In this document: positions 1 through 36,938 of the stretch, piece after piece
Layout of the letters: each line of letters opens with the position of its first letter
How positions within the stretch are numbered: the stretch's first letter is position 1
From: an uncultured Verrucomicrobiota bacterium
Lineage (GTDB): Bacteria; Verrucomicrobiota; Kiritimatiellia; CAIVKH01
DNA length: 36,938 bases
Direction of reading: 5' to 3'
NCBI GenBank assembly: GCA_937872895.1
Contig: CALMUP010000033.1
Coordinates: 1 to 36,938 of the forward strand
The notes under the pieces: model-generated
The model's database searches: none
What the model was told of the DNA's origin: nothing
Seen by the model: the letters and a program-made list of their open reading frames with translations, nothing else
Position numbers and translations under genes: made by a program

Positions 1-1331
1 AAAGGGGACATTTCAATTGAGTTAACGATGGGGACATTTCTAAAGAGCTTTGACAGGCGCATGGCCCGACCACCGCGCGCGAGCACATAAGCCATCACGA
101 AGCCAACCCCCACGCATACCGCCCAGAGCAGATAGACCGGCAGGAACACGCGGGTGACCAGCAGTTGGCTTTGGATGTCGTGCGGAACCACCGCCACCGC
201 AGCCATAGTCGGCAAGGCAAAACCGACCAGGCTGACCAGCACGATGCTCAACGGTCGCCAAGCGACACGGAAGAATGGCCACACCAGCAACGGGAGCACC
301 CCGAGGATGGCAACCGGAAGCATGAACTGGTCGACCAGGCGTTCCGCCAACCGGGCGGTTTCGCCCAGAATAACCCCGGGTTCGCCCAGCGGATTCACCA
401 GCACGATCCGCTCGTACTGCCCGCGCCCGATGAGATGACGGAACCCGTCCCAGCTATACGCCGCACCCATGTTCATCGGCGGAGAATGCGATGCCGCAAG
501 CGGAAGATACAGGTACGGCAGCAAACCGCACCCCAGGCCGCTGATCGACCGCGCCAACCGCCGGGTTGCCGGAATACCATGACCTGCCACGACGAACAGA
601 ACGAAACCCGCCAGCATCCCACCCGCAACACGAATATCGTTCTGGATCAGGCACAACCGTATCGCCAGCGCCACCACCAGCATGGACGCCAGACCGATCC
701 GCCACGACCGGTCGCCCGACCATGCCATCGCAACAAGAATCACCGGGGCAAACAGCACCAGAAACGGCGTCACCGAAATCCCCAGGCCGAACAGGAACAT
801 CAACGCGCCTTCACCTGGCGTGCCGGAACCGGACACCTTGCCAACCAGCACAACCAGCAGTATCGCCGCATAACACACAGTAAACGCATGGGTCTCGGTC
901 ACCACCGACTGGGACCACATCACGGGTGAAAACGCCAGCAGCAACCCGGCGGCGACCGCCGACGCGAGGATGACCGGCTTGACGCCTTCGACTGCCGCGG
1001 ACTTGACCAGCAAACCGCTGATACGCAAGACCAGATATGTCACCATCCCGCACGCCAGAGCCCCGCTCACCGCCGACAGCAAGGAGGTCGCCCAGACGGG
1101 ATTGGGATGACCGTGGAAAGTAACCATCGAAAACAAACGCGTGAAAAGATGCGCGACCATGTGCCACACCGGATATCCGGGATACTTTCCAATGCCGACA
1201 TGGTCCGCCGCCACCGCCAATGCGCCGGCTTGCTCGAGCGACACCGTGGGATTCAGGGTAAGCAGGTATGCAGCAAATACGGCCACCGTCACCCCGCCCA
1301 CGCACAGCCGATGTTCCTGCCGTCGCGTCAT
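1..1331 (-). CDS. DUF2723 (TMEM260-like) polytopic membrane protein, 3' end cut by window/IS
   Basis: Translating the minus strand from the ATG at 1331 gives an open frame of 443 codons that leaves the window. Near the N-terminus, SLEQAGALAVAADHVGIGK followed by YPGYPVWHM matches the DUF2723 pattern of an acidic loop and a PGYP-type motif before a helix. The rest is a run of hydrophobic segments, for example around residues 10-25, 95-120, 150-195 and 210-230. The family includes eukaryotic TMEM260, a protein O-mannosyltransferase, so a membrane glycosyltransferase role is a family-level inference. The last codons read into a direct repeat (4-40) that looks like an insertion sequence end, so the natural C-terminus is probably missing. 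The start is the first ATG after the downstream repeat at 1364-1399; no strong ribosome binding site is visible. Confidence 0.7.
   Translation of the reverse strand, partial: MTRRQEHRLCVGGVTVAVFAAYLLTLNPTVSLEQAGALAVAADHVGIGKYPGYPVWHMVAHLFTRLFSMVTFHGHPNPVWATSLLSAVSGALACGMVTYLVLRISGLLVKSAAVEGVKPVILASAVAAGLLLAFSPVMWSQSVVTETHAFTVCYAAILLVVLVGKVSGSGTPGEGALMFLFGLGISVTPFLVLFAPVILVAMAWSGDRSWRIGLASMLVVALAIRLCLIQNDIRVAGGMLAGFVLFVVAGHGIPATRRLARSISGLGCGLLPYLYLPLAASHSPPMNMGAAYSWDGFRHLIGRGQYERIVLVNPLGEPGVILGETARLAERLVDQFMLPVAILGVLPLLVWPFFRVAWRPLSIVLVSLVGFALPTMAAVAVVPHDIQSQLLVTRVFLPVYLLWAVCVGVGFVMAYVLARGGRAMRLSKLFRNVPIVNSIEMSP
4..40. mobile_element. Possible insertion sequence end with GGGGACATTTC direct repeats
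   Basis: GGGGACATTTC occurs at 4-14 and again at 30-40, a spacing of 26 bp, right where the DUF2723 gene loses its normal sequence. Repeated terminal binding sites of this sort are typical of IS21-like and some IS481-like element ends. The transposase would lie outside the window to the left. The assignment is inference; the repeat itself is seen directly. Confidence 0.35.
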
Positions 1332-1363
1332 GTCAGGGACAACACGTCATTCTGATACACCGA

Positions 1364-1399
1364 ATCCATCCGTGTTTATCCGTGTCCATCCGTGGTTGT
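1364..1399. repeat. Dispersed word repeat (ATCCGTGTCCATCCGTGGTT family)
   Basis: Short iterated words of the form ATCCGTG fill the gap between prpC and the DUF2723 gene. The same family appears as a full inverted pair at 7142-7222 (there with ATTCGTG). Such intergenic words are common in PVC genomes. No coding function is seen. Confidence 0.7.
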
Positions 1400-1432
1400 C
1401 CTCCACCCGCTCCTTCATCCGCAGCCCCCGCC

Positions 1433-2554
1433 TCACCCGCGCGCCTCGAGCGACGGCACCGGGCGGGCCGTTTCGCCGATGTATTCTGACGTCGGCCGGA
1501 TGATCCGGTTGTCCGCCCGCTGCTCCATGATATGGGCCGCCCATCCGGTCACCCGCGACATGACAAACAGCGGCGTAAAGAGCGGCGTCGGAATCCCGCA
1601 CCGGTGGTAGACAATCGCGCTATAGAAATCGAGGTTGGGGAACAGCTTCTTCTCGCGGCGCATGATGTGCTCGATCCGCTCGGCCACCGCGAACATGCGC
1701 TTGCCCTCCTCGTCGCCCTGCGACAGGTGGTGCGCGAAGACCTTGATCACATCCGAACGCGGATCGCAGTGCTTGTACACCCGGTGCCCGAACCCCATGA
1801 TCTTGTCCTTGCGGGCCAGCGCCGCCATGATCCCCGTCTCCGCCTCGTCCGCCGTCCGGAACCGCTGGATCAGCTCCATCGCCGCCTCGTTGGCCCCGCC
1901 GTGCAACGGCCCCCGCAAGGCCCCGATCGCCCCGGTGACCGCCGAATAGAAATCCGACAGCGTGGACGTGATCGTGCGCGCGGTGAAGGTGGACGCATTG
2001 AACTCGTGTTCCGCGTAGAGGATCAGCGACGCATCGAGCGCCTTGCGATGCTGGTCGGACGGCGCGCAGCCGTGCAACAACTCGAGGAAATGGCCGGCGA
2101 TCGATTCATCCCCCGCGGCCGGATCGATCTTCCGCCCCTCGTGGGCATAGACATGCCAGTACAGCAGCATTGAGCCGAAACTGGCCAGCAACCGGTCCGC
2201 GATATCCTGCTGGCCACGCAGCTTGCCCTCCGGCTCCAGGCAGCCGAGCACCGAACATCCCGTGCGCAGCACGTCCATCGGATGCGCCTGCGCCGGAATC
2301 TGCTCCAGCACCCGGCACAACGCGGGCGGCAGTTCACGCTGCGAGGCGAGGTGCCGCCGGTAGGTCTTCAGCTCGGCAGCATTCGGCAGCTTGCCCTTGA
2401 GCAACAGGTAGGCGACCTCCTCGAACCCGCACCGCTCGGTCAGCTCGTTGAGCCGGTAGCCGCGGTACTGCAAGCCCCCGCCGGTTTCGTCGATGATCGC
2501 CACTGCCGTCTGGCCCGCAACAATCCCTTCCAGCCCCTTCGAGAATTCCGACAT
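1433..2554 (-). CDS. prpC: 2-methylcitrate synthase
   Basis: Citrate synthase family enzyme of 373 aa, the short bacterial type that includes 2-methylcitrate synthases. It would condense propionyl-CoA with oxaloacetate to give 2-methylcitrate in the cytoplasm. The catalytic trio is visible: the first His in HEFNAST, the second in MGFGHRVY and the Asp in PNLDFYSA. The ATG at 2554 has a strong AGGGAGG just upstream. It lies 18 bp after prpB, so the two form a prpBC pair. Propionyl-CoA, rather than acetyl-CoA, as substrate is inferred from that pairing; a plain citrate synthase is the alternative. It is the last gene of the pyrimidine operon, and no prpD or acnD follows before the repeats and the DUF2723 gene. 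Confidence 0.9.
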   Translation of the reverse strand: MSEFSKGLEGIVAGQTAVAIIDETGGGLQYRGYRLNELTERCGFEEVAYLLLKGKLPNAAELKTYRRHLASQRELPPALCRVLEQIPAQAHPMDVLRTGCSVLGCLEPEGKLRGQQDIADRLLASFGSMLLYWHVYAHEGRKIDPAAGDESIAGHFLELLHGCAPSDQHRKALDASLILYAEHEFNASTFTARTITSTLSDFYSAVTGAIGALRGPLHGGANEAAMELIQRFRTADEAETGIMAALARKDKIMGFGHRVYKHCDPRSDVIKVFAHHLSQGDEEGKRMFAVAERIEHIMRREKKLFPNLDFYSAIVYHRCGIPTPLFTPLFVMSRVTGWAAHIMEQRADNRIIRPTSEYIGETARPVPSLEARG

Positions 2555-2572
2555 GGCGACCTCCCTGCTTGG

Positions 2573-3451
2573 TTACGGTTGCTTGTTCAATGCATCGTCC
2601 GCTTTTTTCTCGTACGCCAGGTAATCCAACACCTCGTACAACTCCGTACGCGACTGCATCCGGTCGACGACCGCTCGTTGCGAGCCATCGCGGCGAATCG
2701 CCGCATACACATCGCGCGCCGCCGCACTCATCGCCCGGAACGCCGAAAGCGGATACAGCACCATGGCGATACCGGCCCCGCGCAACTCCTCCACCGTGAA
2801 CAGCGGCGTCTTGCCGAACTCGGTGATGTTGGCCAGCACGGGAACGTTCACCGCCGCGATGAAGGCCCGGTATTCGTCCAGCGTGGTCAGCGCCTCGGCA
2901 AAAATCATGTCCGCCCCGGCCGCCACATACGCCTGCGCCCGCGCGATGGCCGCCGGGACCCCCTCGACCGCCGCCGCATCGGTCCGCGCCATCAGCACCA
3001 TCGCCGGATCCGGCTTGCTCACCGCAGCGGCCTCGACGCGCTCCACCATCTCGTCGGTGGAAACCAGCGCCTTGCCCGGCCGGTGCCCGCAGCGTTTCAT
3101 GCTGACCTGGTCCTCCAGGTGCACCGCCGCCGCACCGGCCTCGTACATGACCTTCATGGTCCGACCCGTAAACAGGTCGTCCTCCCACCCGGTGTCGATA
3201 TCGACCAGCAAGGGCAGCGACGTTGTTCCCGCGATCCGCCGCACATCCTCGGCCACCTGATCGAGCGTGGTGAATCCCAGATCGGGCAGGCCGAACGACG
3301 CATTCGCCACCCCGGCACCGGAAACATACAATGCGTGGAATCCCGCCCGCTCGGCCAGCCGCGCGGTGTAGGCATTGATGGCGCCGGCGACCTGCAGGGG
3401 GCGCTCCGCCGCAAGCGCATCCCGGAATCGTTGTCCGTGCCTGGTCACCAT
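2573..3451 (-). CDS. prpB: Methylisocitrate lyase
   Basis: Isocitrate lyase/PEP mutase superfamily protein of 292 aa that would cleave 2-methylisocitrate to pyruvate and succinate. The signature [10 protein letters not shown] contains the catalytic Cys of the K(K/R)CGH motif. VDIDTGW and VHLEDQ provide Mg-binding acidic residues. Length and order of motifs match PrpB. The ATG at 3451 overlaps the end of vapC by 7 bp, so the toxin and lyase genes share sequence and are probably co-translated; a GTG one codon later is also possible. The pyruvate produced could serve as amino acceptor for the class III aminotransferase upstream, linking the two halves of the pathway. Other lyases of this superfamily remain possible, but adjacency to prpC favours PrpB. 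Confidence 0.9.
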
Positions 3452-3834
3452 ATTACCTTCACCCCGTAACGAGCCAACTGATGATCCATGGAAAGGATCG
3501 CGTGTTCACCATTCATCGCCTGCACAACCAGCATCCGGTCGAACGGATCACGGTGCAGCAAGGGCAACCGGGCCACCTCCCGAAAGTCTTCCGGACGAAG
3601 CTCCAAACGGCCTATGTTCTGCGCCGTCAGTTCCTGCGGAATGTCCCGCCACCAACCTTCCGACAACTGGAAACCGGGACGGTTCAATCCCAGCTTGATC
3701 CCGATTTCCCAGAGACTCACCGGGCTGAAGAACAGATCCTCCTCCCGCTCCAGCACCGTGCGCGCCCGCTTGCTCAACCGATCATCGTCCGACAGAAACC
3801 ACAACACCGCATGCGTGTCCAGCAACACCGCCAT
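3445..3834 (-). CDS. vapC: VapC-type PIN-domain toxin
   Basis: PIN-domain ribonuclease of 129 aa, the usual VapC length. [11 protein letters not shown] gives the first acidic residue, SLWEIGIK the conserved Glu, and [13 protein letters not shown] followed by ILSMD the remaining metal-binding Asp residues. VapC toxins cleave RNA, often initiator tRNA or rRNA, until bound by their antitoxin. The antitoxin gene ends 2 bp upstream. Its own end overlaps the prpB start by 7 bp, an unusual arrangement that places a toxin-antitoxin pair inside a catabolic operon. Confidence 0.9.
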
Positions 3835-3836
3835 GA

Positions 3837-4115
3837 TTAACGCCCCGGGCGACGCGGCTTGACCGGACGCCGACGAGGCGGCGCCAGCGAAAGGTCGAAA
3901 TCGCTGAACTCCGCATTGAAGTCATCGTCCATACGCTTGACCAACCCCGGCAGCGCGCCTGCCTGCCGTTTGGTGGCCGCGACCGGTTCGCGCACCACGG
4001 CCAGGCGCACCACCGGCTTGCGGCGCCGGGTAATCACAATGTCTTCACCCGCCAGCGCCGCATCGACAAAACGCGACAGGTGGGTTTTCGCCTCGTGAAT
4101 GGTGACCGTGTTCAT
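3837..4115 (-). CDS. vapB: Phd/YefM-type antitoxin of the VapBC pair
   Basis: Antitoxin of 92 aa. The N-terminal VTIHEAKTHLSRFVDAAL followed by GEDIVITRR and KPVVRL is the classic Phd/YefM DNA-binding and dimerisation fold. The C-terminal part is rich in Arg and Pro and would wrap around the toxin. It probably represses its own promoter. The 40 bp upstream (4116-4154) is AT-richer than its surroundings and carries TAGTC twice, a candidate operator. It is the upstream partner of vapC in the usual antitoxin-first order. Confidence 0.88.
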   Translation of the reverse strand: MNTVTIHEAKTHLSRFVDAALAGEDIVITRRRKPVVRLAVVREPVAATKRQAGALPGLVKRMDDDFNAEFSDFDLSLAPPRRRPVKPRRPGR

Positions 4116-4154
4116 ACGAGTAGACTAAATCCAGATGACTAGATTGTCCAGTGG

Positions 4155-5537
4155 TTAGAAGTGCCCCGGCTCGCGCTTCAGGAATTTGCCGCGGCCTTTC
4201 TTCCCGCAGTATTTCCCGTCCTTGACGGCAAGCTGGCCGCGCACCGTGACATGTTCGGGACGTCCGGCGATCTTCCAGCCCTCGAACGCGCTGTAATCGA
4301 GGTTCATCTGGTGCGTTTTCGCCGAGATCACGCCCTTGTAGTCCGGGTCGTACACGACCAGGTCGGCATCGGCGCCGACCGCGATGGTGCCCTTGCGCGG
4401 GTACAGGCCGAACACCTTGGCGGTGGCCGTGCTGGCCACGTCGACGAACCGGTGCAGGTCGAGCCGTCCCTCCTTGACCCCGTGGGTGAAGAGCAGGTTG
4501 ACCCGGTCCTCGAGCGACGGGATGCCGTTGGGGATCTTGGTGAAATCCCCGCGCCCCATCTCCTTCTGCCCCTTGAAGTCGAACGGAGCATGGTCCGTCG
4601 CCAGCGTGTTGACCAGCCCCTGCTGCAACGCGTTCCACAGGTACGGCTGGTTCCTCTTGTGCCGCAGCGGCGGCGACATCACGTACTTCGCCCCCTCGAA
4701 GTCCGGCAGCTCCGCGTAGGTCATGTCGGTGACCAGGTACTGGATCAGCGTCTCGATCCACACCTTGACCCCGTCCGCCCGCGCCGCCAGCGCCTTCTCC
4801 ACCGCCTCCTCGCAGCTGGTGTGCACGACATACACGCTGGCATCGAGCATCTTCGCGAAGGTCATCAGGTGGTGCACCCCCTCGGCCTCGACCTCGGGCG
4901 GCCGGCTCCAGTAGTGCCACTTCGGATCCGTCTTGCCCTCGGCGAGCAACTGCTGCTGCATCGCGCTGATCAGCTCGGGGTTCTCGCAGTGCGCGGTGGT
5001 GATGACCCCGAGCGACTTGGCGAGCTTGAGCACGTTGTACAACTCGTCGTCGGTGACCCCGAAGAACCCCTTGTAGGCGAGGAACACCTTGAAGCTGCTG
5101 ATGCCCTCCTTGACGATCTGCTTGAGCTGGTCCTCGGTCTTCTTGTCGTACCGCGCCACCCCCATGTGGAAGGTGAAGTCGCAGGCGCTGAGCCCCTCGG
5201 CCTTGCCGCGCCACAACTCGTAGGACTTCATCGGATCGTCGGTTCGCGACGGACAACACATCTCGATCAATGTCGTCGTGCCGCCGACCAGCGCGGCCCG
5301 GCTGGCCGAGGCATAGTCGTCCTTGGCGTAGGTGCCCATGAACGGCAGGTAGATGTGCACGTGCGGATCGATGAACCCCGGGAAGACATACTTGCCCTTG
5401 GCGTCGATCACCGTCGCGCCCTTCGGCGCCTCGAGGTTCTTGCCGATCTGCGTGATGGTGTCCTTCTCGACGTAGATGTCCGCCTTGTAGCGCGTTTCCG
5501 CGGTGACAATCTCGCCGTTCTTGATGAGCAGGCTCAT
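4155..5537 (-). CDS. hydA: Dihydropyrimidinase / D-hydantoinase
   Basis: Cyclic amidohydrolase of 460 aa that opens dihydrouracil or dihydrothymine to the N-carbamoyl beta-amino acid. The metal site is complete: DPHVHIYLP, the carboxylated Lys in SSFKVFLAYKG, His in TTAHCENPE, His in VVHTSCEEA and Asp in LATDHAPF. The ATG at 5537 follows GAGGAG at a proper distance; the open frame extends farther upstream but without a site and into mmsA. It lies 68 bp after mmsA and ahead of vapB. Dihydropyrimidinase rather than hydantoinase activity is inferred from PreT and PreA in the same operon. Confidence 0.92.
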   Translation of the reverse strand: MSLLIKNGEIVTAETRYKADIYVEKDTITQIGKNLEAPKGATVIDAKGKYVFPGFIDPHVHIYLPFMGTYAKDDYASASRAALVGGTTTLIEMCCPSRTDDPMKSYELWRGKAEGLSACDFTFHMGVARYDKKTEDQLKQIVKEGISSFKVFLAYKGFFGVTDDELYNVLKLAKSLGVITTAHCENPELISAMQQQLLAEGKTDPKWHYWSRPPEVEAEGVHHLMTFAKMLDASVYVVHTSCEEAVEKALAARADGVKVWIETLIQYLVTDMTYAELPDFEGAKYVMSPPLRHKRNQPYLWNALQQGLVNTLATDHAPFDFKGQKEMGRGDFTKIPNGIPSLEDRVNLLFTHGVKEGRLDLHRFVDVASTATAKVFGLYPRKGTIAVGADADLVVYDPDYKGVISAKTHQMNLDYSAFEGWKIAGRPEHVTVRGQLAVKDGKYCGKKGRGKFLKREPGHF

Positions 5538-5605
5538 GGTGGTCTCCTCGTATGGATCGCGGCCCGTGCGGCCGGGCCAAGCATCCCGCCGGACCGCGTT
5601 CCGAC

Positions 5606-7114
5606 TTACTTCTTCTCTTCCTTGTGCCAGATGTCGCCCTCGCCGTGCCTGAACCACCGGGTGGTGGTGACCTTGGCCCTCGTGTAGAACATCACGCCCT
5701 CGCGGCCCTGCATGTGCAGCTCGCCGAAGAACGAGTAGTCCCACCCGGCAAACGGGAACGGGGCCATCGGCGCGGGCACCCCCACGTTGATACCGACCAT
5801 CCCGGCCTTGATCCGGTGCTTGAACTCGCGCGCCGCCTTGCCCGACTGCGTGTAGATGCAGGCCCCGTTGCCGAACGGCGTCTGGTTGGCCATCTCGATC
5901 GCCGAGTCGAGATCGTCAAAGCTCATGACGTTCAGCACCGGACCGAACACCTCCTCGCGGGCGATGTGCATGCCCTGCCGCACCCCGTCGAGGATGGTCG
6001 GCCCGAGGTAGAACCCCTTCGGCGCATCCGGCACCTTGACCCCGCGGCCATCGACCACGACCTGCGCCCCGTCCTTCTCGCCCGAGGCGATCAGGCCCGA
6101 CACCTTCTCCAGGTGCTGCGGCGAGATCACCGCGCCAAGGTGGTTCGGCACCTCGCCGTCGGTGCGGCCGACCTTGATCTTGCGTACCGCCTCCGACAAC
6201 GGCTTGACCAGCTGGTCGTGGGCCTTGCCGATGGTCACCGCGGTCGAACCGGCCATGCAGCGCTGTCCGGCGCAACCAAACGCGGAATCCACCAGTCCGG
6301 TCACCGAATTGCCGAAGTCGGCATCCGGCAACACGAACACGTAGTTCTTCGCCCCGCCCGCCGCCTGCACCTTCTTGCCGTGCATGATGCCGGTCTCGTA
6401 GATGTACTTGGCCACCGGGGAGGAACCGACGAAGGAGATCGCCTTGATCAGCGGATGCTTGAGCAGCGCGTCCACGCACTCCTTGCCGCCGTGCACGATG
6501 TTGAGCACCCCCGCGGGCAGCCCCGCCTGCTGGAGCAGCTCGATCAGGCGGATGCCGGTCAGCGGGACCTTCTCGCTCGGCTTGAGGATGAAGGTGTTGC
6601 CGCAGGCCAGGGCCAGCGGGAACATCCACATCGGCACCAGCGCGGGGAAGTTGTACGGGCAGATCCCCGCCACCACGCCGTGCGGATGCCGCACCACCTC
6701 GCCATCGATCCCGCGGGCGATGTTGGGCAGGATCTCGCCCTTCAGCAACTCCGGCGCCGCACAGGCGTACTCCACGACCTCGACCCCGCGGCGCACGTCG
6801 CCGCGCGCCTCGATGATGTTCTTGCCGTGCTCGCGCGACACGCTGCGCGCCAGCTCCTCGAAGTGGTCCTCGAGCAGCATCTTGTAGCGGAACAGGATGC
6901 GGGCGCGCTCGACCGGCGGCGTCTCCGCCCAGTCGGGAAACGCCTTCTGCGCGGCCTGCACCGCCTGGTCCACCACGTCACCGCCGCACATCGGGGTGTG
7001 GGCGATCACCTCGCCGATGGACGGATTGTACACCGGCGTGGTCGTCGCGGTCGGCGGCACATGCCACGCACCACCAATAAATACGGGAACAGGATAAAGG
7101 GTCGATGTTGTCAT
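5606..7114 (-). CDS. mmsA: Methylmalonate-semialdehyde dehydrogenase (CoA-acylating)
   Basis: Aldehyde dehydrogenase superfamily protein of 502 aa. The catalytic Cys lies in GCAGQRCMA, the Rossmann glycine motif in SFVGSSPVAKYIYE, and NVGVPAPMAPFPF is the stretch typical of the CoA-acylating MmsA/IolA group. It would turn malonate semialdehyde into acetyl-CoA and methylmalonate semialdehyde into propionyl-CoA, with loss of CO2 and reduction of NAD. These are the end products expected from beta-alanine and beta-aminoisobutyrate after the aminotransferase step. The ATG at 7114 follows TAGGAG. The gap to preA upstream is filled by an inverted repeat. Confidence 0.93.
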   Translation of the reverse strand: MTTSTLYPVPVFIGGAWHVPPTATTTPVYNPSIGEVIAHTPMCGGDVVDQAVQAAQKAFPDWAETPPVERARILFRYKMLLEDHFEELARSVSREHGKNIIEARGDVRRGVEVVEYACAAPELLKGEILPNIARGIDGEVVRHPHGVVAGICPYNFPALVPMWMFPLALACGNTFILKPSEKVPLTGIRLIELLQQAGLPAGVLNIVHGGKECVDALLKHPLIKAISFVGSSPVAKYIYETGIMHGKKVQAAGGAKNYVFVLPDADFGNSVTGLVDSAFGCAGQRCMAGSTAVTIGKAHDQLVKPLSEAVRKIKVGRTDGEVPNHLGAVISPQHLEKVSGLIASGEKDGAQVVVDGRGVKVPDAPKGFYLGPTILDGVRQGMHIAREEVFGPVLNVMSFDDLDSAIEMANQTPFGNGACIYTQSGKAAREFKHRIKAGMVGINVGVPAPMAPFPFAGWDYSFFGELHMQGREGVMFYTRAKVTTTRWFRHGEGDIWHKEEKK

Positions 7115-7141
7115 AATTATGCTCCTACTTCATTCATGAAC

Positions 7142-7222
7142 AACCACGAATGGACACGAAGAGACACCAATGATGGTGAACGTCTATCTCCCATTCGCGT
7201 TCATTTGAGTCCATTCGTGGTT
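7142..7222. repeat. Inverted repeat between preA and mmsA
   Basis: AACCACGAATGGAC at 7142-7155 is the exact reverse complement of GTCCATTCGTGGTT at 7209-7222, a perfect 14-bp pair with a 53-bp loop. It belongs to the same word family as 1364-1399. In the operon transcript it would form a stem-loop between preA and mmsA. Confidence 0.85.
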
Positions 7223-7226
7223 TGTT

Positions 7227-8537
7227 TCACGGGTGCGCCGGGATGCGTTCGATTTCGCCCGCGGCCAGCTTGGTCTGGTATTCCTTCCACGACATGTGGG
7301 GTTTCTTGGTTTCGACATCGACCATGGTGATGCAGTTTTCCACCGGACAGACCAGCGAGCACAGGTTGCAGCCGACGCAATGCTCGACGTTGATCTGCGG
7401 GATCTTCTTGCCCGGCAACCGGCCCGGCCCGAGGCCGCGGCCACCCTCGTCGACCAGGTCGATCGCCTGGTGCGCCCCGTCCTCGCAGGCGATGTAGCAG
7501 AGGTTGCAGCCGATGCACTTGTCGTAGTTGATGTCGGCGATGCGCTTGTAGTTGAGGTTGAGCGTCTCCCACTTGTCCACGCTCTTCACCGCGCGGCCGC
7601 GCAGCTCGTTGACCGAGGCCATGCCCTTCTTGTCGAGGTAGTCGTTGAGTCCGTCGATCATGTCCTCCACGATCCGGAACCCGTAGTGCATGATCGCGGT
7701 GCAGACCTGCACACTGGTCGCGCCGAGGGCGATGAACTCCGCCGCGTCCTTCCAGTTGCCGATGCCGCCGATGCCGCTGATCGGCAGGCCAACCTGCGGA
7801 TCCGACGCGCACGCCTGGAGCATGTTCAGCGCGATCGGCTTGACCGCCGGCCCGCAGTACCCGCCGTGCGTGCTGTAGCCCTGCACGTAGGGCTCGGGAC
7901 AGAAGTTGTCGAGGTTGACCTGGGTGATGCTGTTGATCGTGTTGATCAGCGAGATCGCATCCGCCCCGGCCCGCTTCGCCGCCCGCGCCGGCCGGGTGAT
8001 GTCGGTGATGTTCGGGGTCAGCTTGACGATGACCGGGATCTCGGCGACCTCCATGACCCAGCCGACGATGGCCTCGATGACATCGGGGTTCTGGCCGACC
8101 GCCGAACCCATGCCGCGTTCGCACATGCCGTGCGGGCAGCCGAAGTTCAGCTCGACGCCGTCCGCGCCGCAATCGACCGAGCGCTTCATGTAGTCATGCC
8201 AGTTCTCGCGGGTATCGGTCATCAGCGAGGCGATCACTGCGTGGTTGGGCCAGCGCTTCTTGCACTCGGCGATCTCGCGGAAATTCGTCTCCGGCGAACG
8301 GTCGCTGATCAGCTCGATGTTGTTGAACCCGACCATCCGGTTGCCGCCGATGTCCAGCGACGAATACCGCGAACTCACGTTGACGATCGGATCGCCGATC
8401 GTCTTCCACACCACGCCGCCCCATCCCGCCTCGAAGGCGCGGTGGCACTGGTAGGCGGTATTGGCGGGGGGCGCCGAAGCGACCCAGAAGGGATTGGGGG
8501 ATTTGATCCCGGCGAGATTGACGGATAGATCAGCCAT
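7227..8537 (-). CDS. preA: NAD-dependent dihydropyrimidine dehydrogenase, PreA subunit
   Basis: Protein of 436 aa with an N-terminal dihydroorotate dehydrogenase-like FMN barrel and a C-terminal pair of 4Fe-4S clusters. The flavin-domain motifs include VELNFGCPHGM, with the catalytic-loop Cys within GCPHGMCERGMG, and SGIGGIGNW. The clusters are seen in CIGCNLCYIAC and CVGCNLCSLVCPVENC. With PreT it reduces uracil and thymine to the dihydro forms. The ATG at 8537 overlaps the preT stop by 8 bp, so the subunits are translationally coupled, as expected for a complex. The stop is followed by an inverted repeat. Confidence 0.95.
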   Translation of the reverse strand: MADLSVNLAGIKSPNPFWVASAPPANTAYQCHRAFEAGWGGVVWKTIGDPIVNVSSRYSSLDIGGNRMVGFNNIELISDRSPETNFREIAECKKRWPNHAVIASLMTDTRENWHDYMKRSVDCGADGVELNFGCPHGMCERGMGSAVGQNPDVIEAIVGWVMEVAEIPVIVKLTPNITDITRPARAAKRAGADAISLINTINSITQVNLDNFCPEPYVQGYSTHGGYCGPAVKPIALNMLQACASDPQVGLPISGIGGIGNWKDAAEFIALGATSVQVCTAIMHYGFRIVEDMIDGLNDYLDKKGMASVNELRGRAVKSVDKWETLNLNYKRIADINYDKCIGCNLCYIACEDGAHQAIDLVDEGGRGLGPGRLPGKKIPQINVEHCVGCNLCSLVCPVENCITMVDVETKKPHMSWKEYQTKLAAGEIERIPAHP

Positions 8538-9999
8538 GACGCACCTCGTTCTTGCTCTGGTAATAAGCCGCTTCCAGTTCGGGCACCCGGGCCGGATGGT
8601 CAAATCCCGATCCGGTGATCCCGTCCTTGTTTCCCAGCCGGCTGTTTTGCACCGGACCGGCCGTGACCTGGCCACCGAGCCAGGCATGGATCCCGCGCGC
8701 GGCCTTCTTGCCCTCGGCCACCGCGTTGACCACCTCGCGTCCGCCGTTGCGCGCATCGCCACCGACGAACACCTTCTCCACGTTGGTCTGGCCGGTCTGC
8801 GCATCGCACACCACCCGGCCCGCCTTGTCGAGGGCGAGGTCCGGCACCAGCTTCTTGAGCATCGACACCTGCTTCTGCTGGCCGAGCGCCTTGATGACCA
8901 TGTCGAATTCCTTGGTGAACTCCGAGCCGGGCACGACCTCCGCCTTGCCCTCGGCGTTGTTGCGGGTCTTGACCAGCTTGAGCGCGGTCACGCTGCCGTT
9001 GCCGATCACCTCGACCGGCGCGGTGTGGAACAGGAACGCGCAGCCGTCCTTCTTGGCGATCTCGTATTCGTACTCGTAGGCGGGCATATCCTCCTCGCCG
9101 CGCCGGTAGATGATCGTCGCCTCCTTCGCGCCGAGCCGTTTGGCCTGGGTCACCGCGTCGATCGCGGTATTGCCGCAGCCGATCACCGCGACCCGCTCGC
9201 CCACCGGGACCTGGTGCAGCGGACGGGTGTGGATCCAGTCGATGAACTCCAGCGCCTCGACCACGCCCTGCTTGTCCTCGCCGGGGATGTCGAGCTTGAG
9301 CGTGTTGCCCAGGCCGACGCCGAGGAACACCGCATCGTACTCGGCGAGGATCTTGTCCATGGCGATGTCCTTGCCGACCTCGATGCCGGTGCGGATCTCC
9401 ACCCCGAGGCTCTTGACCAGGTTGACCTCGGCCAGGCTCACCTCCGGCGTGAGCTTGTAGTAGGCGATGCCGTAGGTGTTGAGCCCGCCGGCCTCCGGCT
9501 TCTTCTCGAAGATCACCACCTGGTACCCCAGGCGCGCCAGCTCCGCCGCGCAGCCGAGGCTCGCCGGACCGCCGCCGATCAAGGCGGCCTTGCGGCCGTT
9601 CGGACGCGCCTTCACCGGGAACACATTGATCTTGTTGTCGAAGACATGGTCGGTCGCGTAGCGCTGCAACCGGCCGATCTTGATCGGCTTCTCGTCGCGG
9701 TCGAGCATCACGCAAGCCCCCTCGCACAGCACCGAGGTCGGACACACCCGCGCGCAGCTCGCGCCGAGGATGTTCGACTCGAGGATGACCCGGGCCGCGC
9801 CGGTGAGGTTGTGGGTGGCGATCTTCTTGATGAAGCCGGGAATGTCGATTCCGGTAGGACAAGCCATGATGCACGGCGCGTCAAAGCAATACAGGCAGCG
9901 GTCGGCCTCGACCTTCGCCTCCTGCGGCCGGTACTTCGGTTCGATCTCGGCCATCGACTGGCTGGCCGCCTCCGCGGTGATCCGTGGTTTCAATGTCAT
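8530..9999 (-). CDS. preT: NAD-dependent dihydropyrimidine dehydrogenase, PreT subunit
   Basis: Flavin oxidoreductase of 489 aa, related to the small subunit of glutamate synthase. N-terminal Cys motifs CLYCFDAPCIMACPTG and CARVCP bind iron-sulfur clusters; IGGGPASLGCAAEL is the FAD site and VIGCGNTAIDAV the NAD site; VFVGGDARNGG is the C-terminal FAD motif. It passes electrons from NADH to PreA. The stop overlaps the preA start. The C-terminal tail after GIHAWLGG is about 45 residues of unassigned sequence. Confidence 0.95.
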   Translation of the reverse strand: MTLKPRITAEAASQSMAEIEPKYRPQEAKVEADRCLYCFDAPCIMACPTGIDIPGFIKKIATHNLTGAARVILESNILGASCARVCPTSVLCEGACVMLDRDEKPIKIGRLQRYATDHVFDNKINVFPVKARPNGRKAALIGGGPASLGCAAELARLGYQVVIFEKKPEAGGLNTYGIAYYKLTPEVSLAEVNLVKSLGVEIRTGIEVGKDIAMDKILAEYDAVFLGVGLGNTLKLDIPGEDKQGVVEALEFIDWIHTRPLHQVPVGERVAVIGCGNTAIDAVTQAKRLGAKEATIIYRRGEEDMPAYEYEYEIAKKDGCAFLFHTAPVEVIGNGSVTALKLVKTRNNAEGKAEVVPGSEFTKEFDMVIKALGQQKQVSMLKKLVPDLALDKAGRVVCDAQTGQTNVEKVFVGGDARNGGREVVNAVAEGKKAARGIHAWLGGQVTAGPVQNSRLGNKDGITGSGFDHPARVPELEAAYYQSKNEVRHG

Positions 10000-10030
10000 A
10001 TCGTCATCCTTGCTATATCCAACCGTGGTC

Positions 10031-10113
10031 TTTCGGTTTCAGGTTTCAGGTGTCGGGTGTCAGTTTGTTTCCAGCACATTTCTCTTTCCTCCTGACACCT
10101 GAACACTGAAACC
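10031..10113. repeat. Imperfect inverted repeat (GGTTTCAGGTGTC family)
   Basis: Iterated words around GGTTTCAGGTTTCAGGTGTC near 10035 pair with CTGACACCTGAACACTGAAA ending near 10111. The element fills the gap between ald and preT. Related copies lie at 11252-11344 and 32795-32936. Confidence 0.8.
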
Positions 10114-10121
10114 TTTTCCCC

Positions 10122-11222
10122 CTAAAAGGTCGCCTCCTGGTACGGAAGCCCGTGCGCCTCGGCCACCGCCTTGTACACGACGTGGCCCTGGTAGGTGTTC
10201 AACCCGAGCCGAAGGTCGGGCATCTGCCGCATCGCGGCGTCGAGGCCGAGGTTGGCGAGCTTGACCGCGTACGGGATGGTGGCGTTGGTCAATGCCTGGG
10301 TCGCGGTCCGGCAATACGCCCCCGGCATGTTGGCGACACAGTAGTGTACGGTGTCCTCCTCCACATAGATCGGGTTCTCGTGGGTGGTCGCGCGCGAGGT
10401 CTCGGCGCAACCGCCCTGGTCGATCGCGATGTCGACGAATACCGCGCCCGGCTTCATGACCTTGAGCATCTCGCGGCGGATCAGCTTCGGCGCCTTCGCG
10501 CCCGGCACCAGCACCGCGCCGATCAACAGGTCGACCTGCGGCAAGGCTTCCATCAGGTTCTGCTCGTTCGAGTACAACGTGTTGGCCGTTCCGTGCAGGC
10601 TGATGTCGAGGAAGCGCATCTGCTGCAGATCCACCTCGAGCACGGTGACCTGCGCACCGATACCCGCAGCCACCCGGCCGGCATTGATGCCCGAGGTTCC
10701 CCCGCCGATGATCAGGACGTTGCCGGGCAGGACACCCGGAACGCCCCCGAGCAGGACACCCTTGCCACCCTGCGCCTTGCTCAAGTAGAACGCCCCGACC
10801 AGCGCGCTCATGCGGCCGGCGATCTCGCTCATCGGCTCGAGCAACGGGAGCCGCCGCCCGACCTGCACCGTCTCGTAGGCAATGCCGGCGGTGCCGCTCT
10901 TCGCCAACGCCTCGGTCAGCGGCTTGTCGGCCGCGAGATGCAGGTACGTGAAGAGCAGGAGGTCCTTGCGCAGGTAACCGTACTCGGAGGCGATCGGCTC
11001 CTTCACCTTGATCACCATCTCGCACGCCCAGGCGTCGGCCGCCTTCGGCACGATCCGCGCCCCGGCCTGCACGTACTGTTCGTCGGGAAATCCGCTGCCC
11101 TCGCCGGCATGCGTCTCGACCAGCACCTCGTGGCCGGCCTGCACGAACATGCGCGCCGCCGCCGGCGTGCACGCCACGCGGTTTTCCTTCACCTTGATTT
11201 CTTTGGGAACGCCTATTCTCAT
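10122..11222 (-). CDS. ald: Alanine dehydrogenase
   Basis: Protein of 366 aa that oxidatively deaminates L-alanine to pyruvate and ammonia with [20 protein letters not shown] is the typical N-terminus. The substrate-binding Lys in VIKVKEP and the catalytic His in TYLHLAADK are present, and [13 protein letters not shown] is the NAD-binding fold. In this operon it would remove the L-alanine formed when the aminotransferase uses pyruvate as amino acceptor, regenerating pyruvate and releasing ammonia. The ATG at 11222 lacks a strong binding site. Both flanking gaps contain repeats of one family. Confidence 0.95.
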
Positions 11223-11251
11223 AAAGTCACCGCTATTTCTTACCTCTCTCG

Positions 11252-11344
11252 AGGTGTCGGGTTTCAGTGTTCAGGTTTCGGGGAAGAAGCCTCGCTCAAG
11301 TCGAACACCTCATCACCGACACCTGAAACCCGACACCCGAAACT
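11252..11344. repeat. Imperfect inverted repeat (GGTGTCGGGTTTCAG family)
   Basis: GGTGTCGGGTTTCAGTGTTC near 11253 pairs imperfectly with CACCTGAAACCCGACACC near 11320-11338. It fills the gap between the aminotransferase stop and the ald start. It is the same family as 10031-10113 and 32795-32936. Confidence 0.8.
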
Positions 11345-11350
11345 CCATCC

Positions 11351-12688
11351 TCACCCTTCCGAATACGCCTGGTCCAGCACGGCCAGCGTGAAGTCCACAT
11401 CGGCCTCGCTGATGCACATCGGCGGGGTGATGCGGATGACGTTGCCGTACAGGCCACCCTTACCGATCAGTACACCGAGCTCCTTCGCGCGCTCGAACAC
11501 GCGCGCGGTGGTTTCGCGGTCCGGCTCTTTCGTCGCCCGGTCCTTCACCATCTCCAGCGCGACCATCAGGCCCTTGCCGCGCACCTCGCCGATGACCGCA
11601 TGCTTGGCCATCAGCTTCTTCATGCCGGCCAGCAGTCGCTCACCGAGTACGGCGCATCGTTGCTGGTAGCCTTCGCGGTCGATGATCTCCAGCACCTTGC
11701 GGCCGATCGCGCAGGAGATCGGATTGCCGCCAAAGGTGTTGAAATGGATGCGCTGGGCGAGCGTCGCGGCGATCTTCGGCGTGGTCACCACCGCGGCCAG
11801 CGGCGCGCCGTTGCCGATGCTCTTGGCCATCGTGACGATGTCGGGCACCACCCCCTGCGTCTCGAAACCCCAGTACTTCTCGCCGGTGCGGCCGAAACCC
11901 GCCTGCACCTCGTCGGCGATACAGATGCCGCCCGCGTCGCGCACGATCCGGTAGGTCTCCTTGAGGTAGTTGTCCGGGAACACCACCACGCCGCCCACGC
12001 CCTGGATCGACTCGGCGAAGAAACCGGCGATCTTGCCCGGCGTCCCGAACGCGATCATGTCCTTGATCTCCGCGGCATACTTCGCCCCGGCATCCGGCAC
12101 GTCGTGGCCCCAGCGGCCGCGGTACGGATCGGCCACCTGCGCATGGTGCACGCCGAAGCTGTGCGGGACGTTGAACTTCCACGTGCTGTGCGAGGTCAAC
12201 GCCATCGTCGAGGCCACGCCGCCGTGGTAGGCGTTGCGCAAGGCGATGATGTCGTAGTTGCCGGTGTACAGGCGGGCCATCAGCATGGCCAGGTCGTTCG
12301 CCTCCGAGCCGGAGTTCACGAAGTAGCATACCTTCAGGTCGCCCGGCATCTTGTCGGTCAACTCCTTGGCATACTTCGCGATCACCTCGTTCAGGTAGAT
12401 CGTCGTCGTATGCGAGATCGTCTTCATCTGCTCGTCCGCCGCCGCGACAACCTCCGGATGGGCATGGCCGACACTAACCGTGACGATGCCGCCGAACATG
12501 TCGAGGTAGCGGCGACCCTTCTCGTCCCAGACATACTGCATCTTGCCTTCGACGATCATGATCGGGTTCTTGTAGTAGAGGAACAGGCCGGGTGACAGAT
12601 GCGCCTTGCGCAGGGCCATCGTCTCGTCGAAGGAAAGACCCTTGTAGGGCTTGGGCGTGAAGTTCGTCGGGGGCAGGTTCGGATTCAT
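11351..12688 (-). CDS. Class III aminotransferase, AGXT2-like (beta-alanine / 3-aminoisobutyrate:pyruvate)
   Basis: PLP-dependent aminotransferase of 445 aa. The Lys that carries PLP is in [11 protein letters not shown], preceded by the cofactor-contacting Asp in [23 protein letters not shown] binds phosphate. N-terminal and active-site sequences resemble the alanine-glyoxylate aminotransferase 2 group, which includes (R)-3-amino-2-methylpropionate:pyruvate transaminases. In this operon the likely substrates are beta-alanine and beta-aminoisobutyrate, giving malonate or methylmalonate semialdehyde for MmsA, with pyruvate becoming L-alanine for Ald. Substrate choice is inferred from context. 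A long hairpin lies between it and the permease. Confidence 0.88.
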
Positions 12689-12718
12689 AGCGTTTTCGTT
12701 TTCTCCATGCTTCTATAT

Positions 12719-12781
12719 GGCTCGGCGGCAGCCTCGTCCTCCCGGTCGCATCGAACGGGAAGGCGGGGCTCCGGCCGGGCC
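12719..12781. repeat. Long imperfect hairpin between permease and aminotransferase genes
   Basis: The 26-base arm at 12719-12744 (starting GGCTCGGCGGCAGCC) pairs at 20 of 26 positions with 12756-12781, and several of the mismatches would be GU pairs in RNA. The loop is 11 bases. It is a REP-like element by form. In the minus-strand transcript it lies in the 99-bp gap after the permease stop. Confidence 0.7.
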
Positions 12782-12787
12782 GCTCGG

Positions 12788-14275
12788 TTAATAACTCTTC
12801 TTCCTCATCAAGATGACGTACACGGCCAGCGCGATCAGAAACCCGGTGAACCACGCGTAACTGTAGAGGCCGGACCAGAATGCACCCGCCTGCACCGCCC
12901 CGATCTGGGTCAGGAAACCCGGCACGTTCGGCAGGATCGCCACGACCAGTGCGATCAAGGCCGCCGGATTGTAGCCCCCGGCATAGGCATACTCGCCTTT
13001 CGGGTCGTACAACGCGGCAAGGTTCATCTTCGTCTTGCGGACCAGGAAATAGTCGGCGACCAGGATGCCTCCGATCGGCCCGAGCAGGCCCGAGTACCCG
13101 ATCAGCCAGGTGAAGATGTACCCGCTCGGATCAGCCACCAGTTTCCACGGCTGCATCAGGATGCCGATGATCCCGGTGATCACCCCGCCGACCCGCAGGC
13201 TGATCGCGCGCGGCATGAAATTCGAGAAGGCCGTCGCCGGTGCCACCACGTTTGCCGCCAGGTTGGTGGTCAGCGTGGCCAACGTAAGCGCGAACATCGA
13301 GACGATGATCACCCCGGTGCTGTCGAACCGCGCCAGCAACTGCACCGGATCCCAGATCGCCTCGCCAAAGATCACCACCGTCGCGCTGGTCACCGCCACC
13401 CCGACAAACGCATAAAACGGCATCGTCGTGTTCAGGCCGAGGAATTGCCCGAGCATCTGGTCGCGCTGGCTCTTCGCCTCGCGGGTAAAATCGGGGATGT
13501 TCAACGACAAGGTCGCCCAGAAGCCGACCATCGCGGTCAGGCTCGGGAAAAACACCCTCCAGAAATCAGCCGAAGTCTCAAACCGATCCGGCTGCGACAA
13601 CATCGGACCAAACCCGTCCGCCTTGACGTAGGCCCAGGCCAGCAATGCCAAGCCGAGGCCGATCAACAGGGGCGCACCCCAGTTCTCAACCACCCGGATG
13701 CTCTCCATGCCGCGCCAGAAAATCGCCACATTGATCGCCCAGAACAGCAGGAAACACACGAATTGCGCGACATTGACCTGGATGTGCGCGTTGCTGAAGA
13801 AACCGATCACCGCCGATTCGGCGATGCCCGGCCACTGCAGCTTGGCCAGCTCATAGATCGCCGACCCGCCGATCCACGTCTGGATACCGAACCACCCGCA
13901 CGCCACCACCCCGCGCAGCACCGAGGCGATGTGCGTGCCATGGATGCCAAACGAGGCGCGGGCGAATACGGGGAAGGTGATGCCGTATTTCGTCCCGGCA
14001 TGCCCGTTCAACACCATCGGGATCAACACGATCAGGTTCCCCAACGCCACCGTCAGGATCGCCTGCCACCAACTCATGCCCGCGGCAATCAACCCGCTGG
14101 CCAGCATGTAGGTCGGGATGCACACCGACATCCCCACCCACAAGTGCGCGATGTCCATCATCTTCCAGCGCCGCGCCGCCGATCCGATCGGCGCCAGGTC
14201 ATCGTTGTAAAGGGGACTCGCCGCTATCTGCTGACGTTCGGAGGCGGAAAGGTCGGACGCAAGATCTGCCATCAT
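12788..14275 (-). CDS. NCS1-family nucleobase/hydantoin permease
   Basis: Membrane transporter of 495 aa with about twelve hydrophobic segments. NDDLAPIGSAARRWKMMDIA followed by LWVGMSVCIPTYMLASGLI is the recognisable N-terminus of NCS1 proteins (Mhp1, PucI, FurE group); TWIGGSAIYEL and SLNIPDFTREAKSQRDQ match other conserved blocks. It would import uracil, thymine or a related base or hydantoin. It is the first gene of the minus-strand operon and is divergent from the NUDIX gene. AGGAG precedes two adjacent ATG codons (14275 and 14272). The exact substrate cannot be told from sequence alone. Confidence 0.92.
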   Translation of the reverse strand: MMADLASDLSASERQQIAASPLYNDDLAPIGSAARRWKMMDIAHLWVGMSVCIPTYMLASGLIAAGMSWWQAILTVALGNLIVLIPMVLNGHAGTKYGITFPVFARASFGIHGTHIASVLRGVVACGWFGIQTWIGGSAIYELAKLQWPGIAESAVIGFFSNAHIQVNVAQFVCFLLFWAINVAIFWRGMESIRVVENWGAPLLIGLGLALLAWAYVKADGFGPMLSQPDRFETSADFWRVFFPSLTAMVGFWATLSLNIPDFTREAKSQRDQMLGQFLGLNTTMPFYAFVGVAVTSATVVIFGEAIWDPVQLLARFDSTGVIIVSMFALTLATLTTNLAANVVAPATAFSNFMPRAISLRVGGVITGIIGILMQPWKLVADPSGYIFTWLIGYSGLLGPIGGILVADYFLVRKTKMNLAALYDPKGEYAYAGGYNPAALIALVVAILPNVPGFLTQIGAVQAGAFWSGLYSYAWFTGFLIALAVYVILMRKKSY

Positions 14276-14527
14276 GAAGGTAGACTCCTACGACAGTCAG
14301 GCCGGGCGACCCCGGTCGGGCTGGGGCTACAAGAGAAGAACTTCGTAATTGTAGCGCGCACTAGATATAGTATGAAAGGGTTGGGTTTTTACCGTCAATG
14401 GAAAATCAGGGAAAAACGGATATTTCGTTGTGCGAGAAGCAATCACGGTCAAATATTGATCAAATACACACCACATAATGTCGCTCAACGCCGTTCAATA
14501 AAACGTATCGACACCACAGGATATGGT
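14276..14527. other. Divergent intergenic region with likely operon promoter
   Basis: This 252-bp AT-richer stretch separates the permease operon from the NUDIX gene. On the minus strand, TTTCAT and TACAAT are spaced by 18 bases near 14350-14380, a weak candidate promoter for the operon. A GC-rich palindromic word lies near 14299-14332. No operator could be assigned. Confidence 0.3.
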
Positions 14528-15085
14528 ATGACTACCTGGAAGCTGCTTGACCGGACCACGGCCCTCGACTGCGGCCGCTACCTGCGCGTTGACCAACACC
14601 GCATCCAACTTCCCGACGGCCGGGTGATCGAACACTGGCCCGTGGTGATCACCCCCGACTATGTCAATATCCTCGCCCGCGACCCCCAGGAACGCTTCGT
14701 CCTGTTCCGCCAGACCAAGTATATGGCCCCCGCGATGTCGCTCGCCCCGCCCGGAGGCTACCTCGATCCCGGCGAAGACCCCCTCACCGCCGCACGCCGC
14801 GAACTGCGCGAGGAAACCGGCTATACCGCCGCCGACCACGACTGGCACCACCTCGGCTCGTTCGTCGTCGATAGCAACCGCGGATGCGGCAACGCCCACC
14901 TCTACCTCGCCCTGAACGCCACCCCCACCACCTGCATCGCCTCCGACGACCTCGAGGAACAAACCCTCGTCCTCACCCCCCGCGCCGAACTGGAAGCCCT
15001 CCTCACCACCGCCTGCCCCATCCTCTCCGCCACCCTGCTCTTCACCCTCGCCTTCCGCCACCTTGACCAATCCATCGCCCGTTGA
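14528..15085 (+). CDS. NUDIX hydrolase, ADP-ribose pyrophosphatase-like
   Basis: Protein of 185 aa with a complete Nudix box, from GGYLDPGEDPLTAAR into RELREETGY, which holds the Mg-binding Glu residues. The N-terminal part, LPDGRVIEHWPVVITPDYV, resembles the ADP-ribose pyrophosphatase group, which hydrolyses ADP-ribose and related nucleotide sugars. The ATG at 14528 begins the conserved sequence; the frame is open far upstream but antisense to the permease and without family features. It is divergent from the pyrimidine operon, and no functional tie to it is evident. Confidence 0.88.
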   Translation: MTTWKLLDRTTALDCGRYLRVDQHRIQLPDGRVIEHWPVVITPDYVNILARDPQERFVLFRQTKYMAPAMSLAPPGGYLDPGEDPLTAARRELREETGYTAADHDWHHLGSFVVDSNRGCGNAHLYLALNATPTTCIASDDLEEQTLVLTPRAELEALLTTACPILSATLLFTLAFRHLDQSIAR

Positions 15086-15115
15086 CCTGCCCCCTTCTCA
15101 CTTTTCCCGACTCGC

Positions 15116-15136
15116 ATCTAGGTCTTTTTCCTAGAT
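15116..15136. promoter_or_regulatory. Small palindrome ATCTAGG-N7-CCTAGAT
   Basis: ATCTAGG at 15116-15122 and CCTAGAT at 15130-15136 are perfect inverted repeats around TCTTTTT, about 80-100 bp upstream of the small unknown gene. It may be a regulator-binding site. As a terminator for the NUDIX gene it is poor, since A residues rather than T residues follow. Confidence 0.35.
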
Positions 15137-15217
15137 AAAAATCCGCATATCCAGCCGATGGTAGCGGTTAATCGTTCTCCCTATAGTGAACCGCATGCAA
15201 GCCTTTCGGGTTGCCGG

Positions 15218-15496
15218 ATGAAACATGAGGACTTCATAGCGGTGGATAGCCTGAAGCGCCAAGGAGGCCGGGACCCTCTCCAGCCTGTGCGACTGGAGAG
15301 GGTTTCACTTCCCGGAGAACCCTGCGAACACCTGATCAGCCAATTGACCCGACAAGTGACCAATCAACCGTCATCCCAATTGTTCCGTCACCTTGCCGCC
15401 TGTTACCAGCAGCTCGATGAACACGAAGAAGCGTCCATCCTGCTGGACCTGGCCAGCCGCCCGGCCATGCTTTCCATGATGTCACCCGCCCATTAA
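15218..15496 (+). CDS. Small protein of unknown function
   Basis: A 92-aa frame begins at the ATG at 15218; the same frame is open from 15158, which would add 20 residues. No family is recognised. The C-terminal half (SSQLFRHLAACYQQLDEHEE) looks helical and could be a single TPR-like hairpin. A perfect 11-bp hairpin lies within the frame (15273-15303), which is odd for coding sequence and weakens the call. A strong terminator 30 bp after the stop shows that something here is transcribed on the plus strand. The alternative is a structured non-coding RNA. Confidence 0.45.
   Translation: MKHEDFIAVDSLKRQGGRDPLQPVRLERVSLPGEPCEHLISQLTRQVTNQPSSQLFRHLAACYQQLDEHEEASILLDLASRPAMLSMMSPAH
15273..15303 (+). 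other. Perfect 11-bp GC-rich stem-loop inside the small gene
   Basis: ACCCTCTCCAG (15273-15283) pairs exactly with CTGGAGAGGGT (15293-15303) around a 9-base loop, followed by TTCACTT. An AAGGAGG lies just upstream at 15261-15267 but has no start codon at the right distance. The structure suggests RNA-level regulation or a structured RNA. Confidence 0.6.
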
Positions 15497-15526
15497 CCCA
15501 ACCCCAAACCGGCTATCCCCGCCGGG

Positions 15527-15567
15527 TCCGCGGGCATGCGTTTCACGTGTGCCCGCGGATTTTTTTT
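15527..15567 (+). terminator. Rho-independent terminator
   Basis: TCCGCGGGCA (15527-15536) pairs with TGCCCGCGGA (15550-15559) and is followed at once by eight T residues. This is a textbook intrinsic terminator for the transcript of the small gene, separating it from the kinase gene. Confidence 0.92.
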
Positions 15568-15712
15568 GCCCTGCTTCCGGTGCCCCGCATGGTGGAGCAC
15601 CCAGACCCCAAGCCGCCGCATGCTCGGCCCGGTCATGCCCGAACCGCGCCGCCCCGCTGTTTTCAGATTGAGTTGTCCACCCGCTTGGGCTACTTGCAGG
15701 GATGGGAGCGTC

Positions 15713-17911
15713 ATGAAGGAACAGCTATTCCATACCAGTATCCGCTGGCGCCTGCTGTTGTCCATGGCCGGGCTCGGTATCGTGTTCTCGGTGAGCCTGA
15801 TCATGATCAGCACCCACTCCCAACGCGAGATGACCCAGCGCGCCCTCGACCACGCGATCACCACCCGCAAGGATGCCCTGATCGAGCAGGGCCGCCACGC
15901 CCTCGGCCACATGCGCGAACAGGTGTCCGCCCTCGCCGGCTACCAGAATCATGCCGCCATCACCAACGCCGCCTTCGCGATGCTGAACCAGTATCCCGAC
16001 CTCGTGGCCGTGGACATCACCGACATCACCACCGGCCAACGCCGCCTGCACGTTGCCCACCCGGCCGCCACCCTCCCCTCGCCCCCCGGCAGCAACCATC
16101 TGGTCACCTTCACCGCCGCCCTGCCCCTGCCCGACCAGTCACCGGGCGAACTCGCCCTCGTCTTCAGTACCGCCCGCCAGCAGGAACAACTCGTCGACAT
16201 CAGCCGCCAACTGACCGACACTTCCCAGTCGCTGATCAACCGCTCCGTGCGCATCTCCATCCTGTTCCTCTTCGCCGGTATCGCCGTGATCCTGGTCGTC
16301 TCGAACCGCCTCGCCGAACCGATCGTCCGCTTGACCGAAACCGCACAGGAACTCGCCCGCGGTCACTTCACTGCGGTGCGCCGCATCGAACCCCACGGCG
16401 CCGGCGAAATCGGTCAGCTCTCCACCGCCTTCGCCACCATGGCGAACGAACTCCAGCGTACCTACCGCGAACTCCAGCAAACCGCCGACGAGGCCAGCCG
16501 CGTCGGCGCGTTCCTCGATTCGATCGTGGAAAACCTCCCCCACCTCGTCGTCGTGAAGGACGCCACCGACCTCCGCATCCTCCGCGTGAACAAGGCCGGG
16601 GAATCCATCCTCGGCCACCCCCGCGATGCGATCCTGCACCGGCACGACGAGGACCTGTTCAGCGCCGAAACCGCCGCGCACCTGACCGAACTGGACCGCC
16701 AGGCCCTGCGCGCGAACGAGACCATCGATACCCCCGAGGAGAAGTTCCTCAACCCCGACGGCACCCCACGCTACCTCCATATCCGGCGCATCCCCGTCCC
16801 CGGCCCCGATAACCAGCCCCGCTACCTGCTGGTCATTGCCGAGGACATCACCGACCGGAAGAACACCGAAGAGGAACGCCGCCTGTTCTTCCACCACGCC
16901 ATGGACCTGATGTGCATCGCCACCATGGACGGCCGCTTCGAGCAGGTGAACCCCGCCTTCCTGGAAACCCTCGGCTACACCCGCGAGGAACTCTGCTCGC
17001 GGCCCTACGCCGACTTCGTCCACCCCGACGACCGCACCAATACCCGCCACATCGCCCGCTACCTGAACGAAGGCGGCATCGTGCTTTCCTTCGAGAACCG
17101 TTACATCTGCAAGGACGGCAGTATCCGCTGGCTGACCTGGAACGCCGGCATCAACCACGAATTCAAGAAGGTCTATGCCGTCGCCCGCGACACCACCGCC
17201 CAGAAGAACATGGAGGAACGCATCGTACAGGCCAGCCTGCGCGAACAGGAACGCATCGCCCGCGACCTGCACGACGGCCTCGGCCAGATCCTCACCGCCC
17301 TCGCCTACAAGGGCAAGCTGATCGAGCAGATGCTGATCGCTGCCGAAACACCCACCACGCGCCAGGCCGCGGAAATCGTCGCCCTCGCCAACAAGGCCTC
17401 GGAACAGGCCCGCATGCTCGCCCGCGGCCTCGACCCGATCGTGATGAAGGAAGGCCTCGCCATGGCCCTGCGCGACCTCGCCCACACCACCGCCGAAGCC
17501 TTCGCCATCGACTGCACCCTGGAGGAACACCACGAGGCCGAAGCCTTCGACAAGGCCACCGCGAACCACCTCTTCCGCATCGCCCAGGAAGCCGTGAACA
17601 ACGCGGTGAAACACGGCAAGGCCCGCACCATCCGTATCGACCTCTCCGGCGACGAGACCGGCCTGACCCTGTCCATTAGCAACAACGGCACCAACTACCA
17701 GGCCGCCGGCACGAACGAAGGCCTCGGCATCCACACCATGTCGTACCGCGCGAAGCTGATCGGCGGCGCCCTCGACATTACCAGCCTGGCCGAAGGCGGC
17801 ACCCGCGTCCAATGCACCGTGCGCAAAACCCCGCCTCAACCCGCCTTGCCCGAACCACCCACCACCGTAACCCCCACCCTGTCCGCGCCAGCAAGCAGGA
17901 ACCTGTCATGA
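15713..17911 (+). CDS. NarX/LiaS-type sensor histidine kinase with HAMP and two PAS domains
   Basis: Protein of 732 aa from the ATG at 15713, which follows GGGAG; the frame is open farther upstream through the terminator, which rules that part out. Membrane segments at about 12-32 and 180-198 bracket a periplasmic sensor of about 145 residues. HAMP follows (about 199-252), then PAS domains at about 262-385 and 388-498. The HisKA_3 box is ERIARDLHDGLGQI with His520, and the ATPase domain has the N box EAVNNAVKHG near 626-635. The G1 box reads SISNNG, so the usual Asp is Asn, and ATP binding may be altered. Its stop overlaps the regulator gene start as ATGA, so the two form a coupled pair. The signal is unknown. 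Confidence 0.92.
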   Translation: MKEQLFHTSIRWRLLLSMAGLGIVFSVSLIMISTHSQREMTQRALDHAITTRKDALIEQGRHALGHMREQVSALAGYQNHAAITNAAFAMLNQYPDLVAVDITDITTGQRRLHVAHPAATLPSPPGSNHLVTFTAALPLPDQSPGELALVFSTARQQEQLVDISRQLTDTSQSLINRSVRISILFLFAGIAVILVVSNRLAEPIVRLTETAQELARGHFTAVRRIEPHGAGEIGQLSTAFATMANELQRTYRELQQTADEASRVGAFLDSIVENLPHLVVVKDATDLRILRVNKAGESILGHPRDAILHRHDEDLFSAETAAHLTELDRQALRANETIDTPEEKFLNPDGTPRYLHIRRIPVPGPDNQPRYLLVIAEDITDRKNTEEERRLFFHHAMDLMCIATMDGRFEQVNPAFLETLGYTREELCSRPYADFVHPDDRTNTRHIARYLNEGGIVLSFENRYICKDGSIRWLTWNAGINHEFKKVYAVARDTTAQKNMEERIVQASLREQERIARDLHDGLGQILTALAYKGKLIEQMLIAAETPTTRQAAEIVALANKASEQARMLARGLDPIVMKEGLAMALRDLAHTTAEAFAIDCTLEEHHEAEAFDKATANHLFRIAQEAVNNAVKHGKARTIRIDLSGDETGLTLSISNNGTNYQAAGTNEGLGIHTMSYRAKLIGGALDITSLAEGGTRVQCTVRKTPPQPALPEPPTTVTPTLSAPASRNLS

Positions 17912-18585
17912 ACACGAAAAACGAAACGCTCGTCGAGAAGGCCCGCATCGTCGTGGTGGACGACCACGCCATGGTGCGCGAAGGCCTGGTCGCCCTGATC
18001 AACCGCACCCACGACTTCACCGTCTGTGGCGAGGCCGAATCCCGCGCCAGTGCAGTGAAGGTCATCGCCGCCTGCCAACCCGACCTGGTCATTGTCGACC
18101 TGATCCTGTCCGACGGCGACGGCATGGAACTGATCCGCACCGTGCGCGCCACCCGGCCCGACCTGCCCTTCCTGGTCATCTCGATGCAGGACGAGGAGAT
18201 CTACGCCGAGCGTTGCCTGAAGGCCGGGGCCGGCGGCTACATCATGAAACACGCGGCGACCGAGGAGTTGATGACCGCCATCCACGCCGTACTCGACGGC
18301 GACATCTTCATCAGCCGCAAGATGAACGTGCGGCTGCTGATGAAACTGGCCGACCCGAACCAGGCGGCCGCCCATCAGGGCCTCAAATCCCTGACCGACC
18401 GCGAGCTGCAGGTGTACCAGATGTTCGGCGCGGCCATGACCACCCGCGAGATTGCCTCCACCCTCGGCATCAGCCCGAAGACCATCGCCACCCACCGCGA
18501 GAACATCAAGTTGAAGATGGGCTTCAAGGACAGCCGCGCCTTGATTCATTCCGCGATGCACTGGCAAACCCACGGCGGGGCCTGA
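17908..18585 (+). CDS. NarL/FixJ-family response regulator
   Basis: Protein of 225 aa with a receiver domain and a LuxR-type HTH. The acidic pair Asp18/Asp19 is in VVVDDHAM, the phosphoacceptor Asp64 in VIVDLILSDGDG, the switch Ser in FLVISMQD and the Lys in GYIMKHA. The DNA-binding part LTDRELQVYQMFG with TTREIASTLGISPKTIATHR is complete. The start ATG overlaps the kinase stop by 4 bp, and AGCAGGA lies upstream. It is almost surely the target of the adjacent kinase. A second, degenerate relative lies at 31969-32670. Confidence 0.93.
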   Translation: MNTKNETLVEKARIVVVDDHAMVREGLVALINRTHDFTVCGEAESRASAVKVIAACQPDLVIVDLILSDGDGMELIRTVRATRPDLPFLVISMQDEEIYAERCLKAGAGGYIMKHAATEELMTAIHAVLDGDIFISRKMNVRLLMKLADPNQAAAHQGLKSLTDRELQVYQMFGAAMTTREIASTLGISPKTIATHRENIKLKMGFKDSRALIHSAMHWQTHGGA

Positions 18586-18586
18586 C

Positions 18587-19042
18587 ATGGGACGCGAGAT
18601 CGAACGCAAATTCCTCGTCACCGGCGACGGCTGGCGCAGCGCATCCGGTGTCCGCTTTACCCAGGGCTACCTCTCGCGCATCCCCGAACGCACCGTGCGC
18701 GTACGCATCGCCGGACCCCGCGCCTTCCTCACCATCAAGGGAAAAACCGACGGGGCCACCCGCGCCGAATTCGAGTACGAGATTCCGGTCGCCGACGCCG
18801 AAGCCCTGCTCGCCCTCTGCGAACCCGGCCGGATCGACAAGACCCGCCACACCCTCGACCACGACGGCCACACCTGGGAAGTCGACGAATTCCACGGCGC
18901 CCACCAAGGCCTCCTCCTCGCCGAAATCGAACTCGACCACGAGGACGAACCCTTCACCCGCCCCCCCTGGCTAGGCGCCGAAGTCACCCACAACCCCCGC
19001 TACTACAACGCCACCCTCAGCCGCCCCACCCCGAAGGATTGA
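18587..19042 (+). CDS. CYTH-domain protein (triphosphate tunnel metalloenzyme)
   Basis: Protein of 151 aa beginning MGREIERKFLV, which carries the ExExK signature (Glu4, Glu6, Lys8) of the CYTH fold. Further conserved charged strands include RVRIAGPRAFLTIKGK, EFEYEIP and LLAEIELDHEDE. Short stand-alone CYTH proteins usually hydrolyse inorganic triphosphate or related compounds; some are adenylate cyclases. It starts 1 bp after the regulator stop, so it is the third gene of the two-component operon. The role within the signalling pathway is unknown. Confidence 0.88.
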   Translation: MGREIERKFLVTGDGWRSASGVRFTQGYLSRIPERTVRVRIAGPRAFLTIKGKTDGATRAEFEYEIPVADAEALLALCEPGRIDKTRHTLDHDGHTWEVDEFHGAHQGLLLAEIELDHEDEPFTRPPWLGAEVTHNPRYYNATLSRPTPKD

Positions 19043-19597
19043 ACAGGAGACGCAGAGGTCGCAGAGATAAACCGACCCGCGTGTTGGGTGAAACCCAGAA
19101 CCCGACCCCCGACGCACGGCAAGCCCCATCGTGAATGCCTGGCACCTTTCACCCGTACTCGTACACCCACTCGTACCCCCCAATCCGTCGCCCCCGTAGA
19201 GCCGGGTTTACCCCGGCTACACACGATCAGGGCCAACTCAACCCCCATAATCACCGATCCGCGTGTATGAGTACGTCTCCCCATCCCACGTCCACAACCC
19301 GCTCTTGTCAAAACAACGACTCTTCGATTGGTCATTAGTCAAGGGCGGACCCGGGAACCCTTTTATTCGCCTCCACCCGCATCATGGGGATCAACGCCCA
19401 GCCAAAATGAATTCCGTTGTCGATCTTCACCGGTTCGTTGTGCCAATTCTTCAGGGTCTACGTCAGTTCATCAGTAGTATCCAATCGGAATCCGAGGCGA
19501 TTCGGTATGGGAACCAATCCTCCCGAATTTAGGAACATCATAGGAACATCCTTCCGTTGTCGTGCACGTGAAGCATCACTATTATTTTTCGATCATT
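19043..19597. other. Gene-free region with several short repeats
   Basis: Near 19046-19066 lies the word GACGCAGAGGTCGCAGAG. A hairpin is formed by AGCCGGG (19200-19206) and CCCGGCT (19212-19218), and iterated CGTAC words precede it. Small open frames are present, including one at 19263-19532, but none shows a family feature. G+C falls from about 19280 onward, marking the left edge of the accessory region. Confidence 0.5.
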
Positions 19598-20629
19598 ATG
19601 CAGGATTACCTCAGAGCGACAGTTTCAACCATTTGCGAGCGCTTTCCGCGTCGGCACGTTTGGAACGATGTCGACCTGTTCGGTTGCCAGCACTGGATTG
19701 AGGCGGAAATTGCTCAACGTGGCCTGGCAAGCACCCGGCAAGCCTTTACCGCGACTTACTGGACCGACGCGAAAGGAACACCGGCCAGTAAATCGGTGTC
19801 CAACATCTGCGTGGAGTTACCGGGAACTGATCCTCAGGCGGGCACGTTGATCGTTGGCGCCCATTATGACTCGCGGCACGGCATGGAGGCCCAGCAATCA
19901 CGCGCACCACGGTTTGATTGGCCGCATCTGACCAATGGTCAGCCACCCCCAACTTACTGGGATACGCCGGGAGCCAACGACAACACATCGTCGGTTGCCG
20001 CCCTGCTCGCCATGTTACCGGCCCTTCATGCTACTCCCCGTCGCCATACGATCCACGCGGTCTTCTGGGTGAACGAGGAATACCCGTTCTATCGAAATTT
20101 CTGGCGCAAAGGCCGGCGCATCGGCGACACGATTTTTCGCGCCGATGGAATGGGGAGCTATTACCATGCCGAGCGGTTCAGCAAGCAAGATCGCCCCCTC
20201 ATCGGTTGCATCGCCCTCGACACCATGGGCTGTTACGACGATGAAAAAGGTTACGCCAGCAAAGACGCCCCCTGGCTTAAAAAGGCGGGCGTAAACCTGA
20301 TCTTTCCCGACAGCCACAACTACGTGGCGTTTTTATCCAACCTGGCCTCGCGTAGTTTTGCCTCCCGTTCAGCTGCGCTGTTTCGCAAACAGTGCCCGAT
20401 CCCCGTCCATGTACCCTGGATTCCACTCGGAGCACGCGCATCGTCGGGATGGTCCGACGATTGGTCGTTCTGGCAATTCGGGATCCCCGCTTTTTGCGTT
20501 ACGGACACCGCATACATTCGATCCCCCCACTACCACCGCATCACCGACACCCCCGAAAAACTCAATTACCCTGTTTTCGCCAAAGTGGTGGAGGGCGTTT
20601 TATCCACGATCATTCAGTTAACCCGCTAA
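19598..20629 (+). CDS. M28-family zinc metallopeptidase
   Basis: Protein of 343 aa from the ATG at 19598; in-frame GTG codons at 19562 and 19568 would add 10-12 residues and no strong binding site decides between them. The zinc ligands are visible in order: LIVGAHYDSRHG, GANDNTSSVAAL, the Glu pair in FWVNEEYPF, Asp in IALDTMG and His in SPHYHRITDTPEKL. The family comprises aminopeptidases and glutaminyl cyclases. No signal peptide is seen, so a cytoplasmic location is likely unless the start is wrong. The patatin gene follows after 13 bp, and the DUF2235 gene after a further 13 bp, making a three-gene operon. A link to the lipid hydrolases is inferred from position only. Confidence 0.85.
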   Translation: MQDYLRATVSTICERFPRRHVWNDVDLFGCQHWIEAEIAQRGLASTRQAFTATYWTDAKGTPASKSVSNICVELPGTDPQAGTLIVGAHYDSRHGMEAQQSRAPRFDWPHLTNGQPPPTYWDTPGANDNTSSVAALLAMLPALHATPRRHTIHAVFWVNEEYPFYRNFWRKGRRIGDTIFRADGMGSYYHAERFSKQDRPLIGCIALDTMGCYDDEKGYASKDAPWLKKAGVNLIFPDSHNYVAFLSNLASRSFASRSAALFRKQCPIPVHVPWIPLGARASSGWSDDWSFWQFGIPAFCVTDTAYIRSPHYHRITDTPEKLNYPVFAKVVEGVLSTIIQLTR

Positions 20630-20642
20630 ACGGAGAACAGTT

Positions 20643-22658
20643 ATGGCAAAAAAGAAATTGTGTGTAGCCCTGGTAATGGGAGGAGGCACTAGCCTGGGCG
20701 CGTTCAGCGGCGGTGCTTTGTCGCGCGTAATCGAAGACTTGAATGCAGTAAACAAACGACCAGACGGACCATTCGACATCGAAATTGATGTGGTGGCGGG
20801 TGCCAGCGCCGGCAGCCTGACGCTCGCCGTGGCGCTTCATACCTTATGCGATCCAGGAGGCGGTGTTGACGAGATGTCAAAACGCCAATTCAAGTCATGG
20901 GTGGAGATGATCGACATCAAACACCTGACCCGCGAACCCGCAAATGGAACCTGGAAAAGCCTTTTGAACCGCGAAGCCGTCGACGACATCGCCGTCAAGG
21001 TAATGAAATGGAACGACGGCACAACCCCGACCCCCACCCTGCTCGCAAACCGCGTTCTGTTCACATGCTCGATGACCAATCTGAATGGAATCGCGGTGGA
21101 CTGCCGAAAAACCATCAAAGACACAGTAAATGTGATTGGATCAGATGGCCTCGCCGACCCGTTGACTGGAACGTGGCACAAGGATGCACGAACATTCGAG
21201 CTGCTTTTTAACGGAACCCCTAAAACGCCCGCCTCACGTTTCCGTGCCCTGGACCTGTCTCAACGCATCTCCTGGATGGAAATAGCCGGATCCGCCGTAG
21301 CCTCGGGCGCGTTCCCCTTCGCCTTCGAACCCGTGCCTTTGCTGAGATATAAAAAAGAGTACGACGAGCCGTTGACCCGTCAGTGGCGCGATTACACAGA
21401 CTCCACGGTACAGATTGAAAAAGACAACGAGCCCATGCTCATGAGTTTCGCCGATGGCGGCATCATGGACAATGAGCCCCTCGAGCAGGCGCTTACCCAC
21501 TGCCGCATGCTCGACTTGGACAAACATGGGATACTTCACCCGAACCGTGAACGCCTGATCGTGTACATCGACCCCTTTGCCGATGGCCATGTTCATCAGG
21601 AACGCCTAGCCGCACACGCGGATACCGCGCTTGAAGGCCGGGGCAAAAACGTAGCAACGGCAGGTGCCATGGATAAAATCATTGGTCAGGTCGGCGCAAC
21701 CATCAATGCCCTTCGCAAACAATCCATTCAAAGGACATGGATCCGGAATCCGGACGATAAAGTAGCCGCCTACGGGAAAAATCTCACTTTGTTGGGCATT
21801 GCGCCGGTAAATATAGACGGGTCCCGGGTCTCATTGTTGGGCAAAGAATTAAGCGGATTCAAGGGTTTCCTTGACCAAAAGTACCGCGAACACGACTTTG
21901 CCTGCGGCCGTTCTCTGGGCGGGCAATGGCTTCGCCAATATTCCGCGTTGCAACTAACGCCATTACCCCCAAGTGCGATTGTTCGCCCCGATGCCATCCC
22001 GGAAAACGCCGCAGGATTTAACCTTCTGGTCAACCGCGTCAAGGTTGCCTTTGCTGATTTAAAGACCCCGCTGGCGCTATACTTACCGATTCCCATTGGA
22101 TTAATCAGGGAGGTAGCCACAGAGTTTAAGCTCAACAAATTGCTTAAAACCGCGCTAGCGGATACCAACCCATCGCCTGCTCCGCGAATAATTGACTTCT
22201 TTATCGTCGCAGAGCATTTGGGCCTGAGCAGCCTGAAGAACCCGACGTTGCAGTTGTGTGGCAAGAACGGCGGAAGCGACACCGATGAGATTCCTGCCTT
22301 AAAAACAGCATCCATCCACCGTTTGGCCACCCTGCTGATCGCACCCTCGACCTCATCGCCGACATTTTCCTCGCCGAACATTGATGTAAGTGGAGATACG
22401 TGCCGGATGACCATCCGAGTCCATCATTCGAGAAAGATACCGAACTCGGCCTCTCCCAAAACCGTATCGTTCGAAATACCCTTGGACTTGCCCTCAAGCA
22501 ACATCGCGATGGCCCTTTCGGAAGCCATCTCTATGTCGTGCGGCGGCGTGTTCGTCTATGTGGATCTTACCGACAGGGATATTCCAGTCGTAAAGAAGGT
22601 GGTTGCTAGAGAAATGCTTGAACCCTGGACCATCATGGCCCGGAAGATGATGCCGTAG
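20643..22658 (+). CDS. Patatin-like phospholipase
   Basis: Protein of 671 aa. The N-terminal patatin domain shows the oxyanion loop MGGGTSLGAFSGGAL, the nucleophile Ser55 in VVAGASAGSLT and the catalytic Asp271 in SFADGGIMDNEPLEQAL, so the Ser-Asp dyad is complete. Such enzymes release fatty acids from phospholipids. The C-terminal half (about 310-671) has no recognised domain. No signal peptide is seen. GGAG precedes the ATG. It is the middle gene of the operon with the M28 peptidase and the DUF2235 hydrolase. Confidence 0.88.
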   Translation: MAKKKLCVALVMGGGTSLGAFSGGALSRVIEDLNAVNKRPDGPFDIEIDVVAGASAGSLTLAVALHTLCDPGGGVDEMSKRQFKSWVEMIDIKHLTREPANGTWKSLLNREAVDDIAVKVMKWNDGTTPTPTLLANRVLFTCSMTNLNGIAVDCRKTIKDTVNVIGSDGLADPLTGTWHKDARTFELLFNGTPKTPASRFRALDLSQRISWMEIAGSAVASGAFPFAFEPVPLLRYKKEYDEPLTRQWRDYTDSTVQIEKDNEPMLMSFADGGIMDNEPLEQALTHCRMLDLDKHGILHPNRERLIVYIDPFADGHVHQERLAAHADTALEGRGKNVATAGAMDKIIGQVGATINALRKQSIQRTWIRNPDDKVAAYGKNLTLLGIAPVNIDGSRVSLLGKELSGFKGFLDQKYREHDFACGRSLGGQWLRQYSALQLTPLPPSAIVRPDAIPENAAGFNLLVNRVKVAFADLKTPLALYLPIPIGLIREVATEFKLNKLLKTALADTNPSPAPRIIDFFIVAEHLGLSSLKNPTLQLCGKNGGSDTDEIPALKTASIHRLATLLIAPSTSSPTFSSPNIDVSGDTCRMTIRVHHSRKIPNSASPKTVSFEIPLDLPSSNIAMALSEAISMSCGGVFVYVDLTDRDIPVVKKVVAREMLEPWTIMARKMMP

Positions 22659-22671
22659 CAGCGGGGGAATC

Positions 22672-23757
22672 ATGCCTAAGAACATCGTTATTTTTTCCGA
22701 CGGAACCGGCCAGGAGGGTGGCGTCAAAAACGACACGAACATCTACAAGTTGTTCAATATGATCGAGGACCGGACCGAACGCCAAGTTTCCTTTTACGAT
22801 CGCGGCATCGGTACCGGGTTTCGAAAGGTTACCGGCAACATCGGCGGCATGGGCATTTCGCGAAACATCAAACAGTGTTATCGGTTTATCTTTGAACACT
22901 ATGAGGCTGGTGACCGTATCTTCCTGTTTGGATTTAGTCGGGGAGCTGCCACCATGCGTAGCCTTTCCGGCTTTATCCATCATTTCGGCATACTCCCCAA
23001 GTCGAGGCCCGAACTCATCTCGAAAGCCTACGATATATACAGGTCACAAGACCCCGATCGGCGCAAGAGACTAGCCGAGGAATTCGTTATCCGACACCCT
23101 GTCATGTGGGCACGTGTTCATTTTCTTGGGTGTTTCGATACGGTAGCCGCATTGGGCCTTCCCTTTGAAACCTTAAGCGCAGCGTTGGATTTTGTTCCTG
23201 GTTTTCGACATAAATTTCATAATTTTACATTAAGTAAAAGCGTAACCAACGCTTACCATGCCCTGGCCATCGATGACGAACGCCTGACCTTTCACCCGGT
23301 TTTATGGGATCCGGATATTCAGCCATACCAGACCATGAAACAGGTGTGGTTCTGCGGGATGCATACGGATGTGGGCGGAGGGTATCAAGAGCAGGAGCTG
23401 TCGGACATCCCACTGGTGTGGATGACAGACATGGCCGTGCAGCAAGGCTTGCATATCTTCCATAAACACAAAGTGATGATAAAAGAAAACGCCGATGGCA
23501 CCATGCACGACTCACGGGGCACTCGTTTGACCAAATTGTATCGAAAGAAAACCCGGGAGTGGAAAAAGGATGGACGACCTCGAAACGAGCGTCCAGTCCT
23601 GCACGAGAGCGTGCTACAGCGAACGATCGGGAAGAACAATCAGGTGAACTCGATCTATCACCCGTGGATTAAGGACTTGCCGTACGAAGTGGAGCCTTGG
23701 GTTCGGTACGCGGATCAGACCTGGTGCTCGACCAAGAGTCGAGCGGTAACATCTTAA
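22672..23757 (+). CDS. DUF2235 alpha/beta hydrolase (Tle1-like phospholipase fold)
   Basis: Protein of 361 aa. IVIFSDGTGQ at the N-terminus, the nucleophile elbow FGFSRGAATMRS (Ser89), CFDTVAALG and the MHTDVGGGYQEQEL block are diagnostic of DUF2235. The family includes Tle1 phospholipase effectors of type VI secretion, but no secretion components are present here. GGGGGA precedes the ATG. It is the last gene of the operon. The C-terminal end lies 42 bp before an IS66 remnant, and its last residues may have been altered by the insertion; the length is within family range. Confidence 0.87.
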   Translation: MPKNIVIFSDGTGQEGGVKNDTNIYKLFNMIEDRTERQVSFYDRGIGTGFRKVTGNIGGMGISRNIKQCYRFIFEHYEAGDRIFLFGFSRGAATMRSLSGFIHHFGILPKSRPELISKAYDIYRSQDPDRRKRLAEEFVIRHPVMWARVHFLGCFDTVAALGLPFETLSAALDFVPGFRHKFHNFTLSKSVTNAYHALAIDDERLTFHPVLWDPDIQPYQTMKQVWFCGMHTDVGGGYQEQELSDIPLVWMTDMAVQQGLHIFHKHKVMIKENADGTMHDSRGTRLTKLYRKKTREWKKDGRPRNERPVLHESVLQRTIGKNNQVNSIYHPWIKDLPYEVEPWVRYADQTWCSTKSRAVTS

Positions 23758-23799
23758 CCGATGCGGGTTACAGAAACTCGCATGGGGCCACCATCAATC

Positions 23800-24059
23800 G
23801 TAAGCGTCACGCCAAGCACCTTTTGACGGGGCTTCATCAGAGATGGCGTAGGTGTCAGAGGTTCGGATCTATCACCATTACGCTGCGGACTTCAGCGATG
23901 CGCGTTGGGGTTTGGTCCAGGCTTGCGGGGTGATGTCGGGGAGCTGGTGGTTGGTCATGGACGGCAGCCGTTCGAGCACATCCTTGAGGTAGGTGTTGGG
24001 ATCGATGCCACTGGTCTTGCAGCTTTGGATGATGGTGTAGATGACCGCACTGCGCCAGA
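23800..24059 (-). mobile_element. Truncated IS66-family element
   Basis: GTAAGCG at 23800 matches the conserved start of IS66 terminal repeats. It lies downstream of a transposase C-terminal fragment on the minus strand. The left end of the element and most of the transposase are lost at about 24059. The remnant lies in the gap between two convergent operons. Confidence 0.75.
23878..24059 (-). pseudogene. IS66 transposase C-terminal fragment
   Basis: Translating the minus strand from about 24059 to the TAA at 23878 gives SAVIYTIIQSCKTSGIDPN, then TYLKDVLERLPSMTNHQL and TPQAWTKPQ, the familiar C-terminus of IS66 TnpC transposases. About 60 residues remain of a protein that is normally near 500. 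There is no start, so it is not functional. Confidence 0.88.
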
Positions 24060-24141
24060 TTAGTTAGAAATCATGAAAGATATCACGATACTTAGCATTA
24101 ACGAGTTAGCGAGGTCCGAAGCGGTCCCCAGAGGCCCTACT

Positions 24142-25149
24142 TCACACAGCACCAAGCCGAGCAAGGATGTCGCGCATGAGGATACCTTCATTCGCGTAGA
24201 TCTTCTCACCGGAGCTGTTCGCGACGAGGTTACCTCCTTTATGATGCAGGGCAACGACCTTCCACGCGTCGTTGAACACAGGGGATCCGCTTGATCCGGG
24301 CATGGTGTCGGTAGCATACTGCAAGCGGTGCTCGTGGATGTTCACGACTTGATTCGCGGTGAGGGCGATCTGCTTCGGGCCACCGGCAGGATGCTGAATG
24401 ATGGTGACGTGTTCGCCCACTTTCGGGGCTTTGATGAGTTCCAAATCTAGGCTTCCCCAAGAGGTAAGCTGGGGCTTTGCAGCGTGCTCGACCAAGCGTA
24501 CGATGCAGTAGTCTAGAGCTTGATTCGCGCGGTGCGTACTTGCGTCGATCTCGTAGCGGACGGGTTGGGTGAGGTTGCCATGCAGGTCTTCCTCAACGTT
24601 GAACTCGACGAAGGACTTCGCGGTGAGTTCGGGCGTGGGGAGGACGTGGTGATTGGTGAACATGAGTCCACCGGGGAGGAGAAAGCCGGTGCCGAGATTG
24701 AAGGGGGTGGTGATGCGACACACGGCGCGCGACCGTTCAAGGCCGACCCGCAGCCAGTCGATGAGTTTGAGATTATTCGCGCCGATGATCTTCTCCAGGC
24801 CAATTTCATCCGGCGTGTGCGAGAATTGTACGGGTGCGGTGACAAAGGGCGTGGGGATCGTCACACCATGCTCGGCAGCGGTTGTCACTTTCTTCTCGAT
24901 GGCGCGGATGAGCGAGAGCACGCGCTCGTCGATCTGGCGAGACTCCACGCGAGCAGCTTCGCTGGTGAGGGTACCGTTGCGCTGCTGGCGTTCGAGGCGA
25001 GAGAGGTCGCCAAGGCGGAGGATGGTTTCATCATGCAGGTCGTTGAGGCGTCCCTTCAGGAAGGAGCGCATTGATTGCACGGCGCCACGCGTCTCACCGT
25101 CGCCAATCTGAGAGCGCCACAGAGAGAAGATTTCTGAGGGATTGCTCAT
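24142..25149 (-). CDS. Trypsin-like serine protease with N-terminal EAD11-like domain
   Basis: Protein of 335 aa from the ATG at 25149, or 337 from a GTG at 25155 that overlaps the previous stop. Residues about 20-88 are helical: ETILRLGDLSRLERQQRNG then TLTSEAARVESRQIDERVL, which resembles effector-associated domain 11. That domain joins effectors to partners in predicted biological-conflict systems. The protease domain has His in FTNHHVLP, Asp in QALDYCIVRL and Ser in GSSGSPVF, so the triad is complete. There is no signal peptide, which suggests a cytoplasmic protease held in check or recruited by a partner. It is the last gene of the lipase-ABC-membrane protein operon. The protease call is firm; the EAD11 call was made by eye. 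Confidence 0.88.
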   Translation of the reverse strand: MSNPSEIFSLWRSQIGDGETRGAVQSMRSFLKGRLNDLHDETILRLGDLSRLERQQRNGTLTSEAARVESRQIDERVLSLIRAIEKKVTTAAEHGVTIPTPFVTAPVQFSHTPDEIGLEKIIGANNLKLIDWLRVGLERSRAVCRITTPFNLGTGFLLPGGLMFTNHHVLPTPELTAKSFVEFNVEEDLHGNLTQPVRYEIDASTHRANQALDYCIVRLVEHAAKPQLTSWGSLDLELIKAPKVGEHVTIIQHPAGGPKQIALTANQVVNIHEHRLQYATDTMPGSSGSPVFNDAWKVVALHHKGGNLVANSSGEKIYANEGILMRDILARLGAV

Positions 25150-25151
25150 CG

Positions 25152-26543
25152 TCACTCGGGATCGGGGATTGCTCTCATGCAGGTGAAAATGGCGCGAAAG
25201 AGAATGTTGTAGAAGACGAGCGCGATCATCAAGATGAGAGGGGTAGGGAGGTTTTCACTATGATCCCAGACCAAAAGGGCGAAGGGAGGGATCAGGGTAC
25301 AGAGTTGAGTCGAAAGGAACTTGACCCAGATATGCTTGCCCACGACCTGGAAGACCGCGTGGGCGATCACCACCAGAAGCATCAGGCAAAGCACAATGCC
25401 TCCAATTATAAAAACAACATCTCCTTCCGTGACATTTGTCACAGTAACGATTATGCCGGACAAGAATATAGCAACGGTCCCGGCCCAACCCAGCCAATAG
25501 GCGCCCACGCCGACTGCGCCGATGGCAAAGGTGGTAATGAGAATGCAGAGCAGCCCCACGGTGATGATAAAACCAATCGCGGGCACATCGTCATCCTGCC
25601 CTTGAGCTGCCAAGGCCTTTGAGTAGTTGCGAAAGTGTGTATTAAGGGCAGCCCACTTGTCATGGAACTTGGCATCGCAAAGACGCTCAGCATTTGCCAT
25701 GTTTGGTTCAGGGTCCCAATCACGCGGCAGAGCGGGGCCATTGTGCTGATCAAAGTGGACTTGAAGGAAGTCGGCGAGCTTGTTGATCGTGTTTACACTG
25801 CGCATTGCTTGGGTGTCATCCATCATGGGGATGTCGAGCAGCCGATACGCAGCGAGGGCGTGGCTGCGTTTCTCCAGATCGAATCCGTAATCGCCGACCA
25901 GAACGAAGTCAACATCACGGACTGACCAGTCATCGGATTGACCCAATGCCGGTGGCACGGTACCGGGTGGAATTTTGGGCTCTTCGTTGTGGTCCTTGTA
26001 GGAGTGGGGGCTGTCGTCTATAAATCGGTTTTCAGCCTCTCGCGTCTGGAGTAGGTTCTTGCCCAGTTCGTCGCAGTAGGACTTGGCGATACTCTCCCAG
26101 AGTGTCCAGGCGAGTTGAATGCGTTGGCCCTCCTCGACAACTTGTTGTATATCTGGGTAGGCGATGCGTACCATCAGACCCATCGCTTTCCAATGAAGAA
26201 GTGGAGCAAAGGCGATGCAAGCACAGACAGTCAAGTCCAGTAGACTGAACCACCACCCGCTCCATGCACGATTCGGTGGCAGGCATCCGTAGAGGCGTGA
26301 GCGCTGCCAGATCCAATACAACAAAAGCAAGCCAGCGAGGAAGAGTAACGGCACCGTGAAGCGGTCAATTTCCCAAGAAATTGACCAGAACAACAGCCCA
26401 GTCGCCCCCGAAAGAAGACTCAAGATCAGCGCCAAGCCAAGCCCGAGGTGATAACGCTCGGCCCACAGATGCGGGTGATGCGCCATTATCCATGCATCGA
26501 CAACTTTGTAGGGGCGATGGAGTGTCGACCAGAACGCCTTCAT
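25152..26543 (-). CDS. Polytopic membrane protein, likely partner of the adjacent ABC ATPase
   Basis: Protein of 463 aa with hydrophobic segments at about 33-53, 61-80, 97-117 and four to six more between 325 and 455. A soluble stretch of about 200 residues (120-325) lies between the two membrane halves. The N-terminal AWIMAHHPHLWAERYH just before the first helix is a distinctive short motif. No family is recognised with certainty. Its start overlaps the ABC ATPase stop by 4 bp and its stop adjoins the protease start, so it is probably the membrane component worked by the ATPase. Whether it is a transporter or a membrane-bound sensor cannot be told. Confidence 0.8.
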   Translation of the reverse strand: MKAFWSTLHRPYKVVDAWIMAHHPHLWAERYHLGLGLALILSLLSGATGLLFWSISWEIDRFTVPLLFLAGLLLLYWIWQRSRLYGCLPPNRAWSGWWFSLLDLTVCACIAFAPLLHWKAMGLMVRIAYPDIQQVVEEGQRIQLAWTLWESIAKSYCDELGKNLLQTREAENRFIDDSPHSYKDHNEEPKIPPGTVPPALGQSDDWSVRDVDFVLVGDYGFDLEKRSHALAAYRLLDIPMMDDTQAMRSVNTINKLADFLQVHFDQHNGPALPRDWDPEPNMANAERLCDAKFHDKWAALNTHFRNYSKALAAQGQDDDVPAIGFIITVGLLCILITTFAIGAVGVGAYWLGWAGTVAIFLSGIIVTVTNVTEGDVVFIIGGIVLCLMLLVVIAHAVFQVVGKHIWVKFLSTQLCTLIPPFALLVWDHSENLPTPLILMIALVFYNILFRAIFTCMRAIPDPE

Positions 26544-27916
26544 ACGTCGAGGAACCTCCGGCAGGATTGGCTGACATCACGAAAATAGGCGACGCTGATG
26601 TTTGCATTACGTAGTTGAGTGAGTAGGTCGTCCGCGAGGATGTTGATTTCGGTAGTGATTAGATAGGAGGAGGCGCCTAGCATCTCAATGCTCTTGACTT
26701 TGCAGGAGTTGAGAGCGCGGATTAGGCTGTCGGTAGCATGAGCGCAAGTGATCTCGAAGGCGTTCATGGGTCGGTTGATCCCAATGTCCTTCGTAGGGCC
26801 GACGTAGCTGACTTTGCCTTCATTGAGAACGATCATCTGGTCAGCGACGGTTTCGACTTCATATACATGCTGAGAGCTGAGTATTACGGGGATGGGCGAC
26901 TCGGGGGAGTGCGCCACACTGCGGAGATCATCTAAAAACTCAAGTTGTGCAGGGATATCAAGCGGGGCAAGCGGTTCATCAAGGATAAGCATCGTAGGAT
27001 ATGAGAGCAGGGCTTTGGCAAGCTCCACGCGGGTACGGTAGCCTCCGGAGAGTGCGAACCAGGATTTTCCGGCGTGGGGTTCAAGCCCGAGGCGATGTAG
27101 TATGAAGTCAACGTTTTCACGTCCAGCAACTCCGGTGCGACCAAAGCAAGCCGCTTGGCGGATGAGCACGTCTATTACAGTGCCAGGCCATTTCTCAGGG
27201 CGCTGCTCGACGAAGGCGATCTTCCGGCGCAGTGTGATCCAGTCCGTCGGTTCGCAGCACAAGGCGGGATACTCTCTTTTACCCGTGCTGGCCTTTAGTG
27301 TACCGGCGATAATGCGCAGTAGCGTGCTCTTCCCGCTACCGTTCACGCCAAGCAGACCGGTGACCTGACCTTTGCTTAGCTCAAGGTTCACCTCGTGGAG
27401 ATGGAATGCGTCAGCCCTAGCGAAGGATTTTCCGAGGTTCTCACAGCGGAACACGACTTGATCCGAGGCTCGCGATTCGGCACGGCGCTTCGCGGCTTCA
27501 AAGAACGGAACAGTGCCGGAGACTGCAACGGAAGACCTGGCGCTCTGCTGGGCGAGGGCGTAAATATCTTTTGGTGCGCTGGTACACTTGCGGATGGCGT
27601 CGGCGACTTCGTAAGTGAGTTCCAATACGCGCTTCATCAGGATGCGTGACTGCACGGCGTAGTCAGATGGAGTGATTATGCCGCGGCGGAAATCGCCCTC
27701 GAGTACCGCAGCATCGCGACGCGGGAGATATGTGTCGATCACGATGCGTTGTTCAAGGCTGTAGCGCTTAGCGAGGTCCATGAGCCTCTTGCACGCACGG
27801 CCGACCTGATCTGCCACGGTGGCGTCATCGGTGAAGCAATCGCGGATGGCATCCACTTCGCGCTCCATGCACTGAAGTAACGCCTCGACATCGTTAGCGG
27901 TGACGACGCTGATCAT
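26540..27916 (-). CDS. ABC ATPase with extra N-terminal helical (EAD-like) domain
   Basis: Protein of 458 aa. The ABC domain (about 154-365) is complete: Walker A GVNGSGKST (190-198), Q-loop Gln238 in FVEQRP, signature ALSGGYRTRVELAKAL, Walker B LILDEP and His350 in ILSSQHVYEVE. It resembles ATPases of ABC-2 type exporters. The first 150 residues are unusual for such proteins: helical, with EGDFRRGIITPSDYAVQS then RILMKRVLEL, a pattern close to the EAD11-like part of the protease. A C-terminal extension of about 90 residues follows the NBD. The gene overlaps the lipase stop (ATGA) and the membrane protein start, each by 4 bp. Confidence 0.9.
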   Translation of the reverse strand: MISVVTANDVEALLQCMEREVDAIRDCFTDDATVADQVGRACKRLMDLAKRYSLEQRIVIDTYLPRRDAAVLEGDFRRGIITPSDYAVQSRILMKRVLELTYEVADAIRKCTSAPKDIYALAQQSARSSVAVSGTVPFFEAAKRRAESRASDQVVFRCENLGKSFARADAFHLHEVNLELSKGQVTGLLGVNGSGKSTLLRIIAGTLKASTGKREYPALCCEPTDWITLRRKIAFVEQRPEKWPGTVIDVLIRQAACFGRTGVAGRENVDFILHRLGLEPHAGKSWFALSGGYRTRVELAKALLSYPTMLILDEPLAPLDIPAQLEFLDDLRSVAHSPESPIPVILSSQHVYEVETVADQMIVLNEGKVSYVGPTKDIGINRPMNAFEITCAHATDSLIRALNSCKVKSIEMLGASSYLITTEINILADDLLTQLRNANISVAYFRDVSQSCRRFLDV

Positions 27917-28803
27917 GCGACGATTAGCTTTTGTAGTTCATCGATGTAAGCGTCCATGAAGTGGTCAGTCGCGAAGTCGAGCACGCCCTCTTCGACAAGC
28001 TCGTCGGCCAGCGGCGCACTCAACTTAGCCTCACTTACTGGCGGTATGGCTTCAATGTATTCTTTCAAGAGATCGAACTGCTCCTCACTGAGCGGTGCTT
28101 GATCCGCTTCGAGCAGTTCACCGCCGCCCTCATCGGAGCCAAATAAAACGGCCAGCGGACCCGCCATCTCGAGTGTGCCCTCGCTGGTGATACGCTTCGG
28201 CGTGCCTACGTGCCTATAGCCCGGCGGAACGCGTGGAACGATGTCCCATTGATTAACAAACCGATAGAAGCGTGAGCGGAAGATGGGGTCGAAGGCGGCT
28301 TGGAACTCACTGCCCGCGAGTCGTGGTTGACCGAAGGTGTAGAGGCACTCGATGCGTTCGGCGATGCCTTCCGAGTGCATGCGTGCGGCACATAAAGCGG
28401 CTTCCGCAGCTCCGAGACTGTGTCCGGTGAGGCACACTGGTTTGCTTGGCACGCCATGCAAGTCGAAAGCGACGAGGAGGTTCTGCCAAACCTCATCCAG
28501 TGCATCGCTGAAGCCACCGTGAACACTGCCGAGGGGGTGTGACGAAGGATAGACCTGAAGATTTCGCAGCCATTGGCCAAATGTGGCCTGGGTGCCGCGA
28601 AAGGAGATGAGAACGCGCTCTGGGTCCGAGGCTATAAATACCTGGGATCCGCTGCATGTTAACACATCGCACTGGGAAAATCCGGCCGAGAGATGATGGG
28701 ACCGAATGGCCGGTGCCTCGTCATAAGCCCGTTTAGCCGCGTATGCTAGTTCGAGTGCTTTTTGAAGAGAAAATGCTTCTATTGGATTAGAGGAAGAGTT
28801 CAT
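27913..28803 (-). CDS. Class 3 lipase
   Basis: Alpha/beta hydrolase of 296 aa from the ATG at 28803; an in-frame TTG at 28812 is an alternative. The nucleophile is in LTGHSLGAAEAAL, with SFRGTQ before it, YTFGQPRLAG after it, Asp in NQWDIVPRVPP and the catalytic His in ATDHFMDAYI near the C-terminus, so the triad is complete. No signal peptide or membrane segment is seen. It is the first gene of a four-gene operon whose members overlap end to start. A TTAGGAGG lies about 30 bp upstream, nearer to a nine-codon reading frame (ATG at 28816) that overlaps the lipase start. Confidence 0.9.
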   Translation of the reverse strand: MNSSSNPIEAFSLQKALELAYAAKRAYDEAPAIRSHHLSAGFSQCDVLTCSGSQVFIASDPERVLISFRGTQATFGQWLRNLQVYPSSHPLGSVHGGFSDALDEVWQNLLVAFDLHGVPSKPVCLTGHSLGAAEAALCAARMHSEGIAERIECLYTFGQPRLAGSEFQAAFDPIFRSRFYRFVNQWDIVPRVPPGYRHVGTPKRITSEGTLEMAGPLAVLFGSDEGGGELLEADQAPLSEEQFDLLKEYIEAIPPVSEAKLSAPLADELVEEGVLDFATDHFMDAYIDELQKLIVA

Positions 28804-28925
28804 ATCGAACAAACATAAATTTTTGGCCGCCTCCTAACAAGGTCGAGTCAAGACTACCATTACTCCAAGCCTATCCAAACGACTGGCCAATTTCATACTG
28901 ATCATTGGATTCTTTATCGTTCGAA

Positions 28926-29882
28926 TTACTTGCTCCCAAAAATTGTCTGCCAAAATTCGGCATTGAGCGTGACACCATAAACCGTTGCATCGTCTGTAGT
29001 GGTTCCATCCTCGCCGGGTTTCGAGTAGGCGTAGAATGATTGTCCGGCGAAGAGCGAAATGCCGTACACGATGTCCCAGCCTACCCCCAGCGTTCCAACC
29101 AGTCCGGTAGAATCGGCTTCTGCATCATCTCTGGTCAGCATGCCACCCACGCTGACTTGAATGGACAGACGACGCCAGATTCCATTATCGAAGTCGAGGA
29201 AACGGCCATCAATATAGCGGCTATAGGCCGGATAACCGCGAAGCGTTACTCCCGCGCCTATACCGCCAAGCTCATCATTATAGAAGGTTGAAACACCATA
29301 CCGGAGCCGATGGAATTGCCAGTCTTCGACCTTGCTGCGCTTGTACAGTTCTTCTACGTGTTGGTGCCTAGTAAGCTTATTCAGCTCGTTAGTATCCATG
29401 CTGGAATTTACTGCCAACTGCAATTGGATTAACTTTTGGTCAATCGTGACAGCTTTCACTTTGTCGCATGTAACCGGACCAATCATGACAGCCGTACTTA
29501 GTGCATTCACAAATGGGCGATTGATCCGATACACTTCTCCGTTTTTAACAACCACCTTCTCGTTGTTTATCAGGTCAGCGAGAAAACGAACGTCTTCCGG
29601 TATGCGGTTTGGACGCGCGACTCGAAGATCATTGGTAAGGCGATTTGCGGCCGCATTGATATTGGAAATGCTAGCCGCCATGGACTGAGCCTGTGACTTG
29701 AAGCCTTCCAATTCTCCCTTTAACCCTGCAATGCTTTCTTTCAGTTCTTTGACTTCATTTGCCGCTTCCCCCGCTTCTTCAGCTCGAACTTCGGCCAACT
29801 GAAAATACGACAAGACAAGGCTGACAAGAGCACATGCACATAGCTTCGGCAACCAATACAGGATATGTAACTTATTCTTCAT
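28926..29882 (-). CDS. Envelope protein: signal peptide, coiled coil, beta-rich C-terminus; function unknown
   Basis: Protein of 318 aa from the ATG at 29882, which follows AAGGAT; the frame is open for 34 more codons upstream without a binding site. Residues 1-34 form a signal peptide ending near AEVRA. A coiled coil follows (about 40-80: VKELKESIAGLKGELEGFKS). The last 120 residues alternate aromatic and polar positions (YGVSTFYNDE, LSIQVSVGGML, LVGTLGVGWDI), as in small outer-membrane beta structures. No family is recognised. It lies between the peroxidase and the lipase operon on the same strand. Confidence 0.7.
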   Translation of the reverse strand: MKNKLHILYWLPKLCACALVSLVLSYFQLAEVRAEEAGEAANEVKELKESIAGLKGELEGFKSQAQSMAASISNINAAANRLTNDLRVARPNRIPEDVRFLADLINNEKVVVKNGEVYRINRPFVNALSTAVMIGPVTCDKVKAVTIDQKLIQLQLAVNSSMDTNELNKLTRHQHVEELYKRSKVEDWQFHRLRYGVSTFYNDELGGIGAGVTLRGYPAYSRYIDGRFLDFDNGIWRRLSIQVSVGGMLTRDDAEADSTGLVGTLGVGWDIVYGISLFAGQSFYAYSKPGEDGTTTDDATVYGVTLNAEFWQTIFGSK

Positions 29883-30038
29883 CGGTGAATCCTTGCTATA
29901 AGTAAAACCGATTAGTCGGCCAAAACACTTTACACGAAATATTGCTTGTAAGGGCGCGCACCCTCTTAAATCATAACTTATCATACTGGATTTAATATGT
30001 ATCTAGGTGATAAAGCTCTTCTCCGTATTGATACCAGA

Positions 30039-31853
30039 TCAGGGTAATGTGACTCCGGAAAATACAATCAAGTCGGCGAAGGAAAATTGATTTTGCGCAC
30101 TTGATGGCAAGAACGGAATGAAACCGCCCTGGATGTTGAGATAGGAACCAGCATCACGCTTGAGCATTCGGACGAAGGTTTCGGCGATGATGCGGGCGCC
30201 GACAGGGCCTAGCTGCAGGCCTTCTTTTAGAACCGCGGCTTCGCGCAGGATGTAGTACCAGAGCGGGGTTTTTTGCAGGAGGAGGCCATTGCCGGACTGG
30301 AGCAAGGCGATCTCGTTAGCCGGCAGGTTTTGTGTGATTTCGGCAGCAGACATCGGAGATATCCCAAACTGCTGGGCCATTCCTTGACCGCTGGGCAACC
30401 CGAGAGCAAGTCCGCGACGCAAGTTTCGAGCGGCCAAAACCGCCATCATACCCACCATGTCGGGCAATGACTCAAGCGCCGGGGTCAAGACGCTGTCAAT
30501 TCGACGCGCACGGTTAAAGACAGCTACGGGAATGCCCGTCTCGAAGAAGGCATTAAAGTCGACCACCCAGTTTGATAACACGGGAAGGTTGGGATTACGC
30601 GCAAAAGCAAACACATCACCCATGGTTGCTCCGATTTGTACGGAACTCAACCAGTACTGTTCGCGAATCATGCTGTGCCCAAAACGATAGGCGGCGACAG
30701 AAAACTCAACCGGCATGCTGAATGGACTACCGATCGGGGCCACGACACTTGCCAACGCCTGGTCAACGGCATCCTGACCGCATATGCGCGGAAGGAAGTC
30801 ATGAATTATGGCCCATTGATAATGATGGGTTACGATACGTTTCGCCTCAACAAACACATCTCCGGTAAAACCGGCAACCAGCAACAAATCCACGACCTTG
30901 TTATGGAATTTCAACATCGCGTGATGAAATTGTGAGACAATTAAATTTTCATCATTACGCGGGTCACCGATGATCGCGGTGTTGGTGGATGTCGAAGGAT
31001 CAAGAGCGTTGCGTATACGAGGCACATCAAAATCCGTTTGCACCCGGTTTTGGCCTGGCACACCTGGCCCACCCGGTCCACTACTTGTATTTGACCCCAA
31101 TTGGAACTTGATTGCGGTTGGCGGCCCGGACTTGGGAAAGCTGTACAAATATGGATCGAGAGCGGGACCTCGTCCGTAAACCGACTCCAAGTCCAAAACC
31201 GGAGTTCGCATGTTATTGATCGACGTAGCATTGGTTGATACATCCAACGACGACGAAACATCCAGCGTGATATCGTGATCGATGAATTGTCCTACGTAGC
31301 TAAAACCAGCCGGTATATTTGAATCGGGTGTCGCTTCACGCCCTGGATCAGCAATCAGATTACCCAACTGCATCAAAAGGGCTTGCGTAGATGCATTAAA
31401 TGGCAGCTTTGTTTTATTGCGAATAGGCGTCGTCGACATGTAGCCAAACTTATCAGCACAGGGCGAAAAGACCGGCTTCCATGGAAACCAAGCGAGGGAA
31501 ACTTTTGCCCCATGGAATCCATGGCGGGATGAACGAAATGCCGCCAACGAAGCACGTATGTCTTCGGGTAGTTTACCAACAGAAACGGCGGAAAGATCGT
31601 TTAACTTGTTGATGCTACGCAAGTACTTGGCCTGGTCTACCGTCGGCTTCACATCCAGGTCCAGCAATCGCTGCTGTAAATCTACCGCGGTTAATTTGAC
31701 CTTGCGCGAGAAACCCTTGGGTGCGGCAGATTGGGTCAACTGTTTATCAAGGAACTCTTGCGCGGCGAGCGGGCCATCATTTGCGAGTTTTGGAATCTTG
31801 GCGGGGGCTGCCTTACGGTTTGCAGATGATGCTTTCTTCTTGCTGCTGTTCAT
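30039..31853 (-). CDS. Animal-type haem peroxidase
   Basis: Protein of 604 aa from the ATG at 31853, which has AAGGAG at a good distance; the frame is open for 18 more codons upstream. By comparison with myeloperoxidase, GQFIDHDITLD holds the distal Gln and His and the Asp that forms a haem ester. GDPRNDEN gives the catalytic Arg and the second haem-linked Glu. AAYRFGHSMIRE gives the proximal His. Spacing of the Tyr before that His (four residues) follows peroxidases and not cyclooxygenase or diol-synthase enzymes. The Lys- and Ala-rich N-terminus is not a signal peptide. The substrate is unknown; nearby lipases make lipids one possibility, but this is inference. Confidence 0.9.
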   Translation of the reverse strand: MNSSKKKASSANRKAAPAKIPKLANDGPLAAQEFLDKQLTQSAAPKGFSRKVKLTAVDLQQRLLDLDVKPTVDQAKYLRSINKLNDLSAVSVGKLPEDIRASLAAFRSSRHGFHGAKVSLAWFPWKPVFSPCADKFGYMSTTPIRNKTKLPFNASTQALLMQLGNLIADPGREATPDSNIPAGFSYVGQFIDHDITLDVSSSLDVSTNATSINNMRTPVLDLESVYGRGPALDPYLYSFPKSGPPTAIKFQLGSNTSSGPGGPGVPGQNRVQTDFDVPRIRNALDPSTSTNTAIIGDPRNDENLIVSQFHHAMLKFHNKVVDLLLVAGFTGDVFVEAKRIVTHHYQWAIIHDFLPRICGQDAVDQALASVVAPIGSPFSMPVEFSVAAYRFGHSMIREQYWLSSVQIGATMGDVFAFARNPNLPVLSNWVVDFNAFFETGIPVAVFNRARRIDSVLTPALESLPDMVGMMAVLAARNLRRGLALGLPSGQGMAQQFGISPMSAAEITQNLPANEIALLQSGNGLLLQKTPLWYYILREAAVLKEGLQLGPVGARIIAETFVRMLKRDAGSYLNIQGGFIPFLPSSAQNQFSFADLIVFSGVTLP

Positions 31854-31968
31854 CCAGTTTCTCCTTGGTGCCGGATAATTGCGCCCTTGGGGTCGCATGT
31901 ATCGCAAGGAGAATGGGGTTGAACTGAAAAGTTATCATCGCGTGTAACGTCCTATAACAACGTAAATA

Positions 31969-32670
31969 TCATCGTATGGATGAACTTGAGTGCCACAAGA
32001 TGGATGCTGATTTGAGTGCAGCAGAATCGGATAGGCCTAGCTTGTCCTTCAAATGCTCCTTGTGAACATTCAGCGTTTTCACGCTGATGCCTAGCGTTTC
32101 GGCGATTTTTTGGTTGTCCCAGCCGGCGCCGAGGAGTTGGAAGACCTGGAATTCGCGGTCGCTTAGTTTGGCGAGGTCGGGGTGTTTGGTTTTGTGTTTG
32201 CCGGGGCCGTAGATTTGTTTGTGGAGCATGGGGCTGGCGATGCAGCGGCAGATGTGGAGTTCCCCCTGGACGGCGTCGCGGATCGCGGCGGCGAGGCTGT
32301 TGGGTCCTACACCCTTGTAGATAAAGGCCTTGGCGCCGGCCTTGATCGCGCGTTCGGCGAGTTCCCCGTCCTTGGTCTGGCTGATGACGATGTGAGCGAC
32401 GTCCGGCAGGGCGCAGTGGCAGCGGGCAATCGCATCAAGCACGTCCCCGCCGCCCGGTCCGAGCTCGACGACCACCGCGTCCGGCGGGGATTTCATGACC
32501 GACGCCAGCGCCGTGCGGCAACTGTCGTATTCCCCCACCACCGCCATGTCCGGCTGCGTGCCGACCGCCAAGGCCATGCCCGAACGCGCCATCGCATGTT
32601 CACTGATTACCACGACCCGTAACGATCGATCGACCCCCTCAACCCCCGCTCCAGAAGCTACCTTCTGCAT
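31969..32670 (-). CDS. Atypical NarL-type regulator without a phosphoacceptor Asp
   Basis: Protein of 233 aa from the ATG at 32670, which follows GAGGAGG; a 17-codon extension upstream lacks a site. The receiver domain is degenerate: the acidic pair is Ser23/Glu24 in VVVISEHAM, and the phosphorylation site is Glu69 in AVVVELGPGGGD. The switch Ser in HIVISQTKD and Lys in AFIYKGVG remain. The LuxR-type HTH (LSDREFQVFQLLG, QKIAETLGISVKTLNVHK) is intact. A Glu here may mimic the phosphorylated state or the domain may bind something else. It is orphaned and heads the minus-strand series of peroxidase, envelope protein and lipase operon, which it may control. Confidence 0.9.
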   Translation of the reverse strand: MQKVASGAGVEGVDRSLRVVVISEHAMARSGMALAVGTQPDMAVVGEYDSCRTALASVMKSPPDAVVVELGPGGGDVLDAIARCHCALPDVAHIVISQTKDGELAERAIKAGAKAFIYKGVGPNSLAAAIRDAVQGELHICRCIASPMLHKQIYGPGKHKTKHPDLAKLSDREFQVFQLLGAGWDNQKIAETLGISVKTLNVHKEHLKDKLGLSDSAALKSASILWHSSSSIR

Positions 32671-32794
32671 GGTATGCCCCTCCTCGGCTTCGAAGTGTAG
32701 AAGCAGAACCGATTCGTGCAATGTAAAATTCGGTTAGGATAGGATGATCAAGCGGCGTGGGTAGGTAGCGGGTTCCTAGGGGGCGGGAAGATGG

Positions 32795-32936
32795 GGTTTC
32801 GGGTGTCGGGTGTCGGTGTTCAGGTTTCGTGGGTCGGGGTGCAGGTTTCAGGGAAGAGTACGAAATCACCCTGCAACGCACCCGAAACCCGACACCCGAC
32901 ACCTGAAACCCGAACACTGAACACCGAAACCTGAAC
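32795..32936. repeat. Long imperfect inverted repeat (GGTTTCGGGTGTCGG family)
   Basis: Iterated words such as GTTTCGGGTGTCGGGTGTC on one side pair with CCGACACCCGACACCTGAAA and GAACACCGAAACCTGAAC on the other. It is the largest copy of the family also seen at 10031-10113 and 11252-11344. It fills the gap between the regulator and the MerR-like gene. Confidence 0.8.
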
Positions 32937-32947
32937 CCCCTCTTCCC

Positions 32948-33475
32948 CTACTCGGCGCGCAGGGTGCGGCCCCAGCCGGCGGCGGAGGCGAGCTGGTGGG
33001 ATTCGGCGTTGGCTTCGGTGCAGATGCGGCGGTAGTGCTGGAGGTATTTCTGCATGACCTCGTAGACGTCCTCGCCCATCTCGGCCCCCTTGAAGAGTTC
33101 GACCGGACGGTGGTGGAAATTCATGCCGAGCTGGAGTTTCCGGGAGAACAGGTTGGTCTTGAGGTCGTAGTTGGTGAGCAACAGCCGGCGCCGCCGGTGG
33201 GTGCGGCGTCCGCAGGCATCGAGGTACCAGGTCGGGGACTCGACGGCGTCGACGTGCAGCAACTGGAGGATCTTCTTCTCGAGCTCCCACAGCTTGACCA
33301 GGGCGTCGAAGCTGATGCCGAGGAGGCGGAGGTGGATGATGGTCTTGAACCAGGCGGCGTAGGCGCGGGAATAGGCGTTGCCCTCGAGGATCGGCACGCC
33401 GAACTGCTCCTGGATCTGGCGCAAGGCCAGCACCGTGCGGTTGTGCAACCGGGCGATGTCGCCGAGGGTGTACAT
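32948..33475 (-). CDS. MerR-like HTH protein of unknown function
   Basis: Protein of 175 aa from the ATG at 33475; the frame is open upstream but there it translates repeats. The N-terminus YTLGDIARLHNRTVLALRQI, followed by a short wing and then KTIIHLRLLGISFDALVKL, has the layout of a MerR winged helix. The remaining 100 residues, rich in Arg and His (GRRTHRRRRLLLTNYDLK), match no family I recognise. It sits alone between two repeat blocks. The DNA-binding call rests on pattern only. Confidence 0.6.
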   Translation of the reverse strand: MYTLGDIARLHNRTVLALRQIQEQFGVPILEGNAYSRAYAAWFKTIIHLRLLGISFDALVKLWELEKKILQLLHVDAVESPTWYLDACGRRTHRRRRLLLTNYDLKTNLFSRKLQLGMNFHHRPVELFKGAEMGEDVYEVMQKYLQHYRRICTEANAESHQLASAAGWGRTLRAE

Positions 33476-33540
33476 GGTCAGCAGGGCCCGGCAGCGCGCC
33501 GCGGCAGGAACAGGATGTCGATCCGAGGACTCATGGAACG

Positions 33541-34810
33541 GCAGTGTTAACGAAACCGGGTTGGAAAAACAACCCCGGAGCGAAGGGGGAGGAGGAACAC
33601 CGAAAAGGGAACCACCCGGCCCGAAGCGGACCTGGAGGACACGGAGGGCACGGAGGAGGAGCAGAGCAACTACGGAATGCGCGGAAGACGCGGAATGCGG
33701 GGGACGGGAAGGCGTGGCAACTACGAAGTACGCGAACGACGCGAAAGAGAACGGGAAGGATGTCGATCTGTAGGCGGGAGCGGTGATCCCGCTGGATTGG
33801 GTTGAGGGAAGAGGGATGAACCACCCGGTCCGAGGCGGACCTGGAGGGCACGGAGAGCACGGAGGAGGAGCAGAGCAACTACGGAATGCGCGGAAGACGC
33901 GGAATGAGGGTGGCGGGGAAGGCGTGGTAACTAAGAAATAGGCGAATGACACGAAAGAGGACGGGGAGGACGTCGATCTGTAGGCGGGAGCGGTGATCCC
34001 GCTGGATTGGGTTAAGGGAAGAGGGATGAACCACCCGCTCCGAAGCGGACCTGGAGGTACGGAGGGGGAGCAGAGTAACTACGGAAAACTCGGAAAGGGG
34101 GTGGCGGGGAAGATGTGGCAACTACGAAATACGCGAACGACGCGAAAGATGGTCGGTGGGGATCGACGTCCCGGCGATCCGCGGGCATGGGAAATCGGGT
34201 GCGATGGAAGAGGGTCACCACCCGGTCCGGGGCGGACCTGGAGGACACGGAGGAAGAAGAGGGGTTTCTGTAGTTCCGGCGATGTTCGCCGGAAGCGGAT
34301 ACGGAATGGCTTGGAAACGACATAACGAGCCATGAAGGTTTACGGAGGCGACCTGTAGGCGGGATCGGTGATCCCGCAGTCGTGGCGCGGGAGATTGGAC
34401 GGTAACCACCGGGATCGGCGATCCCGGCTACAGGATGCACGCATGGGTGTGGGCGGGGGGGCGGGTTTGATGGAAGAGGGTCACCACCCGGTCCGAAGCG
34501 GACCTGGAGGACACGGAGGAGGAAGAGGGGTTACTACGGAACACGCGGAAGACGCGGAAAGGGATGGGAGGGAATTCGAGAGAGGAAGGATTGGAAACTA
34601 CGAAATACACGAAACATGCGAAATGGGTTGATGTCGGGTGCGATGGAAGAGGTGCGGTTTCCTGTAGTTCCGGCGATATTCGCCGGAAGCGGATACAGGA
34701 TGGATTGGAAGCGACAAACCACACGGCAACCGCGAAAGGCGGTTTGCGGGGCGACCGATTTCCCGTTGGCATTTCGGATTGCCAGCCTTGCCGGAGACGG
34801 GCATGGTAGT
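33541..34810. repeat. Block of degenerate word repeats with about 209-bp period
   Basis: ACCACCCGGTCCGAAGCGGA or close variants begin at 33611, 33820, 34030, 34217 and 34483. Between them recur CACGGAGG words, CGCGGAAGACGCGGAA, TACGAAATACGCGAACGACG, the hairpin CTGTAGGCGGGAGCGGTGAT with ATCCCGC (33768, 33978, 34350) and TTCCGGCGATRTTCGCCGGA (34275, 34667). The first three units are near-complete tandem copies. Open frames through it have no family features and are judged non-coding. Confidence 0.8.
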
Positions 34811-34824
34811 TTCTACGGGAAATT

Positions 34825-35601
34825 ATGGGCAAGAAGATCATCGATAGTATCTACGACAACGAGGGGGGCTTCCTCTCGAAGTACAAGGCGATCCAGGTCG
34901 GGGATTCCGGGTGGCTGACCCTGATCGGTTTTGAGCTGGCGACCCTGTTATTGCGCTTCCTGCCAGGGGCGCCGGGCTTGTTCCTGCGCAGCGCGATCTA
35001 CCCCTTCTTCTTCGCCTCGGTCGGGCGCGGGGTGGTGTTCGGGACCGGGGTGACCATCCGGAATCCGGGCCGCATCCGCATCGGCGACCATACGATCATC
35101 GACGAAAACGCCACGCTGGACGCCAAGGGCGGCGGCGAGGGCAAGGGCATCACCTTGGGTAGCCGGGTGTTCATCTCGCGCAATGCCTTGCTGGGCTGCA
35201 AGAACGGACGGATCACGCTCGGGTCGGGGGTGACCATCGGGCCGAACACGATCATCCATGCGATCGACGCGAGCGAAGTGACCATCGGCGACCACACGGT
35301 CATCGCCGCGAACTGCTACCTGATCGGTGCGCCGAATTACCGCACTGAACGGACCGACGTCCCGATGGCGAAGCAGGGCTTCCACGAGGGCAAGGGCATC
35401 GCCGTCGGGTCGGACGTCTGGCTGGCTGCGGCGGTGAATGTCTGCGACGGGGCGCGGATCGGCGACGGCTGCATCATCGGCGCGATGTCGCTGGTGCGCG
35501 GCGAGATCCCGCCCTACGCGAAGGCCCACGGCATTCCCGCGCGCGTCACCGGAACGCGCAGCCCCACGGCGGCAGAAGCAACGGGGGGGGCGGCCGATTA
35601 A
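34825..35601 (+). CDS. Hexapeptide-repeat acyltransferase (LbH family)
   Basis: Protein of 258 aa whose residues about 70-240 form a left-handed beta helix: repeated hexads such as IRIGDHTIIDENATL, ITLGSGVTIGPNTIIHA, VTIGDHTVIAANCYL and IAVGSDVWLAAAVNV, then RIGDGCIIGAMSLVRGEIPP. This is the pattern of O-acetyltransferases of the WbbJ/LacA type. A hydrophobic segment near 29-60 suggests membrane association. The ATG at 34825 follows GGGAAATT. It ends with a low-complexity tail that includes a run of eight G, after which a membrane protein frame continues. A role in polysaccharide modification is likely by family. Confidence 0.85.
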   Translation: MGKKIIDSIYDNEGGFLSKYKAIQVGDSGWLTLIGFELATLLLRFLPGAPGLFLRSAIYPFFFASVGRGVVFGTGVTIRNPGRIRIGDHTIIDENATLDAKGGGEGKGITLGSRVFISRNALLGCKNGRITLGSGVTIGPNTIIHAIDASEVTIGDHTVIAANCYLIGAPNYRTERTDVPMAKQGFHEGKGIAVGSDVWLAAAVNVCDGARIGDGCIIGAMSLVRGEIPPYAKAHGIPARVTGTRSPTAAEATGGAAD

Positions 35602-36619
35602 TCCGCCCGACCAGCCCGCCGCTCCGTCGCCGCCGCCGCAGCGTCGTTCCCGGTCCTTCCTGTGGCGTCTTGCGTTCGGGTTGTTGTCGCTAGTCCTGCT
35701 TGTCGCGTTGCTGGATCCGCTGGAGATCGCCCATGATCTCGGCAAGGCGGATGGCAGCGATGTCGCGGCCGGATTCGGGGTCTGCCTGCTGGCCCTGGTG
35801 GCGCGGACGCTGAAATGGAAACGGATCCTCCGGCGCATGGAGATTCGGATCCCGTTCTGGCGCCTGCTCGAGGTGTATACGATCAGCTACTGGTTCAGCA
35901 CGTTCCTGCCCGGCAGCCTCGGAGGGGATGTGTACAAGGTCTATGACCTGGCGCGGGCGACCGACAAGAAAATCCGACCGGCTCTCGCTGTGGTCATCGA
36001 GCGGCTGACCGGGGTGATGTCCTTGCTGACCGTGACCTCGCTGGCGCTGCTGGTGTATGGTCGCGATCTTCCCCTGCCGGCCTGGTTGATGCCGGTGTTG
36101 ATCGGTGGAGCGGTGGCGGCAACGGTGGCGCTGCTGGCCGGCCTGCTGTTCTTCGAGTCGATCTGGATGCTCATCAACCGGCTGTTCCCGTGGACGGCCA
36201 GCTTGATCAAGGCCGAGAAGGTGGCGCAATTCGGTGAAGTAAGTGTCGAACTGCGGCGGAACCACCTGCTGTTTATCGAGGCGGTGGCCCTGGGCATCGT
36301 GGTGCAATTGCTGGTACTGCTTTCCTATTACCTGATGGCCAAGGCGATCAGCGATGGGGTGAGCCCGTACTTCTTCTTCACGCTGTATCCGCTGGTGGAA
36401 ATCGCCAGCATGATCCCGATCTCGATCAACGGCATGGGGGTACGCGAAGGGCTGACGGTGTATGCGATGAAAGTCTATGCGGTATCGCCCAGCCTGGCGA
36501 TGAGCATGGGCATCCTGTTCCGGTTGGTGGCGATCGCGCTGGCCGTTCTGGGCGGGATCCTGCTGATGCTGCGCCGGAACGGCGGCTGGAAGGTGTCGGG
36601 CGGCCAGACGGCGGGGTGA
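35600..36619 (+). CDS. UPF0104 / LPG synthase transmembrane-region flippase-like protein; start unresolved
   Basis: Polytopic protein of about 340 aa with some eight membrane segments. TFLPGSLGGDVYKVYDLAR, VIERLTGVMSLL and MIPISINGMGVREG are the recognised motifs of the UPF0104 (DUF2075-unrelated) lysylphosphatidylglycerol synthase membrane domain, found in lipid flippases and envelope polysaccharide loci. No ATG or GTG lies between the acyltransferase stop and the first membrane segment. Candidates are CTG 35660, TTG 35681, or an ATG at 35438 deep inside the previous gene. A frameshift at the G8 run (35583-35590) would fuse it to the acyltransferase. Coordinates given are the open frame after that stop. 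Confidence 0.8.
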   Translation, partial: NPPDQPAAPSPPPQRRSRSFLWRLAFGLLSLVLLVALLDPLEIAHDLGKADGSDVAAGFGVCLLALVARTLKWKRILRRMEIRIPFWRLLEVYTISYWFSTFLPGSLGGDVYKVYDLARATDKKIRPALAVVIERLTGVMSLLTVTSLALLVYGRDLPLPAWLMPVLIGGAVAATVALLAGLLFFESIWMLINRLFPWTASLIKAEKVAQFGEVSVELRRNHLLFIEAVALGIVVQLLVLLSYYLMAKAISDGVSPYFFFTLYPLVEIASMIPISINGMGVREGLTVYAMKVYAVSPSLAMSMGILFRLVAIALAVLGGILLMLRRNGGWKVSGGQTAG

Positions 36620-36655
36620 GGGCCCGCGTCTTGGGGTGCGCTGGATGCACCTCTG

Positions 36656-36938
36656 ATGCGGTGCGCCTGCGGCCCACCCTTGCGCGGTGCGCCTGCGGCT
36701 TACCCTTGCGCGGTGCGCCTGCGGCTCACCCTTGCGCGGTGCGCCTGCGGCTCACCCTTGCGCGGTGCGCCTGCGGCCCACCCTTGCGCGGTGCACCTGC
36801 GGCTTACCCTTGCGCGGTGCGCCTGCGGCTCACCCTTGCGCGGTGCGCCTGCGGCTCACCCTTGCGCGGTGCGCCTGCGGCTTACCCTTGCGCGGTGCGC
36901 CTGCGGCTTACCCTTGCGCGGTGCGCCTGCGGCTTACC
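36656..36938. repeat. 26-bp tandem repeat array running off the window
   Basis: About eleven copies of TTGCGCGGTGCGCCTGCGGC followed by TTACCC, TCACCC or CCACCC, with few other changes (one copy has GTGCACC). The period is 26 bp, so it is not a multiple of three and has no constant reading frame. It begins about 36 bp after the flippase stop and is cut by the window end. Confidence 0.95.

Follow-up and report, generated by a model that had tools for sequence, protein, structure and literature searches.

Members of the peroxidase-cyclooxygenase superfamily share the motifs xGQxxDHDx and xRxxEx and a proximal His paired with an Asn (PMC4420034, in the part of the paper available to us). In the first motif the Gln is the probable halide site, the first Asp provides the first ester bond to the haem, the His is distal and the final Asp binds calcium, while the second motif supplies the catalytic Arg and the ester-forming Glu; families 4 and 7 are excepted from xGQxxDHDx and from the His-Asn pair, with family 4 comprising cyclooxygenases, alpha-dioxygenases and linoleate diol synthases (PMC4420034, same part). 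The short bacterial peroxicins constitute family 5, whose physiological role is called ‘completely unknown’ there. A second bacterial point of reference is RbMPO of Rhodopirellula baltica, which accepts I−, SCN−, Br− and Cl− and keeps its haem on denaturation; the accessible portion of the same paper describes RbMPO as a myeloperoxidase homologue and assigns a sulfonium link to Met243 of myeloperoxidase (PMC10204396).

The locus described here lies in a window of 36,938 nucleotides, the whole stretch of DNA that was analyzed, which is contig 33 of 51 in a 3.87 Mb genome of an uncultured Verrucomicrobiota bacterium. A gene for a haem peroxidase of the superfamily (PF03098) occupies positions 30039..31853 on the minus strand and encodes 604 aa, starting at an ATG at 31853 and including its stop codon at 30041-30039; an earlier note on this DNA gave the correct coordinates and left out the strand. 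The opposite (plus) strand is full of stops, and AAGGAG is found seven bases 5′ of the ATG. The Pfam model PF03098 matches the product with 71.8 bits against a gathering cut-off of 25 (E 5.6e-20), so the assignment is not a matter of chance and the animal-type haem peroxidase proposed from the letters alone is confirmed. The protein is short and single-domain, as Pfam finds a single PF03098 stretch in it and nothing else at E 1, and scans with NCBIfam and PADLOC returned zero matches up to E 0.1. Across the source genome, one place matches the peroxidase and one matches PF03098. No secretion signal was seen, as the earlier note had also reported, and the mean Kyte-Doolittle value of any 19-residue stretch is at most 1.6; the peroxidase is thus apparently cytosolic, lacking a recognizable secretion signal.

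The haem pocket is complete. By equivalence to the signature in the available part of PMC4420034, the motif GQFIDHD (residues 188-194, 31272..31292, minus strand) provides Gln189 for halide, Asp192 for an ester bond, the distal His193 and Asp194 for calcium. Alignment places the catalytic Arg299 and the ester-forming Glu302 in RNDE (residues 299-302, within GDPRNDEN 296-303; 30948..30959, minus), the proximal His393 in YRFGH (residues 389-393; 30675..30689, minus), and its expected hydrogen-bond partner Asn477 in RNLRRG (476-481; the Asn codon at 30423..30425, minus). The protein therefore carries xGQxxDHDx, xRxxEx and the His393/Asn477 pair, the pairing being read from the alignment. All eight pocket residues (Gln189, Asp192, His193, Arg299, Glu302, Arg390, His393 and Asn477) are present, in agreement with the note's claim of intact haem-binding and ester-linking positions, the latter being Asp192 and Glu302. 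They are invariant in 15 of 15 rows, consisting of the window protein and 14 relatives chosen from Alphaproteobacteria, Bacteroidota, Rhodothermota, Actinomycetota and the window's own phylum. The further idea that such an intact set is uncommon in bacteria did not hold, since 23 of 26 aligned proteins, the window's included, keep the full pocket. The exceptions are the Mesorhizobium huakuii and Paroceanicella proteins, which have lost the equivalents of Asp192, Glu302 and Asn477, and one genome (G013) in which those of Asp192 and Asn477 are gone. A YcaO-like gene stands a few genes away from these pocket-defective M. huakuii (L046:5683-7488) and Paroceanicella (L057:7800-9422) relatives, which perhaps represent a repurposed, RiPP-linked branch.

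These features invite comparison with the described bacterial enzymes. Like the peroxicins of family 5 as portrayed in the available part of PMC4420034, the window protein is bacterial and single-domain and has the full GQxxDHD, RxxE and His-Asn signature, and it most likely belongs to this family; it differs in a leading segment of about 110-130 residues that precedes the region aligning with solved peroxidases, and the comparison with family 5 is one of description. RbMPO, likewise compared by its description in the accessible portion of PMC10204396, is also bacterial, of the same superfamily and in possession of the conserved Asp and Glu. In contrast to myeloperoxidase of family 1, the window protein has Asn at residue 303 where that enzyme has Met243, which argues against a myeloperoxidase-type sulfonium link. 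The haem would by family analogy be ester-linked via Asp192 and Glu302.

Such haem peroxidases, remote kin of the ones in white blood cells, are known in many bacteria, and the window protein is an ordinary bacterial peroxidase. Relatives were detected in 38 of 72,556 plasmid records at E 1e-3, the closest being those of Rhizobium sp. CB3171 (58.7% identity) and Sinorhizobium meliloti/S. kummerowiae (~56.6%), while a search of genome contigs suited to close relatives confirmed only a Sphingopyxis MAG (60%) and Bradyrhizobium jicamae (41%). Matches to Rhizobium sp. CB3171, S. meliloti pSymA and the Sphingopyxis MAG begin at residues 39, 22 and 66, respectively. In a tree of 44 rows these three and the window protein, which share 57-60% identity and the same pocket, form a clade of four with support of 100/100. 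Five bacterial rows that we labelled MPO-like, four of them with strong full-length PF03098 matches, stand apart from the window protein in this tree, which holds no named family 1 rows and in which the placement of three long-branched rows is unsure. The gene context differs even within the clade: in the two rhizobia the peroxidase directly follows an adenylate cyclase-AAA-TPR gene (L015:10532-13708 and L016:9817-13635), whereas in the window it follows a LuxR-type response regulator gene (31969..32721, minus strand, by Pfam) with a gap of 115 bp and a GC3 of 0.74. At three loci (L062, L063 and L064; G085, G125 and G268) the match to the C-terminal part of PF03098 precedes that to the N-terminal part along the gene, in the manner of a circular permutation. 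Peptidases were also observed near several relatives: S8 and C1 in Palleronia (L040), C25 in R. sophoriradicis (L042) and Nostoc (L045), and M6 in Phyllobacterium (L056).

Of the 387 genomes of the phylum, the protein query hit 12 and the PF03098 model 14, the window's genome being counted in both; in the family of that genome, the protein query hit none of the seven others. Phages gave no match, and IMG/VR contigs contributed 19 relatives at 25-42% identity. A hydrophobic 15-residue stretch with a mean of at least 1.5 near the N-terminus is present in 13 of the 17 tree rows from viral contigs, versus a value of 0.43 for the window protein, which suggests that secreted and apparently cytosolic forms both exist, with the caveat that starts are uncertain.

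Three lipid hydrolase families are encoded within 10 kb of the peroxidase, and the earlier note had raised the idea of oxidized-lipid products. By this account the enzyme would be a fatty-acid dioxygenase or cyclooxygenase-like protein acting on lipids that the lipase, patatin and Tle1-like phospholipase nearby set free, and turning them into oxylipin-like products. Pocket residues speak to this directly. The catalytic Tyr of cyclooxygenases and alpha-dioxygenases sits three residues before the proximal His. Arg390 occupies that place here, with Tyr389 at −4, and Arg is found at −3 in all 26 aligned rows, which is the pattern of a peroxidase and not of an oxygenase. Furthermore, GQxxDHD and the His-Asn features are present, from both of which family 4 is excepted in the available part of PMC4420034. 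The note's own preference for a peroxidase over an oxygenase is upheld on these grounds.

Structural comparison was less discriminating. A profile of 15 rows searched against solved structures retrieved 8s6c at the top (2.9e-19), with further matches to lactoperoxidase, peroxinectin A, eosinophil peroxidase, myeloperoxidase and dual oxidase (1.5e-5); alpha-dioxygenase reached only 0.0099, and none of the 29 matches retrieved up to E 10 is a cyclooxygenase. An AlphaFold2 model built from 19 rows was of middling confidence (pLDDT 66.6, pTM 0.72), an earlier three-row model having been of no use (pLDDT 34.9). Its best fold match among those listed was again 8s6c, ‘Cyanobacterium TDX16 peroxidase’ (VIA Z 22.8 with an rmsd of 4.3 over 411; Foldseek E 1.8e-8), which is nonetheless only 20% identical in the structural alignment, and the solved peroxidases among the matches listed are all at 20% identity or below. 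COX-2 matched with a Z of 21.2, within 1.6 Z units of the best peroxidase, so the overall fold, which is what the window protein shares with the cyclooxygenases and alpha-dioxygenases, cannot decide alone between the two activities and the residues do.

The hydrolase genes themselves are a class 3 lipase gene (Lipase_3, PF01764, E 7.4e-24; 27913..28812, minus strand), which starts 1.2 kb downstream of the peroxidase, and patatin-like and Tle1-like (DUF2235) genes about 6-9 kb off. Their association with the peroxidase was evaluated in 51 other loci, 48 with a peroxidase ORF and 3 without, using the window's own proteins as phmmer queries at E 1e-3; flanks were uneven, from almost nothing to 14 kb, and two of the loci (L078 and L079) hold the same protein. 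Relatives of the M28 peptidase, patatin, Tle1-like, EAD11-trypsin, membrane, lipase and 28926..29882 proteins numbered zero in these loci, the Rhizobium, S. meliloti and Sphingopyxis loci thus being without a relative of the window's lipase, and seven ABC ATPases were matched. A conserved operon of peroxidase and lipase was accordingly rejected.

Domain searches for Lipase_3 and patatin covered 21 genomes or records, the window's included and 15 of them single plasmids, with Nonomuraea omitted for size. Of the 20 records other than the window's genome, one (G013) has Lipase_3 above the cut-off, on a contig other than that of the peroxidase, and a P. yeei plasmid has one below-cut-off match ~62 kb from its peroxidase. 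Patatin exceeded its cut-off in 6 of 21, window included, and in the other records that allowed both genes to be located the two lie far apart, with at least 100 kb between them in G251, R. gallicum and R. sophoriradicis; in G389 and G390, whose patatin contigs were not placed, the peroxidase loci lack patatin by phmmer. Twelve annotated plasmid neighbourhoods of peroxidase relatives name no lipase or patatin, one naming a PHB depolymerase family esterase, and six more stretches came without annotation. A Pfam scan of 119 greedily picked neighbouring ORFs (13 omitted, including all six of Gemmatirosa) displayed 25 of 131 families, the DUF900 hydrolase of G243 not among them, and was not used for lipase absence. 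One relative does offer a partial parallel: in G243 (L060:7810-11496) the peroxidase gene stands immediately between a LuxR-family gene upstream and a gene for this DUF900 alpha/beta-hydrolase downstream. A comparable arrangement, involving an unrelated peroxidase, was noted on an Acaryochloris plasmid (L053:3458-6915), where a Dyp-type peroxidase gene is followed by a lipase family gene with an NB-ARC gene nearby.

Because lipases do not accompany the peroxidase in the other loci and records, the link from lipase to oxylipin is unsupported. The lipid-fed oxygenase was set aside on its pocket residues and unconserved neighbourhood, and we regard it as the least credible of the readings discussed here. 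Most probably the lipases nearby supply no substrate to the peroxidase; they look like chance neighbours, a feature of the island and not of the peroxidase.

That island is a low-GC, probably acquired stretch from the M28 gene to the peroxidase (19562..31853, no strand assigned), delimited by GC3 values of 0.51-0.72 in its nine genes versus 0.74-0.92 in 15 other genes measured. It begins with the M28 peptidase, patatin-like and Tle1-like hydrolase genes, identified by Pfam and arranged in a row with 13-bp gaps and low GC3 (19562..23757, plus strand). On the minus strand follow genes for an EAD11-Trypsin_2 peptidase (24142..25155, Pfam), a polytopic membrane protein matching no Pfam family (25152..26543), an ABC ATPase whose N-terminal part is weakly EAD11-like (26540..27916, by Pfam and pairwise comparison) and Lipase_3, and adjacent members of this row of four share 4 bp. 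Between lipase and peroxidase, a gene without assigned family (28926..29882, minus, ATG taken at 29882) encodes a protein that by eye looks coiled-coil and beta-rich and has a hydrophobic N-terminus; its gap to the peroxidase is 156 bp from this ATG or 54 bp from the frame-opening ATG at 29984. It was entered from 29849, minus its first 11 residues, in most comparisons including phmmer and GC3, and as the full frame in the Pfam scan.

Among the 387 genomes of the phylum, only the window's own has EAD11 above the cut-off, and this confinement together with the low GC3 supports a foreign origin of the stretch. A long flanking repeat or tRNA was looked for at the stretch and none was found, and the two flanking genes, sought in three related genomes, gave no pair on one contig among the matches listed, so that an empty site was not established. 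Judging from composition and patchy occurrence, horizontal transfer is the probable origin of the peroxidase gene. Inverted repeats of 22-38 nt that overlap one another were observed at 32794-32939, just past the right end of the island, and a GTG-started, tandem-repeat-like open frame (36616-36936) runs off the end of the window.

Paired EADs couple effectors to conflict systems (PMC7159879, in the part available), which provides a context for the genes next door. On a 37-kb plasmid of Tolypothrix PCC 7601 (L052:4760-9895), an ABC ATPase 41% identical to the window's over 317 columns (E 2.7e-82) has its gene overlapped by that of a polytopic membrane protein (E 0.028 to the window's), and an EAD11-trypsin gene (32%, E 5.8e-40) lies 1 kb on, on the opposite strand. 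In pairwise comparison the N-terminus of the window's ABC ATPase matches EAD11 of the Tolypothrix copy at E 4.2e-5 and of its own copy at 0.004; Pfam reports no EAD11 on either ABC ATPase, and the Tolypothrix ABC ATPase did not match its neighbour's EAD (E 7.6). The trio at 24142-27916 is thus a candidate EAD-linked conflict system, putatively extended here by the overlapping Lipase_3 gene.

Could the peroxidase be one effector of such a multi-gene conflict island, releasing toxic oxidants in an infected cell alongside lipase and protease effectors? It lies upstream of the tightly overlapping row and on the same strand, and the grouping of similar ABC, membrane and EAD11-trypsin proteins on the Tolypothrix plasmid, with the documented role of EADs, lends the idea some appeal. 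Against it, the row is 1.2 kb from the peroxidase with one gene between, the peroxidase carries no EAD (by Pfam or by blastp with the window's EAD11, both at E 1) and drew no PADLOC match. The annotated genes of the Tolypothrix stretch include no peroxidase or lipase, peroxidase relatives lack such neighbours, and the word ‘peroxidase’ is absent from the main text of PMC7159879. We therefore think this role quite unlikely. Its more elaborate form, in which the EAD11-linked ABC ATPase and membrane protein would set off the protease, the lipase and, inside the infected cell, a lethal burst of oxidants like that of myeloperoxidase, strikes us as more doubtful still.

We instead consider it likely that the gene encodes a cytosolic single-domain bacterial haem peroxidase, probably acquired horizontally and not fed by the neighbouring lipases. 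By analogy with the family, the haem would become ester-linked through Asp192 and Glu302, distal His193 and Arg299 would split H2O2 to form Compound I, and Compound I would carry out two-electron oxidation of a halide or thiocyanate, or one-electron oxidation of small donors. For the cell, the most likely benefit would be that H2O2 is used or removed and that reactive oxidants are made when it is stressed or faces competitors, although this is a guess. A different substrate is conceivable: the haem peroxidase MopA of Erythrobacter sp. SD-21 can oxidize Mn(II) (PMC6247904, in the part available), and the nearest named relatives of the window protein include root-nodule and other soil bacteria, which would suit an enzyme oxidizing Mn(II) or organic substrates in place of halides. 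PF03098 is, however, the only Pfam match of the peroxidase, and we consider this option unlikely, if somewhat less so than an effector role.

Overall, a widespread bacterial group gains in this peroxidase a member that is intact and apparently cytosolic. The neighbourhood is more unusual than the enzyme, given the candidate EAD11-linked ABC/protease cassette that it contains. As for the enzyme, a role established for its clade, which has a member on S. meliloti pSymA, would probably hold here too.
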